A stretch of DNA of 64,000 nucleotides from Microcoleus sp. FACHB-831 (GTDB taxonomy: Bacteria; Cyanobacteriota; Cyanobacteriia; Cyanobacteriales; FACHB-T130). Under the pieces are notes generated by a model. The model was not told the DNA's origin, did not search any database, and saw only the letters and a program-made list of their open reading frames with translations. The position numbers and the translations under genes are program-made. Positions 1 through 64,000 of the stretch are shown in pieces. The stretch lies in NCBI RefSeq assembly GCF_014695585.1, contig NZ_JACJON010000028.1, positions 1-64,000 of the forward strand, in the 5' to 3' direction. Within the stretch, counting starts at the first letter, position 1, and the number at the start of each line of letters is the position of its first letter.

Positions 1-1
1 A

Positions 2-103
2 TCTTTTGCTGCTGTTAAGTATTTATTTGAGTTTGTTACTCATCGCCAAATCTTTGACTTTCCAAAGCTGTTTACCTATGGCAATTTCTCACAACTGATT
101 TAG
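2..103 (+). CDS. C-terminal tail of an unidentified gene (partial)
   Basis: The first 100 bases hold an open frame that enters from outside the window and stops at TAG 101-103. It encodes 33 residues rich in Phe and aromatic residues, ending in FSQLI. I do not recognise the family. The tail alone is compatible with the end of a transposase or another short accessory protein, but no catalytic motif is visible. The frame may also be open by chance. Confidence 0.35.
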   Translation, partial: SFAAVKYLFEFVTHRQIFDFPKLFTYGNFSQLI

Positions 104-515
104 GATTGCTATATATAGAAAATAACTTTAGGTGGCGAATTTTGTGACTGGCGATGCCCGACAAAGCCTTGATTGCCACGATCCTGTCAACGTCTGCGGC
201 AGTAATTTAGTATGTTCAGAACAGCTAAAATTTAAAAAAAATGGGTAAAATTAGCAAAATTATTTAGAGCCAAAGATTATAGAGCTAGGCTTTGAAAATC
301 GGCTCGCAAAAGCATCCATATAAGTAAGGACATAAGATTGCAACTGCACAAAGTCCCCAGCATAAAAGGAAATTGCCAGAATGCTGATTGGGGTTTGAGT
401 GTTTTAAACTATAAGTAGTAAGCTGAATCCCATAGCTTTTTCTTTTGCCTTTTGGCTTTTAACTTTTAACGTGTTTAGTAGGGTGGGCAACGCCCACCCG
501 ATAGCTAATAAAAGC
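104..515. other. Non-coding stretch upstream of the petL-like gene
   Basis: This stretch of about 410 bases is AT-rich and has no convincing gene on either strand. Short open frames start near 145 but resemble nothing known. The only structured element seen is the GTGGGC hairpin repeat at 481-499. No tRNA-like fold was found by eye. Confidence 0.5.
481..499. repeat. GGGTGGGC-AAC-GCCCACCC hairpin repeat, copy 1
   Basis: A perfect 8-bp stem with a 3-nt AAC loop. Near-identical hairpins occur at 16865-16881 after sufS and at 17735-17749 after the sufS remnant. This copy lies 16 bp beyond the 3' end of the minus-strand petL-like gene, so it could act as its transcript end. It belongs to a class of short GC-rich palindromes dispersed in cyanobacterial genomes. 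Confidence 0.7.
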
Positions 516-617
516 TTAGATCAACTTGACAGCTTTTAGGCCGAAAAACAGGGCTAGGGCAGCACCAGTGGCACCCCCCAATATTAAGAAATAAGCTATA
601 ACAGCAGAGAGTTCCAT
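516..617 (-). CDS. petL: Cytochrome b6f complex subunit PetL-like small membrane protein
   Basis: A 33-residue frame starts at ATG 617 and ends at TAA 516. It encodes one hydrophobic helix (about residues 5-27) followed by a basic tail ending GLKAVKLI. PetL subunits of the cytochrome b6f complex are 31-33 residues, have one transmembrane helix and end in similar basic-hydrophobic tails, which is the basis for the call. PetL stabilises the dimeric complex in the thylakoid membrane. The gene stands alone between an uncharacterised tail and aroB, which is usual because petL is often unlinked from other pet genes. Other single-helix photosynthetic subunits remain possible; the assignment rests on length, hydropathy and the C-terminal motif only. 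Confidence 0.7.
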   Translation of the reverse strand: MELSAVIAYFLILGGATGAALALFFGLKAVKLI

Positions 618-711
618 TCAGTTTCCATGCAAGTGATTTCCCTAGCAAGTAGGGAGTTGGCAATATAAAGTATAATGCACCGCACGGGCGATTAATCTAT
701 TGGGTTTTACT

Positions 712-1809
712 ATGCAATCTGTTATTAGTGTTGATTTGCCAAATGAATCTTACGACATCGCGATCGCGCCAGACAGCTTAGAGCAACTGGGTTCATTGAT
801 GGCGAAATTGAATGTGGGGAAGAAAGCCTTAGTGGTTTCTAACCGAGAGCTTTTCCGCTATTACGGTAAATCTGCGATCGCATCCCTCCAAGAAGCCGGG
901 TTTGAAGTCGCATCCTGCACCCTCCCAGCCGGAGAACGTTACAAAAGCCTCGCCTCAGTCCAAAAAATCTACAGCGCCGCCTTTGAAAACCTCCTAGAGC
1001 GTTCCTCAACCTTAGTAGCTTTGGGGGGAGGCGTAATTGGCGATATGACAGGCTTTGCAGCAGCCACCTGGCTGCGCGGCATCAACTTCGTGCAAGTGCC
1101 AACCACACTTTTAGCGATGGTCGATGCCTCAATAGGCGGCAAAACTGGCGTCAATCATCCCCAAGGAAAAAACTTAATTGGCGCATTTTATCAACCCAAA
1201 CTGGTTTTAATTGACCCAAAGGTGCTGTCTACCTTACCAGTGCGGGAATTTCGGGCTGGGATGGCAGAAGTTATCAAGTACGGCGTCATCTGGGATGCGG
1301 AGTTATTCGTTCAGATGGAGCAAGCTGCAAGCCTCGACCAACTAGACCACCTCGATGATGGATTATTGCAAGAAATTCTAATTCGCTCTTGCCAAGCAAA
1401 AGCAACTGTAGTTAGCAAAGACGAAAAAGAATCTGGACTGCGGGCAATTCTCAACTACGGACACACCATCGCTCATGCTGTAGAAAGCTTGACAGGCTAT
1501 CGTTTAGTCAATCATGGCGAAGCTGTTGCAATTGGTATGGTAGCAGCAGGTCAATTGGCTGCTTATCTCGAACTTTGGGACAAAGCAGCCGCGCAGCGTC
1601 AGGATGCTTTAATCAGAAAAGCGGCATTACCTACTAAGTTGCCAGCAGGCGTTAATATTGAAGCGATAATCGAGGCGCTACAAAGCGATAAAAAAGTCCA
1701 AGCAGGTAAAGTGCGATTTGTACTTCCTACCCAGATTGGCGCTGCGACGGTGACTGACCAAGTACCCCAAGATTTGATTAGGCAAGTGCTGCGACAAATG
1801 GAATCTTAG
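712..1809 (+). CDS. aroB: 3-dehydroquinate synthase
   Basis: Cytoplasmic enzyme converting DAHP to 3-dehydroquinate, the second step of the shikimate pathway to aromatic amino acids and quinones. The 365-residue product has the NAD-binding glycine motif [11 protein letters not shown] (about 104-114), the segment [17 protein letters not shown] (about 130-146), GMAEVIKYG (about 183-191), and the zinc-ligand regions LNYGHTIAH and [10 protein letters not shown] (about 247-276). Length is normal for the family. The frame is open from a TTG at 700, but ATG 712 gives the usual N-terminus, so I chose it. It is convergent with era, sharing an inverted repeat between the two stop codons. Confidence 0.96.
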
Positions 1810-1812
1810 TTG

Positions 1813-1863
1813 TTAACCGCAGCGTGTTACAGATAAAGGCAATAGACGTGCGGCTGCGGTTTA
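1813..1863. terminator. Shared inverted repeat between convergent aroB and era
   Basis: AACCGCAGC (1815-1823) is the exact reverse complement of GCTGCGGTT (1853-1861), separated by a 29-nt loop. The flanking TTA and TA extend the pairing. It sits exactly between the two convergent stop codons, so it is a candidate bidirectional terminator. No long T tract follows on either strand, so this is inference from position and symmetry. Confidence 0.45.
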
Positions 1864-2841
1864 GTCTTTTTCGACTTTATAACCCAACTCGGCTAAGCGC
1901 AGGCGAGATTGCCGCCATTTGGGTTCGACTTTAACAAACAGTTCTAGATAGACTTTTCCAGCAATTAACTTTTGGATTTGTTCGCGGGCGGCGCTGCCAA
2001 GTGTTTTTAGCATAATACCGCTTTTACCTATCAAAATACCTTTTTGGGAATCGCGTTCAACGTTAATGCTAGCAAAAACGCGGGTAAGGTTAGGTTGCTC
2101 TTCTATCATCTCGATGATGACTGCTACTGAGTGGGGTACTTCTTCGCGGGTTAGCAGTAATATTTGTTCGCGGATTAGTTCGCCGATGATAAAGCGTTCC
2201 GGCTGGTCGGTTACTAAGTCTGGGGGATAATAGTATGGGCCAGGTTCTAGGCTGTTAATTAATGTTTGTTGTAGCGCGTCCGTGCCGTCGCCTGTAAGGG
2301 CGGAAAATTTGACAATTTCCCAGTTGTGAGGTTCAGCTAGCTGGGAATAGCTATTATTTATCCGCTGTGAATCTGCTGGTTGTTGATCTGATTTGTTTAA
2401 TCCTAAGATAACTGGGGTTTTGGTTCGTTCTAGAATATCGACAATGAAGCGATCGCCCCCTCCAGCCTCGACGGAACCATCTACGACAAACAACACTACA
2501 TCGACAGAATCAATGGCAATTCTGGCATTTTGAACTAATACTTTCCCCAGTTGGTGATGGGGTTTGTGGATTCCTGGAGTGTCCACAAAAATTATCTGCG
2601 CTTCTGGTGTCGTCAAAATTCCCCGCAGGCGATTTCGCGTAGTTTGGGCTACTGGGGAAGTGATAGCAATTTTTTGCCCTACCAGGCAGTTCATTAGCGT
2701 CGATTTGCCCACATTGGGGCGTCCGATGATGGCTATGAAGCCAGATTTAAATCCCTCTGGTGCTTGGGGAATAGTTTGCCATTCTGAAATTTCCGGTAGC
2801 TGGCTGTCTAAGGGTAAGTCTGTGTTGTCGTCGTCTTCCAT
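1861..2841 (-). CDS. era: GTPase Era
   Basis: Ribosome-biogenesis GTPase that binds the 3' end of 16S rRNA during maturation of the small subunit. The 326-residue product shows G1 GRPNVGKST (40-48), G3 DTPG (87-90), G4 NKSD (149-152) and a C-terminal KH RNA-binding domain with the IGKSG loop (271-275). An acidic N-terminal extension of about 30 residues (MEDDDNTD onward) precedes the G domain, which makes the protein slightly longer than E. coli Era (about 300). The start is ATG 2841. It is monocistronic here and convergent with aroB. Confidence 0.95.
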   Translation of the reverse strand: MEDDDNTDLPLDSQLPEISEWQTIPQAPEGFKSGFIAIIGRPNVGKSTLMNCLVGQKIAITSPVAQTTRNRLRGILTTPEAQIIFVDTPGIHKPHHQLGKVLVQNARIAIDSVDVVLFVVDGSVEAGGGDRFIVDILERTKTPVILGLNKSDQQPADSQRINNSYSQLAEPHNWEIVKFSALTGDGTDALQQTLINSLEPGPYYYPPDLVTDQPERFIIGELIREQILLLTREEVPHSVAVIIEMIEEQPNLTRVFASINVERDSQKGILIGKSGIMLKTLGSAAREQIQKLIAGKVYLELFVKVEPKWRQSRLRLAELGYKVEKD

Positions 2842-3084
2842 ATTGTGCGCGTGTTTTGCTTTATCAACTTGCCGATGTGCCCCAAAATGCCCAATTTACA
2901 AGAAGAATTACTTGCTTGTGGTTGGGACATTCCCCTTATAAGGAGGCGCAGGGGGAGTGCGTTTCCTCCAATGTACTGCGATCGCTAGCGTCGTAACCGA
3001 TAGATTTTGCTTACTTTCTCAAAAAGCACGATGGATAACACTTAATAAAGTTAGTCTTTAGATAGATGAAGGAGAAATATTCTT

Positions 3085-5724
3085 GTGGGATGCCGTTTTC
3101 ACCGCCTCAACTTCGTAACTGCGACTCTGCTATTTTCTCTAACTTCAAGCATCCAGGTGGTAGGGACAGGGTTAATAGGGGCTGCATCGGTTAGCGCCCA
3201 AACTACTGAAAATAGAAGTAAAGAGGCATTGCTGCTGTATCAAGCAGGTACGCAGCAGTATAACCAAGGTCAGTTTCGAGAAGCGTTACAGACGTTTCAA
3301 AAGGTTTTAGCACTCGCCAAAGTGAAGGGCGATCGCCAAGGTGAAACGGTTGCTCTCAACTACATTGGCTTAGTTTACTTTAATTTGGGACAATATCCCC
3401 AAGCCTTAAATTGCTACAACCAAACTTTAGTAATTACAAAAAAAATAGGTAACAAAGCGGGTGAAGGAGCAACGCTCAACAACATTGGCGCACTTTACAC
3501 AACTTTAGGCCAATATGACCAAGCCTTGAAGTTTTTTTATCGAGCTTTGGTAATTATCAAACAAGTAGGTGACAAGGCACAGCAAGGAAAAACTCTTACT
3601 GGTATCGGGTCAGTTTACAACAATATGGGTGATTATAACCAAGCTTTAAAGTTCTTTAAGCAAGCTTTGGTAATTATCAAACAAGCAGGTGACAAAGCGC
3701 AACAAGGGAAAACTCTTACTGGCATTGGCGCAGTTTATAAAAACCTGGGTAAGTATCATCAATCTTTGCAATTTTTTGAGCAAGCTTTGGTAATTATCAA
3801 CCAAGTAGGCGACAAAGCTCAACAAGGGAAAACGCTTACTGGTATTGCATCAACTTATTACATTTTGGGACAATATCCCCAATCTTTAAGCTTCTATAAA
3901 CAAGCAAGAACCATTTTCAAAGAAGTCGGTAACAAGACGGGGGAAGCGACAGCACTCACGGGCATGGGGCCAATTTACTATCTTTTGGGTAAGTATGCTG
4001 ATGCCGAACAAACGCTATTTGCTGCTATTAAGGTTATGGAGCTTCTGCGAAACGGACTACTTGATAGTGATAAAATTTCAATGTTTGAAACTCAGGCTGT
4101 CACTTACCGCTTGCTGCAACAAACACTTATTGCTCAGAAGAAGACAAATGCTGCTTTAGAAATCTCGGAGCGTGGCAGAGCTAGAGCGATTGTGGAGTTA
4201 TTATCATCGCGGATCTCAGAAAGTACCGCGAATAAAGTCACTATTAAACCGCTAGAAATTAGACAAATACAGCTAGTTGCTAAAAAACAAAATGCCACAT
4301 TAGTTCAATATTCGATTATCTATAATGATTTTCCCCTTGATGCTAATCAGAAATGGCGTCCAGCAGCAATTTTAATCTGGGCGATCGCGCCTACAGGTGA
4401 AGTGAGATTTCGCCTGGTCGATCTCAATCCTCTATGGCAACAACAAAAAACAACTATTAGACAGTTAATACCCAACTACTCAAACATTGTAATGGAGCAT
4501 CCTAAATCCGAGCAAAAAGTTTCAAACGCTAGTAATTCTGTAGTAGCTATAGTCCAGCGCAGCAGAAACGATTTTTGGATAGAAGTCGCTTTAGTTCTAA
4601 TCGTTTCTGCTAGCATCATCAGTATTGCTGCCTGGTTATGGCGATTTCGATGTAGCAATAATACAATTCTGGCAGAAGTAAGCCGCAAATCTCGCTGGTT
4701 AATTATTTCGTTGTTAATGTTATTAGTAGCTGGCAGTAATAAATTTTTATTGTTGTTGCCTCAAAACGAACCTATCGCCGATAGCGATCGCGGTTTGGGA
4801 TTTGTTTTCAAAGCTCAGAAGTTTAGCCAGAGCGATCGCTTAAAGCAACTGCATAAACTTTTAATTGAACCAATAGCTGATTTTCTACCTAAAGATCCTA
4901 ACGCCCATGTAATTTTTATTCCCCAATCCTTCTTATTCCTAGTTCCCTTCCCCGCCTTACAAGATGCCAATGGCAAATACTTGATTGAAAAACACACCAT
5001 TCTCAGCGCACCCTCGATTCAAGTTTTGGATTTAACGCAAAAGCGCACGACAGGGATTTTTTATGGTGGTTCAAATGCGCTAATAGTTGGCAATCCTACT
5101 ATGCCCAGCTTAGCTACCCATAGCGGTGAACCCGAACAAAAATTGCCCAGCTTACCTGGTGCCGAACAAGAAGCTATTGCGATCGCGCATTTACTTAAAA
5201 CTCAAGCAATTATTGGCGATCGCGCCACTAAACGAGCCATCTTACAGAAGATGCCTTCATCGCGAATTATTCATCTAGCAACTCACGGGTTACTGGACGA
5301 ACTTAGGGGGATGAATAGCGCGATCGCTCTTGCTCCTGACCCCCCTTCATCCCCACCTTACCAAGGCGGGAGAGGCAAGGTTAACGGTTTTCTTACCGCT
5401 GAGGAAATTTTGGATACAAAGATTAAGTTAAACGCCGAATTAGTTGTTTTGAGTGCTTGCGACACTGGCAGAGGAAAAATCACAGGCGATGGCATTGTTG
5501 GGTTATCGCGTTCGCTAATTTCTGCTGGTGTCAAGAGTGTAGTTGTCTCGCTGTGGTCGGTTCCAGATGCTCCTACGGCATTTTTGATGACAGAGTTTTA
5601 TCGCCAGATGCAACAACAACCAGATAAGGCGCGATCGCTGCGAAAGGCAATGCTAACCACAATGAAACAACACCCCAATCCCAAAGATTGGGCGGCATTT
5701 ACTCTCATTGGTCAAGCTGATTAA
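3085..5724 (+). CDS. Membrane-associated TPR-CHAT domain protein
   Basis: An 879-residue protein with an N-terminal signal or anchor segment (about 10-40), about seven tetratricopeptide units of 40 residues (about 48-320), a linker, two hydrophobic segments (about 499-518 and 538-558), and a C-terminal CHAT (caspase HetF-associated with TPRs) domain. The CHAT catalytic dyad is visible as His in IIHLATHG (about 733) and Cys in VVLSACDTG (about 791). CHAT domains are caspase-like peptidases, and TPRs bind partners. Several TPR units are nearly identical at DNA level (starting near 3560, 3680 and 3800), a sign of recent duplication. The start is GTG 3085 with GGAG ten bases upstream. The substrate is unknown. 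The two membrane spans between TPR and CHAT are unusual and would place the domains relative to a membrane. A short repeat interrupts the CHAT domain (5339-5378). Confidence 0.85.
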   Translation: MGCRFHRLNFVTATLLFSLTSSIQVVGTGLIGAASVSAQTTENRSKEALLLYQAGTQQYNQGQFREALQTFQKVLALAKVKGDRQGETVALNYIGLVYFNLGQYPQALNCYNQTLVITKKIGNKAGEGATLNNIGALYTTLGQYDQALKFFYRALVIIKQVGDKAQQGKTLTGIGSVYNNMGDYNQALKFFKQALVIIKQAGDKAQQGKTLTGIGAVYKNLGKYHQSLQFFEQALVIINQVGDKAQQGKTLTGIASTYYILGQYPQSLSFYKQARTIFKEVGNKTGEATALTGMGPIYYLLGKYADAEQTLFAAIKVMELLRNGLLDSDKISMFETQAVTYRLLQQTLIAQKKTNAALEISERGRARAIVELLSSRISESTANKVTIKPLEIRQIQLVAKKQNATLVQYSIIYNDFPLDANQKWRPAAILIWAIAPTGEVRFRLVDLNPLWQQQKTTIRQLIPNYSNIVMEHPKSEQKVSNASNSVVAIVQRSRNDFWIEVALVLIVSASIISIAAWLWRFRCSNNTILAEVSRKSRWLIISLLMLLVAGSNKFLLLLPQNEPIADSDRGLGFVFKAQKFSQSDRLKQLHKLLIEPIADFLPKDPNAHVIFIPQSFLFLVPFPALQDANGKYLIEKHTILSAPSIQVLDLTQKRTTGIFYGGSNALIVGNPTMPSLATHSGEPEQKLPSLPGAEQEAIAIAHLLKTQAIIGDRATKRAILQKMPSSRIIHLATHGLLDELRGMNSAIALAPDPPSSPPYQGGRGKVNGFLTAEEILDTKIKLNAELVVLSACDTGRGKITGDGIVGLSRSLISAGVKSVVVSLWSVPDAPTAFLMTEFYRQMQQQPDKARSLRKAMLTTMKQHPNPKDWAAFTLIGQAD
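5339..5378. repeat. Dispersed C-rich repeat inserted in frame in the CHAT domain
   Basis: The stretch around 5339-5378 has the form CCCCCTTCATCCCC..ACCAAGGCGGGAGAGG. This is the sequence style of an intergenic repeat common in cyanobacteria (a C-run, then CTTACCAAGG and a G-run). It is translated as PPSSPPYQGGRG between the catalytic His and Cys motifs of the CHAT domain and keeps the frame open. The repeat identity is from memory of the pattern, not a search. Confidence 0.5.
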
Positions 5725-5772
5725 TATCAATAAAATTATTAAGGCTATCTCTAATTTAGAATTATCCTTCAT

Positions 5773-6891
5773 TTAAATTAACGATAATACATACTCGCCT
5801 TCGTTAACAGCATGGTTAGTTGAAACATCAAACACTAAACCATCTGAAGAGGCACAAATATCAATTAATTTAGGTAACTCTAACTCTTTATTAAAACTCA
5901 AAATCTGGTAAAGCCTTTCTCCAGCTTTAACAAAACTACCCAACTGCAATCTTGATTGAATCATGCCTCCAACTGGCGCATAGTATTTAATAATGCTAGT
6001 TTTTGCAATAGATCTCATTGTCTCCGAAGCAGGGAGGGGATAACCAGCGATCGCTAATATTTTTTTAGCAGCTAGATAATTTTTTATTCCCTCTACACCT
6101 TTAGCGACAGACTCTGGATTCATTTGCATTCCCCCACCCAGTTCTAGCGTCCAAGACTCTATATCAAATTGGATAGGTTTTCCCACCTTCCCCAGCCTAT
6201 CTTCTAGTGCTAGCCAAGGATTGATAAAAGCTTCATCAAAAGCATTACCATCATATTCATCTAATAAAATTCCATAATCTAGCAAAAAATATTTTGCACT
6301 TTCTTCTCTACCACGAAAACCATAGATGTAGTCTATAGCTTGATTAGAAGAACTATGGATGTCTATAACATAATCTGCATCTAAACATAAAGATTGCAAT
6401 TGGTAGCGATATCGCTCGTTGAATGGAACGCTGCTAGGAGAATTTATTTTTTCTAAGAGCTTTGCAAAACTTTTTTGAATGCGCTTTAAATATTTTTCTC
6501 TTATAGCATCTATCTCAAGCTCGATATAATATTCATCGCATCCTGGGGCGCGATCGCTACTTTCATAGTCCCAAAAGATGCGGTTCCAGTCTTTACCATC
6601 GTAGATATTATATCGACCAGTAGAAAAGACGTGCGATCGCTGATTTGTGCTAATAGGGTTGCACACTGGCACCAGCCAAATTTCACCGTTTATCTGGCTG
6701 GCGTCTAGCGTTGTCAAAAACTCAATCAACTGGTGAATAACCGCATTGCCAACAATTTCAGCACCGTGCAGATTGGCTTGCAGATATGCCTTTTTACCAG
6801 GGTTAGCACCGATAAATTTATACAGTTGAATTGACAAGCGATCGCCTGAAGCAAGATGCTGAATCGGAATGGTAGAAATATTCGGAATCAT
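5773..6891 (-). CDS. Succinylglutamate desuccinylase/aspartoacylase family zinc carboxypeptidase
   Basis: A 372-residue M14-like zinc hydrolase. Metal ligands are visible: His42 and Glu45 in NLHGAEIVGN, and His179 in VIDIHSSS. The catalytic Glu lies in TLELGGG (about 250). These fit the AstE/AspA family, which removes acyl or amino-acid groups from small amides. The exact substrate cannot be read from sequence. A C-terminal biotinyl-lipoyl-like beta segment (about 295-372) is typical of the longer bacterial members. The start is ATG 6891. It is convergent with the TPR-CHAT gene and lies 52 bp downstream of the phosphatase gene on the same strand, so the two could be co-transcribed. Confidence 0.85.
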   Translation of the reverse strand: MIPNISTIPIQHLASGDRLSIQLYKFIGANPGKKAYLQANLHGAEIVGNAVIHQLIEFLTTLDASQINGEIWLVPVCNPISTNQRSHVFSTGRYNIYDGKDWNRIFWDYESSDRAPGCDEYYIELEIDAIREKYLKRIQKSFAKLLEKINSPSSVPFNERYRYQLQSLCLDADYVIDIHSSSNQAIDYIYGFRGREESAKYFLLDYGILLDEYDGNAFDEAFINPWLALEDRLGKVGKPIQFDIESWTLELGGGMQMNPESVAKGVEGIKNYLAAKKILAIAGYPLPASETMRSIAKTSIIKYYAPVGGMIQSRLQLGSFVKAGERLYQILSFNKELELPKLIDICASSDGLVFDVSTNHAVNEGEYVLSLI

Positions 6892-6943
6892 GGACTAAAT
6901 ATTTTAGATAGCTCAAGCCTTGCCAAAGAATAATTTTGCCTTT

Positions 6944-7582
6944 TCAAGTCCCCGGTAAATTACGCAACCGCTCATCAAAATGCGTGCGGTCAGCCAGGGC
7001 ATGAAGTAAGGGGCCGTGCGAACCAAATTCTACTATACTAACCGAACCAACCGGACATCCCAAACGATAGCGGAAGCGACCGACATCAATACCTAAAAGT
7101 TCGCACAGCATAATGCGAATTGTAGCTTTGTGCGAGACAATCAACACATTTCCCGTGCTATAAAGCTGCTGAATTTCTTCAATAACTTGTAGAGAACGGT
7201 GCGCGATCGCTATAGCAGCTTCACCATCAGTCGGCGGATACCAAGCAGGATCTGCAATCCAACGAATGTAATCATCGTGGTATTGCTTGCTAACCGTTTC
7301 TATCGATTGTCCTTCCCACTTGCCATAGTTAATCTCCTTCAACCCCTCCCGCAGTTGCAACTCCATTCCCACTGCTTCTTGCAATGGTTGCGCCGTCGCT
7401 TTAGTGCGTTGCATGGGACTGCAAAAAATAGCTTCCCAAGAGGTATCGCGGTAAGCAGCAGCAAAAGCCTTTGCCATATCCAAACCATCTGGGGTTAGTT
7501 CTGGATCTATCGAACCGCAGAAAACATTATCTCGGCTGCGGGCAGTTTGTCCGTGACGGAGGAAGTATAGAGTTAGGCTCAA
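6944..7582 (-). CDS. Histidine phosphatase family protein
   Basis: A 212-residue member of the phosphoglycerate mutase-like superfamily. The phospho-accepting motif RHGQT is at residues 9-13, SPMQRT with Arg59 follows, an acid/base Glu lies near 83 (LKEINYGKWEG), and the second catalytic His is His151 in IVSHKAT. Length and the GKWEG element resemble CobC/GpmB-type phosphatases. Candidates are alpha-ribazole phosphatase, glucosyl-3-phosphoglycerate phosphatase or a broad phosphatase; motifs do not decide. The start is TTG 7582, forced by the closeness of the RHG motif and the lack of an upstream in-frame ATG. Confidence 0.85.
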   Translation of the reverse strand: MSLTLYFLRHGQTARSRDNVFCGSIDPELTPDGLDMAKAFAAAYRDTSWEAIFCSPMQRTKATAQPLQEAVGMELQLREGLKEINYGKWEGQSIETVSKQYHDDYIRWIADPAWYPPTDGEAAIAIAHRSLQVIEEIQQLYSTGNVLIVSHKATIRIMLCELLGIDVGRFRYRLGCPVGSVSIVEFGSHGPLLHALADRTHFDERLRNLPGT

Positions 7583-7739
7583 GGTAATTTTCTCTGATGG
7601 TCTGAGTTAAGGATACAACGCTTCGCGATCGCGAGGACGCTTGCTCAATGGTATACCTATTAATTCATCCCGATCGCTGCAACTTTACGAGGGAGATTGA
7701 TGTATGCTTGTCAAGCGTAAAATCTACCTCACTTAACCA

Positions 7740-8501
7740 ATGACTACGCAACCTCGCGGCTATGGCTGGATTCCAGACCGACCAGACTCAAGAGACATTA
7801 AATATTCTGCACCTCAACAAGTAATTAGCAATTTACCGCCAAAAGTAGATCTGCGATCGCAGTTACCAGCAGTTTACGAGCAAGGTTCTATTGGTAGCTG
7901 TACGGCACAATCAATTAGTGCAGCATTTTACTTTTGTCAAACCAAGCAAAAGATATTTTCTTTTGAGCCTAGTAAACTATTTACTTATTATGTTACGCGA
8001 GATATTGAAGGAACAATTAACCAAGATTGCGGCGCAACGCTGAGAAATACCATTAAGTCTATTAACAAATTTGGCGTCTGTCCTGAATCAATTTGGCCTT
8101 ATAAACCAGAACGGTTAATGGTTCAGCCAACTCCTACCTGTTACGACACTGCTAGCAGACATATAGCTATTTCTTACAGTCAGGTTACGCAGAGTTTACG
8201 CCAGCTAAAAGGTTGTCTAGCTTCTGGCTTTCCTTTCGCTTTGGGCATGACAATTTATGAAACTTTTGAAAGCGAAGAGGTAGCTAAGACAGGGAAGTTA
8301 AATTTACCTTGGACTAATGAACAACTGGTGGGAGGTCATGCAGTATTAGCAGTTGGATATGATGACTCCCAGAAGAGATTCATCCTTAGAAACTCTTGGG
8401 GTAAGCAATGGGGAATGGCTGGTTATTTTACCGTACCTTATGATTATATTTTGAATCCCGATTTAGCTGCTGACTTTTGGACAGTAAGAATAGTCAAGTA
8501 A
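7740..8501 (+). CDS. C1 (papain-like) family peptidase
   Basis: A 253-residue protein containing the complete papain triad and oxyanion Gln: Gln48 and Cys54 in YEQGSIGSCTAQ, His200 in VGGHAVLAVGYDD, and Asn218 in LRNSWG. The N-terminus (GYGWIPDRPDSRD) is the usual start of bacterial C1A peptidases that lack an inhibitory propeptide. No signal peptide is seen, so a cytoplasmic location is likely. The start is ATG 7740. It is transcribed alone, divergently from the phosphatase gene. The substrate is unknown; roles in stress proteolysis or secondary metabolism are only speculation. Confidence 0.87.
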   Translation: MTTQPRGYGWIPDRPDSRDIKYSAPQQVISNLPPKVDLRSQLPAVYEQGSIGSCTAQSISAAFYFCQTKQKIFSFEPSKLFTYYVTRDIEGTINQDCGATLRNTIKSINKFGVCPESIWPYKPERLMVQPTPTCYDTASRHIAISYSQVTQSLRQLKGCLASGFPFALGMTIYETFESEEVAKTGKLNLPWTNEQLVGGHAVLAVGYDDSQKRFILRNSWGKQWGMAGYFTVPYDYILNPDLAADFWTVRIVK

Positions 8502-8526
8502 TTAATAATAAGAGTAAGGGCAATAC

Positions 8527-8556
8527 TCGCTGCGCTCGTTCGCTTCGCTACGCGCT
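8527..8556. repeat. Short GCTTCGC-type dispersed repeat
   Basis: The segment reads CGCTGCGCTCGTTCGCTTCG followed by CTACGCGC. This is a repeat style often seen between cyanobacterial genes, and a shorter related piece occurs near 10200 inside the pentapeptide gene. It lies in the spacer between two convergent genes. The class name is unknown to me. Confidence 0.4.
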
Positions 8557-8622
8557 TTATTTGTAGCGAGAAGGGCGATCGCTGTCATTGCACGCACAAC
8601 TCTTTCAGAACATCAGCCAAGT

Positions 8623-10428
8623 CTACTCGTGAGTCGTGCCATCAGGCATAATTGCACCAGTTAGCTTCGCCTTTGCATCGCCTTGCCCCAGGTTTGCTCC
8701 GTTTGCTCCTTTGAGATTGGCATATTCTAGGTTGGCTCTCTCCAGTTTTGCCCCACGAACGTCTGCTCCTGTTAGGTTTGCCCAACTCAAATTTGCTCCA
8801 CTCAAATTTGCTCCACAAAGTTTTGCTTCGCTCAAATCTGCCCCACTTAGATTTCCGTAAAAGCCTACCCCAACCAAATTAACTCCAGCCAGAATAGAGC
8901 CACTGAAATTTGCATTACGAGTATTTACATCTTTCAGATTCGTTTTACGCAGGTCTGCCGCGGTTAAGTTAGCAACCTCTAAATTTGTCCGGCTCAGTTT
9001 TGCATTAAATAGGTTTGCTGCCGTTAGATCAGCACCGCTCAAGTCTGTCTCAGTTAAGTTAGTTTCGCTTAGATTTGCTTCAAGGAGTTTTGCTCTGCTT
9101 AAATTTGCCTTAGTCAGGTTGGCACCACTCAAGTTTGCTTCACTCAAGTCCGCTTCACTCAAATTTGTTGAGCTTAAATTCGCCCCACTCAGGTTTACCC
9201 CACTCAGGTTTACTCTACTTAGATTAGTGCCAGCCAAGTTAACATTTTTCAGCGATGAATCAGGAGCAATTAAGTAAGCACCTGCTTTAACAGGATCGAA
9301 ACCTGTAGGGAATATAGTTGCTTTGTTGCAAAGTGCTTGGTGAAGATTGGCACCATGAAGATTTGCTCCTTCAAGATTTGCCTCTAGCAAGTTAGCATTA
9401 CTCAAATTGGCATTACTTAGGTCTGCCCCCATCAACTTAGCTGTCTTAAGATATGACCCATCCAAGTTGGCTCCACGTAAGTTGGCTCCGCTCAGGTTTG
9501 CCCCCCATGATAGATTAGCTCGACTGAGATTAGCTCCAGCAAGATTAGCTCCAGTAAGATTAGCCTTCTGTGACAGATCCGCCTCTGTAAGGTTTGCTCC
9601 GCTTAAGTTCGCCCCGCTTAGGTCTGCACTGGGCAAATATGCACTTGTTAAGTTTGCCTTTGTGAGTTTTGCATTTGTTAGATTGACCGCACCAGTTAGT
9701 TTTGCTTTACTAAGGTTGGCATTTTCGAGATTGGCTTCGCTCAGGTTCACGCTAGATAAGTTTGCTTCACACAGTTCAGCTCTCCTCAAATTTGCCCCTC
9801 TGAGGTTTAGGTAGCTCAGGGATGTTCCACTTAAATTTGCTCCAGCTAGGTTAATCCCACAAAAGTCTCTTTCTTTCTCGTTGTAACGCCTCAAAAATTC
9901 TTCAGCACTGATAACTGGTTCTTGATTCTCGTCCTCCGCTTCATCCTCTTTCATCAGCAGCAGCATCATTCGCTCTACTTTGAATTCTTCATCCCTAGAT
10001 TCTTGATTCTCGTCCTCCGCTGCATCCCCTCTCATCAACAGCATCATCCGCTCTAGTTTGAATTCTTCATCGCTAAAGGTTGTGACTGTTCGCTCTTGTT
10101 GTTCAACTGGAACAATTTCCTCTTGCTCAGTTTCAGCAGCATCGAAATTACTATCAGCTACCTCTACCACCGATTCGTTAAACTCAGCCCTTAGTAGCGG
10201 TTCGTTCGCTTCGTGGCGCTGTTGTAAATAAGCTACTTGCTCGGATAACTGCGCGATCGCACCTTGCCAACTTTCCAAGTGCTGCAACTCAGGGCGCATC
10301 TGAAATTGTTGGCTCAGATCATCTAACTGGCGTTTCATCCGTGTAGCATATTTCGACAGAATATTTTGCCGTTCTTCTAGCTGTGAAATCCTCGAAACTA
10401 GGGACGCTAGATCCATTTGTTCAGCCAT
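8623..10428 (-). CDS. Pentapeptide-repeat protein with coiled-coil N-terminus
   Basis: A 601-residue protein. Residues 1-70 are predicted coiled coil (LASLVSRISQLEERQNILSK). Residues about 95-175 are acidic and contain a duplicated element (EEFK-ERMMLL-EDENQE, twice). From about 190 to the C-terminus lie A(N/D)LSG-type pentapeptide repeats that build a right-handed quadrilateral beta-helix, broken once near 375-400 (ATIFPTGFDPVKAGAYLI). Slips such as SQKANL, SWGANL and NGANLGQGDAKA show extra or missing residues in the five-residue register. Such proteins are abundant in cyanobacteria and mostly of unknown function; no gyrase-protection signature can be claimed. The start is ATG 10428. Confidence 0.88.
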   Translation of the reverse strand: MAEQMDLASLVSRISQLEERQNILSKYATRMKRQLDDLSQQFQMRPELQHLESWQGAIAQLSEQVAYLQQRHEANEPLLRAEFNESVVEVADSNFDAAETEQEEIVPVEQQERTVTTFSDEEFKLERMMLLMRGDAAEDENQESRDEEFKVERMMLLLMKEDEAEDENQEPVISAEEFLRRYNEKERDFCGINLAGANLSGTSLSYLNLRGANLRRAELCEANLSSVNLSEANLENANLSKAKLTGAVNLTNAKLTKANLTSAYLPSADLSGANLSGANLTEADLSQKANLTGANLAGANLSRANLSWGANLSGANLRGANLDGSYLKTAKLMGADLSNANLSNANLLEANLEGANLHGANLHQALCNKATIFPTGFDPVKAGAYLIAPDSSLKNVNLAGTNLSRVNLSGVNLSGANLSSTNLSEADLSEANLSGANLTKANLSRAKLLEANLSETNLTETDLSGADLTAANLFNAKLSRTNLEVANLTAADLRKTNLKDVNTRNANFSGSILAGVNLVGVGFYGNLSGADLSEAKLCGANLSGANLSWANLTGADVRGAKLERANLEYANLKGANGANLGQGDAKAKLTGAIMPDGTTHE

Positions 10429-10545
10429 ATTTATTAGCCTCCAGCCAACTACGCTTATTCTCTCTTATGCTGGGCGTATGGCAGGAATGATTTCTGTAAA
10501 ACTTGTGTCTAGCTTCCCAGTATGAAACTAACCAATAAAAGCGAA

Positions 10546-10573
10546 GTGCGATCGCGCTGCTACGCGATCGCAC
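10546..10573. repeat. Perfect hairpin built from two HIP1 sites
   Basis: GTGCGATCGCG and CGCGATCGCAC form a perfect 11-bp stem with loop CTGCTA. Each arm contains a HIP1 octamer (GCGATCGC). It lies between the end of the sufR-linked small gene and the start of the pentapeptide gene, both on the minus strand. It may help terminate the upstream transcript, but no T run follows. Confidence 0.6.
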
Positions 10574-10613
10574 CACCCCATAAGCTCTTACAGGCAGTAT
10601 TTGTTTGTATAAA

Positions 10614-10634
10614 CCCCGCCCTTTAGCAAGGGCG
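10614..10634 (-). terminator. Probable terminator of the sufR transcript
   Basis: On the minus strand, CGCCCTT-GCTA-AAGGGCG (10634-10617) is a perfect 7-bp stem with a 4-nt loop. It is followed by GGGGTTTATAC and begins about 10 bases after the stop codon of the small gene at 10644. The position fits a transcription terminator for sufR plus the small gene, although the T run is short. Confidence 0.55.
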
Positions 10635-10643
10635 ATCTTAGAA

Positions 10644-10916
10644 TTACCACTTCAAAAACGCGGCATCAACTCCCTGTTCTCGCTTGAGCTTTGCATCTTT
10701 CTCAAACCAAGCGATCGCCTGTTCTAGCGTTAAATCCTCAATAGCAACACCGTATTCCTGGGCGATGTGTTTCAACACCTTCAACGATGAAATTGTTAGT
10801 CTAGCTAAAAATTTTTCCTCGGTAGATAGTAAAGCTGCATCTACCTTAAGTGCTTCTTCAAATGTCAAAAATTGCGTTGATGGTTGTCCTTGTGCAGACA
10901 TAAATATTTTACTCAC
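10644..10916 (-). CDS. Small conserved-looking protein translationally coupled to sufR
   Basis: A 90-residue soluble protein (or 85 residues from the inner ATG at 10901) that I do not recognise. It is mostly helical and charged, with no Cys, no signal peptide and no membrane segment. Its GTG start (10916-10914) overlaps the TGA stop of sufR as GTGA, which implies translational coupling and shared control with the iron-sulfur regulator. The C-terminal half (IEDLTLEQAIAWFEKDAKLK) resembles short regulatory or adaptor helices but supports no function. Coupling suggests a role in Fe-S or iron homeostasis; this is inference from position only. Confidence 0.75.
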   Translation of the reverse strand: MSKIFMSAQGQPSTQFLTFEEALKVDAALLSTEEKFLARLTISSLKVLKHIAQEYGVAIEDLTLEQAIAWFEKDAKLKREQGVDAAFLKW

Positions 10917-11551
10917 TTTGCTTTAATCAAATACCCGCACCGATGCTGTCCGTCGATAATCCAGTGCGTCCGTTCTACTTTACAATCTTGCAAGGCAGCG
11001 GCAAACATTTCTAATTCATGTCCGCAAACGCTGGGAAAAGATGAGGCAACGTGGGATATTGCACAGTTATGCTCGGCCAATATAAACTGAGAATCGCTTT
11101 CTTCTATGGAATACCACTCTGCCATATAGCCTTCGGCTTTGCGGAGTTCGACGAGTTTAGCAACGCGATCGCGCAACGTCCCCCCACCCAGACGCTCTCG
11201 ATATTCCATCGCCTTGCGTTCCCAGTGCTTGCGTAAAACCGAGCTAGCTTGCTCGTAACCCAGCGTTTCTGTCAATGTGTCTAAGAAATCAACAGCAAAC
11301 TCACCGTAACGACTGGGGAAGCGATCGCGCCCCGCACGACTTAGCTTATAAACGTGCTGCGGGCGTCCCATCCCCGCTTGCACCTGTTGATATACAATTA
11401 ACCCTTCCGTCTCCAAATCCTTAAGATGGCGGCGAATCGCCTGCGGACTAACCTCCAAAACGTCTGCTAACTCAATAGCAGTAGCTTGACCTTGTTTCAG
11501 TAAATGTTGCAAGATGTCCTGCTTGGTCGAAGACTGCTGAGTGGTCGCCAT
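10913..11551 (-). CDS. sufR: Iron-sulfur cluster biosynthesis transcriptional repressor SufR
   Basis: DNA-binding repressor of the suf operon in cyanobacteria that senses Fe-S status with its own cluster. The 212-residue form has a winged helix-turn-helix (about 10-65, SPQAIRRHLKDLETEGLI) and four C-terminal cysteines at 163, 176, 190 and 205, spaced C-X12-C-X13-C-X14-C, matching the family's cluster ligand pattern. I chose ATG 11551 (MATTQQSSTK) because it matches the usual SufR start. The frame stays open to ATG 11590, which would put an operator on the start codon. It is divergent from sufB with two operators between, so autoregulation is expected. The downstream small gene overlaps by 4 bases. 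Confidence 0.95.
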   Translation of the reverse strand: MATTQQSSTKQDILQHLLKQGQATAIELADVLEVSPQAIRRHLKDLETEGLIVYQQVQAGMGRPQHVYKLSRAGRDRFPSRYGEFAVDFLDTLTETLGYEQASSVLRKHWERKAMEYRERLGGGTLRDRVAKLVELRKAEGYMAEWYSIEESDSQFILAEHNCAISHVASSFPSVCGHELEMFAAALQDCKVERTHWIIDGQHRCGYLIKAK

Positions 11552-11584
11552 CGTCATTGCCAGAAAATCCCCATTTGACTTTGA

Positions 11585-11598
11585 CAACATCCCTGTTG
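11585..11598. promoter_or_regulatory. SufR operator 1 (CAAC-N6-GTTG)
   Basis: CAAC ATCCCT GTTG is an exact match to the CAAC-N6-GTTG palindrome reported for SufR binding between sufR and sufB in Synechocystis. It lies about 35 bases upstream of the chosen sufR start, so it should mainly control sufR itself. Confidence 0.85.
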
Positions 11599-11624
11599 CT
11601 AAAATACCCTAAAATAGAGATAAG

Positions 11625-11638
11625 CAACACAGGTGTTG
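11625..11638. promoter_or_regulatory. SufR operator 2 (CAAC-N6-GTTG)
   Basis: CAAC ACAGGT GTTG is a second exact match to the SufR palindrome, centred 40 bases from operator 1 and about 95 bases before sufB. The 40-base centre spacing is close to four helical turns, so both sites face the same side of the DNA. Paired sites between divergent genes support joint repression of sufR and sufBCDS. Confidence 0.85.
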
Positions 11639-11731
11639 TTTTACTATTGTAATTGCAGTCTGCCCAGCATAGCTACTGACCGCCTGCCATCCTGAGAGAT
11701 TAGTCCACAACACGAGAGAACACGCGAATCA

Positions 11732-13171
11732 ATGAGCGCCAGCGTTAAAACCTTAGTAAATCAGCCCTATAAGTACGGCTTCATCACCGACATTGAGGCA
11801 GATATAATTCCTCGTGGACTCGACGAGGACGTTATCCGCCTGATCTCCGCCAAGAAAGAAGAACCGGAGTTCATGTTGGAATTTCGCCTCAAAGCCTACC
11901 GTCAATGGCAGAAAATGAAAGAGCCAACCTGGCCTCATGTCAAGTATCCCGCCATTGACTACCAGGACATGATCTACTACTCCGCGCCCAAGCAAAAGCC
12001 CAAACAGCTAAACAGCTTGGAAGAAGTAGATCCAACCCTGTTAGAAACTTTTGAGAAGTTAGGAATTTCCCTTTCCGAACAGAAGCGCCTCACCAACGTC
12101 GCAGTAGACGCAATTTTTGATAGCGTTTCAGTCGCCACCACATTCAAAGATAAGTTAGCAGAAAAAGGCGTAATTTTCTGTTCAATTTCCGAAGCATTGC
12201 GCGAACATCCAGAGTTAGTTAAAAAATACCTCGGCAGCGTTGTCCCAGTAGCCGATAACTATTTTGCTGCCCTCAACTCAGCCGTATTCAGCGATGGTTC
12301 CTTTGTCTACATTCCCAAAGGCACAAAATGCCCGATGGAACTATCTACATATTTCCGCATTAATAGCGGAGATACGGGACAATTTGAGCGCACCTTAATT
12401 ATCGCAGAAGAAGGCAGTTCAGTCAGCTATTTAGAAGGCTGCACCGCGCCTATGTACGACACCAACCAACTGCACGCAGCAGTTGTGGAATTAGTCGCAC
12501 TAGACAACGCCGAAATCAAATATTCGACGGTACAAAACTGGTACGCCGGAGACGAAAACGGCAAAGGCGGAATTTACAATTTTGTCACCAAGCGCGGCTT
12601 GTGCCAAGGTGTAAATTCTAAGATTTCTTGGACGCAAGTAGAAACAGGTTCAGCTATTACCTGGAAATACCCAAGTTGCGTTTTAGTAGGCGATAACTCA
12701 GTAGGTGAATTCTACTCAGTTGCCCTCACCAACCACTATCAGCAAGCCGACACCGGAACCAAGATGGTGCATATCGGCAAAAACACCCGCAGCACGATTA
12801 TTTCTAAGGGAATTTCTGCTGGTAAATCTCAAAATAGCTATCGCGGTTTGGTGAAAATCGGCCCCCAAGCCAAGGGTGCTAGGAATTATTCCCAGTGCGA
12901 CTCGATGCTGATTGGAGACAATGCCCAAGCGAATACTTTCCCATATATTCAAGTGCAGAATAACACTGGAAAAGTAGAACACGAAGCTTCTACTTCCAAA
13001 ATTGGGGAAGAACAGTTATTCTATTTTTCTCAGCGCGGCATTTCCGCAGAAGATGCTATCTCGATGATGATTAGTGGCTTCTGTAAGGATGTGTTTAATC
13101 AGCTACCGATGGAGTTTGCTGTTGAAGCTGATAGATTGCTGAGTCTGAAGTTAGAAGGAAGCGTGGGTTAA
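11732..13171 (+). CDS. sufB: Fe-S cluster assembly scaffold protein SufB
   Basis: Core scaffold of the SUF Fe-S assembly machine, forming SufB-SufC2-SufD and building [4Fe-4S] clusters, the main pathway in cyanobacteria. The 479-residue product is full length and shows the conserved beta-helix core: SYLEGCTAP (about 228-236), NFVTKRGLC (about 287-295), and a C-terminal segment with [11 protein letters not shown] and [21 protein letters not shown]. The ATG at 11732 fits family starts. It is first gene of sufBCDS, preceded by two SufR operators. Confidence 0.98.
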
Positions 13172-13182
13172 CTCTCATAATT

Positions 13183-13293
13183 CTCGTTCCCAGTCTCCGG
13201 CTGGGAACGCAGACTGTGAGGCTCTGCCTCATATCTGGATATCTGGAGGCAGAGCCTCCCTAATAGCATTCCCAGGTAGAACCTGGGAACGAG
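13183..13293. repeat. MITE-like palindromic repeat between sufB and sufC
   Basis: A 111-bp element bounded by CTCGTTCCCAG (13183-13193) and its exact complement CTGGGAACGAG (13283-13293). It is nested: CCCAGTCTCCGGCTGGG forms one hairpin, GAGGCTCTGCCTC (13218-13230) pairs with GAGGCAGAGCCTC (13246-13258), and CCCAGGTAGAACCTGGG forms a third. The motif type (GTTCCCAG..CTGGGAAC with GAGGCTCTGCCTC) is widespread between cyanobacterial genes. It has no coding capacity and probably moves, or once moved, by a transposase in trans. Confidence 0.75.
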
Positions 13294-13331
13294 GGAACGC
13301 AAAGGGCGCAAAGGAATACAAGAGGAGAAAG

Positions 13332-14123
13332 ATGATTATTGAGAATAGTGAGGTCATCCTATCAGTTCGCGATCTCACGGCGGATGTTGATGGAAATCAG
13401 ATCCTTAAGGGTTTGAATTTGGAAGTTAAGGCGGGAGAAATTCACGCTATCATGGGGCCAAACGGCTCTGGAAAGAGTACGTTTTCTAAGGTTTTAGCTG
13501 GACATCCCGCCTATAAAGTTACTGGCGGCGAGATTGTTTTTCGGGGGCAAAATCTCCTGGAATTGGAACCAGAAGAACGTTCTAAGGCTGGGGTATTTTT
13601 GGCTTTCCAATATCCTCTAGAAATTCCGGGTGTCAGCAATTTAGATTTTTTGCGCGTTGCCTATAATTCCCGCCGCAAGAGTCAGGGATTAGAGGAATTG
13701 GATGTTTTTGATTTTGACGAGTTGGTGCGAGAAAAGCTGGACGTGGTAAAGATGAATCCTGCTTTTCTCAGCCGCAGCGTGAATGAAGGTTTTTCTGGTG
13801 GTGAGAAGAAGCGGAATGAAATTCTGCAAATGGCGCTACTAGAACCTAAGTTAGCAATTTTGGATGAGACTGATTCGGGGTTGGATATTGACGCTTTGAA
13901 GATTGTTTCTGGTGGCGTTAATCAGTTGGCAAAGCCTGACAATGCAACTTTGTTGATTACTCACTATCAGCGGTTGTTAGATTACATCGTTCCAGACTAC
14001 GTTCATGTTATGGAAGCTGGGCAGATTGTCACGACTGGTGGTAAGGAATTGGCGCTGGAATTAGAAGCACACGGTTATGAGTGGGTGCGGGAAGAAGAAG
14101 CGGCTGAGGTGGGTGCAATATGA
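13332..14123 (+). CDS. sufC: Fe-S cluster assembly ATPase SufC
   Basis: ABC-type ATPase that drives conformational change in the SufB-SufD scaffold. The 263-residue product has Walker [10 protein letters not shown] (42-50), the Q-loop FQYP (about 92-95), the signature FSGGEKKR (154-161), Walker B with LDETDSG (177-183) and switch His in LLITHYQR. Length is typical. The start is ATG 13332 with a strong AAGAGGAG site just upstream, which matters because a 111-bp repeat separates it from sufB. Its TGA overlaps the sufD ATG (ATGA at 14120). Confidence 0.98.
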
Positions 14124-15505
14124 GCCAAGTACGTTCTATTCCCAGTCCAGAGGAAATTGGCTTAAAGCCTGCTGCGAGTAATAGAGATGCGAAGTTGACT
14201 GAGTTGTTAACGCAGTCTCAGAGTGTACCTTTACAGATAATTGAACCAGAAATTCTTAGCTGGTTGAAAGAGTTGCGCGATCGCGCTTCTGCTTGGATAC
14301 CTAATTTCAAGTTCCCCACAACGCGGGATGAGGAATGGCGTTTTACTGACATCTCGCCTCTGTTGCAGTTGTCTTTCCAAGCTGCTAAACCTGTTGATTT
14401 GCCAGCGTCAGCAATTGAAGGGTTGGCTTTAGCAGAAGCAGCTAATAGCCGTTTAGTATTTGTGAATGGGGTTTATGCACCCGCGCTGTCATCAGTTGCT
14501 AATTTGCCGGATGGCATTTTTGTCGGTAATTTAGCTCAATTGCCCATAGTTTATCGCACTCGCATTGGCAATTATCTCGCTCAACAAGAAGGCGCAGATG
14601 ATGTGTTCACCGCGCTCAATACGGCGGGTTTAACAGATGCGGCTATAGTGTGGGTGTCGAAGAATGTTGTAGTTGAGACACCAATTCACCTGCTGTTTCT
14701 GTCTACTTTTAGCGATGCGCCGAGTGTTTCTCAACAACGCTGTTTGGTAGTTGCTGAAACTAACTCGCAAGTAACTTTGATAGAAGATTATTTGCCAGTT
14801 GGCGATTGGTGTGCGGATAAGACTCATCCGTATTTAATCAACAGCGTTACAGAAGTTTGGGCGGAAGAAAACGCGCAGATTCACCACAACCGGGTTCAAC
14901 GAGATAGTGGCGCGGCGTTTCATATTGGCAAGACTGCGATCGCGCAATCGCGCCACAGTCGTTATACGTGTACTTCTGTTAGTTTGGGCGGGAAAATATC
15001 GCGCCATAATTTAGAAGTGTCCCAGTTGGGCGAACAAACAGAAACAACGCTTAATGGTTTGACGATGATTGCAGGCGAACAAGTGGGCGATCTTCACAGC
15101 GCGATCGCGCTTACCTATCCTCACAGTATTACGCGCCAGGTGCAGAAAAATATTGTGAGCGATCGCGCTCATGCTGTTTTTAACGGTAGAGTCTTTGTTG
15201 CTAAAGCAGCACAATTGACAGATGCTGGGCAATTAAATCGTACTTTGCTGTTATCGCCCAAAGCCAGAGTCGATACCAAACCCCAACTAGAAATTATTGC
15301 CGATAACGTCAAATGCAGTCACGGTGCAACGGTTAGTCAGTTAGATGATGAGGAAGTCTTTTATCTGCAAAGTCGCGGCTTAGATAAAGCTAGCGCCCAT
15401 AACTTGCTGATTGACGCTTTTGCCATAGAAATTATCAACCAGATTCCTGTCGAATCTCTGCAAAAAAGCCTTTCTCGATGCGTGGCTTGTAGAACAATCG
15501 AATAA
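14120..15505 (+). CDS. sufD: Fe-S cluster assembly protein SufD
   Basis: SufB paralogue and partner in the SufBC2D scaffold, needed for iron entry. The 461-residue product has the divergent N-terminal helical domain (about 1-110, with [15 protein letters not shown]) and the beta-helix core ending in [19 protein letters not shown] and a helix with [17 protein letters not shown]. Its start overlaps the sufC stop (ATGA), giving translational coupling and matched dosage. The last residues (CVACRTIE) are Cys-containing, which I note without a functional claim. Confidence 0.95.
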
Positions 15506-15508
15506 TCA

Positions 15509-15564
15509 TTCATGGTTAATAGTTCATCGTACATAGCAATGAACAATGGACTATGAACCATGAA
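15509..15564. repeat. Imperfect inverted repeat between sufD and sufS
   Basis: TTCATGGTTAATAG (15509-15522) pairs with CTATGAACCATGAA (15551-15564) with one mismatch, giving a 14-bp stem with a 28-nt loop. The region is built from ATGAAC/GTTCAT words and fills most of the sufD-sufS gap. It looks like a small palindromic repeat and may shape mRNA stability between the two genes. Confidence 0.5.
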
Positions 15565-15594
15565 CAATGAAAAATCAACCATCAGCAAATTTGT

Positions 15595-16857
15595 ATGACT
15601 ATTACCAAAGAAAGAACGCTAGCCGATAAAGTCCGTGCAGACTTCCCAATTTTGCACCAGGAAGTCAACGGCAAACCCCTAGTTTATTTGGATAATGCCG
15701 CAACATCTCAAAAACCTCTAGCGGTATTAAACAGCATTCGGGATTATTACGAAAAGTATAATTCCAACGTACATAGAGGAGTTCATACTCTCAGCGCCAA
15801 AGCTACAGATGCTTACGAAGGTGCGAGGGATAAAATTGCTGCTTTTGTGAATGCAGCTTCGCGCCAAGAAATTATTTATACTCGAAATGCCAGCGAAGCG
15901 ATTAACTTAGTCGCCTACAGTTGGGGCATGAACCATTTGCAGCGGGGTGAGGAAATAATCCTCTCTGTAATGGAACACCACAGCAACTTAATTCCCTGGC
16001 AGTTTGTGGCGCAAAAAACTGGCGCGGTGCTGAAGTTTGTTGAACTTACACCAGACGGAGCTTTTGATTTAGAACAATTTAAGACTCTGATTTCAGATAA
16101 AACAAAACTGGTTAGTACGGTTCACGTTTCTAATACTTTGGGATGTATTAATCCAGTTAAAGAAATTTGCGCGATCGCTCACCACTACGGTGCTAAAGTC
16201 TTAATAGACGCTTGCCAAAGTGCGCCCCACATGACGTTAGATGTGCAAGCGATGGACTGCGATTGGCTAGTAGCTTCTAGCCACAAAATGTGCGGTCCGA
16301 CGGGGATTGGCTTCCTTTATGGTAAGTTAGATTTGCTGCGGTCGATGCCTCCATTTTTGGGCGGTGGCGAAATGATTGCCGATGTGTTTTTAGATCGTGC
16401 AACCTATGCCGATTTGCCCCATAAATTTGAAGCGGGAACGCCATCAATTGGGGAAGCGATCGCCCTCGGTGCAGCAGTAGATTACCTAACAGCAATTGGC
16501 ATGGACAAAATCCACGCCTACGAAGCCGAATTAACAGGCCATCTGTGGGAACAATTGCAGCAAATTCCTGAAATCAAACTCTACGGGCCACAACCTGATA
16601 GTAATGGCGAAGGTAGAGCCGCATTAGCGGCTTTTACTGCTGGGGATGTCCACCCTCACGACTTGTCTACAATTTTAGACCAATCTGGAATTGCCATCCG
16701 CGCCGGACATCACTGCACTCAACCTTTACACCGTTATTTAAAAGCTCAATCTACTGCAAGAGCGAGTTTGTATTTCTACAATACCCGCGAAGAAATTGAT
16801 GTCTTCATCGCCACTTTGAAAGAAGCCATCGAATTCTTTGGCGGTATCTTTGGTTAA
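15595..16857 (+). CDS. sufS: SufS cysteine desulfurase
   Basis: Group II PLP-dependent cysteine desulfurase that supplies sulfur to SufBCD. The 420-residue product has the PLP lysine in [10 protein letters not shown] (Lys231) and the persulfide Cys in [10 protein letters not shown] (Cys374). NAATSQKP and [15 protein letters not shown] are family hallmarks. The start is ATG 15595. It is the fourth gene of the suf operon, 89 bp after sufD. No SufE or SufU sulfur acceptor lies nearby. Its 3' end and downstream hairpin are partly duplicated at 17584-17749. Confidence 0.98.
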
Positions 16858-16864
16858 TAAGTAG

Positions 16865-16881
16865 GGTGGGCAATGCCCACC
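16865..16881. repeat. GGTGGGC-AAT-GCCCACC hairpin repeat, copy 2
   Basis: A perfect 7-bp stem with a 3-nt AAT loop, located 7 bases after the sufS stop codon. It may end or stabilise the suf mRNA. It matches copies at 481-499 and 17735-17749. Confidence 0.7.
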
Positions 16882-16920
16882 TTACCCATACAAAATATTA
16901 AAAATTGAGCAAATTGTATA

Positions 16921-17553
16921 ATGATTACCACCTCAACTCCAGCCGAACAGAGAACCGTGCTAGATAATATTAGCTGGGAAACTTTTGAAGCTTTGCTGAA
17001 AGATACAGGGGAGGATAGAAAATCTCGATTTGCTTACGATAATGGCACTTTAGAAATTATGTCTCCCCTCTACGAACATGAAAATCCTAAGATTCAGTTC
17101 GATCGTTTCATATTCGCATTAGCTGAAGAACTAGAAATTGAGATTAAAAGTGCTGGTTCTATGACTCTGAAGCGACGAGCAGCAAATAGAGGAATAGAAC
17201 CAGATAATTGCTACTATATCCAAAACGAACCAGCAGTCAGAAGCAGGCAAGAACTCGATTTAGCAACCGATCCGCCGCCTGACTTAGCAATTGAAATCGA
17301 CATTACCAGCAGTTCTGTTAATAAATTTGGGATTTATTCAGCGCTAAATGTACCGGAAATTTGGAGATATAACGGGCGAATTTTGAGATTTTATCAGTTG
17401 GTAGAACTGCAATATGTTGAGTGCGATTTAAGCTGTGCATTTCCCCTAGTATCGGTAAGTGAAATGAGCGGATTTATTGAGCAAAGTAAAACCATCGGGG
17501 AAATTGCTTTGCTGAAATCATTCCGAGCTTGGGTGAGGGATAAGATAGCATAG
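16921..17553 (+). CDS. Uma2 family (DUF820) putative endonuclease
   Basis: A 210-residue member of the Uma2/DUF820 family, a PD-(D/E)XK-like nuclease group greatly expanded in cyanobacteria. Visible features are the N-terminal TWETFEALL-like helix, NGTLEIMSP with EHE (about 43-57), the central GIEPDNCYYI (about 95-104), and the core PPDLAIEIDITSSS (about 119-132), then YSALNVPEIWRY. The second acidic residue and the usual Lys of the E-x-K motif appear as EID here, so activity is uncertain. It stands between sufS and a fragment copied from the end of sufS. The start is ATG 16921. Biological role is unknown. Confidence 0.88.
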   Translation: MITTSTPAEQRTVLDNISWETFEALLKDTGEDRKSRFAYDNGTLEIMSPLYEHENPKIQFDRFIFALAEELEIEIKSAGSMTLKRRAANRGIEPDNCYYIQNEPAVRSRQELDLATDPPPDLAIEIDITSSSVNKFGIYSALNVPEIWRYNGRILRFYQLVELQYVECDLSCAFPLVSVSEMSGFIEQSKTIGEIALLKSFRAWVRDKIA

Positions 17554-17583
17554 ATTGTTGGCGATTTGACCAGACACATTTCC

Positions 17584-17691
17584 ACGCAATTTTTACACTG
17601 TTACTTGAAGGCTCAGTCTGCGGCACAGGCCAGTTTGTATTTCTACAATACGCGGTTAGAAATTGATACGTTCATCGCGTCTTTGAAGTAA
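17584..17691 (+). pseudogene. Remnant of the sufS 3' end
   Basis: The frame from 17584 reads TQFLHCYLKAQSAAQASLYF and on to YNTRLEIDTFIASLK before TAA 17689. It closely matches the SufS C-terminus ([35 protein letters not shown]). Similarity continues past the premature stop into the former coding end and the GTGGGC hairpin (17735-17749), just as after real sufS. The N-terminal 90% is absent. It therefore arose by duplication of the 3' end and flank, followed by decay, or by insertion of the Uma2 segment within a duplicated end. Confidence 0.85.
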
Positions 17692-17734
17692 GCTATCCGA
17701 GTTTTTTTGCGGGCTTTTTGGTTGATTTGGTGGC

Positions 17735-17749
17735 GTGGGCAATGCCCAC
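17735..17749. repeat. GTGGGC-AAT-GCCCAC hairpin repeat, copy 3
   Basis: A perfect 6-bp stem with an AAT loop that ends the sufS-derived remnant. Its position relative to the remnant mirrors that of copy 2 relative to intact sufS, which supports one duplicated block. Confidence 0.65.
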
Positions 17750-17877
17750 TCTACTCACCGTCTTGCAAACGTGGTGTTTAGTTTAATTTGCCCTACCTGC
17801 TTACAATAAGGCGTTTTAGGCTACGAAACGTAAATAGAATTTGCAGGCTGTATATTTGTATAAATTTTGGAGGTTTT

Positions 17878-18885
17878 ATGGCAGTCATTATTAGTATCTT
17901 TAATAACAAAGGTGGAGTAGGTAAAACTACTTATATGTTTCACATAGCGCACCTTCTTGAGCGTTCTGGTAAGACTGTACTAATGGTTGATTGTGATAGC
18001 CAATGCAATCTAACTGCTTATGCTATGCCTGAGAGCGCTATCGAACGAGCGTGGAGTGAGCGTGGAAATAGTATTTGGCGGGCAATTGAGCAAGTTTATC
18101 GAGGGATTGGAGACGTTCGCCAACGAAGGCCATCCCAAATCAACCCAACAGACTATCCAAAACTTTACCTTATCCCTGGTGATTTACTTCTGAGTAACTA
18201 CGAAGACAAATTAGGTGATACATGGAACAGTGCAAGAGGTGGCAGTGAACCTGATTTACGAGTGCAATCAGCTATCTATCGGTACATAAATTGGGCGGCT
18301 GAACTTATTAAGGCCGATATTGTTATGGTTGATCTCGGACCTAACCTCGGAGCGCTAAATCGCGCTGTACTTGGGGCTAGTGATTATTTCATAGTTCCGA
18401 TTGCGCCTGACCTATTCTCGATTCGAGGTACAGAAAACCTTGGCTCCAAGCTTGAGGCATGGCGCCAAGGATGGGAGCAATGCAATAATGCCTGGAACGA
18501 CAAAACTTTAGACCTGCCGCATGGTAGTCCTACATTTCTAGGCTATGTGATGCAACAGCATAATATCCGCAACGATTCAGAAGAAGGAATGACTAAGGGT
18601 TGGCAGATATTCGGCAATCGCATTGAGTCGGCTATTCAACAGAATATAGTGGACTGCTTGGAACGTTTTGAACAAGTGTACCATTGGGATGATAACACCT
18701 TTAATTTAGGCAAAATCCCTAATCTGCACAGTTTAATTCCGTACTCGTTAGAAGCCAAAAAGCCAGTGTTTGATTGTACAAGAAAAGATGGTCTTAATGG
18801 GGCACACATCAGTAGAGCTAGAGACTCAGTTGCTTATTTTGACCCCATAGCACAAAGACTTATTACCGTGATTAATACTCACTAA
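17878..18885 (+). CDS. ParA family ATPase, orphan
   Basis: A 335-residue deviant-Walker ATPase. It has Walker A FNNKGGVGKTT (about 8-18), Walker A' VDCDSQCN (about 41-48), and a switch segment MVDLGPNLGALNRAVL (about 153-168) that replaces the common DxPP with DLGP. The family covers plasmid and chromosome partition and positioning of large complexes. No parB or centromere-like iterons are nearby, so the cargo is unknown. The start is ATG 17878 with GGAGG four bases upstream; the open frame to 17788 is untranslated leader. Base use is similar to neighbours. Possible origin is a plasmid or integrated element, but no other mobile genes are present. Confidence 0.85.
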   Translation: MAVIISIFNNKGGVGKTTYMFHIAHLLERSGKTVLMVDCDSQCNLTAYAMPESAIERAWSERGNSIWRAIEQVYRGIGDVRQRRPSQINPTDYPKLYLIPGDLLLSNYEDKLGDTWNSARGGSEPDLRVQSAIYRYINWAAELIKADIVMVDLGPNLGALNRAVLGASDYFIVPIAPDLFSIRGTENLGSKLEAWRQGWEQCNNAWNDKTLDLPHGSPTFLGYVMQQHNIRNDSEEGMTKGWQIFGNRIESAIQQNIVDCLERFEQVYHWDDNTFNLGKIPNLHSLIPYSLEAKKPVFDCTRKDGLNGAHISRARDSVAYFDPIAQRLITVINTH

Positions 18886-18994
18886 CCAAGAAAAATGCTT
18901 GCTTGGGTTCTTTCACAGGGTTCCTGATGAATAGAACGACATTAACCAAAACCTCAGTGAGAAGCGATCGCACCCCCAACCCAGAACAAAAATA

Positions 18995-19010
18995 AAGAGC
19001 GATCGCTCTT
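18995..19010. repeat. Perfect 16-bp palindrome extending a HIP1 site
   Basis: AAGAGCGATCGCTCTT is a perfect palindrome centred on HIP1, flanked by AATA and ATTC. Three more HIP1 sites lie within about 130 bases (18964, 19058, 19091). The block lies between parA and the SMP-30 gene. It could be a terminator stem or a repeat cluster with no regulatory role. Confidence 0.45.
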
Positions 19011-19139
19011 ATTCATCTGCGGTAATCTGCATTTATCTGCGGGTAAAATAAAAACGCGATCGCTCCCTCAACTACAACATTAGTGAGGAGCGATCGCATC
19101 TGAGAAAATAACTTAGGTAGCCACCCACGAAAAATTAGG

Positions 19140-20144
19140 ATGACCAACCTTAGATTGAGGATTGCTTGCAGCTTGTTGTTTACTATATTTGTCGCGTCTC
19201 CTAGCGTCGGCGAAAATCAGTCGCCCTACTTCCGGCGCAACCAAATAGCAACAACTGACCAAGCACAAAAAACAATGGACAACAACCTGCAAGCTATCCT
19301 CGATGACGATGCAAAGCTAGAAAAGCTAGCTTCTGGCTTCCAGTTTACAGAAGGGCCACTGTGGAACCCTGACGGATTCCTACTCTTCAGCGATATCGCT
19401 GGAGATACTATCTATAAATTCACCTCAAACAAAAAAGCTGAAGTATTTCGCCGCCCTTCTAAGAAGGCTAATGGCAATACTCTAGATCGGCAAGGACGGC
19501 TGCTTACTGCTCAACACGACGATCGCCGCGTCACGCGCCTGGAAAATGACGGCAAATTAGTCACGTTAATTGAACGATATGAGGGCAAACGGCTCAACAG
19601 CCCAAACGATCTTGTAGTTAAGTCAGACGACAGCATCTACTTCACCGACCCACCCTACGGTATTAGCAGCCAGCAAGAGGAATTGGGCTTTTATGGTGTC
19701 TATCGACTGGATAAAGAGGGTAAGCTGACTTTGTTGGTTAAAGACTTCGTGCGCCCCAATGGAATTGCTTTCTCGCCAGACGAGAAAAAACTTTATGTTG
19801 ATGATTCGGACCAAAGCCACATCCGCGTTTTCGACGTACAGCCGGATGGTACTTTGGCGAACGGGCGCGTCTTTGCCGAACTAAAAGACCCCAGCAAACA
19901 AGGTCGCCCAGATGGTATGAAGGTAGACTTGCAGGGTAATGTCTACAGCACTGGACCGGGGGGCGTGTGGATCTTTTCACCCTCTGGCGATTTTCTGGGG
20001 GCGATCGCCGTACCAGAGACTACCACTAACCTGGCTTGGGGCGACAGCGACTACAAAACGCTCTACATCACTGCTGGCAACAGCCTCTACAGCATCCGCC
20101 TCAAAGTAGCGGGGGTGCGTCCTGGAACAACGGGGAGCAACTAA
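19140..20144 (+). CDS. Secreted SMP-30/gluconolactonase/LRE family protein
   Basis: A 334-residue protein with an N-terminal signal peptide (about 1-24, hydrophobic LLFTIFVAS) and a six-bladed beta-propeller. Metal-site residues of the family are visible: Glu71 in FTEGPLW, Asn156 in NSPNDLVV, and an acidic residue in LYVDDSD (about 219-224), with RPDGMKVD (about 256-263) forming the last site. Members hydrolyse sugar lactones or related esters using a divalent metal. The signal peptide places it in the periplasm or outside. The start is ATG 19140. It is transcribed alone and is convergent with the next gene, so the substrate cannot be inferred from context. Confidence 0.87.
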   Translation: MTNLRLRIACSLLFTIFVASPSVGENQSPYFRRNQIATTDQAQKTMDNNLQAILDDDAKLEKLASGFQFTEGPLWNPDGFLLFSDIAGDTIYKFTSNKKAEVFRRPSKKANGNTLDRQGRLLTAQHDDRRVTRLENDGKLVTLIERYEGKRLNSPNDLVVKSDDSIYFTDPPYGISSQQEELGFYGVYRLDKEGKLTLLVKDFVRPNGIAFSPDEKKLYVDDSDQSHIRVFDVQPDGTLANGRVFAELKDPSKQGRPDGMKVDLQGNVYSTGPGGVWIFSPSGDFLGAIAVPETTTNLAWGDSDYKTLYITAGNSLYSIRLKVAGVRPGTTGSN

Positions 20145-20171
20145 GGTGGTGTAGTAGCGATCGCCCCAGCC

Positions 20172-20474
20172 TTAATTATCAGGCCCAGATACTATGCGCG
20201 GCTCTCCATTCTGGGCGGTAACATTTTCATAAACGCCGCGATCGCGCTTCACTAACTTGCTAAATCCCATGCTCTTGTAATCGTTGTCTGATGTGGGAAC
20301 CATCAGTCTTGGCACGCTTAACATCCGCTTCACGGGAGCATCAACAGGAGTGCTGCCCAAATCGCGTTTTGCTAAGTTGCACAACTCACCCCAAGTAGTC
20401 ACTTGCTGGTTCATGCCGTGCATAACTTCAACCTGCTCGTTGTTGCTAGGACAGAAATAATCGTACAAGGGCAT
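20172..20474 (-). CDS. Degenerate FmdB-like zinc-ribbon protein
   Basis: A 100-residue protein starting MPLYDYFCPSNNEQVEVMHG, which matches the opening of FmdB-type zinc-ribbon regulators (MP-Y-Y-C-x-x-C). The second Cys of the first knuckle is missing (CPSNN), and only one more Cys (about 32, GELCNLAKRDLG) remains instead of a CxxC pair. The KRMLSVPRL motif also follows the family pattern. Metal binding is therefore doubtful. It may be a cyanobacterial subfamily that has lost the ribbon. The start is ATG 20474. It is convergent with the SMP-30 gene, with 27 bp between stop codons. Confidence 0.7.
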   Translation of the reverse strand: MPLYDYFCPSNNEQVEVMHGMNQQVTTWGELCNLAKRDLGSTPVDAPVKRMLSVPRLMVPTSDNDYKSMGFSKLVKRDRGVYENVTAQNGEPRIVSGPDN

Positions 20475-20759
20475 GGGAATAATCTCTATCTCAAAGTAGT
20501 AGATGAATTCTTAAAAATATCTATATTTTAACTTAGCTAAATTTTGCGGAACATTCAAGGGATAAAAGCTAAATTAAGCATTAAAATAATAGCTTTTGAA
20601 AAGAGCGTGCAAAATACAATTGTGTTATTTGCAAAAACCTATCTAAAAGCTGAGACGAAATAGTTAAAGGTTAAGACTAATGGTTGATTACGCCTAACTA
20701 TTCAAGCTGACACAATCGCACCATAAGGCTTGGCGACAGGCGATCGCATAATAACTATA

Positions 20760-21233
20760 ATGATTAGATCTTGGATGGTAATTGGGGGCGTAACTTTATT
20801 AGTCGCCCTAGCTAGTAACTTCATAACACCTAATGATGTCAAATGGTTTAACCGGCTGCAAAAACCAAAGTGGTTAACCTTTATACCCGCTATCCCTCTC
20901 ATCTGGACAACCGTTTTTATTTGCGGTGCTTGGTCAGCTTACATTGTCTGGGAACAAAGCCAAGGAAGCCAGAGAAAGTGGTGGATTATGGGCTTTTACC
21001 TGCTTTTGGAGGTGGTTACAGTTGCCTATAACCCTCTGATGTTGAGGCTCCGCAGTCTTAAAATTGGCACTATCGTCGGCGGAACGGGAGCCATTTTAAG
21101 CATACTTCTGGCACTGGCTGTGTGGCAAGTTTCAGGCTGGGCGTCTTTATTGCTATTACCTTATATCATTTGGAGTCCAATTGGCACTTATACCACTTGG
21201 GCGATAATGCGCCTTAATCCTGATGATGCTTAA
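20760..21233 (+). CDS. TspO/MBR family tryptophan-rich sensory protein
   Basis: A 157-residue five-helix membrane protein of the TspO/translocator family. Family landmarks are KWFNRLQKPKWL (about 28-39), PAIPLIWTTVFICGAWSAY (about 43-61) and a Trp-rich middle. TspO proteins bind porphyrins and bilins and are linked to tetrapyrrole and stress responses; in cyanobacteria they lie in membranes. The start is ATG 20760; a TTG at 20730 would add ten residues but has no support. It stands alone, convergent with the last gene of the polysaccharide unit. Confidence 0.87.
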   Translation: MIRSWMVIGGVTLLVALASNFITPNDVKWFNRLQKPKWLTFIPAIPLIWTTVFICGAWSAYIVWEQSQGSQRKWWIMGFYLLLEVVTVAYNPLMLRLRSLKIGTIVGGTGAILSILLALAVWQVSGWASLLLLPYIIWSPIGTYTTWAIMRLNPDDA

Positions 21234-21338
21234 TCGATTACAGATTTTAGATTGGCGATCGCCTCGTGCTGTTTGCAGATTTGAGGCTTGCATATAAAAC
21301 ATTAATCCCCCAATTTCTTACACCAAACTCGCAATATA

Positions 21339-22532
21339 TTACTCATTTGCTGCAATATTGCTTGCTAGTTTTACTCCCATTAATTCGTACAATTTTGCAG
21401 TTTTTCTAATCACATCTTGGGCATCAAACTCTCGCAACACTTTCTCTCTTGCGGCGGCTCCCATTGCTTGACATAGTTGTATATCTTTCAAAAGTATCTC
21501 AATAGCATTCGCCAGCACGCGAGCATTTTTAACGGGAACTAAAAAGCCATTTTCTCCATGATTGACGACATCTCGACAGCCGGGAACATCAGTTGCTACA
21601 AGTGGCTTCCCCATTGCTCCAGCTTCTATCAAAATTTTAGGAACGCCTTCTCCTCCGTGTGAAGGAAGTACGACAATAGTTGACAGGGCAATAAGGTTTT
21701 CAATTTTATCTGTATGTCCCAAAAGGTCAACTGCCCCTTCATTGCGCCAAAGTTCTAGAGTCGTCTCAGAGATCGCTGTTGGATTTCCAGGATCTGGCGC
21801 ACCAGCTATTTGAAACGTCGCGCAGTATCCTTTTGTCTTCAGGATGCGGGCAGCTTGAACGAATTCAATTACTCCCTTGTCGCCTAGCAGCCTAGAAGCG
21901 AACAGGACGACTGGAGAGGGTATAGCATCTGGATGGCTGGGGCGTGGTGAGAAGCGCTTCACGTCTACGCCAGAGCTTTTTATTACTACTGTTTGGTCGG
22001 GAACTATCAGCTTTCCTTTTGCGAAAGCTTGCAGGTCATCCATATTTTGAAATACCACGCGCACCCTTTTGGCAGTCAATAGCTGCCGATACAGAAAGCG
22101 GATGACTGGTCGCAAAATTCGAGCTTTTAAATCGTTGCTGATAAAGATATAGCCCAAACCCGTTACAGCATTGACAACTGCTTTCGTCCCGCTTAGACCT
22201 GCGGCAATGGTTCCGTACAAAACGCACTTAATAGTAAAGTGATGGACGGCGGATGGCCTCTCGCGAAGGTAAATGAATGTTAGGTGAAGGATGGTCAGGA
22301 GTTCGACTAAAGGGTTGACACTGCGGCGACTTAGTTGCAATTCAATCCAACGAAACCCTTCTGCTTGCAGTCTTTCAACGTAGGCATCCCAAGGGGAAAC
22401 TAAGACGACTTCGGTTCCCTGACGGCGGAGGAATCTAGCTAAAGGTAGACGGAAATTGTAGAGATACCAGCCAGTATTAGCAACAAGCAATATTTTGAGG
22501 CTATGTTTGTTTTCCACACCACTTATCTCCAC
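21339..22532 (-). CDS. Glycosyltransferase family 4 protein
   Basis: A 397-residue GT-B glycosyltransferase. The N-terminal domain begins VANTGWYLYNFRLPLARFLR, typical of PglA/WbpT-like enzymes that act on lipid-linked sugars. The C-terminal nucleotide-sugar site has LFASRLLGDKGVIEF (about 210-224) and HGGEGVPKILIEAGAMGKPL with its EX7E pair (about 295-315). It acts at the cytoplasmic membrane in building the repeat unit. The start is GTG 22532. It is last in the minus-strand polysaccharide unit, 179 bp downstream of the nucleotide-sugar dehydrogenase. Donor and acceptor are unknown. Confidence 0.88.
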   Translation of the reverse strand: MEISGVENKHSLKILLVANTGWYLYNFRLPLARFLRRQGTEVVLVSPWDAYVERLQAEGFRWIELQLSRRSVNPLVELLTILHLTFIYLRERPSAVHHFTIKCVLYGTIAAGLSGTKAVVNAVTGLGYIFISNDLKARILRPVIRFLYRQLLTAKRVRVVFQNMDDLQAFAKGKLIVPDQTVVIKSSGVDVKRFSPRPSHPDAIPSPVVLFASRLLGDKGVIEFVQAARILKTKGYCATFQIAGAPDPGNPTAISETTLELWRNEGAVDLLGHTDKIENLIALSTIVVLPSHGGEGVPKILIEAGAMGKPLVATDVPGCRDVVNHGENGFLVPVKNARVLANAIEILLKDIQLCQAMGAAAREKVLREFDAQDVIRKTAKLYELMGVKLASNIAANE

Positions 22533-22711
22533 CGCGGTTTACTAATTAGTTTATATTGCAGCTATTGAAATATTTAAACTCAATGCTAAAAGCGATACTA
22601 AAATCGCATAAACATAGTAATCTCCCTTCAGATAGATGCGATATTGACAAACGGGGCAATAGCTAGCAGTTTGAGGAAGCTACAGGATGGCGAACGCTCT
22701 CCAAACTTACA

Positions 22712-24040
22712 CTAAAGGCTCCAATAATGAATAGTCTTAGGTAATGTAGCAGGGTCAAAAACCGATTTAACATCCATTAATACTCCTCCCTCGCGCAGAC
22801 AAGCGAACAGTTGAGAGTGTGGTATGTCTAAATAAACTTGATGGCTGACAGCAATTATCAGTCCATCGAGGTTGGATAAAGCTTGCCAAGGTACAAGATC
22901 TATGTTGTATTCCCGCTGCGCTTCAAGGGGATCTACTAAGGGGTCATGTACCAGCGGCTCAACACCAAATTGCCGTAATTCTGCCACAATATCCGGTACT
23001 CGGCTATTACGCAAGTCTGGTACGTTTTCCTTAAATGTTAGCCCTAGAATTCCAATCCGCGACCCCTTGATGGGCAAATTAGCTTCAACTAAAAGCTTGA
23101 CTAAACGCTGTGCTAAATATGTACCCATGCTGTCGTTGATGCGGCGACCAGCTAAGATGACTTGGGGATGATAGCCAAGTTCTTCTGCTTTAGTAGTTAG
23201 GTAATAAGGATCGACGCCAATGCAGTGACCGCCGACGAGTCCTGGCGTAAAGGGCAAAAAATTCCATTTTGTCCTAGCTGTTGCCAAAACATCCTCTGTG
23301 CGGATGCCCAGGCGATCGCATATTAAGGCTAACTCGTTCATTAAGGCAATGTTTAAGTCGCGCTGGGTGTTCTCAATAACTTTGGCGGCTTCGGCAATTT
23401 TAATTGAGGGGGCACGATAAACACCAGCGTCAATTATGCTGCTGTAGACTGTAGCAATTCGTTCTAGGGTTTCCGCATCTTCCCCAGCTACAACTTTGAC
23501 GAGGTTTTCTAGAGTGTGAACGCGATCGCCTGGATTTATGCGTTCTGGCGAGTAACCCAATTTAAAATCAATTCCCTGTTGTAAACCTGATACTTTTGCT
23601 AAGACTGACCCACAAATATCTTCTGTTACTCCCGGATATACAGTAGATTCATATACTATTACTGCTCCTGGTTTTAAAACTTTGCCAATCGTTTCCGAAG
23701 CTTTGATTAAACACGTCAAATCTGGTCTGTGGTTGCGGTCAATTGGCGTTGGTACGGCTACTACAAAAAAATTTCTTCCGCTCAATTCCGCTGAATCAGC
23801 GGTAATGTAGAGATTGGCGGTTTTTAAGTTTTCGTTCGATATTTGACGGGATGGATCGACCCCGCCTTTGAGAGTATTGACTTTCTCTACATTGGTGTCA
23901 AAGCCAATTGTGCCTGGAAATTTTTTAGCAAATGCCAAGGCAACTGGTAGACCAACATAACCAAGACCGATAACAGCAATGCGATCGCTTAGCGGTGTGG
24001 ATGCACTAGCGCCTAGCCTGTCGGATGGCATATCGCTCAT
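22712..24040 (-). CDS. Nucleotide sugar dehydrogenase (TviB/WbpA-like)
   Basis: A 442-residue NAD-dependent dehydrogenase that oxidises the C6 hydroxyl of a UDP-sugar to a uronic acid. The Rossmann motif is VIGLGYVGLPVA (about 24-35), VPTPID (about 100-105) is the substrate-loop start, and the catalytic Cys lies in GGHCIGVDPYYL (about 270). GILGLTFKENVPDLRNSR is the family C-domain motif. Sequence style favours UDP-HexNAc dehydrogenases (WbpA/TviB, WecC) over UDP-glucose dehydrogenases. Its product would supply the epimerase at 52900, although the two lie 29 kb apart. A decayed second copy lies next to that epimerase. The start is ATG 24040. Confidence 0.9.
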   Translation of the reverse strand: MSDMPSDRLGASASTPLSDRIAVIGLGYVGLPVALAFAKKFPGTIGFDTNVEKVNTLKGGVDPSRQISNENLKTANLYITADSAELSGRNFFVVAVPTPIDRNHRPDLTCLIKASETIGKVLKPGAVIVYESTVYPGVTEDICGSVLAKVSGLQQGIDFKLGYSPERINPGDRVHTLENLVKVVAGEDAETLERIATVYSSIIDAGVYRAPSIKIAEAAKVIENTQRDLNIALMNELALICDRLGIRTEDVLATARTKWNFLPFTPGLVGGHCIGVDPYYLTTKAEELGYHPQVILAGRRINDSMGTYLAQRLVKLLVEANLPIKGSRIGILGLTFKENVPDLRNSRVPDIVAELRQFGVEPLVHDPLVDPLEAQREYNIDLVPWQALSNLDGLIIAVSHQVYLDIPHSQLFACLREGGVLMDVKSVFDPATLPKTIHYWSL

Positions 24041-24067
24041 CTAAATACTCCCCTTTAGCAGTATGCT

Positions 24068-24841
24068 TCACTTCTTCAATTCGATAGCTATGAATGCTAA
24101 CTGCCTAAATAGATACTCATAAAATCCCTTCAGCAGATTTATCCCCAAGATAAATTTCAATATAGCATTATTCCTCGCTCTAAATCGACAGTAATCTATC
24201 TCTCTATGCTCGATGCTATAGTCTTTATTTATTAGGGAGTGCAAATCTGCATACTTCTCGTAAAAACAATATTTATCCACCCAATCTAGCTTTTCTTTAG
24301 CCCATTCGCTTACTGATAATCCATTTTTAAAATAGCCAAGACCGATACTTCTTAATATAACTGTGTAAATATAACGTAATTTACCCTTTGGTAGCCAGTG
24401 AACGCAAGGTATTCCAATGTGGCCTTCACGAATTACTTCTTTTGATGGAAAATGATGATACATAAAGCCATCTTGCTTCAAAACTCTTTTAAGCTTGTCA
24501 AGTACCAAGCCTTTATCTTGGATATGTTCAAAAACCTGATTAGAAATAATTACATCAAAGTAGCCATCTTCAAACGGAATATCTCCGTTTTCAGTTATTT
24601 TTCTAATAATTCCCTGCTGGAAAAGCTCTGTTTTATACAATGCTTCATATGATGCACCTTCATAAAAAACATCAACTCCATAGGCATCTATTCCCTCTTG
24701 CCTCAATAATTTAAGTATTTCCCCATTGCCACAGCCAAAATCCAGAACTTTAAGACATTTCCAGTCGGGAATTTGTTTTATGTAGTGTACGAAATACGCA
24801 TGGTTAACATTTGCAGCCTCAAGCCGATCCATAGTCGTCAT
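24068..24841 (-). CDS. Class I SAM-dependent methyltransferase
   Basis: A 257-residue methyltransferase with motif I VLDFGCGNGEILKLL (about 35-49), the acidic loop YGVDVF, and motif IV DVIISNQVFEHI (about 97-108). The sequence is AT-rich and Lys-rich with unusual codon use compared with aroB or suf genes. The substrate is not readable; in this cluster it probably modifies a sugar hydroxyl or the lipid-linked glycan end. It lies 9 bp downstream of the next methyltransferase gene in transcription order and 27 bp before the dehydrogenase. The start is ATG 24841. Confidence 0.85.
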   Translation of the reverse strand: MTTMDRLEAANVNHAYFVHYIKQIPDWKCLKVLDFGCGNGEILKLLRQEGIDAYGVDVFYEGASYEALYKTELFQQGIIRKITENGDIPFEDGYFDVIISNQVFEHIQDKGLVLDKLKRVLKQDGFMYHHFPSKEVIREGHIGIPCVHWLPKGKLRYIYTVILRSIGLGYFKNGLSVSEWAKEKLDWVDKYCFYEKYADLHSLINKDYSIEHREIDYCRFRARNNAILKFILGINLLKGFYEYLFRQLAFIAIELKK

Positions 24842-24850
24842 TTAATAGCT

Positions 24851-25708
24851 CTATATTGGTTTTAATAGTACAGAAAATCCCGATATGCATAGTTCTTCGT
24901 CAGTAATGTATTGAAATTCTTGAGATAGCTTCGACCTTGGGGTTGGTAAGCTAGGCCAGCGAGCTACTTTGACCACTTCGACATTAAATTTGGCTTTTTT
25001 AAATATATTTATTATTTCTGTATACTGAATTCTATTAGTATAAAATCCTGAATTAGCCATAAAACTAGATTCCCAAATATCTTCGGAAAACCTAAGATTA
25101 TTCAACGCCCCGCCTAAATGGTCTCTTAAATCAACTTGATGAGAACAAGCACCATCTTTACGAATAATTCGGCGTAGTTCTTGCATGGTATCTAAGAACT
25201 CGTTTCGCTTAATATGTTCGAGGACGGCGTGCGACCAAATAAAATCTACCGAATCATCAGGAATTGATTGCAATGATACTAAACCTTGTGTTAGGTAATG
25301 TGCAGAACAGGCGTTAAGAATTTCTTCTAAGGATTGGCAACTATCTATTTTAGGCGTAAGCAATCCTTTCTCATTTAGAAATTTTGCCAGTAGTCGATAG
25401 GGTTGCATATCTTTCATAGCAAAGGCTCCATTATCAATGAGATAAGATTCGGAACCACCAAAAGCGCGACTTATTATTGCAGAAAAAAGCGAGTCTCCAG
25501 GGCCAAGTTCCAAACTAACAAAACCTTCGTCAGGTTTAACGCGATCGCAATGTTGTTTAAAGACTTCATACGCATAGCTTGGCTGCTCCATTGACCCATG
25601 TTTAAAAAGGGCAAGTTTTTTCCACAGAGCATAATCTATTGGCAATCGAGACAGCACTAGCTTTGCCGCAATTTTGCCCCACCAAGGTATGTAACTTGTT
25701 ATACTCAT
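24851..25708 (-). CDS. SAM-dependent methyltransferase, LGPGD type
   Basis: A 285-residue protein with a SAM-binding motif I VSLELGPGDSLFSAI (about 64-78) and motif IV DFIWSHAVLEHI (about 159-170). It shares the ELGPGD style and overall layout with the 327-residue protein at 27732-28715 (EIGPGDNAG), so the two belong to one subfamily. The role is probably methylation of a surface glycan. It follows asnB by 20 bp in the transcription unit. The start is ATG 25708. AT-rich, like its neighbour. Confidence 0.83.
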   Translation of the reverse strand: MSITSYIPWWGKIAAKLVLSRLPIDYALWKKLALFKHGSMEQPSYAYEVFKQHCDRVKPDEGFVSLELGPGDSLFSAIISRAFGGSESYLIDNGAFAMKDMQPYRLLAKFLNEKGLLTPKIDSCQSLEEILNACSAHYLTQGLVSLQSIPDDSVDFIWSHAVLEHIKRNEFLDTMQELRRIIRKDGACSHQVDLRDHLGGALNNLRFSEDIWESSFMANSGFYTNRIQYTEIINIFKKAKFNVEVVKVARWPSLPTPRSKLSQEFQYITDEELCISGFSVLLKPI

Positions 25709-25728
25709 ACTTACAAAAATGTGCGGCG

Positions 25729-27708
25729 CTAGGCAGGCTTTTTACTTTCATCCAGCCACGCTTGAAACATTAACACATCCCAGAGATAATATTGCCAATT
25801 GCGTTGACGCAGCCCATCGGAGTCATCACCCTCAAGATGCTCTTTCCATTTCTGACGAATGGGTTGAGCATTGAAAAAGCCCTCCTGCTGCAATCGATCT
25901 GAACAAAGCAATTCCTCCGCCCAGTCTCGCAAAGAACCGCGCAACCAGCGATCGATCGGAACGCCAAAACCCATTTTAGGACGCTCGATCAAGTTACGAG
26001 GCACATATTTACACAATATTTCTCGTAACAGCCACTTACCCCCACTATTGTTGATTTTCATAGAAAGTGGCAGGCGCAGGGCAAACTCGACAAGGCGATG
26101 ATCTAACAGCGGCACGCGGGCTTCTAACGCCACACCCATACTAGCCCTATCTACCTTGACAAGAATATCGTCCGGAAGATAGCTAACAGTATCGAGGTAC
26201 ATCATGCGTTGAATAAATGATGGCAAATGCGCCCACCTAAGAGAATCCGTCAATACTGTCGGTGGTTCGCGGCTACCTATTACCAAAACTTCTGGATTTT
26301 TCCAGTGGGAAACAAAACTCCTGTACATAGCATCAGGGTTCGGCATTGCTAAAATTTCAGCTAGCTTGTGGATTTTGTCGCCTGGGTTTGGATGCTTTAG
26401 TTGCGCTGGTAGCAGGCTATCAACATGAGAAAAAGCTTGGTTCCATTTATCAGAAGATAAGCTAGTCAATGCATCACCTGCAAACTGCCGCAAAGTGCTG
26501 GGTATCCAGCCGATTTGCTGCCAAATCTTGCTAACCAAGAAGTAGCGGTTGTAGCCACCAAAGAGTTCATCACCGCCATCGCCGGAAAGCGCAACAGTCA
26601 CTTGCCCTCTGGCGAGTTGAGAGACTAGGAACGTAGGAATTTGGGATGAGTCGGAGAATGGTTCATCGTACAAAGTTGGTAGCTTGGGGATAACTGCTAG
26701 CGCTTCTTCTGGTGTCACATATAATTCTGTGTGGTCTGTGCCTAAATGTTGGGCTACAGCTTTGGCATAGGCGGCTTCGTTGTAAGAGTTTTCATAAAAA
26801 CCGATAGTAAATGTTTTCACGGGTTGGCTTGAGACTCGCTGCATCATGGCTACGATAGTCGAGGAGTCGATGCCGCCTGAGAGGAAAGCGCCCAAGGGAA
26901 CATCTGCCACCATTCGTAGCTTGACGGCTTCTTGCAACAACGCCTCTAGTTTTTCTGCTGCTTCCGACTCTGAACCTGCGAAAGGGTGGGTGACACCTGA
27001 TTCAGCAATTTGCTTGGCAGACCAATAGGGTATTGGAGAAGAACGAGTTTCACCACCATTCCAGGTTAGGACTGTGGCGGGGGGTAATTTGTAGATTCCT
27101 TGGTAGATGGAATAGGGTGTGGGGATATAGTTGTGCCGCAGAAACAGCGCTAAGGCATCGCGGTTAATTTCAGCTTGGAAATGGGGATAAGCTTTGAGTG
27201 CTTTTAATTCGGAACCGAATAACAAAGTTTTGCCCATCCAGCCGTAATATAGGGGTTTTTCCCCTAGTCTGTCTCGGCACAAGTGCAAAACTCGTTCTTG
27301 ACAGTCCCAAAGAGCAAAAGCAAACATACCGTTAAACTGCTGGACGGCTTGCTGCAAACCCCACTCTGTAAAAGCAGCCAGCATTACTTCTGTGTCGGAA
27401 CTACCGCGAAACCGATGTCCTAGCCGTTCGAGTTCTCGCCGCAAGTCTAAAAAGTTATAAATTTCGCCGTTGAATACTATGATGTAGCGACCATTGGCAG
27501 ACACCATCGGCTGATGTCCTTGTGGGGAGAGGTCTACAATTGCCAGCCGCCGATGACCTAGCGCAATTCCGGCTACTGCATCTACCCACGCACCGCCGTC
27601 ATCTGGGCCGCGATGGAGTAGGGCATCGGACATTTTTTGCGCGATCGCCTGCATTTCCAATGCGCTTTTTTGTCTGGATGTGTCCCAAAAACCTGTAATA
27701 CCACACAC
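25729..27708 (-). CDS. asnB: Asparagine synthase (glutamine-hydrolysing) family amidotransferase
   Basis: A 659-residue AsnB-type enzyme. The class II glutaminase domain begins at Cys2 (MCGITGFWD), so the GTG start at 27708 is fixed by the need for an N-terminal Cys. It contains HRGPDDGG (about 33-40), HRRLAIVDLS and the FNGEIYN site. The synthetase domain has the PP-loop FLSGGIDSST (about 277-286) and ALSGDGGDELFGGYNRYF. In polysaccharide clusters such enzymes often amidate a uronic acid carboxylate and may not make asparagine. The nucleotide-sugar dehydrogenase in the same unit would provide such a carboxylate. That link is inference. Confidence 0.88.
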   Translation of the reverse strand: MCGITGFWDTSRQKSALEMQAIAQKMSDALLHRGPDDGGAWVDAVAGIALGHRRLAIVDLSPQGHQPMVSANGRYIIVFNGEIYNFLDLRRELERLGHRFRGSSDTEVMLAAFTEWGLQQAVQQFNGMFAFALWDCQERVLHLCRDRLGEKPLYYGWMGKTLLFGSELKALKAYPHFQAEINRDALALFLRHNYIPTPYSIYQGIYKLPPATVLTWNGGETRSSPIPYWSAKQIAESGVTHPFAGSESEAAEKLEALLQEAVKLRMVADVPLGAFLSGGIDSSTIVAMMQRVSSQPVKTFTIGFYENSYNEAAYAKAVAQHLGTDHTELYVTPEEALAVIPKLPTLYDEPFSDSSQIPTFLVSQLARGQVTVALSGDGGDELFGGYNRYFLVSKIWQQIGWIPSTLRQFAGDALTSLSSDKWNQAFSHVDSLLPAQLKHPNPGDKIHKLAEILAMPNPDAMYRSFVSHWKNPEVLVIGSREPPTVLTDSLRWAHLPSFIQRMMYLDTVSYLPDDILVKVDRASMGVALEARVPLLDHRLVEFALRLPLSMKINNSGGKWLLREILCKYVPRNLIERPKMGFGVPIDRWLRGSLRDWAEELLCSDRLQQEGFFNAQPIRQKWKEHLEGDDSDGLRQRNWQYYLWDVLMFQAWLDESKKPA

Positions 27709-27731
27709 AATTTTATTTCTCTAAACTTCAT

Positions 27732-28715
27732 TTATTTTTTAGTAACTATTAAAAAAATGCCAGCTATAGCTAGGTCTTGACTGTTGACATTGCGAAACTC
27801 CCCTGCGAATTTTCTCCGATGCTGTTCCACAAAAGTTATTGCTTGATGTCGCTTTTCTGCATCAATGTATTCAAATATTTGGTGGGGAATAATATCGCCG
27901 CAACTTACTAGATTCGTGACTAACAATGAATAATCAATTAAATTATTAGCCTTCATTTCTTCTAGTGCATCTCGGTAGCGATGTACTAAAACCCTGTTCG
28001 GACGACCAGAGTTGCGTACCATTAAAGGATAAATATAGCTGGGAATTTCCAGAAAAGTTAGTTCATGATGTATTGGGGCGAACATCCCATGATCGCGAAA
28101 ATCAATTTTGTGAAACATCTTTCCGCCTGGTTTAAGGCAGGCTAACATCTTATGCAGAGCATATAGGGGATCGTAAAGATGTTCTAAAACAGCGCGAGAT
28201 ACAATAAAATTGTAGATTTCGCCATTCTCTGCCGCGCATTTACTAAAATAAACTTCTGCTGGCTGACCGATTTGCCAATTAATACCGACTAATGTTCGTT
28301 CATCCCATACATCCTGCTTTCGCAAATCATCAACTTTATATTTTTGTGCAATAGCCTCATAAATTTGCCTTTGCTGTTCAGGGTTACGACGGCTAAAGTA
28401 TCGGTCTATCAAGTCTACTTGCTTGCATCCATCACGTCTCATCAACAGTGCAACGCCAGCATTATCTCCAGGCCCTATTTCAGCAGCTACTCCGTAAAAT
28501 TTGTCTAAATTTCCATATACTTTATAGTCTGCAAAAACTTCTTCTATGTAACGCCTTGACTCTTGTGCGGAAAGCGGCGCATGGGTTGAGCCAGAATTTG
28601 TATCGAAGTCTCTAGCTGCAATACGAAGATTCCAGATAAGATCGTCAGCAACAAATGCAGCTGCCTTGACCAAAGGAGAATAGTTTAATAAAGCTTTTAT
28701 ATTTTTCCGCAGCAT
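27732..28715 (-). CDS. SAM-dependent methyltransferase, LGPGD type (second copy)
   Basis: A 327-residue protein with motif I AAEIGPGDNAGVALLM (about 80) and motif IV YNFIVSRAVLEHLYDP (about 170). It is a relative of the 285-residue methyltransferase at 24851. Residues 1-60 form an extra helical N-terminal region. The frame extends to GTG 28727; I chose ATG 28715 (MLRKN) as the better start codon, without a clear ribosome site for either. It lies between the asnB-type gene and a GT4 gene, with gaps of 23-38 bp. Expected role is methylation of glycan or lipid intermediates. Confidence 0.82.
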   Translation of the reverse strand: MLRKNIKALLNYSPLVKAAAFVADDLIWNLRIAARDFDTNSGSTHAPLSAQESRRYIEEVFADYKVYGNLDKFYGVAAEIGPGDNAGVALLMRRDGCKQVDLIDRYFSRRNPEQQRQIYEAIAQKYKVDDLRKQDVWDERTLVGINWQIGQPAEVYFSKCAAENGEIYNFIVSRAVLEHLYDPLYALHKMLACLKPGGKMFHKIDFRDHGMFAPIHHELTFLEIPSYIYPLMVRNSGRPNRVLVHRYRDALEEMKANNLIDYSLLVTNLVSCGDIIPHQIFEYIDAEKRHQAITFVEQHRRKFAGEFRNVNSQDLAIAGIFLIVTKK

Positions 28716-28753
28716 TGATAGATGCACTTAGCGCAAAGGTTTTAACTTAGTTT

Positions 28754-29917
28754 TTACGAAAGCAGGCTTTTATACAATGCTTCATAGTGTGCCACAACAG
28801 AGCCTAAAGAAAAGTATTCGATGATTCTTGCCCGTGCCTGTTTTCCTAGCATTTCTCTATCCATTGCTCCCCGGTCGATTAAATCTTTCCAAGCATGGGC
28901 TAGTGCTTGAGGATCTCGTGCCGGTACAACTCGCCCTGTATCACCAACAATCCAGGCTGAGTCTCCCACATCTGTGACGACACAAGGTACGCCGCAGGAC
29001 ATAGCTTCACCAATTACATTAGGAAAAGCCTCGCCATAACAAGACGACGATGAAGCTATATCCAAAGCCGCTGTCAGGCGAGGCATATCATCGCGTTCTC
29101 CTAGCAAGTGAATTTGCTCTGTAATCCCCAATGTTTCGATAACATCCTGTAGGGCTGTATTCTCTCGACTTATTGCCGTACCTGCAAGAACAAAGTGTAT
29201 ATCTGGGCTAGTTTGCAATAGGATTGCAGCGGCTTGCAAAAAATTAGCATGGTCTTTCTGGGGGTGATACCGTCCCATCAAACCAATGATAAATTCATTA
29301 TCGGTAATCCCTAGTTCAGTTCGCAAGCTACTTCTAGCTGCTGTTGAGGGGGCAAATAAATCTGTATCAAAGCCATTAGGAATTATTTTAGTTTTGTCAG
29401 CTTTATAGCCAAGCTCTTCATGGTGGATTGCGCTAGTTTTAGAGTTATAAAGAATTTGTGCGGGATAATTAGAGAGCTTAGCTAAGAATTTAATGACAGC
29501 TATTGTACCTGCTTTTTCAGAGTAAAGTGAATTCAGAGAGTGGCGAATATTCCAGATTACAGGTACGGGTTTAGTAGCAGTAATAGTAGCTAGTTGTCCT
29601 GCTAAATTCCCGTGATACATCCAGCCTTGGATTAAGTCAGGTTTGAGTTGTCTTACCGTGCGAACTAAGCGCCAGGTAGAGGATAATGTTGGTACTCCTG
29701 GTTTCATACCAATGGTGTAAACGGGGATGCTAAGATCTGAGATGCGATCGCCCAACGTTCCTTTACACTTCAAAGAAACTACAACCGGATCAAACTGCTT
29801 TCTATCCAGGCGGGATAACACTTTGTAAAGCATCATTTCAGCCCCGCCAAGCGAAAGACCCGTGATGATAAAAACAATAGATATTTTTTGTCCTGAATTT
29901 ACAGCCACATCAACCAT
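28754..29917 (-). CDS. Glycosyltransferase family 4 protein
   Basis: A 387-residue GT-B enzyme. The N-terminal motif is ITGLSLGGAEMMLYKVL (about 17-33). The donor site holds LMGRYHPQKDHANFL (about 210) and EAFPNVIGEAMSCGVPCV with the EX7E pair (about 300). It closely resembles the GT at 31202-32344 (both end in DVGDSAWIVGDTG-type text), so the two arose by duplication. The start ATG 29917 overlaps the last 8 bases of the polymerase gene. It adds one sugar of the repeat unit at the cytoplasmic face. Confidence 0.88.
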   Translation of the reverse strand: MVDVAVNSGQKISIVFIITGLSLGGAEMMLYKVLSRLDRKQFDPVVVSLKCKGTLGDRISDLSIPVYTIGMKPGVPTLSSTWRLVRTVRQLKPDLIQGWMYHGNLAGQLATITATKPVPVIWNIRHSLNSLYSEKAGTIAVIKFLAKLSNYPAQILYNSKTSAIHHEELGYKADKTKIIPNGFDTDLFAPSTAARSSLRTELGITDNEFIIGLMGRYHPQKDHANFLQAAAILLQTSPDIHFVLAGTAISRENTALQDVIETLGITEQIHLLGERDDMPRLTAALDIASSSSCYGEAFPNVIGEAMSCGVPCVVTDVGDSAWIVGDTGRVVPARDPQALAHAWKDLIDRGAMDREMLGKQARARIIEYFSLGSVVAHYEALYKSLLS

Positions 29918-31178
29918 ATGGATTGATATCCAGCGGATATTTGCGAGACTTTTCTTTAAAAATTAATTGCATGAATAGAGAAATTAGCAAGTAGATAAGC
30001 AAAGGAATTTTTAAGTCTCCTATTGATATTAAAAGACCATTCCTGATAATGTTAAAAACAAAATGAGTTATAAGAATAAGTATAATAGGCGACTGGTGCA
30101 ATCGCCAGAGGTAAGCAACAGCAGCAACACAAATCATTGGTAAAAAATATGATGTATAGTTCTCTAGAAAAAATGAAGATGCAGTTCCTTGACCGGGAGT
30201 TAACTTTAACCCATAAAATCTAACACTTTGGAGATAAAAATCATCGAATGATTGGAAATCGTAAAACTTTTCACTAAAAGGCAATATTTTTATAAAATAT
30301 CCCAATATATCCGTATGAATTTCATTAAAGCTGGAAAATCCTGCATATGTATTTGCAGTTATAGCAGCTATCTCTGGAGGCAAAAATACAGTAGACTTTT
30401 GATAATTATTTAGAAAATAATTCACAAATCCATACTTTCCTACCCATTTATAAAATTTTATATAAGCAAAAAGATTTTTTGATACCTCGCTTAGAAACAC
30501 AGCAGAAGCTATAAAAACTAAAACCTTTGCTAACGGCAACTTTTTAAATTTTTGATACTGTAGAAATCCCAATAAAAATAAAATACCCACATAGTATCTA
30601 TAGCCTTGAAGTAACCCAATTATACTAATCAGCGCCATTAACAAATAAATAACGTACTTAACAAACTTAATTTTATTTAGTGAAACAAGACCATTTAGAC
30701 CGCTCAGTAAAAATAAATGATAGTTAATAGTAATAAAAAAAAGATTGGGCGGTGTATTGAAAAGACCTGCAAACCTAGCAGCTTTATCTGAGAAAATGAA
30801 ATCTTTAGACCCATAAAATAAAAATTCATTTGTCATGGCAATAATGCCTAATATAATAAATATATAGGATACAAGTTGCACTCTAATACTTGACATACTA
30901 GAAGGTTGCTTGTCTGAATAAGCAAAATCATCATACAAAATGATTCCTGCTAATACTAGGTTTAGAACAACCAGCAAAATGTAGTCATCTGGCGTAAATA
31001 TTACCTCTACAAATTTAGTAAAATATCTGAATCTAAATGATTGAAATAAAAATCCTAAAGAATATATAAAATAAATGAAACCAAACATTAATAATAAATT
31101 ATTTTTGCTTGCCAATGTTTTGTATAATACAAAAATTAGCGTTAAGAAGTATATTGTATAAATAAATATATTATCCAT
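29910..31178 (-). CDS. O-antigen/oligosaccharide polymerase (Wzy-like)
   Basis: A 422-residue integral membrane protein with about 11-12 hydrophobic segments along its length and a larger extracytoplasmic loop (about 255-325). No other family fits, and its position among glycosyltransferases with a flippase, Wza-like and Wzc-like genes supports a polymerase joining repeat units at the periplasmic face. Wzy proteins have little sequence conservation, so the call rests on topology and context. The gene is very AT-rich compared with neighbours, typical of serotype-specific genes gained by transfer. The start is ATG 31178. Confidence 0.75.
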   Translation of the reverse strand: MDNIFIYTIYFLTLIFVLYKTLASKNNLLLMFGFIYFIYSLGFLFQSFRFRYFTKFVEVIFTPDDYILLVVLNLVLAGIILYDDFAYSDKQPSSMSSIRVQLVSYIFIILGIIAMTNEFLFYGSKDFIFSDKAARFAGLFNTPPNLFFITINYHLFLLSGLNGLVSLNKIKFVKYVIYLLMALISIIGLLQGYRYYVGILFLLGFLQYQKFKKLPLAKVLVFIASAVFLSEVSKNLFAYIKFYKWVGKYGFVNYFLNNYQKSTVFLPPEIAAITANTYAGFSSFNEIHTDILGYFIKILPFSEKFYDFQSFDDFYLQSVRFYGLKLTPGQGTASSFFLENYTSYFLPMICVAAVAYLWRLHQSPIILILITHFVFNIIRNGLLISIGDLKIPLLIYLLISLFMQLIFKEKSRKYPLDINPYG

Positions 31179-31201
31179 ATAAATTTTAAAATTTAAATAA
31201 A

Positions 31202-32344
31202 TTAGACACCCATCTTTGTACCATTTTCACTTAGAACAGCAGAATAGTTTTCAATTAGCTTTGTACAATTAAACTCAATAACAATTCTCATCCTTAGCCG
31301 GATATCTGGCGTTGAATCTGGCTTGCACAATTTTTGAAGTATTACCTGCTTTAAACCCGCCGCGATCGCTTCTGGATCTTTGGGCGGTACAACCACCCCA
31401 GTATCACCCACAATCAAGGCGGAATCTCCTACATCTGTCACAACACACGGGACACCGCACGCCATCGCTTCTCCAATCACATTCGGAAATCCCTCGGTGT
31501 AAGAAGAAGAAGCAGCAATATCTAGGCTATTATGAACCGCAGGCATATCGGTACGCGCTCCTGCCCAGATAACTTTGTTAGAGATACCTAATTCTTGAGA
31601 CAAGCTATACAACTCATTAGCATAACTCTCCAGCCCGCTACCCACACAGACAAAGCGTAAATTTTCCACCTCTTGACATAGAAGCGCAGCTGCTTTGAGA
31701 AAGGTAGGATGGTCTTTCAGAGGGTCTAACCGTCCAACTAACCCAATTAAAATCGTGTCTTCGGCTATATTCAATTCTGCCCGCACCCTTGCCCTTGCTT
31801 CCTTGTCTGGTTTAAAGCGTTCTGTATCGATACCATTGGGAATGACTACCATCTTATCAGCGGGGAAACCATGCGCTAAGTGATAAGTTTGGCCCGCATA
31901 AGAATTGACAACAATTAGGTCGGCAAAACGAGAAAATAAGCACTCTAGTTTGAATATAAGACTAAATAACCAGTCATAGCGGCTTAAATCAACATTGGAT
32001 GCTCTAACTCCCCATAGCATCCTAGTTGATGGGAAAAACATCTTTAGGAAGATAGTCAGTAAATTTGATGTACCCATAAATCCATGCAATACATTAGGAT
32101 TTATGCGCTTTAGATGACGGACAAGACGCAACAAAAAGCCGAACACATCCCAGCGATCGCGCTTTTCTAAACAAATTAAATTTATTCCGCTATCTTGCAG
32201 GTCTTTTTCTAACGCCCCACCAGAATAAAAGTATAAAACGGTTATATTAAATTTTCTCTTGTCAAGGGCTTTTACAAGAGTGATTAATTGTCTTTCCGCC
32301 CCGCCGTAATTTAGCGAGCGAATTAGGAAGGCAATCTCAATCAT
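31202..32344 (-). CDS. Glycosyltransferase family 4 protein
   Basis: A 380-residue GT-B enzyme with IRSLNYGGAERQLITL (about 8-23), GLVGRLDPLKDHPTF (about 205) and the donor-site text EGFPNVIGEAMACGVPCV (about 287). It is a paralogue of the GT at 28754-29917. The ATG 32344 overlaps the TGA of the next upstream gene (ATGA), so translation is coupled. This is one of the repeat-unit glycosyltransferases; donor specificity is unknown. Confidence 0.88.
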   Translation of the reverse strand: MIEIAFLIRSLNYGGAERQLITLVKALDKRKFNITVLYFYSGGALEKDLQDSGINLICLEKRDRWDVFGFLLRLVRHLKRINPNVLHGFMGTSNLLTIFLKMFFPSTRMLWGVRASNVDLSRYDWLFSLIFKLECLFSRFADLIVVNSYAGQTYHLAHGFPADKMVVIPNGIDTERFKPDKEARARVRAELNIAEDTILIGLVGRLDPLKDHPTFLKAAALLCQEVENLRFVCVGSGLESYANELYSLSQELGISNKVIWAGARTDMPAVHNSLDIAASSSYTEGFPNVIGEAMACGVPCVVTDVGDSALIVGDTGVVVPPKDPEAIAAGLKQVILQKLCKPDSTPDIRLRMRIVIEFNCTKLIENYSAVLSENGTKMGV

Positions 32345-33168
32345 TGCTTTTTAAAGACAAATTGATTGTTGCCTAAACCCCCGCCACAAGTGATAAGGTT
32401 TTCTAGCTCAAAATTCTTATCCCGATAAAACTTAAATATATCTTCTGGTTTTGCGACTTCAAAAGGGTAGCCGCCTAACCAATCAAACCAATCATAAACT
32501 CTAGACATACCCCTAGATTTTTTGTAATCGGTATAGCGAGCTATGGGATTTCGAGCTTTGAGTATATCTACAGCTAATCCACCTAAAATAAAATAAGGAA
32601 TGAACACAGTAGAAACTAGAGTTTTTCCTGCTATTCCTGAGCAGTAAAGTTTCTTGATTTGGCGCCACCGATTAGATTTACTACCCTGTTCGTTGTAGAT
32701 AGCAATAAACAACCTACCCCGCTCTGCAACAGGCAAAGTGACATTTTCTAGGGCTTGCCACATAGCTCCAGTATGGTGAAGCACACCCCAAGAATAAACA
32801 ATATCAAACTGACCTAAAGACTTTAGGTAATCTGCGTCTAGAACTGAACCTCGTTCAATAATCCAATTATTATCATCAGGGAAATAGCGGCGTTTGAGTT
32901 CTTGTGTACAACCTACTGAATCAGGATCGTAATCAAAAGAATGAACTTTAGCTCCCAAATGACGAGCCGCAAGAGAAAATAAACCGCTACCAGAGCCAAT
33001 ATCAAGAAAGGTTTTACCTTCTAGATCTTCTACTTGGAGCATCTGCTTGAGCGACTTTTGTGCTTCTGCAATGCGCTCGTCATTGAGAACTGATAAAAAC
33101 CGCTGCCAGTTTTTGCCAAATTGAAAGCGATCGCCCTGCTTAACTTCCCGATCAAAAGTGCTTGTCAT
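32341..33168 (-). CDS. Class I SAM-dependent methyltransferase
   Basis: A 275-residue methyltransferase with motif I FLDIGSGSGLFSLAA (about 54-68), the SAM-ribose acidic residue in HSFDYDPDS, and motif IV DIVYSWGVLHHTG (about 124-136). The HHTG form is typical of small-molecule and sugar methyltransferases. Start and stop both overlap neighbours by 4 bases (ATGA at 32341 and 33165), placing it in a tightly coupled run of alternating methyltransferase and glycosyltransferase genes. The start is ATG 33168. Confidence 0.86.
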   Translation of the reverse strand: MTSTFDREVKQGDRFQFGKNWQRFLSVLNDERIAEAQKSLKQMLQVEDLEGKTFLDIGSGSGLFSLAARHLGAKVHSFDYDPDSVGCTQELKRRYFPDDNNWIIERGSVLDADYLKSLGQFDIVYSWGVLHHTGAMWQALENVTLPVAERGRLFIAIYNEQGSKSNRWRQIKKLYCSGIAGKTLVSTVFIPYFILGGLAVDILKARNPIARYTDYKKSRGMSRVYDWFDWLGGYPFEVAKPEDIFKFYRDKNFELENLITCGGGLGNNQFVFKKQ

Positions 33169-34280
33169 GGCTTCTCCTTAACAACTTGATCTACCAAGTT
33201 TTCCCACATTCCCATTACTTTATCCAAGCTAAATCGCTCTGTCACCTCTGTCGCACGATTAGCTAGCCGTTGGCGCTCTACCTCATCAGACATCAAGCGT
33301 TCCATTGCTGCGGCTAACGCTTCTACATCTCCATTTGGTACTAATATACCATCCACACCATCCCGAATAATCTCCCTTGGCCCGCTAGGACAATCTGTTG
33401 AAATTACAGGTAGACCGCAAGCCATCGCTTCTATCAATACATTACCAAAACCTTCATAACGCGATGACATTACGAATAGCTCCGCCTTCTTCAAAATAGC
33501 AAATGGTTTATTAATAGAACCAAGAAAAATAACTTTATTTGTTAAACCCAATGCCGCTCTCATTTTTTCAAGGTCGAGCTGCATATTCCCTTCACCCAAT
33601 ATTAACAACTGCCAGTAACAGTCTTTATCAGCTACTTTATGAAATGCAGACAGCAAAATATCAAAACCTTTTTGATATGTTAATCGTCCCATCGCTACAA
33701 TCCAGCTTTTATTTGGATCTGCATCTTTGGGTAAACTAAGCCAGTCTTCATCATCTTTTATTGGTGCTAACGGGTTATAAATTACTGCCCTTTTACTTTT
33801 TGGCAACCACGCGAAATAACTATCAACTCCTTGGCTCACACTCACAACCCTATCAATGTAGGGATAAGTGATGCGTCGCAATTTTTCCCAAATTACTCCG
33901 CATGATATCATACTGGGGTCGCAGTGTTCAGTAACAATAACTGGGTATCCCTTACCAGCGATCGCTACTAAGGTCATTACATTTATTCGATCCATAAAAG
34001 AGATAACTACATCAGGCTGAGTAGCTTGAATTTTTTGCCTTAATACCCATAAGCGATAAAGATTATTCCAAAAGGCATGAAGCAAAGTTGGCGAATTTTT
34101 AGCAATATCCAGCGCTAATCTAGATGCGCTTTCTGGCAGCTTATAAAAATCTCTTTCTATTCCATAAACTGTTACTACAGTAACCTCATAACCTTTTTTT
34201 AGAAAACCTTCAGCAAGCAGAACTACAACCCTCTCTGCCCCTCCACTGGCTAAAGATGAAGCTACTAATACTAATTTCAT
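33165..34280 (-). CDS. Glycosyltransferase family 4 protein
   Basis: A 371-residue GT-B enzyme with SSLASGGAERVVVLLAE (about 8-24), AMGRLTYQKGFDILL (about 191) and EGFGNVLIEAMACGLPVI (about 275) then SGPREII. The latter resembles GalNAc- and glucose-type transferases, but specificity is not decided by motif. ATGA overlaps at both ends (33165 and 34277) couple it to methyltransferases on each side. It is likely to add one sugar of the repeat unit. Confidence 0.88.
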   Translation of the reverse strand: MKLVLVASSLASGGAERVVVLLAEGFLKKGYEVTVVTVYGIERDFYKLPESASRLALDIAKNSPTLLHAFWNNLYRLWVLRQKIQATQPDVVISFMDRINVMTLVAIAGKGYPVIVTEHCDPSMISCGVIWEKLRRITYPYIDRVVSVSQGVDSYFAWLPKSKRAVIYNPLAPIKDDEDWLSLPKDADPNKSWIVAMGRLTYQKGFDILLSAFHKVADKDCYWQLLILGEGNMQLDLEKMRAALGLTNKVIFLGSINKPFAILKKAELFVMSSRYEGFGNVLIEAMACGLPVISTDCPSGPREIIRDGVDGILVPNGDVEALAAAMERLMSDEVERQRLANRATEVTERFSLDKVMGMWENLVDQVVKEKP

Positions 34281-35005
34281 CTTTTTTGAGCAACTAAAAA
34301 CACATTGCTATAAAATGACTGGGTTTTATCAACCTGGTCTAACAGCCAGCCGATTATATTTATCAAACTACAAAAAACTATCCATATAGGCATAAGCAAG
34401 CCTTTTAACAAGCGTGTCACTTTGTAGGAGTTCATGCTTAATTCAATCCAATTTAATAATAGGGTGCAGACTGTGCTACCTATACCCCCCTGTGACTTAA
34501 CTTCAATCAAGTTATATTCTTTACTTAGCAAATTTTTAATTCCCCATATTGAAAATCGTCGATAGTCTTCAGGGGCACCATGTTGGTTATAAATGAAAGG
34601 AACAGTAAGTATTACTAAACCTTCCGGTTTTAAGACGCGAGTTATTTCCTCAATAGTTTTACTTAAAGTTGCAGTATGTTCTAAAACTTGGGTACACAAT
34701 ACAATATCAATAGAACAACTATCTATAGGCCATGTTTCATCATTTACTATTAACATATCAGCTTTAGATTCTGGATATATATCAATACCAATATATTTAA
34801 CTTCATCTAAATTAAGCCAATTTTTATAAGGCTGTTGCCCGCAGCCAACATCAAGCAATACGCCTTTAACAGTTGGTAAAATTTGTCTTAAATCCGCATA
34901 TATGTCTTTTGTTGACAACCATTGAAAGTGCCAAAAATACAAATGCGGATGGACTCCACACAACTTCTTGTATATATTAGAATAAAAATCGCCAAGTGCG
35001 CTCAT
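34277..35005 (-). CDS. Class I SAM-dependent methyltransferase
   Basis: A 242-residue protein with motif I GVLLDVGCGQQPYKNWL (about 48-64), YIGIDIYPES and motif IV DIVLCTQVLEHT (about 100-111). The C-terminal third is hydrophobic (about 190-225, LLKGLLMPIWIVFCSLINII), suggesting membrane association, which fits work on lipid-linked glycans. The gene is AT-rich. ATGA overlaps couple it to both neighbours. The start is ATG 35005. Confidence 0.84.
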   Translation of the reverse strand: MSALGDFYSNIYKKLCGVHPHLYFWHFQWLSTKDIYADLRQILPTVKGVLLDVGCGQQPYKNWLNLDEVKYIGIDIYPESKADMLIVNDETWPIDSCSIDIVLCTQVLEHTATLSKTIEEITRVLKPEGLVILTVPFIYNQHGAPEDYRRFSIWGIKNLLSKEYNLIEVKSQGGIGSTVCTLLLNWIELSMNSYKVTRLLKGLLMPIWIVFCSLINIIGWLLDQVDKTQSFYSNVFLVAQKR

Positions 35006-35874
35006 ATAGATTTAATTTGTGGTAAACAAATAATATTCTGAAATTTGTCTAGCTCATCAGGTATTATAGAGCGAGTTATACCATTACGAATAATTAAGTC
35101 AAAGCGATAGCCAATTTCACTGAGATAATCTAGTAAAGCTCTCGGAGGATAGCCAGCAGCTTGACAGGTTTCTTCATTCACTTCAATTAGGATAATTGGT
35201 CTAAAACGTGTGATAGTTTCTTTTGCGCCTCTTAGGGCTGCTAGTTCTGCACCTTCAATGTCTAACTTAATAACATCTACTTTGGGTATTTGATGTGATT
35301 TAATAAAATCATCTAAGCAAATAATTTTTATAGTTTCAAAAGCCCTGGAGCAAGACTTAGTTATATATATACTGTGTAAACCTTCATTTTTAGTTCCATC
35401 TTCAAAACGTTCATCTCTGCTATAAATAGTAATGTGTGTATCACTGTCGCCTAGCCCTTGATTAATCAAAGTAACATTATTAAAGCCATTTTGTTTAACA
35501 TTACGTTCCAGTTTTTCAAAAAAAATTGATACAGGTTCAAAAGCAATTACGTGTCCTTCGGTTAGGCGCTTTGCAGCAAACACAGTAAATTCGCCATGAT
35601 TAGCACCAACATCGAGAAAAATCATGTCGGGGTTAAGTATACGATCCAGTAAATTTAGCTGATCTCCTGAGTAAAAACCTTTCCAAAAAATTTGGCTCCC
35701 CATGTGTTCGTCTAACGCACAGTAAAATGCAAGACTATTATCAAAGTCATCAACTAAAATGTTTTTTTGATAGTGAGAATAATATTTTCTAATACCTTCG
35801 GCAATACGAGCAAGCCCGCGATACTTATATGCTATTTTTGTTATTTTTCTCAATTGCAGGAGCAAGTAATTCAT
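35002..35874 (-). CDS. FkbM family methyltransferase
   Basis: A 290-residue member of the FkbM family, which methylates hydroxyls on sugars and polyketides. Motif I is MIFLDVGANHGEFTVFA (about 83-99), AFEPV is the acidic SAM contact and VIKLDIEGAELAALRGA (about 205-221) is the diagnostic FkbM segment. The gene overlaps the next by ATGA and follows the flippase gene by 1 base. It is the first methyltransferase in the unit by transcription order. The start is ATG 35874. Confidence 0.9.
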   Translation of the reverse strand: MNYLLLQLRKITKIAYKYRGLARIAEGIRKYYSHYQKNILVDDFDNSLAFYCALDEHMGSQIFWKGFYSGDQLNLLDRILNPDMIFLDVGANHGEFTVFAAKRLTEGHVIAFEPVSIFFEKLERNVKQNGFNNVTLINQGLGDSDTHITIYSRDERFEDGTKNEGLHSIYITKSCSRAFETIKIICLDDFIKSHQIPKVDVIKLDIEGAELAALRGAKETITRFRPIILIEVNEETCQAAGYPPRALLDYLSEIGYRFDLIIRNGITRSIIPDELDKFQNIICLPQIKSI

Positions 35875-35875
35875 T

Positions 35876-37234
35876 TTATTTATTTTGCCAATTATGGTGC
35901 AGGAATAAACTTAATAATAAAAGGGAGAGAATGTAAACGCAAGTTGTAGATAAAGCAATCCCTGGGAGGCCGAACCATTGAACAAACAGATAATTTAGTA
36001 TGATGTTAGTCAAAAGATTAAACCCAGCAGCCCAAGACAAAATATAGCTTTTCCGCAGCGATAGAATTAAATGTGCAATTAGAACTCCCGCTACATAAAA
36101 AGGTATCTGGCAAGCATAAAAAGCTTGTATGCGAGCTACAACAGGGACACTTTCGATTGTAAAAGATCCCCTTTGTAAAAGTACTTGAATAATAGTTTCC
36201 GAATAAAAGACAAAAAATAATGTTAATGGTATTGTTACCGCAAATACTAAAAATATATAGCGCTTCAATGTATCGCGCACTCCCGCCCAATCGTCACAAG
36301 CAACCATTTTGGCGAAATAGGGAATTATAGCAGTAGCTAATGCTGTACTGGTTAGACCTAATGGAAAAGCAATTACTTTGCTACCGTAGTTCAGTGCTGC
36401 TACGCTTCCTGGCGACAACATCGCCGCCATTGATTGATCTACCAAAGTAGTGCTGCTCATAAAAAAAGCCCCAGCAATCATTGGGGCATATTGACCGGAT
36501 ACTTGACGCAGGCGCTCGTCAAACCCATACCACTTTGGAAGCAGTGAAATTTTTTGTCGCTTCAGGGCTATTCCCAAAAGTGTCATCTCTAATAAGGCAC
36601 CGCAGACTAACCCAGTTGCTAATGCAAAGATACCCCAAGATCGGCACGTCAGTAAAAGTATTGCACTACAGGTGGGAGTGATAATCGGCGTGAGAGCGGC
36701 TAATGCAAACCGCTCTCCCGCATTCAGTACTGCACCCCAGATAACTTGAATTCCGCTCACCATCAGAACAGGGGCAATTATCCAGAGTAAGCGATAAGTT
36801 AAATCTAACTTTTCTGGGCTGAATCCTCTAGCAATTAATGGTAGGTAAAACGGAGCAGTTACTACCATTAAAAAAGTGGCGATCGCCAGCAAACCCAAAC
36901 TCCAAACCATTACCCCAGAAAACAACCTTTGAGCCGCTTCTTTTCCTTCTTGTTCCCGCACCCTAATATATGTTGGGATCATAGCTGCATTAAAAGATCC
37001 AGCTACTACATTGATCAAAAAAGAAGGAACTAGCAAAGCAATTAAAAAAGCATCTATGTCGTCCCCAGTTCCAAACCTCCAAGCTACAATAAATTCCTTC
37101 CCAAAACTTGCCATTTTAACTACAGCCGTCCACAGCCCCACTGTAACCGCTGCACCAAAAATTTTGCGGTTGATTGAGCCGTTTGTTAGCTGCTTCCACA
37201 GACTAACTAACTTATGTAGTTGCCAACTTTTCAT
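35876..37234 (-). CDS. MurJ/MviN-type (Wzx-like) lipid-linked glycan flippase
   Basis: A 452-residue integral membrane protein with about 12-14 helices of the MOP superfamily. GSFNAAMIPTYIRVREQEGK, AQRLFSG and YGSKVIAFPLGLTSTALATA are MviN/MurJ landmarks. MurJ flips lipid II; copies inside polysaccharide clusters of cyanobacteria probably flip the glycan repeat unit in place of Wzx. No other Wzx candidate is present in the window. The open frame extends to TTG 37249; I chose ATG 37234 (MKSWQLHK). It lies 32 bp after the small secreted protein gene. Confidence 0.87.
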   Translation of the reverse strand: MKSWQLHKLVSLWKQLTNGSINRKIFGAAVTVGLWTAVVKMASFGKEFIVAWRFGTGDDIDAFLIALLVPSFLINVVAGSFNAAMIPTYIRVREQEGKEAAQRLFSGVMVWSLGLLAIATFLMVVTAPFYLPLIARGFSPEKLDLTYRLLWIIAPVLMVSGIQVIWGAVLNAGERFALAALTPIITPTCSAILLLTCRSWGIFALATGLVCGALLEMTLLGIALKRQKISLLPKWYGFDERLRQVSGQYAPMIAGAFFMSSTTLVDQSMAAMLSPGSVAALNYGSKVIAFPLGLTSTALATAIIPYFAKMVACDDWAGVRDTLKRYIFLVFAVTIPLTLFFVFYSETIIQVLLQRGSFTIESVPVVARIQAFYACQIPFYVAGVLIAHLILSLRKSYILSWAAGFNLLTNIILNYLFVQWFGLPGIALSTTCVYILSLLLLSLFLHHNWQNK

Positions 37235-37266
37235 GCTTCTTTTCAGCAACTTTAGTTACTGCAAAT

Positions 37267-37875
37267 TCACTGACCACCACCTGCTCCTAAACCTGCATTA
37301 ACCAACGCACCGAGCGCCGATTGAATTGCCGATAATTCCTCTGGAGGATTTCTCAGAAACAGCCCGTCACTACTGTCTATCAGCGCATTATAAGCTGCAA
37401 CCGCTGCTGCTAACTTAGCCGGGTTAACCCTACCACCAGCAGTCAGTCCTCGCAAGCTAGAGGACAGGGTGCGGGCTGTAGTTGCACTAGGCCCGCCAGT
37501 CGCATTAATCAAACCAGTCTCTAGCTGACTAGCACTAACATCAACATTGCCAGTAGCTGTCAGCAAGCTTGCTAAAGGCTGCCCCAACTGCGAGTTAAGC
37601 GAGAGGGCTGCTTGATTCACAGCAACCTCAACACTAGAGTTTCTGAATGCTAAATAGGTTCTTCTCCCTGCTCCAGGCGCGAAGGCTCCACCAGCAATGT
37701 CGCTTGTTGTAACGATCGGCCCCGTGATATCTGACAGGTTAGTAATTATGTTGCCCGTGATATCTGACTGGATGGCTGCTTGAGCTTGAGCCTTGGGTGC
37801 TATTGCTATAACTAATAGACAAGAACCTAAGACCAAACCAGAAGTAAGACGAAAAGGAAGATGCTTAATGTTCAT
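37267..37875 (-). CDS. Small secreted Ala/Gly/Ser-rich protein, unknown
   Basis: A 202-residue protein with a clear signal peptide (hydrophobic LTSGLVLGSCLLVIAIA, cleavage after AQA near 32). The mature part is rich in Ala, Gly, Ser, Thr and Leu, with almost no Cys, and ends GLGAGGGQ. No domain is recognised. A repeated DITG element (SDITGNIITNLSDITGPIV, about 37-55) opens the mature chain. It is the second gene of the minus-strand unit, between the SLH protein and the flippase, so an envelope or matrix role is likely. The start is ATG 37875. Confidence 0.75.
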   Translation of the reverse strand: MNIKHLPFRLTSGLVLGSCLLVIAIAPKAQAQAAIQSDITGNIITNLSDITGPIVTTSDIAGGAFAPGAGRRTYLAFRNSSVEVAVNQAALSLNSQLGQPLASLLTATGNVDVSASQLETGLINATGGPSATTARTLSSSLRGLTAGGRVNPAKLAAAVAAYNALIDSSDGLFLRNPPEELSAIQSALGALVNAGLGAGGGQ

Positions 37876-37899
37876 AACTTTAGATTCCCCACATACTGT

Positions 37900-39648
37900 T
37901 TAGAAAGAAACGCCATATCCTACCCCCAGGATAAACCGCGCACCATCACCAGCATTGCCAGTAACATCAGCAACACCAGGAGTAATAACAAGGGGTATGT
38001 TCGGGAAAGGCAGGATAGAAACGCCAAGGTTCAAATCTTGACCAGTCCAGTCGGCAATTAAGGATATCGGTTCAGCAACTCTTGCACCCACGCTACCAAA
38101 GACATTCACTGAATCTCTGCCTCTAAAAACGTCCGCTTCTGAACGAAAACGACCGCCACCAACGCCAACAGAAGCAGTTATAGAGGGTGAAAATTCTGCT
38201 GTCTCATCTGAAACGAGTGGGAAAACTTTGCTGATGACACCATAAACGCTGCTATATTCCGGGTCAGGATGACCCCAAGTATCAAAATTCTCTACTCCAA
38301 CCGCTACGCCTATGTCACTTGGTAACAAACGGTGAACTTTGAAGCTAACGCCGCCATTCTTGCCAAAACCTGTGCGGAAGGTGGAGTAAGAAGTAACTGT
38401 TGCCTCGAAACCAAGGGCTTTCCTTGCATCGCCTACACCCAAACCAGCGGCTACAGCGCCATCCGACTTACCTGTATAGCGGGTTCTGCCTTGATAAGTG
38501 CCTCCCACATAGATGGCATTGCGATCCGCTCCGAAGCCTGTAGGGGTGCTAAGACTGGATGCACCGCCAACTATGCGCCTCACCCGCTGTACTACTGGCG
38601 GCGATGGCAGTCGCAACCGCTGTCGCACAGATTCAATGGGTTCGGGCGCCGGACTTGGTTGTTGGGCGACTGGCGGTTGATAGCCAACAATATATTGGGC
38701 TGCTATGTCATTTGCATTTAGCGCTGGTGCCGTACCTGCTTTTACCAAAGCCTGATATATAAACGCTGCCAGATCAGCCCTGGTAGCTATTCGGTTGGGA
38801 CTTAATAAATTTACGCTGGGATAGTTGACAACAATCTGATTTTCCGCAGCCGCCGCAATTTGATTGAGGGCGTAGCCAGGAATTTCGTTGGCATCCTGAA
38901 AGAAGTTGTTGAGATTTGCTGCTGTTGTAGATGTTGGGTTTAGGTTGAGTCCAGTAACTAAAGAAACCAATACTTGAACGCGGGGGATGTTTTGGTTAGG
39001 GCTAAAGATTCTATTGGGATATCCCTCTAAAAATCCTGTTTGATAAGCTTCTTGAATTGCTGTGTAACCCCAGTAATTGGCAGGCACGTCGGCAAACTGG
39101 ACTGCCTCGCGAATGGGAGCTTTTCTGAAAGCCTTGCGAATCATTGCCGCAAACTGCGATCGCGTTACTGGTTCATCAGGGCGAAAGGTGCCATCAGGAA
39201 AACCTTTAATAATATCTCCGGCTGCTAGCGCCTCGATAAAAGTCCGCGCCCAGTTTCCCTGTATGTCCCGGAAGGTTGTGCCTTGAGCCACTTGGATTGG
39301 CGGCTTAATATTTTTCTGTTGCGCGACGTTTCGTGTCGGTTTAGCTGTACTGACAGCTTTGGCAGATTTTTGGGTTGTTGTAGGTGCAGTAGATGGCTTT
39401 TGCGTACAGGATGCTTTTAAACACAAATGTTCAGCCCCCAACAGGTTTGACAGCATTGATTTACCAACTGAGCCGCTTCCCTTCATAGGTGCTGTTGTTT
39501 TTGCATTAGATGTGGTCGTACTAGCTACACCCAATCCTGCGCTATTGACTGCGGCAAAGCCCGCGATCGCGCTAATTAACATCACTTTACTAAGGCAAAT
39601 TTTTCGCTTTGATTGATAGAAACGACCCCTAAATTTCCCTGGCATCAT
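37900..39648 (-). CDS. S-layer homology (SLH) domain envelope protein
   Basis: A 582-residue protein with an N-terminal signal or anchor (LSKVMLISAIAGFAAV, about 19-34), a Thr/Ser/Lys-rich linker, then three SLH units (about 125-185, 190-255 and 260-325; FRDIQGNWARTFIEAL, FPDGTFRPDEPVTRSQFAAM). SLH domains bind secondary cell-wall polymer on peptidoglycan. After a Pro-rich stretch, the C-terminal 220 residues are Gly-rich alternating strands ending VGYGVSF, like an outer-membrane beta-barrel with an aromatic last residue. This fits a cyanobacterial outer-membrane protein tied to peptidoglycan, but it is shorter than typical OprB-type porins. It is the first gene of the polysaccharide unit, divergent from the export gene. 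The start is ATG 39648. Confidence 0.85.
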   Translation of the reverse strand: MMPGKFRGRFYQSKRKICLSKVMLISAIAGFAAVNSAGLGVASTTTSNAKTTAPMKGSGSVGKSMLSNLLGAEHLCLKASCTQKPSTAPTTTQKSAKAVSTAKPTRNVAQQKNIKPPIQVAQGTTFRDIQGNWARTFIEALAAGDIIKGFPDGTFRPDEPVTRSQFAAMIRKAFRKAPIREAVQFADVPANYWGYTAIQEAYQTGFLEGYPNRIFSPNQNIPRVQVLVSLVTGLNLNPTSTTAANLNNFFQDANEIPGYALNQIAAAAENQIVVNYPSVNLLSPNRIATRADLAAFIYQALVKAGTAPALNANDIAAQYIVGYQPPVAQQPSPAPEPIESVRQRLRLPSPPVVQRVRRIVGGASSLSTPTGFGADRNAIYVGGTYQGRTRYTGKSDGAVAAGLGVGDARKALGFEATVTSYSTFRTGFGKNGGVSFKVHRLLPSDIGVAVGVENFDTWGHPDPEYSSVYGVISKVFPLVSDETAEFSPSITASVGVGGGRFRSEADVFRGRDSVNVFGSVGARVAEPISLIADWTGQDLNLGVSILPFPNIPLVITPGVADVTGNAGDGARFILGVGYGVSF

Positions 39649-39854
39649 AAATTTCTCACTCCTCCACTCTCGCCCAGTTTAACGGACACCTATAAATTAC
39701 ATCGAATCTACTCTGCGGCGATCGCTCTTATATAAAATCCACTTTTAACGTTGCGGCAAAATATGCCTAATTTTATATGGACTAGATTGAACAATTGTGC
39801 AATAGTGCTAATCTTAGCGGAACAAGAATTTGTAACATATTCAATCGTTTCTAT
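39649..39854. promoter_or_regulatory. Divergent promoter region of the polysaccharide locus
   Basis: The 206-bp gap between the SLH gene (minus) and the SLBB export gene (plus) must hold promoters for both large units. It is AT-rich in its right half, includes one HIP1-type site near 39718, and a TTATAT-like box near 39729-39735. I cannot assign exact start sites. It is the natural place for joint control. Confidence 0.45.
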
Positions 39855-42341
39855 ATGAAAGGTGCCAGTTTTTCCAGACGCCTAACTCGACCCGTTGCGG
39901 GTTTCACTTTGCTGGCATACGTGGCTCTTGCACACCCAGCGCCCCTTTTAGCGCAAAGGCGTGTGCCTGCTGCTGCGCCAAGATCCTCAGAAGCAGCATA
40001 TACGTTAGGAGGGGGCGATCGCATCCGTCTGGATATATTTAACGTTCCTGAATACGCTGGCGAATATCAAGTCCTAGTCGATGGCACTCTCAACCTGCCC
40101 GTTATCGGCAGCGTCATAGTCCGGGGAATGACAATCGCACAAGCGACAAGGATGATTTCTGCCAAATACGCTCCCTACGTCAGACGCCCCATTGTCACCC
40201 TGAGTCTGGTAGCTGCTCGTCCGCTAAAAATCGGCGTCTCTGGCGAAGTAAATCGCCCCGGCTCTTACAGCATCCCCCTAGCTGAAGGCAGGCAATTTCC
40301 TTCAGTAACTCAGGCTGTTACCCTAGCTGGGGGAACCACTCAATCGGCAAACGTCCGCGCCGTGCAGATCCGTCGCAGGCAATCCAACGGTCGCCAGCAA
40401 ACTATTAATGTAAATCTCTCGCAGTTGCTACAAACTGGCAGTCTCGCTCCAGACATCACTTTGCGGGATGGAGACACAGTTTTTATTCCCACGCTAACAG
40501 CTATAAATCCAGCGCGATCGCGCGAACTGGCAACGGCTAGCTTTGCCGGACAGCCAACCGCGCCCCTTAAAATTGCCGTTGTGGGTGAAGTTTCTCGTCC
40601 CGGCCCCTACACTGTAGCGCCGGATACCAGCACCCCCGAAAGACCTGCCAAGGCACCAACCTTGACGCGGGCAATTCAAGTCGCAGGCGGTATCACGCCT
40701 AGCGCTGATATTCGCAACGTCCAGATCCGGCGTCCCAGCAAATCTGGTAGGTTGCAAGCGATCGCTGTCAACTTGTCCCAACTCCTGCGAGCAGGGGACC
40801 TTACTCAAGACATCACTTTGCAGGATGGAGACACGGTTTTTATTCCCACAGCTAGGAACATCAGCCCTGCTGAGTCTAACGAACTGGCATCCGCTAGCTT
40901 TGCCGCCGATAGAACCCAGCCGCTTAACTTAATCGTGGTGGGTGAAGTGTCGCGTCCCGGCCCATACACATTAGCGCCAGATAATAACGGCAACGGGGAT
41001 AAACCGACCAAGCCACCAACCTTAACGCGGGCGATTCAAGTAGCGGGAGGGATTACCCCTAGTGCCGATATTCGCAACGTCCAGATCCGCCGCGCTACAA
41101 GATCCGGCGCAGTTCGGTCTATGAGCGTCAACCTGTCGCAACTCTTGCGGGCAGGCGATCGCACTCAAGACGTGCTGTTGCAAGATGGAGACACGATTTT
41201 TATTCCCACAGCTAATAGCATCAGCCCCGCTGAGTCCAACGAGCTGGCATCTGCTAGCTTTGCCGCCGAGAGGAGCGGGCCGCTTAAAATTGCTGTTGTG
41301 GGTGAAGTATCTCGGCCAGGGCCGCATACAGTAGCACCAGAAAGCACCAGTCCGGATAAACCAACTAAGCCACCAACGTTGACACGAGCGATTCAAGTAG
41401 CAGGCGGAATTACACCTAGCGCAGATATTCGCAACATCCAGATCCGCCGCCCTACCAGAAATGGCTCGACCCAAGCGATCGCTGTTAACCTGTGGCAACT
41501 TTTGCGTCAAGGCGATATCACTCAAGACCTTATTTTGCAGGATGGAGACACTGTTTTTATTCCTACAGCGCAAAATATCAGTTCGTCTGAGGCTCGTCAA
41601 CTGGCAGCACTCAGCTTTGCCGCAGATAAAACCCAGCCGCTTAGTATTGCCGTAGTGGGTGAAGTGTCCCGTCCGGGGCCGTACACAGTAGCAGCAGCAG
41701 ACAATCCCAACACACCAGATCAAGGTGGTAAGGCGCCAACATTGACGCGGGCAATTCAACTTGCAGGGGGCATTACAGCAAATGCAGATATTCGTCAGAT
41801 ACAAGTGCGTAGAGCCACCAGAAATGGAGACGAAAAAGCGATCGCTGTTAATTTGTGGCAGCTATTGCAAGAAGGCGACTTAACTCAAGATATTATCTTG
41901 CAGGAGGGAGATACGATTTCGGTACCAACGGCAACAAATCTCAACGCCGCCGAGGCAACACAACTGGCTACCTCTAGCTTTTCTCCCGATAAAATTAGAG
42001 TGAATGTGGTAGGCGAAGTACAAAAACCGGGGACAGTCGAAGTGCCACCCAACACTCCTTTAAATCAAGCGCTGCTAGCATCTGGCAGCTTTAACAATCG
42101 CGCCCGCCGGAGGTCGGTTGACCTGATTCGTCTCAACCCCAACGGTACAGTTTCCAAACGCCCGGTGCAGGTTGATTTTACTCAAGGAATTAATGAAAAG
42201 AACAATCCCACCCTACGCAATAACGACGTTATAGTTGTAGGTCGCTCAAATATCGCCACCATATCGGACACTGTAGGTACGGTGCTTAGTCCTGTGGGGG
42301 GGATTTTCTCGTTGTTCAACTTCTTTAGAATCTTTAATTAG
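39855..42341 (+). CDS. Polysaccharide export outer-membrane protein (Wza-like) with tandem SLBB domains
   Basis: An 828-residue protein with a signal peptide (about 10-35, ending LLAQ), a poly-export domain (about 45-120, YTLGGGDRIRLDIFNVPEY), and about six SLBB (soluble ligand binding beta-grasp) units of about 119 residues (starting near 123, 236, 355, 475, 594 and 714). The middle four are nearly identical (VVGEVSRPGPYTVAP, TLTRAIQVAGGITPSADIR, QDGDTVFIPT). E. coli Wza has two, so this is long. It forms the outer-membrane/periplasmic exit channel. A hydrophobic C-terminus (GGIFSLFNFFRIF) may be the membrane helix. The start ATG 39855 precedes the signal peptide; a TTG 39795 start is less likely. 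Followed by the BY-kinase. Confidence 0.92.
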   Translation: MKGASFSRRLTRPVAGFTLLAYVALAHPAPLLAQRRVPAAAPRSSEAAYTLGGGDRIRLDIFNVPEYAGEYQVLVDGTLNLPVIGSVIVRGMTIAQATRMISAKYAPYVRRPIVTLSLVAARPLKIGVSGEVNRPGSYSIPLAEGRQFPSVTQAVTLAGGTTQSANVRAVQIRRRQSNGRQQTINVNLSQLLQTGSLAPDITLRDGDTVFIPTLTAINPARSRELATASFAGQPTAPLKIAVVGEVSRPGPYTVAPDTSTPERPAKAPTLTRAIQVAGGITPSADIRNVQIRRPSKSGRLQAIAVNLSQLLRAGDLTQDITLQDGDTVFIPTARNISPAESNELASASFAADRTQPLNLIVVGEVSRPGPYTLAPDNNGNGDKPTKPPTLTRAIQVAGGITPSADIRNVQIRRATRSGAVRSMSVNLSQLLRAGDRTQDVLLQDGDTIFIPTANSISPAESNELASASFAAERSGPLKIAVVGEVSRPGPHTVAPESTSPDKPTKPPTLTRAIQVAGGITPSADIRNIQIRRPTRNGSTQAIAVNLWQLLRQGDITQDLILQDGDTVFIPTAQNISSSEARQLAALSFAADKTQPLSIAVVGEVSRPGPYTVAAADNPNTPDQGGKAPTLTRAIQLAGGITANADIRQIQVRRATRNGDEKAIAVNLWQLLQEGDLTQDIILQEGDTISVPTATNLNAAEATQLATSSFSPDKIRVNVVGEVQKPGTVEVPPNTPLNQALLASGSFNNRARRRSVDLIRLNPNGTVSKRPVQVDFTQGINEKNNPTLRNNDVIVVGRSNIATISDTVGTVLSPVGGIFSLFNFFRIFN

Positions 42342-42442
42342 AAACTGGCCATACTAAGTGTATAGAGCCTCGGTAGATTCGAGCCAAACAGACAAGCGCG
42401 ATCGCCAGCTATCATGGGTGTCCTATTACAGAATGAGGCAAG

Positions 42443-42484
42443 GGTTCGTAAGTTAGGGAATAGCTACCCCATAACCTACGAACC
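42443..42484. other. Strong hairpin between export gene and BY-kinase gene
   Basis: GGTTCGTA (42443-42450) pairs exactly with TACGAACC (42477-42484), and the inner parts AGTTAGGG and CCCCATAACC pair further around loop AATAGCTA. No T tract follows, so it may be an mRNA processing or stability element setting different levels of the two proteins, not a simple terminator. Confidence 0.55.
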
Positions 42485-42527
42485 GGGCGCTGTTGATTAA
42501 CAGAATATATAAGAACCAGGGGGAAAA

Positions 42528-44873
42528 ATGGATAGGGCGCAATATTCTCAATCGCTATCTACAAATGGCAATGGCAATGGGAATGGCAAGTTGCAACAGC
42601 CACAACCGCAGCTTTACCAAAGTCAATTTGCTGAAAATAACCAAGAAGAATTAAATTTACGGCATCTGTTAACCGTAGTGCGGCGTCGGGGCGTAGTTAT
42701 CGCTGGTATAGCGATCGCTGTAACGAGTGTCGTTTCTTTGTGGAGTTTCAATCGAACACCCAAATATGAAGGCAATTTTCAACTGTTAGTAGAACCTGTA
42801 ACAGCAGAAAATAAACTGTCTAAATTAACTGAATTGACGGGAATGAATCCAGAAATAGATACAGGGATGGATTACGAAACCCAAATTCAGGTTTTGAAAA
42901 GTTCAGAATTGATGTCTAAGCTCATTGATAAATTACAAACTAAATATCCCGACATCACCTACAACGATCTAATTGTTAAAAACACACTGAAAATTAACAG
43001 ACTTAGAGACACGAAAATTTTAGACATTAGTTATAGCAATACAGACAAGGAAAGAATTAAGTTTGTCTTGCACGAAGTAGCAAAAGGTTATCTCAGGTAC
43101 AGTTTCCAAGAGCGGCAAGCGAACCTGAACCAAGGCATCAAATTTGTCGAAGGTCAGCTGCCGAAATTACAGGAGCGCGTAGATAAACTTCAGGGACAGC
43201 TACAAGGATTTAGGCAGCAAAACAACTTATTAGATCCGCAAGAACAAGCAAAACAACTGTCTGAGCGCGTTAGTAAAATTGACCAAGATCAATTGGAGTC
43301 TCAGGTAAAACTGAATGAAACGCGCACCCTCTATCAAACGCTACAAAAACAACTGGGGTTAGCACCAAATCAAGCGCTAGCAGCGGCTGCTCTTAGCGAG
43401 TCGCCACGCTATCAACTATTACTCAACCAGTTGCAGGAATTAGAAACTAAAATTGCTACTGAGTCAGCGCGGTTTACGGAAGCAAGCCCTACAATTCAAG
43501 CACTGCGAGATCAGCAGCGAAATTTACTGCCCCTGCTGCGCCAAGAGGCACAACAGGTACTGGGGAATAATGTTTCTAGTCCGCCTGTATCGAGTGCTTC
43601 CCCCAATTCAATTCGCTTGCAATTGACACAACAGATGGTGGATGCGCTTAACCAGATACAGGTTTTGGAAGTGCGGACAGGAGCGATCGCATCTGCCCAA
43701 AGTCGTCTTGGTCGAGAAGTTAAACAACTTCCAGCGATCGCCCGTCAGTATGGAGATTTGCAACGGGAACTAACTGTGGCAACCGAGAGTTTAACCCGTT
43801 TTCTCGGCGTGCGCGAAACCCTCCAGATTGAGGTAGCTCAGAAAGCACTTCCTTGGCAGCTGATCGCCAGACCAAAACTAGCCGACGATCCCATATCGCC
43901 CAGACCAGTGCGGGATAGTATTTTAGGAGCGATCGCTGGTTTGTTGCTAGGCATAGGAGTAGCCTTATTGCTAGAACGCCTGGACAACGTGTTCCACTCC
44001 CCCGATGAACTCAGAGATACTACCAAGCTGCCGCTTTTGGGTATCATCCCCTTCCAAAAACAACTCAAGAACCAAAAACCGATAGTCAATCTATCTGGTT
44101 TGATGGGACAAAAAGGCCGCAATGCAGAAGCGCCTACGTCTCCCCTGCGTAATAGAGATCGCCAGCCTCAATGGTACAATTCTTCTCCTTTTTTGGAAGC
44201 CTTCCGCTCTCTGCATACCAACATCAGCTTCCTGGGTTCTGATACCCCAATCCACTCCCTAGTAATTAGCTCTGCCACTCCAGGCGATGGCAAATCTACC
44301 ACTTCCGTACAGCTAGCGCAGGCAGCCGCCGCAATGGGTAAGCGAGTGCTGCTAGTAGATGCAGATATGCGACGCCCGCAAGTTCATTATGTGCTGGGCT
44401 TGCCCAACCACCAAGGACTGAGCAATGTAATCGCCACCGGATTGCCCCCCAAACAGGCGATCCAGCGGTTGCCTATGTGGGATCACCTCTACGTGTTAAC
44501 TGCTGGGCCAATGCCGCCAGACCCCACTCGGCTGCTGTCGTCCAAGAAAATGCATTACTTAATGACGCAGTTTCAAGCAGTTTTTGATTTGGTTATTTAT
44601 GACACGCCACCCGTACTGGGTCTTGCAGATGGCAAACTCCTGGCAACCCATACGGCTGGTATTGTCATGGTGGTGGGATTGGGTCGTACAGACCGAGATA
44701 TTTTTCTGCAAGCGTTGGATGGATTAAAAGTTTCTAACGCCACGATTTTGGGTGTGGTTGCTAACGGCGTTAAGGGCTACACAACCAATTCCCACTACTA
44801 TTACGACCACTACTACAACAATGAGGAATCAGAAGTGCAAAAGGCCAAAAAGCTTTTGCAAAAAAGGCTGTAG
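42528..44873 (+). CDS. Polysaccharide co-polymerase with BY-kinase domain (Wzc-like)
   Basis: A 781-residue inner-membrane protein. It has a Wzz domain flanked by TM1 (about 55-75) and TM2 (about 462-483), a long periplasmic coiled coil (about 195-330, FRQQNNLLDPQEQAKQLSER), and a cytoplasmic BY-kinase with Walker A ATPGDGKST (about 583-591), Walker A' LLVDADMRRP (about 607-616) and Walker B LVIYDTPP (about 688-695). The C-terminus bears a Tyr cluster, SHYYYDHYY (about 757-765), for autophosphorylation. It controls chain length and export through the Wza-like protein. The start is ATG 42528 with AGGGGGA upstream. Confidence 0.94.
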   Translation: MDRAQYSQSLSTNGNGNGNGKLQQPQPQLYQSQFAENNQEELNLRHLLTVVRRRGVVIAGIAIAVTSVVSLWSFNRTPKYEGNFQLLVEPVTAENKLSKLTELTGMNPEIDTGMDYETQIQVLKSSELMSKLIDKLQTKYPDITYNDLIVKNTLKINRLRDTKILDISYSNTDKERIKFVLHEVAKGYLRYSFQERQANLNQGIKFVEGQLPKLQERVDKLQGQLQGFRQQNNLLDPQEQAKQLSERVSKIDQDQLESQVKLNETRTLYQTLQKQLGLAPNQALAAAALSESPRYQLLLNQLQELETKIATESARFTEASPTIQALRDQQRNLLPLLRQEAQQVLGNNVSSPPVSSASPNSIRLQLTQQMVDALNQIQVLEVRTGAIASAQSRLGREVKQLPAIARQYGDLQRELTVATESLTRFLGVRETLQIEVAQKALPWQLIARPKLADDPISPRPVRDSILGAIAGLLLGIGVALLLERLDNVFHSPDELRDTTKLPLLGIIPFQKQLKNQKPIVNLSGLMGQKGRNAEAPTSPLRNRDRQPQWYNSSPFLEAFRSLHTNISFLGSDTPIHSLVISSATPGDGKSTTSVQLAQAAAAMGKRVLLVDADMRRPQVHYVLGLPNHQGLSNVIATGLPPKQAIQRLPMWDHLYVLTAGPMPPDPTRLLSSKKMHYLMTQFQAVFDLVIYDTPPVLGLADGKLLATHTAGIVMVVGLGRTDRDIFLQALDGLKVSNATILGVVANGVKGYTTNSHYYYDHYYNNEESEVQKAKKLLQKRL

Positions 44874-44987
44874 GTAATGGGTATTGAGTTGTAGAGGCGC
44901 GATACATAGCGTCTGAGTTTTGGGTTTAATTTCGCACTCTCAAACTCTCCGGCTCCCCTAAGCTCCTAGTATCCAGACTGCGGACTG

Positions 44988-46622
44988 CTAGCGATTTTGC
45001 CAGATAGGTCGCAGGGAGTCGCGCAGGCTCAACCAAGCCGCTATAGCGCTAGGTTCGCTATCTGTGGATTTTTGGAGCAAAACTATGCCATCTTGTACGC
45101 CCCTTACTCCGTACTTTTGAGCGGTTACAACTTCGTCAATCGCTGGGACAAGTGCTTGGAGGCGCAGGCGGTCGTTTTTATAAATGGCTTGGAACTGTTG
45201 GAGTTGCCAAATATCAGCGATCGCATACTCTACCTCTTTCACCTGTTTTTGGTCGTTTTGCACCTGAAAAACTGGCAGTCGAACAATTTCCCGGCGGCTG
45301 GAAAGATGCGGAATTAAATTAGTAGTTGCAGACACGCTTGCATCTGGAGGAATCTGGCTCATCAAAGCGCGGATGTGACTTACATGATTCCACTGGTGCG
45401 GTAGAGAAATATAAACCCAAGGGTCGATAGAATGCGGTATTAGAAAATAGAAAACCTGATGGGGATTTGAGGTAAAAGAAAATAGGACAGAAAGGGTAAT
45501 ACACCCAACCCAAAAGCGGCGCACCCACACGCGCTTAAATAATTCTGCGCGTGTTGACCACCACAAAATCGCACCGTAAAATATCCCAGGCACAACCGCC
45601 ATTGCATAGCGAATATTAATAGATAGAGAATAGGAACCCTTTTGCAGAAACAGTTGCATTAAAGGAAACCCCGCGATCGCCCAACTAGCGCCCGAAACCG
45701 CAGGTACAAAAGCTAAAGGCAACCAATGTCCCAGCAAATATTTAACGGTCTTATCAACAGGGTTGATTAATTCCCAAACTAACCGCCTGGGGTCGCGCAC
45801 AATTTCCCAGAGAATTTGCAGGCTTGTTGCCTCATCTTCTTGAGCATACTGACCAAAACGCTCGATCATAAACCGCTTGGAAACGTCAGGAGAAAACAGC
45901 GGCATGATGGCATTTGTTGCCAATAAAATATAGCCAAAACTAACAGTACATAGCGCCAATCCTAACCTGGGATAGTGGCGACTCGCTACTAAATAAACGC
46001 CAATTCCAAATAGCATTACTCCCGCATCTTCGCGGATCGCCAATGTTAAAGCTGCCATTAGCCAAAACAACCACCAGCGACGTTTTTCTAGAGCCAACAG
46101 CAAGCTAAAAATAAATAAAGGAACTTGGCACAAGTCGTGAAAATTTGACAAAGTGGGGCCAATTACCGCATTAGCCCCATAAAAACTGGCAGCGATCGCG
46201 ATCGCCAACGGTGTATCTAGGTAATGTCGCGCCAAAGCGTAGAGAACCAATCCCCCAGCCGCAACCAGCGTTACTTGCAGAAAAATTAAAGTTACTGGTG
46301 AGGGAAAGAGAGCATAAAAAGGTAGCCAAACTAACAAAGCTGGGGTAAAGTGTTGCCCTAAGCGGTGATAAAAAACTGACGGAACTTGGCTATCTTGCTG
46401 AACAGCGCTGGAGACAGCAGAAGACAGGGAACTTTGAAAAAAACGCCCGTGCAGGTTATTCCAGAATACCTGGTTAAAAATACCCTGGTCGTAAGTGCTA
46501 TAGAAACTGTAGTAGCGATGGAGGGAAACAATAAGCGTCAGCGAGAAGAAAATTCCTGCTAGAACAAGTACCCATCGTAATCCTGTTTTGTCTTTGTCAA
46601 AGAGAAGAGGTTTAAGGAACAC
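44988..46622 (-). CDS. DUF2079 multi-spanning membrane protein
   Basis: A 544-residue integral membrane protein with about ten hydrophobic segments and a soluble C-terminal part (about 400-544). Family hallmarks are HRYYSFYSTYDQGIFNQVFW (about 27-46), REDAGVMLFGIGVYL (about 197-211) and SSRREIVRLP near the C-terminus. DUF2079 proteins have a GT-C-like layout and are suspected lipid-linked sugar transferases, with D-x-G in the first loop as a candidate catalytic acid. It is divergent from, and closely similar to, the next gene. I chose GTG 46622, which aligns with the paralogue's start; TTG 46628 is possible. Confidence 0.83.
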   Translation of the reverse strand: MFLKPLLFDKDKTGLRWVLVLAGIFFSLTLIVSLHRYYSFYSTYDQGIFNQVFWNNLHGRFFQSSLSSAVSSAVQQDSQVPSVFYHRLGQHFTPALLVWLPFYALFPSPVTLIFLQVTLVAAGGLVLYALARHYLDTPLAIAIAASFYGANAVIGPTLSNFHDLCQVPLFIFSLLLALEKRRWWLFWLMAALTLAIREDAGVMLFGIGVYLVASRHYPRLGLALCTVSFGYILLATNAIMPLFSPDVSKRFMIERFGQYAQEDEATSLQILWEIVRDPRRLVWELINPVDKTVKYLLGHWLPLAFVPAVSGASWAIAGFPLMQLFLQKGSYSLSINIRYAMAVVPGIFYGAILWWSTRAELFKRVWVRRFWVGCITLSVLFSFTSNPHQVFYFLIPHSIDPWVYISLPHQWNHVSHIRALMSQIPPDASVSATTNLIPHLSSRREIVRLPVFQVQNDQKQVKEVEYAIADIWQLQQFQAIYKNDRLRLQALVPAIDEVVTAQKYGVRGVQDGIVLLQKSTDSEPSAIAAWLSLRDSLRPIWQNR

Positions 46623-46763
46623 TGTCAATTTAATTCTTGTAAGTTTTGCCTAAAAAATTAGATAATGTTGTGTTTGGAATCAGCACCTGCGCCAGTTTTC
46701 TTCAAGACTTGGTTAGATAGAGGTGGTTGCCGATCTCGTGAATGATACTCTATTAAGTCCCCC

Positions 46764-48389
46764 GTGCTAAAACGTCTTTACACTTGGCAAAAACAATCAG
46801 ACTTAAGGATAGTGGCAATCCTTGCAGGGATTTTTTTTACCCTAACCCTGATTTTGGCACTCAATCGCCACTACAGTTTTTACAGCACGAACGATCACGG
46901 TCTATTTAACCAGTTATTCTGGAACAGCATACACGGGCGTTTGTTTCAGAGTTCTCTCTCTTCAGGTAACTCCAGCGCCTCTTTGATTGATGGTCAGCCG
47001 CCATCAGTATCCTACTATCACTTAGGGCAACATTTTGTCCCCGATTTTTTGCTCTGGATGCCGATTTATGCTTTATTCCCTTCAGCAACTACCCTAGTAG
47101 TGCTACAGGTGGCTTTGATTGCGGCTGGAGGATTGGTGCTGTATGCGCTAGCACGGCACTATCTTTCTCCTATTTTATCTATAGCGATCGCAGCTAGTTA
47201 TTACGGCGCTAATGCAGTAATTGGCCCAACGGTGGATAATTTCTACGAACAGTGCCAATTACCATTATTTGTCTTTGGTTTACTCCTCGCCTTAGAGAAG
47301 CGTCTTTGGTGGCTTTTTTGGCTTTTAGTAGTGCTTACTTTAGGAATTCGCGAAGACACCGGGATTATTCTTTTTGGCATTGGGGTTTATTTAGTTCTTA
47401 GTCGTCGTTATCCTCGCGTTGGAATTGCTTTATGCACGATCAGTTTCAGCTACGTCGTCGTCGTGACAAACTTGATCGTGCCGTTATTTTCTAATGATAA
47501 TTCTCGGCTTTATCTGGGTAAATATTTTAGCAAATTCGTCAAAAGCGAAAATCCCACTACTCTTGAAGTTCTGTGGGCGATCGCAACCCAACCTGGGGTA
47601 ATAATTGAAGTAGTTTTAACCCGGTTTGACCAGCGAGTAAGATACTTATTAGGCCAATGGTTGCCATTGGCATTTGTACCTGTTATTTCTTTTCCAGCGT
47701 GGGCGATCGCAGCCTTTCCATTGCTAGTACTTTTAGTACAAAACAACGTTGATGCTGTCTCTATCAACACTCGCTACACCCTCAGCGTAGTTCCGGGATT
47801 ATTTTACGGCGCTATTTTATGGTGGCACAGCAATTCAGAAAAGTTTAAACCCAGATTTCGTCGCTTTTGGATTGGATGTATTGCCCTCTCTTTGTTCTTC
47901 ACCTTCACTTCCAATCCTCATAAGTCTTTGTACTTTTTAGTTCCCTATTCCATCAAGCCTTGGAATTATGTATCCTTAAACCACCAATGGGAACACGCCG
48001 CACACCTGCGGACTGTTATGAAATCAATTCCTGATGATGCTAGTGTAGCCACAGGTGGTTATGTAATTCCGCATCTTTCCAGCCGCCGCGAGATTGTTCG
48101 TTTACCGTTCATACAGTTACAAAATGATGAAGGAAAAATTGTTGATGTTGATTACGCTTTAGTAGATATGTGGCAGTTGCAACAGTCGAAATTAGCTGCT
48201 GGTGTTGACTGGAGAAAGATTAAAGCTAGCGTACCGATTATTGACCAGGCTCTTGAACAAGAAAAGTATGGCATCATCGATCTACAAGATGGAGTCATGC
48301 TGCTGAAAAAGGGTGTTCCTTCCAATTCCCAAGCTAAATCGGCTTGGTTGAAGTTGCGAGAAGAATTGCGACCTATTTGGCAAGCCTAA
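46764..48389 (+). CDS. DUF2079 multi-spanning membrane protein (paralogue)
   Basis: A 541-residue close paralogue of the divergent neighbour, colinear through its whole length: HYSFYSTNDHGLFNQLFWNS (about 34-53), LGIREDTGIILFGIGVYL (about 196-213), SSRREIVRLPFIQLQND. A GTG start (46764) fits. The divergent, inverted arrangement shows an inverted duplication. It is followed 27 bp later by a GT2 gene that could make its polyprenyl-phosphate sugar donor, as in other GT-C systems. Function is inferred from layout only. Confidence 0.83.
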   Translation: MLKRLYTWQKQSDLRIVAILAGIFFTLTLILALNRHYSFYSTNDHGLFNQLFWNSIHGRLFQSSLSSGNSSASLIDGQPPSVSYYHLGQHFVPDFLLWMPIYALFPSATTLVVLQVALIAAGGLVLYALARHYLSPILSIAIAASYYGANAVIGPTVDNFYEQCQLPLFVFGLLLALEKRLWWLFWLLVVLTLGIREDTGIILFGIGVYLVLSRRYPRVGIALCTISFSYVVVVTNLIVPLFSNDNSRLYLGKYFSKFVKSENPTTLEVLWAIATQPGVIIEVVLTRFDQRVRYLLGQWLPLAFVPVISFPAWAIAAFPLLVLLVQNNVDAVSINTRYTLSVVPGLFYGAILWWHSNSEKFKPRFRRFWIGCIALSLFFTFTSNPHKSLYFLVPYSIKPWNYVSLNHQWEHAAHLRTVMKSIPDDASVATGGYVIPHLSSRREIVRLPFIQLQNDEGKIVDVDYALVDMWQLQQSKLAAGVDWRKIKASVPIIDQALEQEKYGIIDLQDGVMLLKKGVPSNSQAKSAWLKLREELRPIWQA

Positions 48390-48416
48390 GATTAAGTTTC
48401 TGAACTTTAGAGATAA

Positions 48417-49145
48417 ATGCAAAAAATCTCAGCGATCGTACCAGTTTATAATGAGGCAGAATGCATCGAGCAAACCTTTGCAGCAGTTTTGGAATATTTA
48501 GAAAAACGCCCTTACTATAGTTTTTTGTTTGTCAATGATGGGTCAACTGATAAAACAAAAGAAATTCTAGAGAGCAAAATAAAGGCATTAAGTAGCAGCC
48601 GCATCAATTTGATTTCTTACGATAATCGTCAAGGAAAAGGGTATGCGGTAAATAAGGGAGTACAGTATGCGGATGGAGACTATATTTGTTTTATAGATAG
48701 CGATCTAGCTTATTCTCTAGACCATCTTGATATGGTGGTGGAAAAGTTAGAATATTTTGATGTTGTTATTGGTTGCAGGCATTTAACTTCAGATAAAGTT
48801 GTAGGCGTAAAATTTTCCAGGATGATTGCTGGAAAATTGTTTAATGTTCTTAGCAATCAGATACTTAATTTAAAATTTAGCGATATGCAAGCGGGGGTAA
48901 AAGGTTTTAGTAGAATTGCCGCAAAAGAGTTATTTAACAGGCAAGACCTTACTGGTTTTTCCTTTGATGCTGAGTTGCTTTATTTAGCTAAGAAGCTGGA
49001 TTTTAGTATTGGCGAGATACCTGCAAAAGTGTCAGATAGCCATCAATACAAGTTTTCTAAGATTAATTTGCTTAAAGATTCTGTAAAAATGTTTCTGGAT
49101 TTATTAACTATCAGGATTAACGATTTGAGAGGTAGATATGACTGA
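48417..49145 (+). CDS. Family 2 glycosyltransferase, polyprenyl-phosphate sugar synthase-like
   Basis: A 242-residue GT-A enzyme. It has AIVPVYNEAECIEQT (about 6-20), FVNDGSTDKTKEIL (about 39-52), the metal-site acidic pair in CFIDSDLAYS (about 93-102), and DMQAGVKGFSR (about 156-166). The absence of C-terminal membrane helices and the DxDL motif suit DPM1-like synthases that make polyprenyl-phosphate hexoses. Such donors are used by GT-C type membrane enzymes; the flanking DUF2079 and multi-TM proteins are candidates. The start is ATG 48417. Confidence 0.88.
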   Translation: MQKISAIVPVYNEAECIEQTFAAVLEYLEKRPYYSFLFVNDGSTDKTKEILESKIKALSSSRINLISYDNRQGKGYAVNKGVQYADGDYICFIDSDLAYSLDHLDMVVEKLEYFDVVIGCRHLTSDKVVGVKFSRMIAGKLFNVLSNQILNLKFSDMQAGVKGFSRIAAKELFNRQDLTGFSFDAELLYLAKKLDFSIGEIPAKVSDSHQYKFSKINLLKDSVKMFLDLLTIRINDLRGRYD

Positions 49146-49157
49146 TTCCTGAAGCCG

Positions 49158-49190
49158 AGATCCCCGACTTCTTGAAGAAGTCGGGGATCT
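49158..49190. terminator. AGATCCCCGACTTCTT hairpin repeat, copy 1
   Basis: AGATCCCCGACTTCTT is followed, after one G, by its exact complement ending GGGGATCT. The 16-base arms make a near-perfect palindrome 13 bases after the GT2 stop codon. A related hairpin occurs at 61826-61858. Such hairpins are common beyond gene ends in cyanobacteria, so a terminator or 3' stabiliser role is likely. Confidence 0.65.
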
Positions 49191-49377
49191 GACAATTATT
49201 GGCGAAAATTTGCGTATTGGCAGTTCTCAAAATCAGTTAATATCACAAATAAATTGTTATAAGTTTAAAACTAATATTAAGTAAATGACTATTTAAAATA
49301 CATAAATAAAAAAATAATGCATTTAAAACTAACAGAACCTTAAAAATATTTATAGTGTTATAACCCAGAAAAAGCGA

Positions 49378-51090
49378 ATGTTAACTACAGCTATAACTGC
49401 CAAAACAGGCTCTAAGAAAGCGATGATATTCTGGTTCAGCTTGAGCCTGACTTTTGTAGCAAGCTACGCCTTGTTAGCGCTGCAAAAAGCCTTTAGCAGC
49501 GAGTATGTCGTGCAGGACGATGCGCGGGTTTATCTAATTTGGATGCAGAGGCTTTTAGATGCGGATTTATTTAAGGGCGATCTGATTGCAGATTATTTTC
49601 AATCGGTGACTCCTTGGGGATATGCAAGTTTTTATAAGCTGATGGCTGGTGTAGGTATTCCGCCACTTTTGGTTACTAAACTCTTACCAATGGTGCTGGG
49701 ATTGGTAGCCACTAGCTATTGTTTTGGAGTTTGCTTAGAGCTTTTGCCAATACCAATGGCAGGATTTATTAGCACGTTGATACTTAACCAAAGTCTGTGG
49801 TTGCACGATGATTTAGTGTCAGCTACGCCGAGGGCTTTTGCATCGCCCTTCTTGCTAGCATTTTTGTACTATCTGTTGCGATCTTCATGGATTGGAACGT
49901 GCGCGGCGATCGCGCTTATGGGATTATTTTATCCTCTAGGGGTGTTGCTTTGCGCTGCACTCTTGCTGCTGCGGTTAGTTACGAACTTCGCCGCCAAAAA
50001 TTCTGACCTGCGTCGCGATTCTCTAGTATGCGTCAGCGGATTGGTTGTTGGTCTAGTGGTAATTTTGCCCTATGCGCTGAGTCAGTCAGAATTTGGCCCT
50101 ACGGTGAGTGATTCCCTAGCTAGAACTTGGCCAGAGTTCTCTTCTAAAGGGCGAATTGCCTTTTTTAATGATGCTAATCCTTGGAGGTTTTGGTTTCAAG
50201 GTAGTCACAGCGGAATGCGATTGGGATTAAATCCGCCAGCGATCGCGGCTGCATTTTTGTTACCCATACTTTACCGATATCGCGATCGCTTTTCATTGGT
50301 CAAGCAGATATCAAGCAAAATAATAGTTTTACCTCAGCTTGTTCTGGTATCTTTTGGTTTATTTTTCTTGGCTCATGCCCTACTATTCAAACTATATCTC
50401 CCCAGTCGCTACACGCAACACAGCCTGCGGATAGTCATGGCGATCGCGGCTGGTATAGCGATCGCGGTAATGTTAGATACGCTGCTTCAGTGGTTCTCTC
50501 AACTACAAGGCGCAAAGAAGTTTTATCACCTCTTAGCATTACTAGCAACTGCTCTAGTAGCGGGGATAATTGTCTTTTATCCCAGTATCTTTTGGAAAAA
50601 TAACTTTCCCAGAAGCCGCTATGTTGTGGGTTCCGTACCAACCTTGTATGAGTTCTTGCAAAAGCAACCAAAAGACACTTTGATCGCCTCGGTAGCAGAT
50701 GAGGGGAGCAACTTGCCAACATTTGCCCAGCGACAAATTTTGGTTGGGAGGGAATATTCAGATCCCTACCATGTCGGTTACTATCTGCAATTTCGACAAC
50801 GAGCAAAGGATCTTGTTAAAGCGCAGTATAGCCCTGATTTAGCCATATTAAAAAATTTCATTCAGACATACGGAGTAGACTTCTGGCTGCTCGATAGCGC
50901 CACCTTCGAGCGTAGTTATGTCGAAGATCGCTGGCTAAGACAGTTTCAGCCAGAGGCATCAGAGGCTTTAGTAACGCTGGAAAATAAAGTTAAGCCAGCT
51001 TTGGCACAAGCGATCGCTCCCTGTTCTGTTTTCGAGAATCAATATCTAGTTCTCCTAGAAGCCAAATGCATTTTAAAGTTACAAAAGTAA
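49378..51090 (+). CDS. Large multi-spanning membrane protein, GT-C-like, unknown
   Basis: A 570-residue membrane protein with about eleven predicted helices and a soluble tail (about 410-570). Early in the chain an acidic loop follows TM1 (SEYVVQDDARVYLIWMQR, about 40-57), as in GT-C transferases where a D/E near the first periplasmic loop is catalytic. I recognise no named family. It lies between a GT2 and a deacetylase, so a role in glycan modification at the membrane is plausible. Start ATG 49378 follows an AT-rich leader of about 190 bases after the hairpin at 49158. Confidence 0.75.
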   Translation: MLTTAITAKTGSKKAMIFWFSLSLTFVASYALLALQKAFSSEYVVQDDARVYLIWMQRLLDADLFKGDLIADYFQSVTPWGYASFYKLMAGVGIPPLLVTKLLPMVLGLVATSYCFGVCLELLPIPMAGFISTLILNQSLWLHDDLVSATPRAFASPFLLAFLYYLLRSSWIGTCAAIALMGLFYPLGVLLCAALLLLRLVTNFAAKNSDLRRDSLVCVSGLVVGLVVILPYALSQSEFGPTVSDSLARTWPEFSSKGRIAFFNDANPWRFWFQGSHSGMRLGLNPPAIAAAFLLPILYRYRDRFSLVKQISSKIIVLPQLVLVSFGLFFLAHALLFKLYLPSRYTQHSLRIVMAIAAGIAIAVMLDTLLQWFSQLQGAKKFYHLLALLATALVAGIIVFYPSIFWKNNFPRSRYVVGSVPTLYEFLQKQPKDTLIASVADEGSNLPTFAQRQILVGREYSDPYHVGYYLQFRQRAKDLVKAQYSPDLAILKNFIQTYGVDFWLLDSATFERSYVEDRWLRQFQPEASEALVTLENKVKPALAQAIAPCSVFENQYLVLLEAKCILKLQK

Positions 51091-51119
51091 GGTTTTAATT
51101 AAAAAACATATTGATAAAA

Positions 51120-51917
51120 ATGAATAAAGTAATTTTGCTGAGTTTTGATATTGAAGAATTTGATATACCAGAGGAATACGGGGAGGCAATTGAGGAAAAA
51201 GTTAAGTTTGAAGTTTCCCTAAAAGGCTTGAAAGAAATAATTTTGCTGCTGGAGAGGTTAAATATAACAGCGACATTTTTTGTAACTGCTAATTTTGCTA
51301 TAAATAACGAAACCATCATTAAAGAAATTTCCCAAAAACATGAAATTGCCTCGCACGGATTTTATCATTCCTCATTTAGCACAGAAGACTTAGAACGCTC
51401 GAAAGAAGTTTTGCAAGCAATAACCGGGACAAAAGTGTCAGGCTTTAGAATGGCTAGACTTAAGGAGGTTGACGATAGGCAAATAAAACAAGCAGGTTAT
51501 AATTACAATTCTTCTATGAACCCGACTTATATTCCCGGAAGGTACAATAACTTCTTTAAAAATAGGACTGCATATTACTCTCACTATCTACTTAACATTC
51601 CTGTATCCGTCACTCCTCTGGTTAGATTTCCTTTATTTTGGTTAAGCTTTAAAAATTTTCCTCTATCTTTTATCGAGTTCGTTTCTCACCTCACTCTTAC
51701 TAGAGACTCTTACCTTTGTTTATACTTCCATCCTTGGGAGTTTACAGATATTTCAAGTTTTAAACTGCCAGCCTATATTAAGAAACATTCTGGCAAGGCT
51801 ATGATTTCCAGGCTAGAAAAGTATTTGGTATCGCTGAAAAGCCAGGGTAAGTTTATAACATTCTCAGAATTTAGTAGCAGCTTAAATATTGCAAGTACCG
51901 ATACATTGATTAAGTAG
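51120..51917 (+). CDS. Polysaccharide deacetylase family (NodB-like) protein
   Basis: A 265-residue carbohydrate esterase 4-like protein. The catalytic/metal Asp is in LLSFDIEEFD (about 5-14), the metal His pair is in IASHGFYHSSF (about 75-85, H-x3-H), followed by GFRMARLK (about 112-119, the RxP-type motif lacking Pro) and a late LCLYFHPWEF (about 201-210) with the final His. It resembles polysaccharide deacetylases that remove N-acetyl groups. No signal peptide is seen. The open frame starts at TTG 51111, but ATG 51120 gives MNKVILLSFDIEE. A perfect hairpin overlaps its stop codon. Confidence 0.87.
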   Translation: MNKVILLSFDIEEFDIPEEYGEAIEEKVKFEVSLKGLKEIILLLERLNITATFFVTANFAINNETIIKEISQKHEIASHGFYHSSFSTEDLERSKEVLQAITGTKVSGFRMARLKEVDDRQIKQAGYNYNSSMNPTYIPGRYNNFFKNRTAYYSHYLLNIPVSVTPLVRFPLFWLSFKNFPLSFIEFVSHLTLTRDSYLCLYFHPWEFTDISSFKLPAYIKKHSGKAMISRLEKYLVSLKSQGKFITFSEFSSSLNIASTDTLIK

Positions 51918-51948
51918 TAGCTTGCTACTACTTAATTAAATTTTGCGG
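51909..51948 (+). terminator. Terminator overlapping the deacetylase stop codon
   Basis: ATTAAGTAGTAG (51909-51920) and CTACTACTTAAT (51925-51936) form a perfect 12-bp stem with a CTTG loop, followed by TAAATTTTG. The TAG stop (51915-51917) sits inside the left arm. This is one of the clearest intrinsic-terminator-like structures in the window. Confidence 0.7.
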
Positions 51949-52009
51949 TTGAGCGATCGCTTATCTTAAGCAATGTCGAAAGCTTTTGGATATCTTAGTC
52001 TTAGCCAAA

Positions 52010-52660
52010 CAGCAAATTAATCCGGGTGATAAGCAATATACCCTGAAAATGATTGTGAAAGTTGTTAACGGGAGGATTATGAGAACGTAGACTAAGCTGC
52101 CAGCGTATGCCAACCGATTAGTATTTGAATCTTTAATATAGAATTAGAATCCACGTCGCAGTTATGTTCTATACAATTTTCAGAACTAGCTAGTGACGCG
52201 GCTATATATCGAGCTAATATCTAATTCCCTCCAACGCGCGTACTATGTGTAGAACTGGTAATTGCTAATGGGTAATTGCGAGTTTCCCTCACCCATGACC
52301 GCTTAATGGAATTTTTGCCATACCAGACTCGCGAGCAGCCATTGTACTAGCCTTGGCTCTATTCTCTTACCGCCAAAGACCCAGAATTGGGTTATCATCC
52401 AGAAGTGATTCTGGCTGGACGCGGGATTAATGACAACATAGGTGTTGATTTAGCCCAGCGTTTAACTTAAACTTCTGGTTCGCAAAGTATGCTGCTTACG
52501 TCGGTACAGTGGGTATTTTAGAGCCAACCTTTAAAGAAAATATCCGATATTGTGGAACAGCCGCGTGCCGGATAGGGTCAGAAATAGTGAGCAGTTTGGG
52601 ACTGTACCCTTAGAACATGACCAATTTGCAGATGTCGAGATGGCGCTGAATATGGGATTT
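52010..52660 (+). pseudogene. Decayed nucleotide sugar dehydrogenase (TviB/WecC-like)
   Basis: Several out-of-frame pieces align in order with the intact dehydrogenase at 22712. INPGDKQYTLKMIVKVV (from 52016, stop at 52088) corresponds to INPGDRVHTLENLVKVV. MEFLPYQT (from 52306) corresponds to WNFLPFTP. SLTAKDPELGYHPEVILAGR (about 52366-52425) corresponds to YLTTKAEELGYHPQVILAGR, and GINDNIGVDLAQRL continues it. VGTVGILEPTFKENI and SRVPD..QFGTVPLEHD follow. At least two frameshifts, two in-frame stops and a large internal deletion are present, and the N-terminal half is gone. It lies 240 bp upstream of the epimerase gene, its expected pathway partner. Confidence 0.87.
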
Positions 52661-52899
52661 AGCATAGTCAGAGCAAGCAATTACTTAGCTTAGACGCTCT
52701 GCTGTTAGCTCTAGTTTTCAATCCTTATTTGGAAATGCTGCTTTATAAACTATACAATTTTGGGCAATTCTTATGGATATAAAATCAGCCTTTTTAAAAC
52801 ATTTACCCAAAATACTTATTGTAGTCTTTTGACCAATAAGCAGTAAGCTAATAGCTACTGTAGGTGTTGCCTATTAAGTGTTGGGTGTTGAGACAGAAC
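52661..52899. other. Spacer before the epimerase gene
   Basis: About 240 bases with no gene recognised. The first part continues sequence that may be the very end of the decayed dehydrogenase; the rest is AT-rich and should contain the epimerase promoter. No clear hairpin was seen. Confidence 0.4.
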
Positions 52900-53916
52900 A
52901 TGGAAAAAATTTTAGTTACTGGCGCAGCAGGGTTTATTGGTTTTCATCTCAGCAAACAGTTATTGGCTAGAGGAGAACAAGTCATTGGGCTTGACAACCT
53001 CAATAATTATTATGATGTCCCCTTAAAGCAGGCGCGGTTAGACCAGTTGTTAGAACAAAAAAACTTTCAAGTTTCTAAACTGGATTTAGCCGATCGCCAG
53101 GGAATTGCCCAGTTGTTTGCTGATATACAGCCAGAAAAAGTTATTCACTTGGCTGCTCAAGCAGGCGTGCGGTACTCGCTGAAAAATCCATACGCCTATA
53201 TCGATAGTAACGTGGTAGGGTTTCTGAATATTCTCGAAGGCTGTCGTCACAACAGCGTAAGGCATCTGGTATTTGCCTCTTCTAGCTCGGTCTACGGGAT
53301 AAACACAAAAATGCCTTTTTCCGTGCATGATAATGTGGATCATCCAGTAAGCCTGTATGCAGCAACTAAGAAGGCAAATGAACTGATGGCTCACAGTTAC
53401 AGTCATTTATATGGGCTGCCAACAACGGGATTGCGCTTCTTTACAGTCTACGGGCCTTGGGGACGGCCAGATATGGCATTGTTTTTGTTTACCAAGGCAA
53501 TTTTAGAAGGGCAATCTATCGATGTTTTTAACTATGGCAAAATGCGTCGGGATTTTACTTACATTGATGACATAGTGGAAGGAGTTATCCGGGTTAGCGA
53601 TAATATTCCTTCTCCAAATCCAGACTGGTCGGGATACGCGCCTGAAGCGGGAACGAGTTCTGCTCCTTACAAACTTTACAATATTGGTAACAATCAACCT
53701 GTAGAATTAGGACGTTTTATTGAAGTTTTAGAAGACTGTTTGGGTAGGAAAGCTACTAAAAATATGCTTCCTCTCCAACCTGGTGATGTGCCGGAAACCT
53801 ATGCTGATATTGCCGATTTGACGCGAGATATTGGGTTTAAACCAAACACGCCCATAGAGGTAGGAATTCCGCGCTTTGTAGACTGGTATCGCTCTTATTA
53901 CGCTGACAATTTTTGA
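52900..53916 (+). CDS. NAD-dependent epimerase, UDP-glucuronate 4-epimerase-like
   Basis: A 338-residue extended SDR enzyme. The NAD motif is [12 protein letters not shown] (about 6-17), LDNLNNYYD (about 31-39) is typical of uronate 4-epimerases, SSSSVYG (about 127-133) holds the Ser, and the catalytic YxxxK is YAATKKAN (about 157-164). [13 protein letters not shown] and [13 protein letters not shown] are also family motifs. It converts UDP-GlcA to UDP-GalA or a related uronic pair (CapI/WbpP group). The chosen start is ATG 52900; the frame is open 12 codons further. Its natural partner upstream is a pseudogene, so the intact dehydrogenase at 22712 probably supplies the substrate. Confidence 0.9.
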
Positions 53917-54165
53917 CTTTAAATAACTATAATATTATTGTCAATCAAATTACAAGTTTTTTCATCATGATTCTTTTGATAAATGGCGGTAGGGAGAATT
54001 ACTTATACAAAGAAGTTATTAAAAATAAGTGTTGGGTTCTGGAGGAGTTAGCAGTTGATTTTTAATAAGTAAATTTGGCTTCATAACTGAAAGGGTTATA
54101 AATAATTTAAAACTGCAAAATTACATCTAAAAACTATTCTTAATAACAGCTTGGGAGAAAAAGAA

Positions 54166-57100
54166 ATGATGAATTCGCCAAATCCGGGTGAGGAAAAAAT
54201 GAATAATGCCCCAAATCCGGGTGAGGAAGATATGGCGAATGCCTCAAATCCGGCTAATGAACCAGAAAACAATCCACCCAACCAACCGGAAGGGGGTTCT
54301 AATCGGCCTAAGCGCCGTCGATTGCCTGTAGTTTTGAGGCGCACCAGCATAGCTTTGGGTATTCCCTTGCTGGTTGGGGCTGTGGGTGGCGCTTTTTGGA
54401 TGTGGGTTTTTGTCCACGAACAGTTGGCGCCAATGGTTCAGAAAAATCTGACTGAACTTTTGAACCGTCCGGTGCTGTTGGGGCAAGTTGAAAGCTTTTC
54501 TTTCAATGGCGTGCGGTTTGGCCCCAGTTCAATTCCGGCGACACCGACCGATCCGGATAGAGCCTCTGTCCAAGCTGTAGATGTGGCATTTGACCCGCTA
54601 CAACTGCTGCTGACGCGCACCCTACGGCTGGATGTGACGTTGGTTAAGCCGGACGCTTACATCGAAGAGGATGCTACGGGGCGTTGGGTTTCGACAACAA
54701 TTAAGTCTGAGGAAGGAAAAGGGCCGATTACAACCGATCTGCAAGTGGTGAGGCTGCAAAACGCGAATGTGGTGTTGATGCCCCAATCTGCGATCGCTGC
54801 TCGTCAGCAGTCACCTCTCACCCCTGTGCCAGTACCAGTACTCCCTCAGTCGTCACCAGCACTTCCTCAAAAGTCGCAAGTCAACACTCCCCAAGTTGCT
54901 GCTACTCCTAAACAGCCCCAAGTCAACACTCCCCAAGTTGCTGCTACTCCTAAACAGCCCCAAGTCGCCACTCCCCAAGTTGCGGCTACTCCTCAGCCCC
55001 AAGTCGCCACTCCCCAAACTCCAGTCGCCAGCCCCCAACCGCCACTCCCCAATGGGCTTTCAGGGGTGAGGACTCTTCCCGAACTTCCAGCCCCCCCAAA
55101 CAGTCCCACAAATAACGTTTTGCCAGTTCCACCACTGCCAAACCCGGTAACGTTCACGGGCGTTAACGGCACGGGGCGCTTTTTAGAGCAAAATCAACGT
55201 ATTTTGTTCGAGGCGGCAGGTCAGTCGGCAACTGGGGGCACTTTTACTATTTCAGGTGAAAACCGACCTGCCAAGGAAGAGACAAATTTAAAGCTACAAG
55301 GGCAAAACTTAGTAGCTCCAGAAATCAGTAGCTTAGTCAAACTGCCCCTCGATCTACAGGCGGGACTGGTTGATGGCAACCTGCAATTGCGACTCCAAGG
55401 TAGCAACTCGCCCTTGATTGATGGAACGGCGTTGCTCAAAAATGTTACCGCCCAAGCCCCCGATCTGCCCAGAGCATTTGCTCAGACAAACGGGCAACTA
55501 AACTTCAAAGGGTCGCAGATCGGGCTGGAAAATATTAGTACACTTTACGGGCAAATCCCAGCTCAAGCTGTAGGTGCTGTTGATTTCCAATCCGGCTTCA
55601 ACATTGCGGCTAAGACATCGCCAGTTCTAGTCCAAGCGCTTTTAAATACATTTGATTTGAAGTTGCCAGTCTCCGCAACAGGAGAGATGCAAGCTGACCT
55701 TAAGATACTTGGGCCTACATCCAAGCCAGTGGTTTCGGGAACTTTGGCAGCCACAAAACCCGCAGTTATTGACAAGCTGAAATTAGCGGCATTCAGTGCA
55801 GACTTTGGGCTGGAGGGTTCGACGCTGGCAATTACAAGCTTAAAGGCAAAACCCGCAGTCGGCGGACAGTTGGATGGGTCAGGACAGGTAAAACTGGGTC
55901 AAATCGGGGATGTCGCGTTTAAATTTCAGGGTAAAAACTTGCCTGGGGATGCGATCGCCCGCGTCTATGGCTCGCAACCCTCCTTTCGTATTGGTAGGGT
56001 TCAAGCCCAAGGTCAAGTTAAAGGCCCTATCAATAATATTGAAACTATTCTCAGTTTTAATGCCCCAACTGGCACTTACCCCGCTTCTGGGGAACTCGCA
56101 ATCTCATCAAGCGGCAAAACAGCCCTACGCAATACAACCGTTAACGTAGCTGGGGGAGCGCTCAAAGTTAATGGCAACAGCTCTCCCTCTGCTGGAGGAT
56201 CTCCCCGCTTTTCTGGAACCATAGACGCCTCTAAAGTCAATCCAGGACTTCTGGTTCAGGGTAGTACAGGAACTAACGAGCCAAAGGAAAGAGGAACTAC
56301 GGTAAAGGGAAAAAATAAAACAAGCGCAAATAGCAACGGAACCGCTGTAAATCCTACATTACCGCCAATTTCCGGGAAAATAAACGTAGCTGGGACAGCA
56401 AATCCTTCCTTCCCAGATGAACTGCGAGCATCCGGCACGCTAAATGTTGCCGGAGGAACTGTCAAAATAAATGATTTCAAGGTTTTAGCTCGCACTTGGC
56501 AGGCATCAGTCCAAGCATCAGGCATTGATGTGGGGCGTCTTTCTCCCCAACTGCCCCCACAATTAAGAGGAAAATTCGACGGTAGGTTCCAAGTATACGG
56601 CAGCGTAGACTCGTTCCAACCAGAAACAATTCGGGCGACGGGATCGGGCCAGATGAATGTTGCTGGCGGAACCCTCAAAGCATCCAGCATTCAGGTGAAA
56701 GCAGGCCGCTGGCAGGCAGCAGTACAAGCATACGGAGTCCAGTTGAGCCGTATTGTACCCCAAGTGCCCCCACAGTTGCGATCGCCCTTTACAGGCACTT
56801 TCAACTTATCCGGCAGCCTTGTTTCTTCCCAACCCGAAACCATTAGCGGCACGGGTCAGGGAACTCTCGCCGTTGCTGGTGGAACGGTACGCTTATCGAA
56901 TGGCAAGCTTAACCAAGGCCGATTTTCCGCAAGTGTTGAAGCGTCTGGCGTCGAGTTGGGACGCCTCTCACCCCAAGCGCCCCCGACCTTGGGAGGAGCG
57001 TTCACAGGTCAGTTTGACGTAGCCGGAAATATCGATAACTTTTCCACATCGACCATTTTGGCTGCGGGACAGGGACGCCTGGATGTTGGCGGCGGGACTG

Positions 57101-60100
57101 TTACGGCAACCAATGTCAAAATTAACGAAGGTCGCTTTTCCGCATCAGTCGAGTCATCTGGCGTCGAGTTGGGCCGTCTCGCACCCCAAGTACCGCAACA
57201 ATTGAGGGGAGCGATCGCTGGTTCGTTCGACGTAACTGGAAATCTCGATAAATTAGAACCCAACGCCATCCAAGGCACAGGACAGGGACGCCTGAATACA
57301 GCCGGAGGGCTGCTAACCGCCACCAACATCAAGCTAGCAGAAGGCCGCTGGCAAGCAGCAGTATCCGCAACTAACTTCGATCTCAATCGTCTCAACCCGC
57401 AGCTAAAACCTGAAAGTCGCCTGACTGGGACTTTTAATTTAGCCGGAAATCTCGATAAATTAGAACCCAACGCGATTGTTGGTAATGGTTCCGGACGCCT
57501 AAATACTGCCGGAGGAACCATTACAGCCTCAAACGTGCAACTGGCATCCGGTCGATGGCAAGCGCAGGGTAAAGCTGATGGCGTAAGATTGGGCAGTCTC
57601 TCACCCCAAGTACCGCCACAACTAAGAGGCGGACAGCTAAATAATGCTGCATTTAATTTAGTCGGGAGTTTGGCTGACTTCCAACCTCAAACAATACAAG
57701 GAACAGCGTCGGGAACCCTTGTTGTTGCTGGTGGAACAATCAAAGCTACTTCATTACAACTGGCATCCGGTCGCTGGCAAGCAACTGGCAGCGCAAATGG
57801 CGTAAGATTGGGCAGTCTCTCACCACAACTACCGCCACAACTAAAAGGCGGACAGCTAAATAATGCTGAATTTAATTTAGTCGGAAGTTTGGCTGACTTC
57901 CAACCTCAAACAATACAAGGAACAGCGTCGGGAACCCTTGTTGTTGCTGGTGGAACAATCAAGGCAAATTCCTTACAACTGGCATCCGGTCGCTGGCAAG
58001 CAACTGGCAGCGCAAATGGCGTAAAATTAGCGACTCTCTCAGCACAAGTACCGCCACAACTAAAAGGCGGACAGCTAAATAATGCTGAATTTAATTTAGT
58101 CGGGAGTTTGGCTGACTTCCAACCTCAAACAATACAAGGAACAGCGTCGGGAACCCTCCTCGTTGCGGGTGGAACAATCAAGGCGGATTCCTTACAACTG
58201 GCGTCGGGTCGCTGGCAAGCTAGAGGCGAAGCATCTAATTTCGCCCTCGAAACTCTATCGCCACAGATACCACCCCAGTTAAAAGGGGGAAAGCTGGCTT
58301 CGGGTTCATTTAATTTAGCCGGAAGTTTGGCTAACTTCCAACCTCAAACAATTGAAGGAACTGCTTCGGGGACGCTGAATGTTGCTGGTGGAACCATTAC
58401 TGCAACAAATGCCCGTCTAGCGGCAGGTCGCTTTGAGGCTAACTTGCAGCCGTCGAAAATTTTGCTGAGTCGATTTTCCGATCAATTGCGGGGACGGCTG
58501 ACGGGAGATCTGAATGTATCTGGAAGCCTTGCTGCTCTCAATCCCTCGGATCTCAAGGCGTCGGGACAGCTAAATTTTAGCGAAGGGTTGGCGGCGATAG
58601 ATCGCGACCTGACAGCAGCATTTAGTTGGGATGGGCAAAATCTCCAGATACAGCGGGCGACTGGTCAGGGTTTAGAGGCTAGTGGAGTGGTGGCATTCGG
58701 TCAAGTACGCGGCGCGGGCGTTCCGCCTGTGAAAGATTTTAATCTGAATGTACGAGCCGATAACTTTAACCTGACATCGCTGCCAGTAACGCTGCCAAAT
58801 AACTTGAAGGTGGCAGGTTTGGTAGATTTTAACGGGCGGGTAACGGGTACGCCTTCTGCTCCTAATGTAGTTGGCGACTCGTTGCGAGTGCGGAATTTTG
58901 AAGTTGCCGGACTTAAGTTTGAAGCCCAATTAGCTGGAACCGTACAGTCGGTGGCGGGACAGGGGACTAATTTGCGGCTTCAGGGGACGGAAGATCGGCT
59001 TGAGTTGGAACTTTCGCCGAAGTTGCAACCAGTGGCGTTTGCTATTAAACGCACTGCGGGAGTTCCTGCCGATCAACAAATAGAGGCTACTGGCAAGACC
59101 CAAGGGGATCTGTTGGTGGCGGACGTGAAGAATTTTCCTTTAAAAATTTTGAAGGGGTTGGCACCCAAGGAAGCGATCGCTAATCTTCCCCCTCAAATCG
59201 CAACCCAAAATATAGGCGGACAGTTAAGCGGCAATTTTTCCCTTAATCTGGCGCAAAACAGCGTCGTCGCCAATAATGTCGCGATCGCCAAACCTGTTTT
59301 GGGTCCCGTTCAAGGCGATGTACTCGCTATCAATTCCTTCACCTACACCAACGGCGTTGCAAATGTTACTAATGCCACCTTCGATCAAGGCAGTAGTAGA
59401 TACACGCTAGCTGGTAGTTTTAACCAAGATCCGTCAGCCAGTCCGCAGTTTAAAGGCAGCGTGAAAGTTGCTCAAGGAAAAGTTCAGGACGTTTTAAAAA
59501 CGCTACAGATTTTTGAATTAGCAGACCTGAGCAAAGGATTTGGCAACGCTGCTAGCTACGCCAAGGCGGACGACATCAAGCCGATTGCTTCTGCTGGTTT
59601 GCCGGAACAAACGCTGCAAACGCAACTGCGTCGGTTTTCAGAGATACAAGCTTTGCTCGACCAGAGCCAGCGTCGCCGCGAGGCTTCACCCCTTCCGGAA
59701 TTGAGGGATTTAGAGGGTAACTTTACGGGCGAAATCATTGCCGAAGGTTCGCTAAAACAGGGTATTAAGGCAGAATTCGACTTGGGAGGGAGCGAGTGGA
59801 AGTGGTGTACCAGCCGCGATCGCTGCCCTTACACTGCTAATCAAGTCATTGTCAAAGGTAACTTTGAGAATGGAGTCTTGACCCTTTTGCCGCTGCGAAT
59901 TGAATCCGACAAAACGCTGTTAGCCTTCTCTGGCAATATCGGAGGAGATCAGCAAACAGGCCAGTTGCGGGTGCAAAACGTCCCTGCTGAGGCACTGGAG
60001 CAATTTGCTAATTTGCCCGTTGATATTTCCGGTCAGCTCAATGGCACAGTAGCGATCGCGGGCAGCATTCAAAACCCGCAAGCTAGAGGCGAGCTAACCC

Positions 60101-61770
60101 TTACAGATGGCAGGCTGAACGGCGCACCAGTGCAGGCGGCGCAGGGCGGTTTTAACTATGCTGACTCCCGCCTTGCTTTCAGTAGCAACATTGTCATAGA
60201 ACAAACACCAAATACCTCGCCGACCGCTACCACCCTGCCAGTCGCCGACGCCCAACCGACTCTCGTTGCTTCCACACAGCCAATCAGCATCAGCGGCAGT
60301 ATTCCCTATAAACTGCCTTTTGCTTCTACGCAGCCAGATAACAATGCGATCGCTCTCAACGTGGACGTAAAAAATGAAGGGCTAGCTTTGTTAAACCTGC
60401 TGACCAGCAAACAAGTCACCTGGGTAGACGGTCAGGGGCAATTGCAACTCAAAGTCAAAGGAACTCTTGACCCTGCCACTTTCCAAGTCAACAATCTTGT
60501 AGCAGAGGGAACGGCAGATGTGGCAAATGCCACAATTAGGGCTACAGCTTTACCCGAACCGCTAACACAAGTAGGCGGCAAAGTCTTGTTTAACTTTGAC
60601 CGCATAAATGTGGAAAACTTGCAGGGCAATTTCAGCGGCGGCGTCGTTGCGGCTGCTGGCGTTTTGCCTATCTCCACACCCATAACTACCGATAACCCCC
60701 TGCGAGTAAATATTGGCGAACTGGCTCTAAACCTCAAAGGACTCTATAGCGGTCGCGTCAAAGGTGGCGTGGATATTACAGGTACTGCCTTAGCTCCTAA
60801 AATTGGCGGCGAAGTGCAGTTGTTTAACGGTCAGGTGCTGCTGGAAGAAAGAACCCCTGAAACGACACTGGCAAGTTCGGGGACATCTGGTACAAAGCAA
60901 GTGGGTAATACTGGTGGAGATAGCAACGCAAACCGCACAACTGAGCTTAATGGCCTTAAGCTGGTTTTGGGTAAAGATGTGCAAGTGACGCGCGCGCCAA
61001 TTCTCAATTTTCTCGCGACTGGCGATCTGATTGTCAACGGCACTCTGGATAATCCGCGTCCTTCCGGGACTATTGAGCTGAAGCGCGGCCAAGTTAATCT
61101 GTTTACTACTCAGTTCCGTTTGGATAGAGGCTACCCCCAAACAGCCCAGTTTGTCCCAGAACGAGGACTCGACCCCGTTCTGGATGTTCGCTTAATAGCG
61201 GCGGTGCCAGAAGCAACCCGCCGAGGATTTGTCACCGCGGCCACGTCTAGTTCTGAGATCAGCGATGTTTCAGTCACTAATTTGGGATCTGTAGGAACTG
61301 TTCGCATTCAGGCTAGGGTAGATGGCCCTGCCAGTCAGTTATCTAATAATTTGGAGCTGACAAGCAACCCCTCCCGCAGCGAAGCGGAAATTGTGGCTCT
61401 GCTGGGTGGTAGTTTTGCGGAAACTTTAGGCCAGGGTGACGGTACGCTGGGACTGGCTAATTTGGCTGGGTCGGCGCTTTTGGGTAATGTTCAGAATGTC
61501 ATTGGGGATGCTCTGGGATTGAGCGAGTTTCGTCTCTACCCGACGCTTGTTCCTAATGACAAGTCACGCGGCTCTACGCTGGGGGTAGCTGCTGAGGCTG
61601 GTATTGACATTACTCCCAAGCTTTCTACTTCTGTGTCGAAGGTTTTGACAACGGATCAGGCTCCCCAGTTAAACTTGCGCTACCGAGTGAATGAGGATGT
61701 TCTGCTGCGCGGCGGGACTGACTTTTCTAGCGATAGCAGAGCTTTGGTTGAGTATGAAAAGCGATTTTAG
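54166..61770 (+). CDS. TamB-like translocation and assembly module protein
   Basis: A 2,534-residue inner-membrane-anchored, periplasm-spanning protein. It has a cytoplasmic PNPGEE-rich N-terminus, one TM (about 61-85), a Pro/Gln-rich stretch with 14-residue tandem repeats (about 237-300), then a very long beta-rich region. About ten tandem units of some 70 residues (about 760-1455; G(R)W/FQA..GV..LSPQ(V/L)PPQL) form a groove-like repeat, and the last four are nearly identical in DNA. The C-terminal DUF490/TamB domain (about 2080-2534) contains GLNLV-type strands, LRYRVNEDVLLRGG and a final Phe. TamB/AsmA-like proteins move lipids or assist outer-membrane protein insertion. No BamA/TamA gene is adjacent. 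Start ATG 54166 has GGGAGAAA upstream; TTG 54151 is rejected. Confidence 0.93.
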   Translation: MMNSPNPGEEKMNNAPNPGEEDMANASNPANEPENNPPNQPEGGSNRPKRRRLPVVLRRTSIALGIPLLVGAVGGAFWMWVFVHEQLAPMVQKNLTELLNRPVLLGQVESFSFNGVRFGPSSIPATPTDPDRASVQAVDVAFDPLQLLLTRTLRLDVTLVKPDAYIEEDATGRWVSTTIKSEEGKGPITTDLQVVRLQNANVVLMPQSAIAARQQSPLTPVPVPVLPQSSPALPQKSQVNTPQVAATPKQPQVNTPQVAATPKQPQVATPQVAATPQPQVATPQTPVASPQPPLPNGLSGVRTLPELPAPPNSPTNNVLPVPPLPNPVTFTGVNGTGRFLEQNQRILFEAAGQSATGGTFTISGENRPAKEETNLKLQGQNLVAPEISSLVKLPLDLQAGLVDGNLQLRLQGSNSPLIDGTALLKNVTAQAPDLPRAFAQTNGQLNFKGSQIGLENISTLYGQIPAQAVGAVDFQSGFNIAAKTSPVLVQALLNTFDLKLPVSATGEMQADLKILGPTSKPVVSGTLAATKPAVIDKLKLAAFSADFGLEGSTLAITSLKAKPAVGGQLDGSGQVKLGQIGDVAFKFQGKNLPGDAIARVYGSQPSFRIGRVQAQGQVKGPINNIETILSFNAPTGTYPASGELAISSSGKTALRNTTVNVAGGALKVNGNSSPSAGGSPRFSGTIDASKVNPGLLVQGSTGTNEPKERGTTVKGKNKTSANSNGTAVNPTLPPISGKINVAGTANPSFPDELRASGTLNVAGGTVKINDFKVLARTWQASVQASGIDVGRLSPQLPPQLRGKFDGRFQVYGSVDSFQPETIRATGSGQMNVAGGTLKASSIQVKAGRWQAAVQAYGVQLSRIVPQVPPQLRSPFTGTFNLSGSLVSSQPETISGTGQGTLAVAGGTVRLSNGKLNQGRFSASVEASGVELGRLSPQAPPTLGGAFTGQFDVAGNIDNFSTSTILAAGQGRLDVGGGTVTATNVKINEGRFSASVESSGVELGRLAPQVPQQLRGAIAGSFDVTGNLDKLEPNAIQGTGQGRLNTAGGLLTATNIKLAEGRWQAAVSATNFDLNRLNPQLKPESRLTGTFNLAGNLDKLEPNAIVGNGSGRLNTAGGTITASNVQLASGRWQAQGKADGVRLGSLSPQVPPQLRGGQLNNAAFNLVGSLADFQPQTIQGTASGTLVVAGGTIKATSLQLASGRWQATGSANGVRLGSLSPQLPPQLKGGQLNNAEFNLVGSLADFQPQTIQGTASGTLVVAGGTIKANSLQLASGRWQATGSANGVKLATLSAQVPPQLKGGQLNNAEFNLVGSLADFQPQTIQGTASGTLLVAGGTIKADSLQLASGRWQARGEASNFALETLSPQIPPQLKGGKLASGSFNLAGSLANFQPQTIEGTASGTLNVAGGTITATNARLAAGRFEANLQPSKILLSRFSDQLRGRLTGDLNVSGSLAALNPSDLKASGQLNFSEGLAAIDRDLTAAFSWDGQNLQIQRATGQGLEASGVVAFGQVRGAGVPPVKDFNLNVRADNFNLTSLPVTLPNNLKVAGLVDFNGRVTGTPSAPNVVGDSLRVRNFEVAGLKFEAQLAGTVQSVAGQGTNLRLQGTEDRLELELSPKLQPVAFAIKRTAGVPADQQIEATGKTQGDLLVADVKNFPLKILKGLAPKEAIANLPPQIATQNIGGQLSGNFSLNLAQNSVVANNVAIAKPVLGPVQGDVLAINSFTYTNGVANVTNATFDQGSSRYTLAGSFNQDPSASPQFKGSVKVAQGKVQDVLKTLQIFELADLSKGFGNAASYAKADDIKPIASAGLPEQTLQTQLRRFSEIQALLDQSQRRREASPLPELRDLEGNFTGEIIAEGSLKQGIKAEFDLGGSEWKWCTSRDRCPYTANQVIVKGNFENGVLTLLPLRIESDKTLLAFSGNIGGDQQTGQLRVQNVPAEALEQFANLPVDISGQLNGTVAIAGSIQNPQARGELTLTDGRLNGAPVQAAQGGFNYADSRLAFSSNIVIEQTPNTSPTATTLPVADAQPTLVASTQPISISGSIPYKLPFASTQPDNNAIALNVDVKNEGLALLNLLTSKQVTWVDGQGQLQLKVKGTLDPATFQVNNLVAEGTADVANATIRATALPEPLTQVGGKVLFNFDRINVENLQGNFSGGVVAAAGVLPISTPITTDNPLRVNIGELALNLKGLYSGRVKGGVDITGTALAPKIGGEVQLFNGQVLLEERTPETTLASSGTSGTKQVGNTGGDSNANRTTELNGLKLVLGKDVQVTRAPILNFLATGDLIVNGTLDNPRPSGTIELKRGQVNLFTTQFRLDRGYPQTAQFVPERGLDPVLDVRLIAAVPEATRRGFVTAATSSSEISDVSVTNLGSVGTVRIQARVDGPASQLSNNLELTSNPSRSEAEIVALLGGSFAETLGQGDGTLGLANLAGSALLGNVQNVIGDALGLSEFRLYPTLVPNDKSRGSTLGVAAEAGIDITPKLSTSVSKVLTTDQAPQLNLRYRVNEDVLLRGGTDFSSDSRALVEYEKRF
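54877..55038 (+). repeat. 42-bp tandem repeats coding a Pro/Gln/Val/Thr linker
   Basis: Two perfect 42-bp units start at 54877 and 54919 (CAAGTCAACACTCCCCAAGT and onward), followed by two diverged and shortened units to about 55038. The repeat encodes QVNTPQVAATPKQP-type text between the membrane anchor and the beta-rich domain of the TamB-like protein. Copy number is probably variable between strains. Confidence 0.8.
57535..58410 (+). repeat. Four near-identical 219-bp units in the TamB-like gene
   Basis: Units begin near 57535, 57754, 57973 and 58192. Each starts with CAACTGGCATCCGGTCG (or one-base variants) and includes GCGGACAGCTAAATAATGCT and CAACCTCAAACAATACAAGG. Each encodes a 73-residue unit. 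Upstream units from about 56440 are the same fold but more diverged. High DNA identity implies recent duplication or gene conversion. Confidence 0.85.
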
Positions 61771-61825
61771 GTAATGGGTAATTGGGAAGTCGCTTATAGC
61801 AGTCCTAAATAATTCCAAGAAGGCG

Positions 61826-61858
61826 AGATCCCCGACTTCTTAGAGAAATCGGGGATCT
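61826..61858. terminator. AGATCCCCGACTTCT hairpin repeat, copy 2
   Basis: AGATCCCCGACTTCT pairs with AGAAATCGGGGATCT across a 3-nt loop with one mismatch. It lies between the convergent ends of the TamB-like gene and the ABC permease gene, so it can terminate transcription from both sides. It is related to copy 1 at 49158-49190. Confidence 0.65.
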
Positions 61859-61899
61859 GAAAGACTGGCATATCACAGTTCTTTAAATTTCAGCAACCG

Positions 61900-62769
61900 C
61901 TAGCGAGTAAAAGCCAACCGCAAAATTGAAAGCAAGAAAATTGCTAAAAATAGCACCATCCCAATTGTGCAAGCGTAGCTGATCTCTAAATTTTTGAAAG
62001 CTTGTTCGTATAAGTAATAAACAAGGGTAGTAGAACTGTGGGGTTGCGGCCCTCCTTGGGTCATTATGTAAATTTCTTCAAAGACTTTGGTCGCAGAAAT
62101 TGCAGAAATTACCGTCACTAGCACTAGATAAGGTAGCATCAACGGTACTGTTATATCCCAGTGCTTGCTTACACCATCAGAGCCATCTATTGCGGCGGCT
62201 TCATAAATGTCAGCAGGGATAGATTGCAACCCAGCTAAGTAAATAACCATGTAATATCCCAGTCCTTTCCACACCGTCACCGCCATGACGCTAAATAGCG
62301 CCCAGTTTGGATGTGTAAGCCAGAGGATGCCAGTCTTGAAACCTAGTTGATTTAGTAGTTGATTTAGCAGACCGTTTTCTGCGTATATCCATTTCCAAGC
62401 AATACCAGCAACTACAATTGATATCACTACAGGTGTATAAAAAGCCGCCCGCAACCAGCGAATACCGCGTAGTTTTTTGTTCGCCAAAATAGCTAGTGCT
62501 AGAGGCGCGATAACTAAAATCGGCACTACGACAATAAGATACAGCAGGGTGTTCCAGAGCGCCTGTCGGAATACTCGATCTCCCCACAAACGTTGGAAGT
62601 TAGCAAAACCGATCCATTGCGGCGAACCGAGCAAATCGTAATTTGTAAAGGATAAATAGAAGGCTTGTAGAGCTGGCCAAAAGACAGTTAGCCCCAATAG
62701 GAATAGAGCTGGGAGCAAAAATAAGTACGGGGTTAGTCTCTGGGTAAGAGCATTTATATTTTTGGGCAT
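61900..62769 (-). CDS. Sugar ABC transporter permease (MalF/UgpA-like)
   Basis: A 289-residue inner-membrane permease of a carbohydrate ABC importer, with six helices. The EAA loop that contacts the ATPase is visible as EAAAIDGSDGVSKHWDITVP (about 188-207), and QGGPQPHSST marks the MalF/UgpA/ThuF group. Its partner permease, binding protein and ATPase are not in the window, so the importer is scattered or the rest lies elsewhere. The start is ATG 62769. It is convergent with the TamB-like gene. Confidence 0.9.
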   Translation of the reverse strand: MPKNINALTQRLTPYLFLLPALFLLGLTVFWPALQAFYLSFTNYDLLGSPQWIGFANFQRLWGDRVFRQALWNTLLYLIVVVPILVIAPLALAILANKKLRGIRWLRAAFYTPVVISIVVAGIAWKWIYAENGLLNQLLNQLGFKTGILWLTHPNWALFSVMAVTVWKGLGYYMVIYLAGLQSIPADIYEAAAIDGSDGVSKHWDITVPLMLPYLVLVTVISAISATKVFEEIYIMTQGGPQPHSSTTLVYYLYEQAFKNLEISYACTIGMVLFLAIFLLSILRLAFTR

Positions 62770-63029
62770 CTAACTGGACATGGTGAAAAGAATACAATAG
62801 CGATCGCCAATAATGTACGTTTGTAGCTTAAACTGAAGCCGCCTTTTGTCAGCGATTTTTGGCTATCGCTCATTAATATCAGAGTGTAGTCGCTTACACT
62901 GTTTACTACTCCTTACCGTAGTTTAATTTTCCAAAGGGTACATCGGTGTTTTGCGGCATCAGACGCAGCTCATTTACAAATCTGCATCATTTTTGTTGAC
63001 TTTTTCGCGATCGCTCGCAAAAATCTGTC

Positions 63030-63060
63030 GAGAGTGATGCGGTTAAAACCAATCGCTCTC
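63030..63060. repeat. Inverted repeat upstream of the sensor gene
   Basis: GAGAGTGAT and ATCGCTCTC form a 9-bp stem with one G-T pair, continued by GGTT and AACC around an AA loop. It could be an operator or a terminator. It lies about 150 bases before the sensor start. Confidence 0.5.
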
Positions 63061-63072
63061 ACAGTAAATATA

Positions 63073-63094
63073 TTTCAATCCCTAATAGGGATTA
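63073..63094. CRISPR. Single CRISPR-repeat-like sequence (no array)
   Basis: TTTCAATCCCTAATAGGGAT continues with TA. It includes the palindrome AATCCC-TAATA-GGGATT (63077-63093). The form TTTCAATCCC-AATAGGGATT is the core of a common cyanobacterial CRISPR repeat. Only one copy is present, with no spacers and no cas genes, so this is at most an orphan or relic repeat, or a look-alike. Confidence 0.35.
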
Positions 63095-63207
63095 ACACAA
63101 AACGAGCCGCTTACGAACAACTTTTGCTCCAGCATCGGTAGTAGGTAAATTATACCCCTAGAGCAATTCAATCGTTGTATTTTATCCTCACGAGAATCCC
63201 TATAACG

Positions 63208-64000
63208 GTGTTTACAACGAGCTTTGACATCACCAACGTGCCTTGTCTGACTTCGGAGATATCGCGCGAGAGCCAACGTACCCTCGCGACGCTGATGCAA
63301 AACATTCCTGGCATGGCCTACCGCTGTCGCAACGACCGCGCTCGGACGCTAGAGTTCGTTAGCGAGGGCTGCTATAACTTGACCGCATACCACCCACACG
63401 AACTAATTGGTAAGGATAAGGTGTCCTACACAGAAATCATACATCCGCAAGATAGAGAGTTGGTGTGGAAAGAACTGCAAGCAGCTTGCTTCGCAGGGCA
63501 GAACTTCCAATTGGCATACCGCATTACCACAGCCGATCTCGAAGAAAAATGGGTTTGGGAGCAGGGTCGTGGTGTATTCTCAGATGAGGGAGAATTGCTG
63601 GCTCTAGAAGGCTTGATCGTAGACATTACCAGTCGCAAACGGGCTGAAGAAGAAATTAAACTCTTACAAACGCTTACCCAGGCGATCGCTGACGCTGAAG
63701 ATTTTAACGAATCGCTGGGAGTAGCTATACGCAAAGTGTGCGAGACGACAGGCTGGGATTTTGGCGAAGCTTGGATTCCCCACCCAAGCGGTACCGTTTT
63801 AGAATCCACCCCGGCTTGGTACAGCAGCACACAGGCTCTAGAAACATTCCGACGGCAATCAGTTTCGCTTACTTTTGCACCCAACGTTGGACTGCCAGGG
63901 AAAGTGTGGTCATCCCAACAGCCACAATGGATTCCAGATGTTTCCGTTGCAACTAAAGCTTCTTTTTTTCGCTGTGAGATAGCTAAAGATTGCGGACTCA
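63208..64000 (+). CDS. PAS/GAF domain sensor protein, N-terminal part (runs off the window)
   Basis: An open frame from GTG 63208 to the window end gives 264 residues. A PAS domain (about 22-150) begins TLATLMQNIPGMAYRCRND and includes LEFVSEGCYNLTAYHP, IHPQDRELVW and a C-terminal PAC part (GLIVDITSRKRAEEEIK). A GAF domain follows (about 155-264, TLTQAIADAEDFNESLGVAI, TGWDFGEAWIP, GLPGKVW). This is the input half of a cyanobacterial histidine kinase or diguanylate cyclase; the output domain lies outside. The GAF domain shows no clear bilin Cys in the visible part. The start could also be TTG 63175. Confidence 0.88.
   Translation, partial: MFTTSFDITNVPCLTSEISRESQRTLATLMQNIPGMAYRCRNDRARTLEFVSEGCYNLTAYHPHELIGKDKVSYTEIIHPQDRELVWKELQAACFAGQNFQLAYRITTADLEEKWVWEQGRGVFSDEGELLALEGLIVDITSRKRAEEEIKLLQTLTQAIADAEDFNESLGVAIRKVCETTGWDFGEAWIPHPSGTVLESTPAWYSSTQALETFRRQSVSLTFAPNVGLPGKVWSSQQPQWIPDVSVATKASFFRCEIAKDCGL

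Follow-up and report, generated by a model that had tools for sequence, protein, structure and literature searches.

A decayed second sufS 3' end behind a Uma2-family gene in Microcoleus sp. FACHB-831, a probable scar of recombination between diverged sufS regions

The sufS locus and its second 3' end

The window analyzed here is a stretch of 64,000 nucleotides from the genome of the cyanobacterium Microcoleus sp. FACHB-831, and it contains a sufB-C-D-S run in which sufS is the last gene. The end of sufS occurs twice in this region, once in the intact gene and once as a dead copy behind a Uma2-family gene. The features at the locus are as follows.

15595-16857, + strand: sufS, an intact cysteine desulfurase gene of 420 aa (open reading frame; PF00266, E 1e-146)
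16693-16857, + strand: the last 54 codons of sufS and its stop, the intact version of the part that is present twice (repeat, local alignment and profile)
16866-16880, no strand: GTGGGCAATGCCCAC hairpin 3' of sufS, a member of a dispersed family of 51 copies
16921-17553, + strand: intact Uma2-family gene of 210 aa (PF05685, E 2.6e-21)
17553-17559, no strand: junction between the end of Uma2 and the second tail (from the sequences that follow Uma2 and the start of the profile match)
17559-17721, + strand: second sufS 3' end of about 54 codons, dead (frameshift, TAA, Cys codon lost)
17735-17749, no strand: second GTGGGCAATGCCCAC hairpin, with the register that a sufS end would have (alignment)
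17878-18885, + strand: orphan gene for a ParA-like ATPase behind the second tail (PF13614)
19140-20144, + strand: SMP-30/gluconolactonase-like gene (PF08450)
20172-20474, - strand: FmdB-like zinc-ribbon gene (Pfam match below its cut-off)
20760-21233, + strand: TspO/MBR gene, also present at a greater distance behind sufS in 22 loci, of which two are the same contig

The sufS gene of the window encodes a full-length class-V aminotransferase and retains the cysteine of the HHCTQ motif, which we take to be the equivalent of C364 of E. coli. It is about 90% identical to the sufS genes of four genomes of the same family. A mosaic scan along its length revealed no clear breakpoint; in all segments scanned, either the top match was a member of the family or a family member scored only a few points below it.

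An earlier, sequence-only reading of this DNA had proposed that a decayed copy of the last 35-45 codons of sufS follows the Uma2 gene. Alignment and a profile search both bear this out, and the copy proved to be somewhat longer, at about 54 codons. Positions 16703-16839 and 17570-17706 form a direct repeat that can be aligned without gaps over 137 nt at 74% identity, and local alignment extends the match to 16703-16888 and 17570-17757 with two 1-nt gaps. A DNA profile of sufS tails, searched against downstream sequence from 97 sufS loci, matched 17559-17721 (E = 3.7e-25), and a search of the whole genome with the sufS protein returned the same place (E = 6.2e-12). A further genome-wide search gave no third copy of the tail. 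Given the agreement of the repeat with the profile and protein matches, the similarity lies far above chance. The second tail begins about 6 nt past the stop codon of Uma2, and similarity to the Uma2 end of the same-family genome G001 seems, by eye, to reach about 17555. The tail contains an in-frame TAA (17689-17691) and a 1-nt insertion at about 17697, and the cysteine codon of the HHCTQ motif (16714 in the intact gene) has become a serine codon.

The hairpin had been read as part of the same copy. A second GTGGGCAATGCCCAC is indeed present in the fitting register, but the element occurs in 51 exact copies in the genome (the pattern read backwards in none), so that the second hairpin by itself is no proof of duplication. 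In 12 of the 97 loci a slightly relaxed form, GTGGGC...GCCCAC, follows the sufS stop at a distance of no more than 10 nt, and the register of the second hairpin thus fits an inherited sufS end. In the local alignment, the similarity between the two tail copies stops about 8 nt beyond the hairpin.

The Uma2 gene and its linkage to sufS

The gene between the two sufS ends is intact and, as had been read from the sequence, belongs to the Uma2 family, scoring 76.3 bits against PF05685 where the Pfam cut-off is 27. Uma2 proteins are presumably PD-(D/E)XK nucleases, a putative assignment, and no solved structure matched the window protein by sequence at E<=0.01. To place the gene in context we used the sufS loci that are informative for their downstream neighbors, meaning those with at least 2.7 kb of downstream sequence or with a match (87 of 94 distinct loci; L112, L178 and L148 had been dropped from the 97 as duplicates). 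Of these 87 loci, 28, the window included, carry the same Uma2 lineage behind sufS, in the orientation of sufS and at a distance of up to 3 kb; in two of the 28 (L156 and L185) it is broken or partial. Two genomes of the window's family, G001 and G004, carry Uma2 behind sufS with no tail found after it; G003 and G005 have no Uma2 behind sufS, and in G002 the contig with sufS is not long enough to tell. Two tandem copies of the sufS-type Uma2 gene lie behind sufS in the Nostoc loci L164, L172, L177 and L187.

A search of 40 relatives placed the closest Uma2 genes, at 66-79% identity, in eight genomes. Seven of the eight have the gene on the sufS contig, about 2 kb or less downstream, and in the other (G006) the sufS contig ends too early; the remaining Uma2 genes among the matches listed (E<=1e-60) are at most 55% identical. 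The window Uma2 also tracks the divergence of sufS. Against the G001 orthologue it shows a pS of 0.50 and a pN of 0.12, and pS between the two sufS genes is 0.55. The distance comparison used 21 of the 28, and Uma2 distances there follow those of sufS with r 0.71, a value reached in 0 of 2000 permutations; excluded were four loci with two copies, two in which Uma2 is partial or broken, and one that the sufS alignment did not contain.

Judged by these comparisons, sufS and Uma2 are an old pair of neighbors, and Uma2 is not a newly inserted mobile cassette, as the sequence-only reading had supposed. Because of the linkage in relatives and the co-divergence, the event that produced the second tail would not have newly brought Uma2 to this place, unless the gene was returned from a close relative.

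We also examined repeats that flank other Uma2 genes in the window genome. Such repeats were found at 3 of 30 genes checked (40 were found in total), the two besides the window locus being L058 (222 nt, 90%) and L080 (49 nt). Control positions in the same genome, 200 evenly spaced and overlapping ones in 20 hand-picked stretches of 20 kb, showed repeats in 10 cases, 7 of them at least 100 nt long. On these raw counts Uma2 genes are not clearly enriched for flanking repeats over the control. The L058 repeat (482-703 of the locus, G000:C64:27760-27981) recurs in direct orientation about 1.7 kb downstream (29453-29674). By eye it comprises an upstream region and first codons, and it flanks a pentapeptide-repeat-like open reading frame and a Uma2 gene on the opposite strand; 0.8 kb upstream there is a third copy, which is partial, and the rest of the genome yielded none.

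Divergence of the second tail and comparable loci

The second tail and the intact sufS end differ with a pS of 0.64 and a pN of 0.155, and pS between the window tail and the tails of other genera is 0.52-0.71. The synonymous share of the differences is 0.53, as compared with 0.30-0.40 in simulations of neutral local decay (P 0.0005-0.046 over nine settings). The share at third positions is 0.50 against 0.40-0.43 under local decay and is not significant (P 0.10-0.20). As the comparison covers 41 codons, the evidence from the synonymous share is moderate. The enrichment for synonymous differences, which does not appear by every statistic, argues with moderate strength that the tail is more than a local copy of the window sufS that has decayed, as had been assumed from the sequence. 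L129, L138, L144 and L180 were dropped from the set of loci because of a stop inside the aligned sufS. Phylogenetic placement of the tail is permissive: the AU test does not reject 49 of 177 branches, including the position as sister to the window sufS (AU 0.168). A position outside the family is slightly better than one beside the window sufS (delta lnL 3.4), and the maximum likelihood tree puts the tail beside L048 and L156 with a support of 46.

Matches to the ParA-like gene at E<=1e-40 occur in eight genomes, within the family only in the window's own, and five same-family genomes contain none at this threshold. The closest relative of the gene that was found (70-75%) lies at G020:C1:3287020-3290437 and is split, with the pieces about 2.4 kb apart. 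The SMP-30-like gene has no match in the available sequence downstream of other sufS loci, and the ParA/SMP-30 arrangement of the window was not found behind sufS in a possible donor among the sufS loci and genomes searched. The FmdB-like gene also occurs downstream of sufS in 15 loci, mostly of Microcoleus and allied cyanobacteria, and is absent (E<=1e-15) from four of the five same-family genomes; in the fifth, G002, it sits on a different contig from the 3.1-kb sufS contig, where linkage is not judgeable. A tree of TspO is poorly supported around the window. The sufS and Uma2 genes seem at home in the family. The lack of ParA-like matches at E<=1e-40 in the five same-family genomes, and the occurrence of the FmdB-like gene behind sufS mostly in loci of Microcoleus and its allies, hint weakly that the tail side may be the newcomer in the window, though either side may be the foreign one.

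Second tails of this kind are rare, and two more were found. Searching the 97 loci with the sufS-tail profile yielded one further case, L135 (genome G305), from a metagenome-assembled cyanobacterium of the Microcoleaceae. Here sufS is followed by 1.38 kb containing a broken deaminase gene and Imm1, then by a 40-codon sufS tail with an open frame, and then by Uma2. The 1.38-kb segment shares 92% identity with what immediately follows sufS in L141, and the stretch from the tail to Uma2 matches L151, in which sufS and Uma2 directly adjoin, at 78%; both parental arrangements are therefore still extant. By eye, the match between L135 and L141 stops within a few bases of the tail start, and about 2 bases are shared at the junction. 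Immediately after sufS, both loci (L135 6263-7640, L141 6723-7534) encode a MafB19-like deaminase, as an intact reading frame in L141 and a broken one in L135, together with an Imm1 immunity gene.

One more case, L228 in genome G301 of the Microcoleaceae (86% completeness, 7% contamination), emerged when 61 genomes from the family to which G037 belongs were searched, 58 of which had a match at E<=1e-11. Here sufS is followed by a fragment of Imm1 and then by a sufS tail of 48 codons, whose hairpin is imperfect; next comes a methyltransferase gene that is also found after Uma2 in L135. The synonymous share of tail differences is 0.625 in L135 (P 0.023-0.031) and 0.58 in L228 (P 0.020-0.025). 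Imm1 is present in both loci, which may therefore have some of their history in common and may not be fully independent. The tails of the three loci begin at different codons (about 366, 373 and 381), so there is no fixed crossover site. What lies between sufS and tail in these two loci, a deaminase/Imm1 pair or an Imm1 fragment, speaks together with the flanking-repeat counts against the suggestion that such duplicated gene ends reflect a general route by which Uma2 genes spread.

A sample of 291 genomes from the order, including that of the window (G000), gave 280 genomes with a match and 31 with two. None of the 30 other genomes with two matches had a second tail beside sufS; in some of them (G214, G188) the second match lies near a contig end, so that its linkage to sufS is not judgeable. 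That only the window's genome showed such a tail in this sample indicates how rare these structures are. Other irregular sufS genes were also seen. In L227 (G306:C77, 9264-10453, - strand) sufS lacks about 21 codons that include the HHCTQ region and is frameshifted, which is either a real deletion or an assembly error; the genome (8.5 Mb, Microcoleaceae) holds no other sufS tail at E<=1e-11. Several sufS genes of the Microcoleaceae (for example L180, L141, G109, G165 and G268) end early at an in-frame TAG that precedes the usual stop by a few codons, and the former last codons can still be recognized behind it; one TAG near the sufS end was recorded for 9 of 60 among the matches listed in the family of G037.

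Probable recombination between diverged sufS regions

We consider the second tail to be most probably the scar left when two sufS regions that had diverged from each other recombined, with one homologous and one illegitimate end, and assign this reading a probability of roughly two in three. One end of an incoming piece of DNA would have paired by homology with the resident region, for which sufS is the obvious anchor, and the other end would have been joined illegitimately inside the sufS 3' end. The product would be a complete sufS, then accessory DNA, then a surplus sufS tail that leads into the downstream sequence of the other parent. Such an event would be homology-facilitated illegitimate recombination (HFIR) or an equivalent one-sided event. 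A homologous anchor on one side and a non-homologous join on the other are clear in L135 from the comparison with L141 and L151; the join is also visible in the window at 17553-17559, and its parental arrangements were not found among the sufS loci searched. The synonymous excess at all three scars favors an origin of the two gene ends from different alleles. Weighing against the reading are the third-position share, the permissive placement of the window tail, the failure to find a donor arrangement or a clear mosaic breakpoint in the window sufS, the quality of the L135 and L228 genomes with their common Imm1, and the rarity of such scars. The scars in L135, L228 and the window appear to fit one type of event, and their different tail start codons are as expected of illegitimate joins and so support one-sided recombination. 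Single-crossover integration of a circularized piece would give the same product; it is probably the less likely route, because the tail is short and diverged.

A local tandem duplication of the sufS tail and Uma2, after which the extra Uma2 was lost and the extra tail decayed neutrally, would also yield a junction of the Uma2 stop with a tail, and tandem Uma2 genes do exist behind sufS in the four Nostoc loci. The third-position share does not reject this explanation, and the placement of the tail as sister to the window sufS is not rejected either. However, the synonymous share is too high in the window, L228 and L135 alike, the tail differs from the intact end at synonymous sites within the range seen between the window tail and other genera, and no second Uma2 start is visible by eye where the similarity of the copies ends past the hairpin. 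We regard such a duplication as rather unlikely. The chances are smaller again for a remnant of a complete, diverged tandem sufS whose 5' part was deleted. This would likewise leave a tail that had been under constraint before it died, and might arise by single-crossover integration of a circular piece, but no second sufS was found in the available downstream sequence of the 94 distinct loci, nor did one stand beside sufS in the 30 other double-match genomes of the 291-genome sample.

Integrative elements such as e14 at icd of E. coli restore the 3' end of their target gene, and they resemble the window in having a complete gene on one side and a spare 3' end on the other. Insertion of a Uma2 cassette that brought or duplicated the sufS end in this manner is very improbable in spite of the order sufS, Uma2, dead tail and the intact sufS, as the Uma2 lineage is a long-standing neighbor of sufS, no integrase-sized reading frame lies between sufS and the tail (of at least 50 aa there are only Uma2 on the + strand and two of 50 and 63 aa on the - strand), the junction points differ among the three scars, and L135 and L228 carry other DNA in this position. 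In contrast to e14-type elements, the sufS scars thus show no integrase, no fixed crossover point and only a tiny cargo. From the original proposal, the duplicated sufS 3' end flanking Uma2 and the working end kept by sufS both stand; Uma2 insertion as the origin is not supported.

The proposed recombination between sufS regions has its closest parallels in bacterial gene transfer. HFIR is known from laboratory events of natural transformation in Acinetobacter, Pseudomonas stutzeri and Streptococcus pneumoniae. It has also been described in E. coli conjugation (PMC3240628). These events and the sufS scars share one homologous and one illegitimate end and the addition of foreign DNA beside a conserved sequence; the former were laboratory events, whereas the scars are known from their product alone, from which we infer uptake, donor and direction. 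In type VI secretion (T6SS) clusters of Vibrio cholerae, effector-immunity modules are displaced stepwise by new ones, and one example has the 3' end of the old effector moved downstream; the authors propose an HFIR-like mechanism (PMC5361080). Both systems have a conserved upstream anchor, a new module and, in that one Vibrio example, a shifted old 3' end; they differ in that the Vibrio modules are effector-immunity pairs whose immunity genes pile up, whereas the sufS scars have a housekeeping desulfurase as anchor and Uma2 or deaminase/Imm1 genes in between. Among the papers listed by our literature searches, no title or beginning of an abstract mentions sufS-linked Uma2 genes or sufS-tail scars.

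The second sufS end is real and rare, and as a probable scar of recombination it can still be read; events of this kind are known, and among the titles and abstracts listed the location is new. A broader and more tentative view, to which we give clearly less than an even chance, is that in filamentous cyanobacteria one-sided recombination may repeatedly have used the sufS 3' end, where a conserved operon ends, as its anchor. Small accessory genes (Uma2, deaminase/Imm1 pairs and ParA-like genes) would thereby be exchanged between genera, each exchange being recorded in a sufS-tail scar. For the Uma2 family, the lineage at this locus is an old companion of sufS and not a recent arrival, and the scar leaves the general spread of Uma2 genes unexplained. 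Gene-end scars of this type provide a readable record of short accessory genes entering chromosomes without the machinery of mobile elements. Three of them at one housekeeping gene, one with both parental arrangements still extant, make a concrete cyanobacterial test case.
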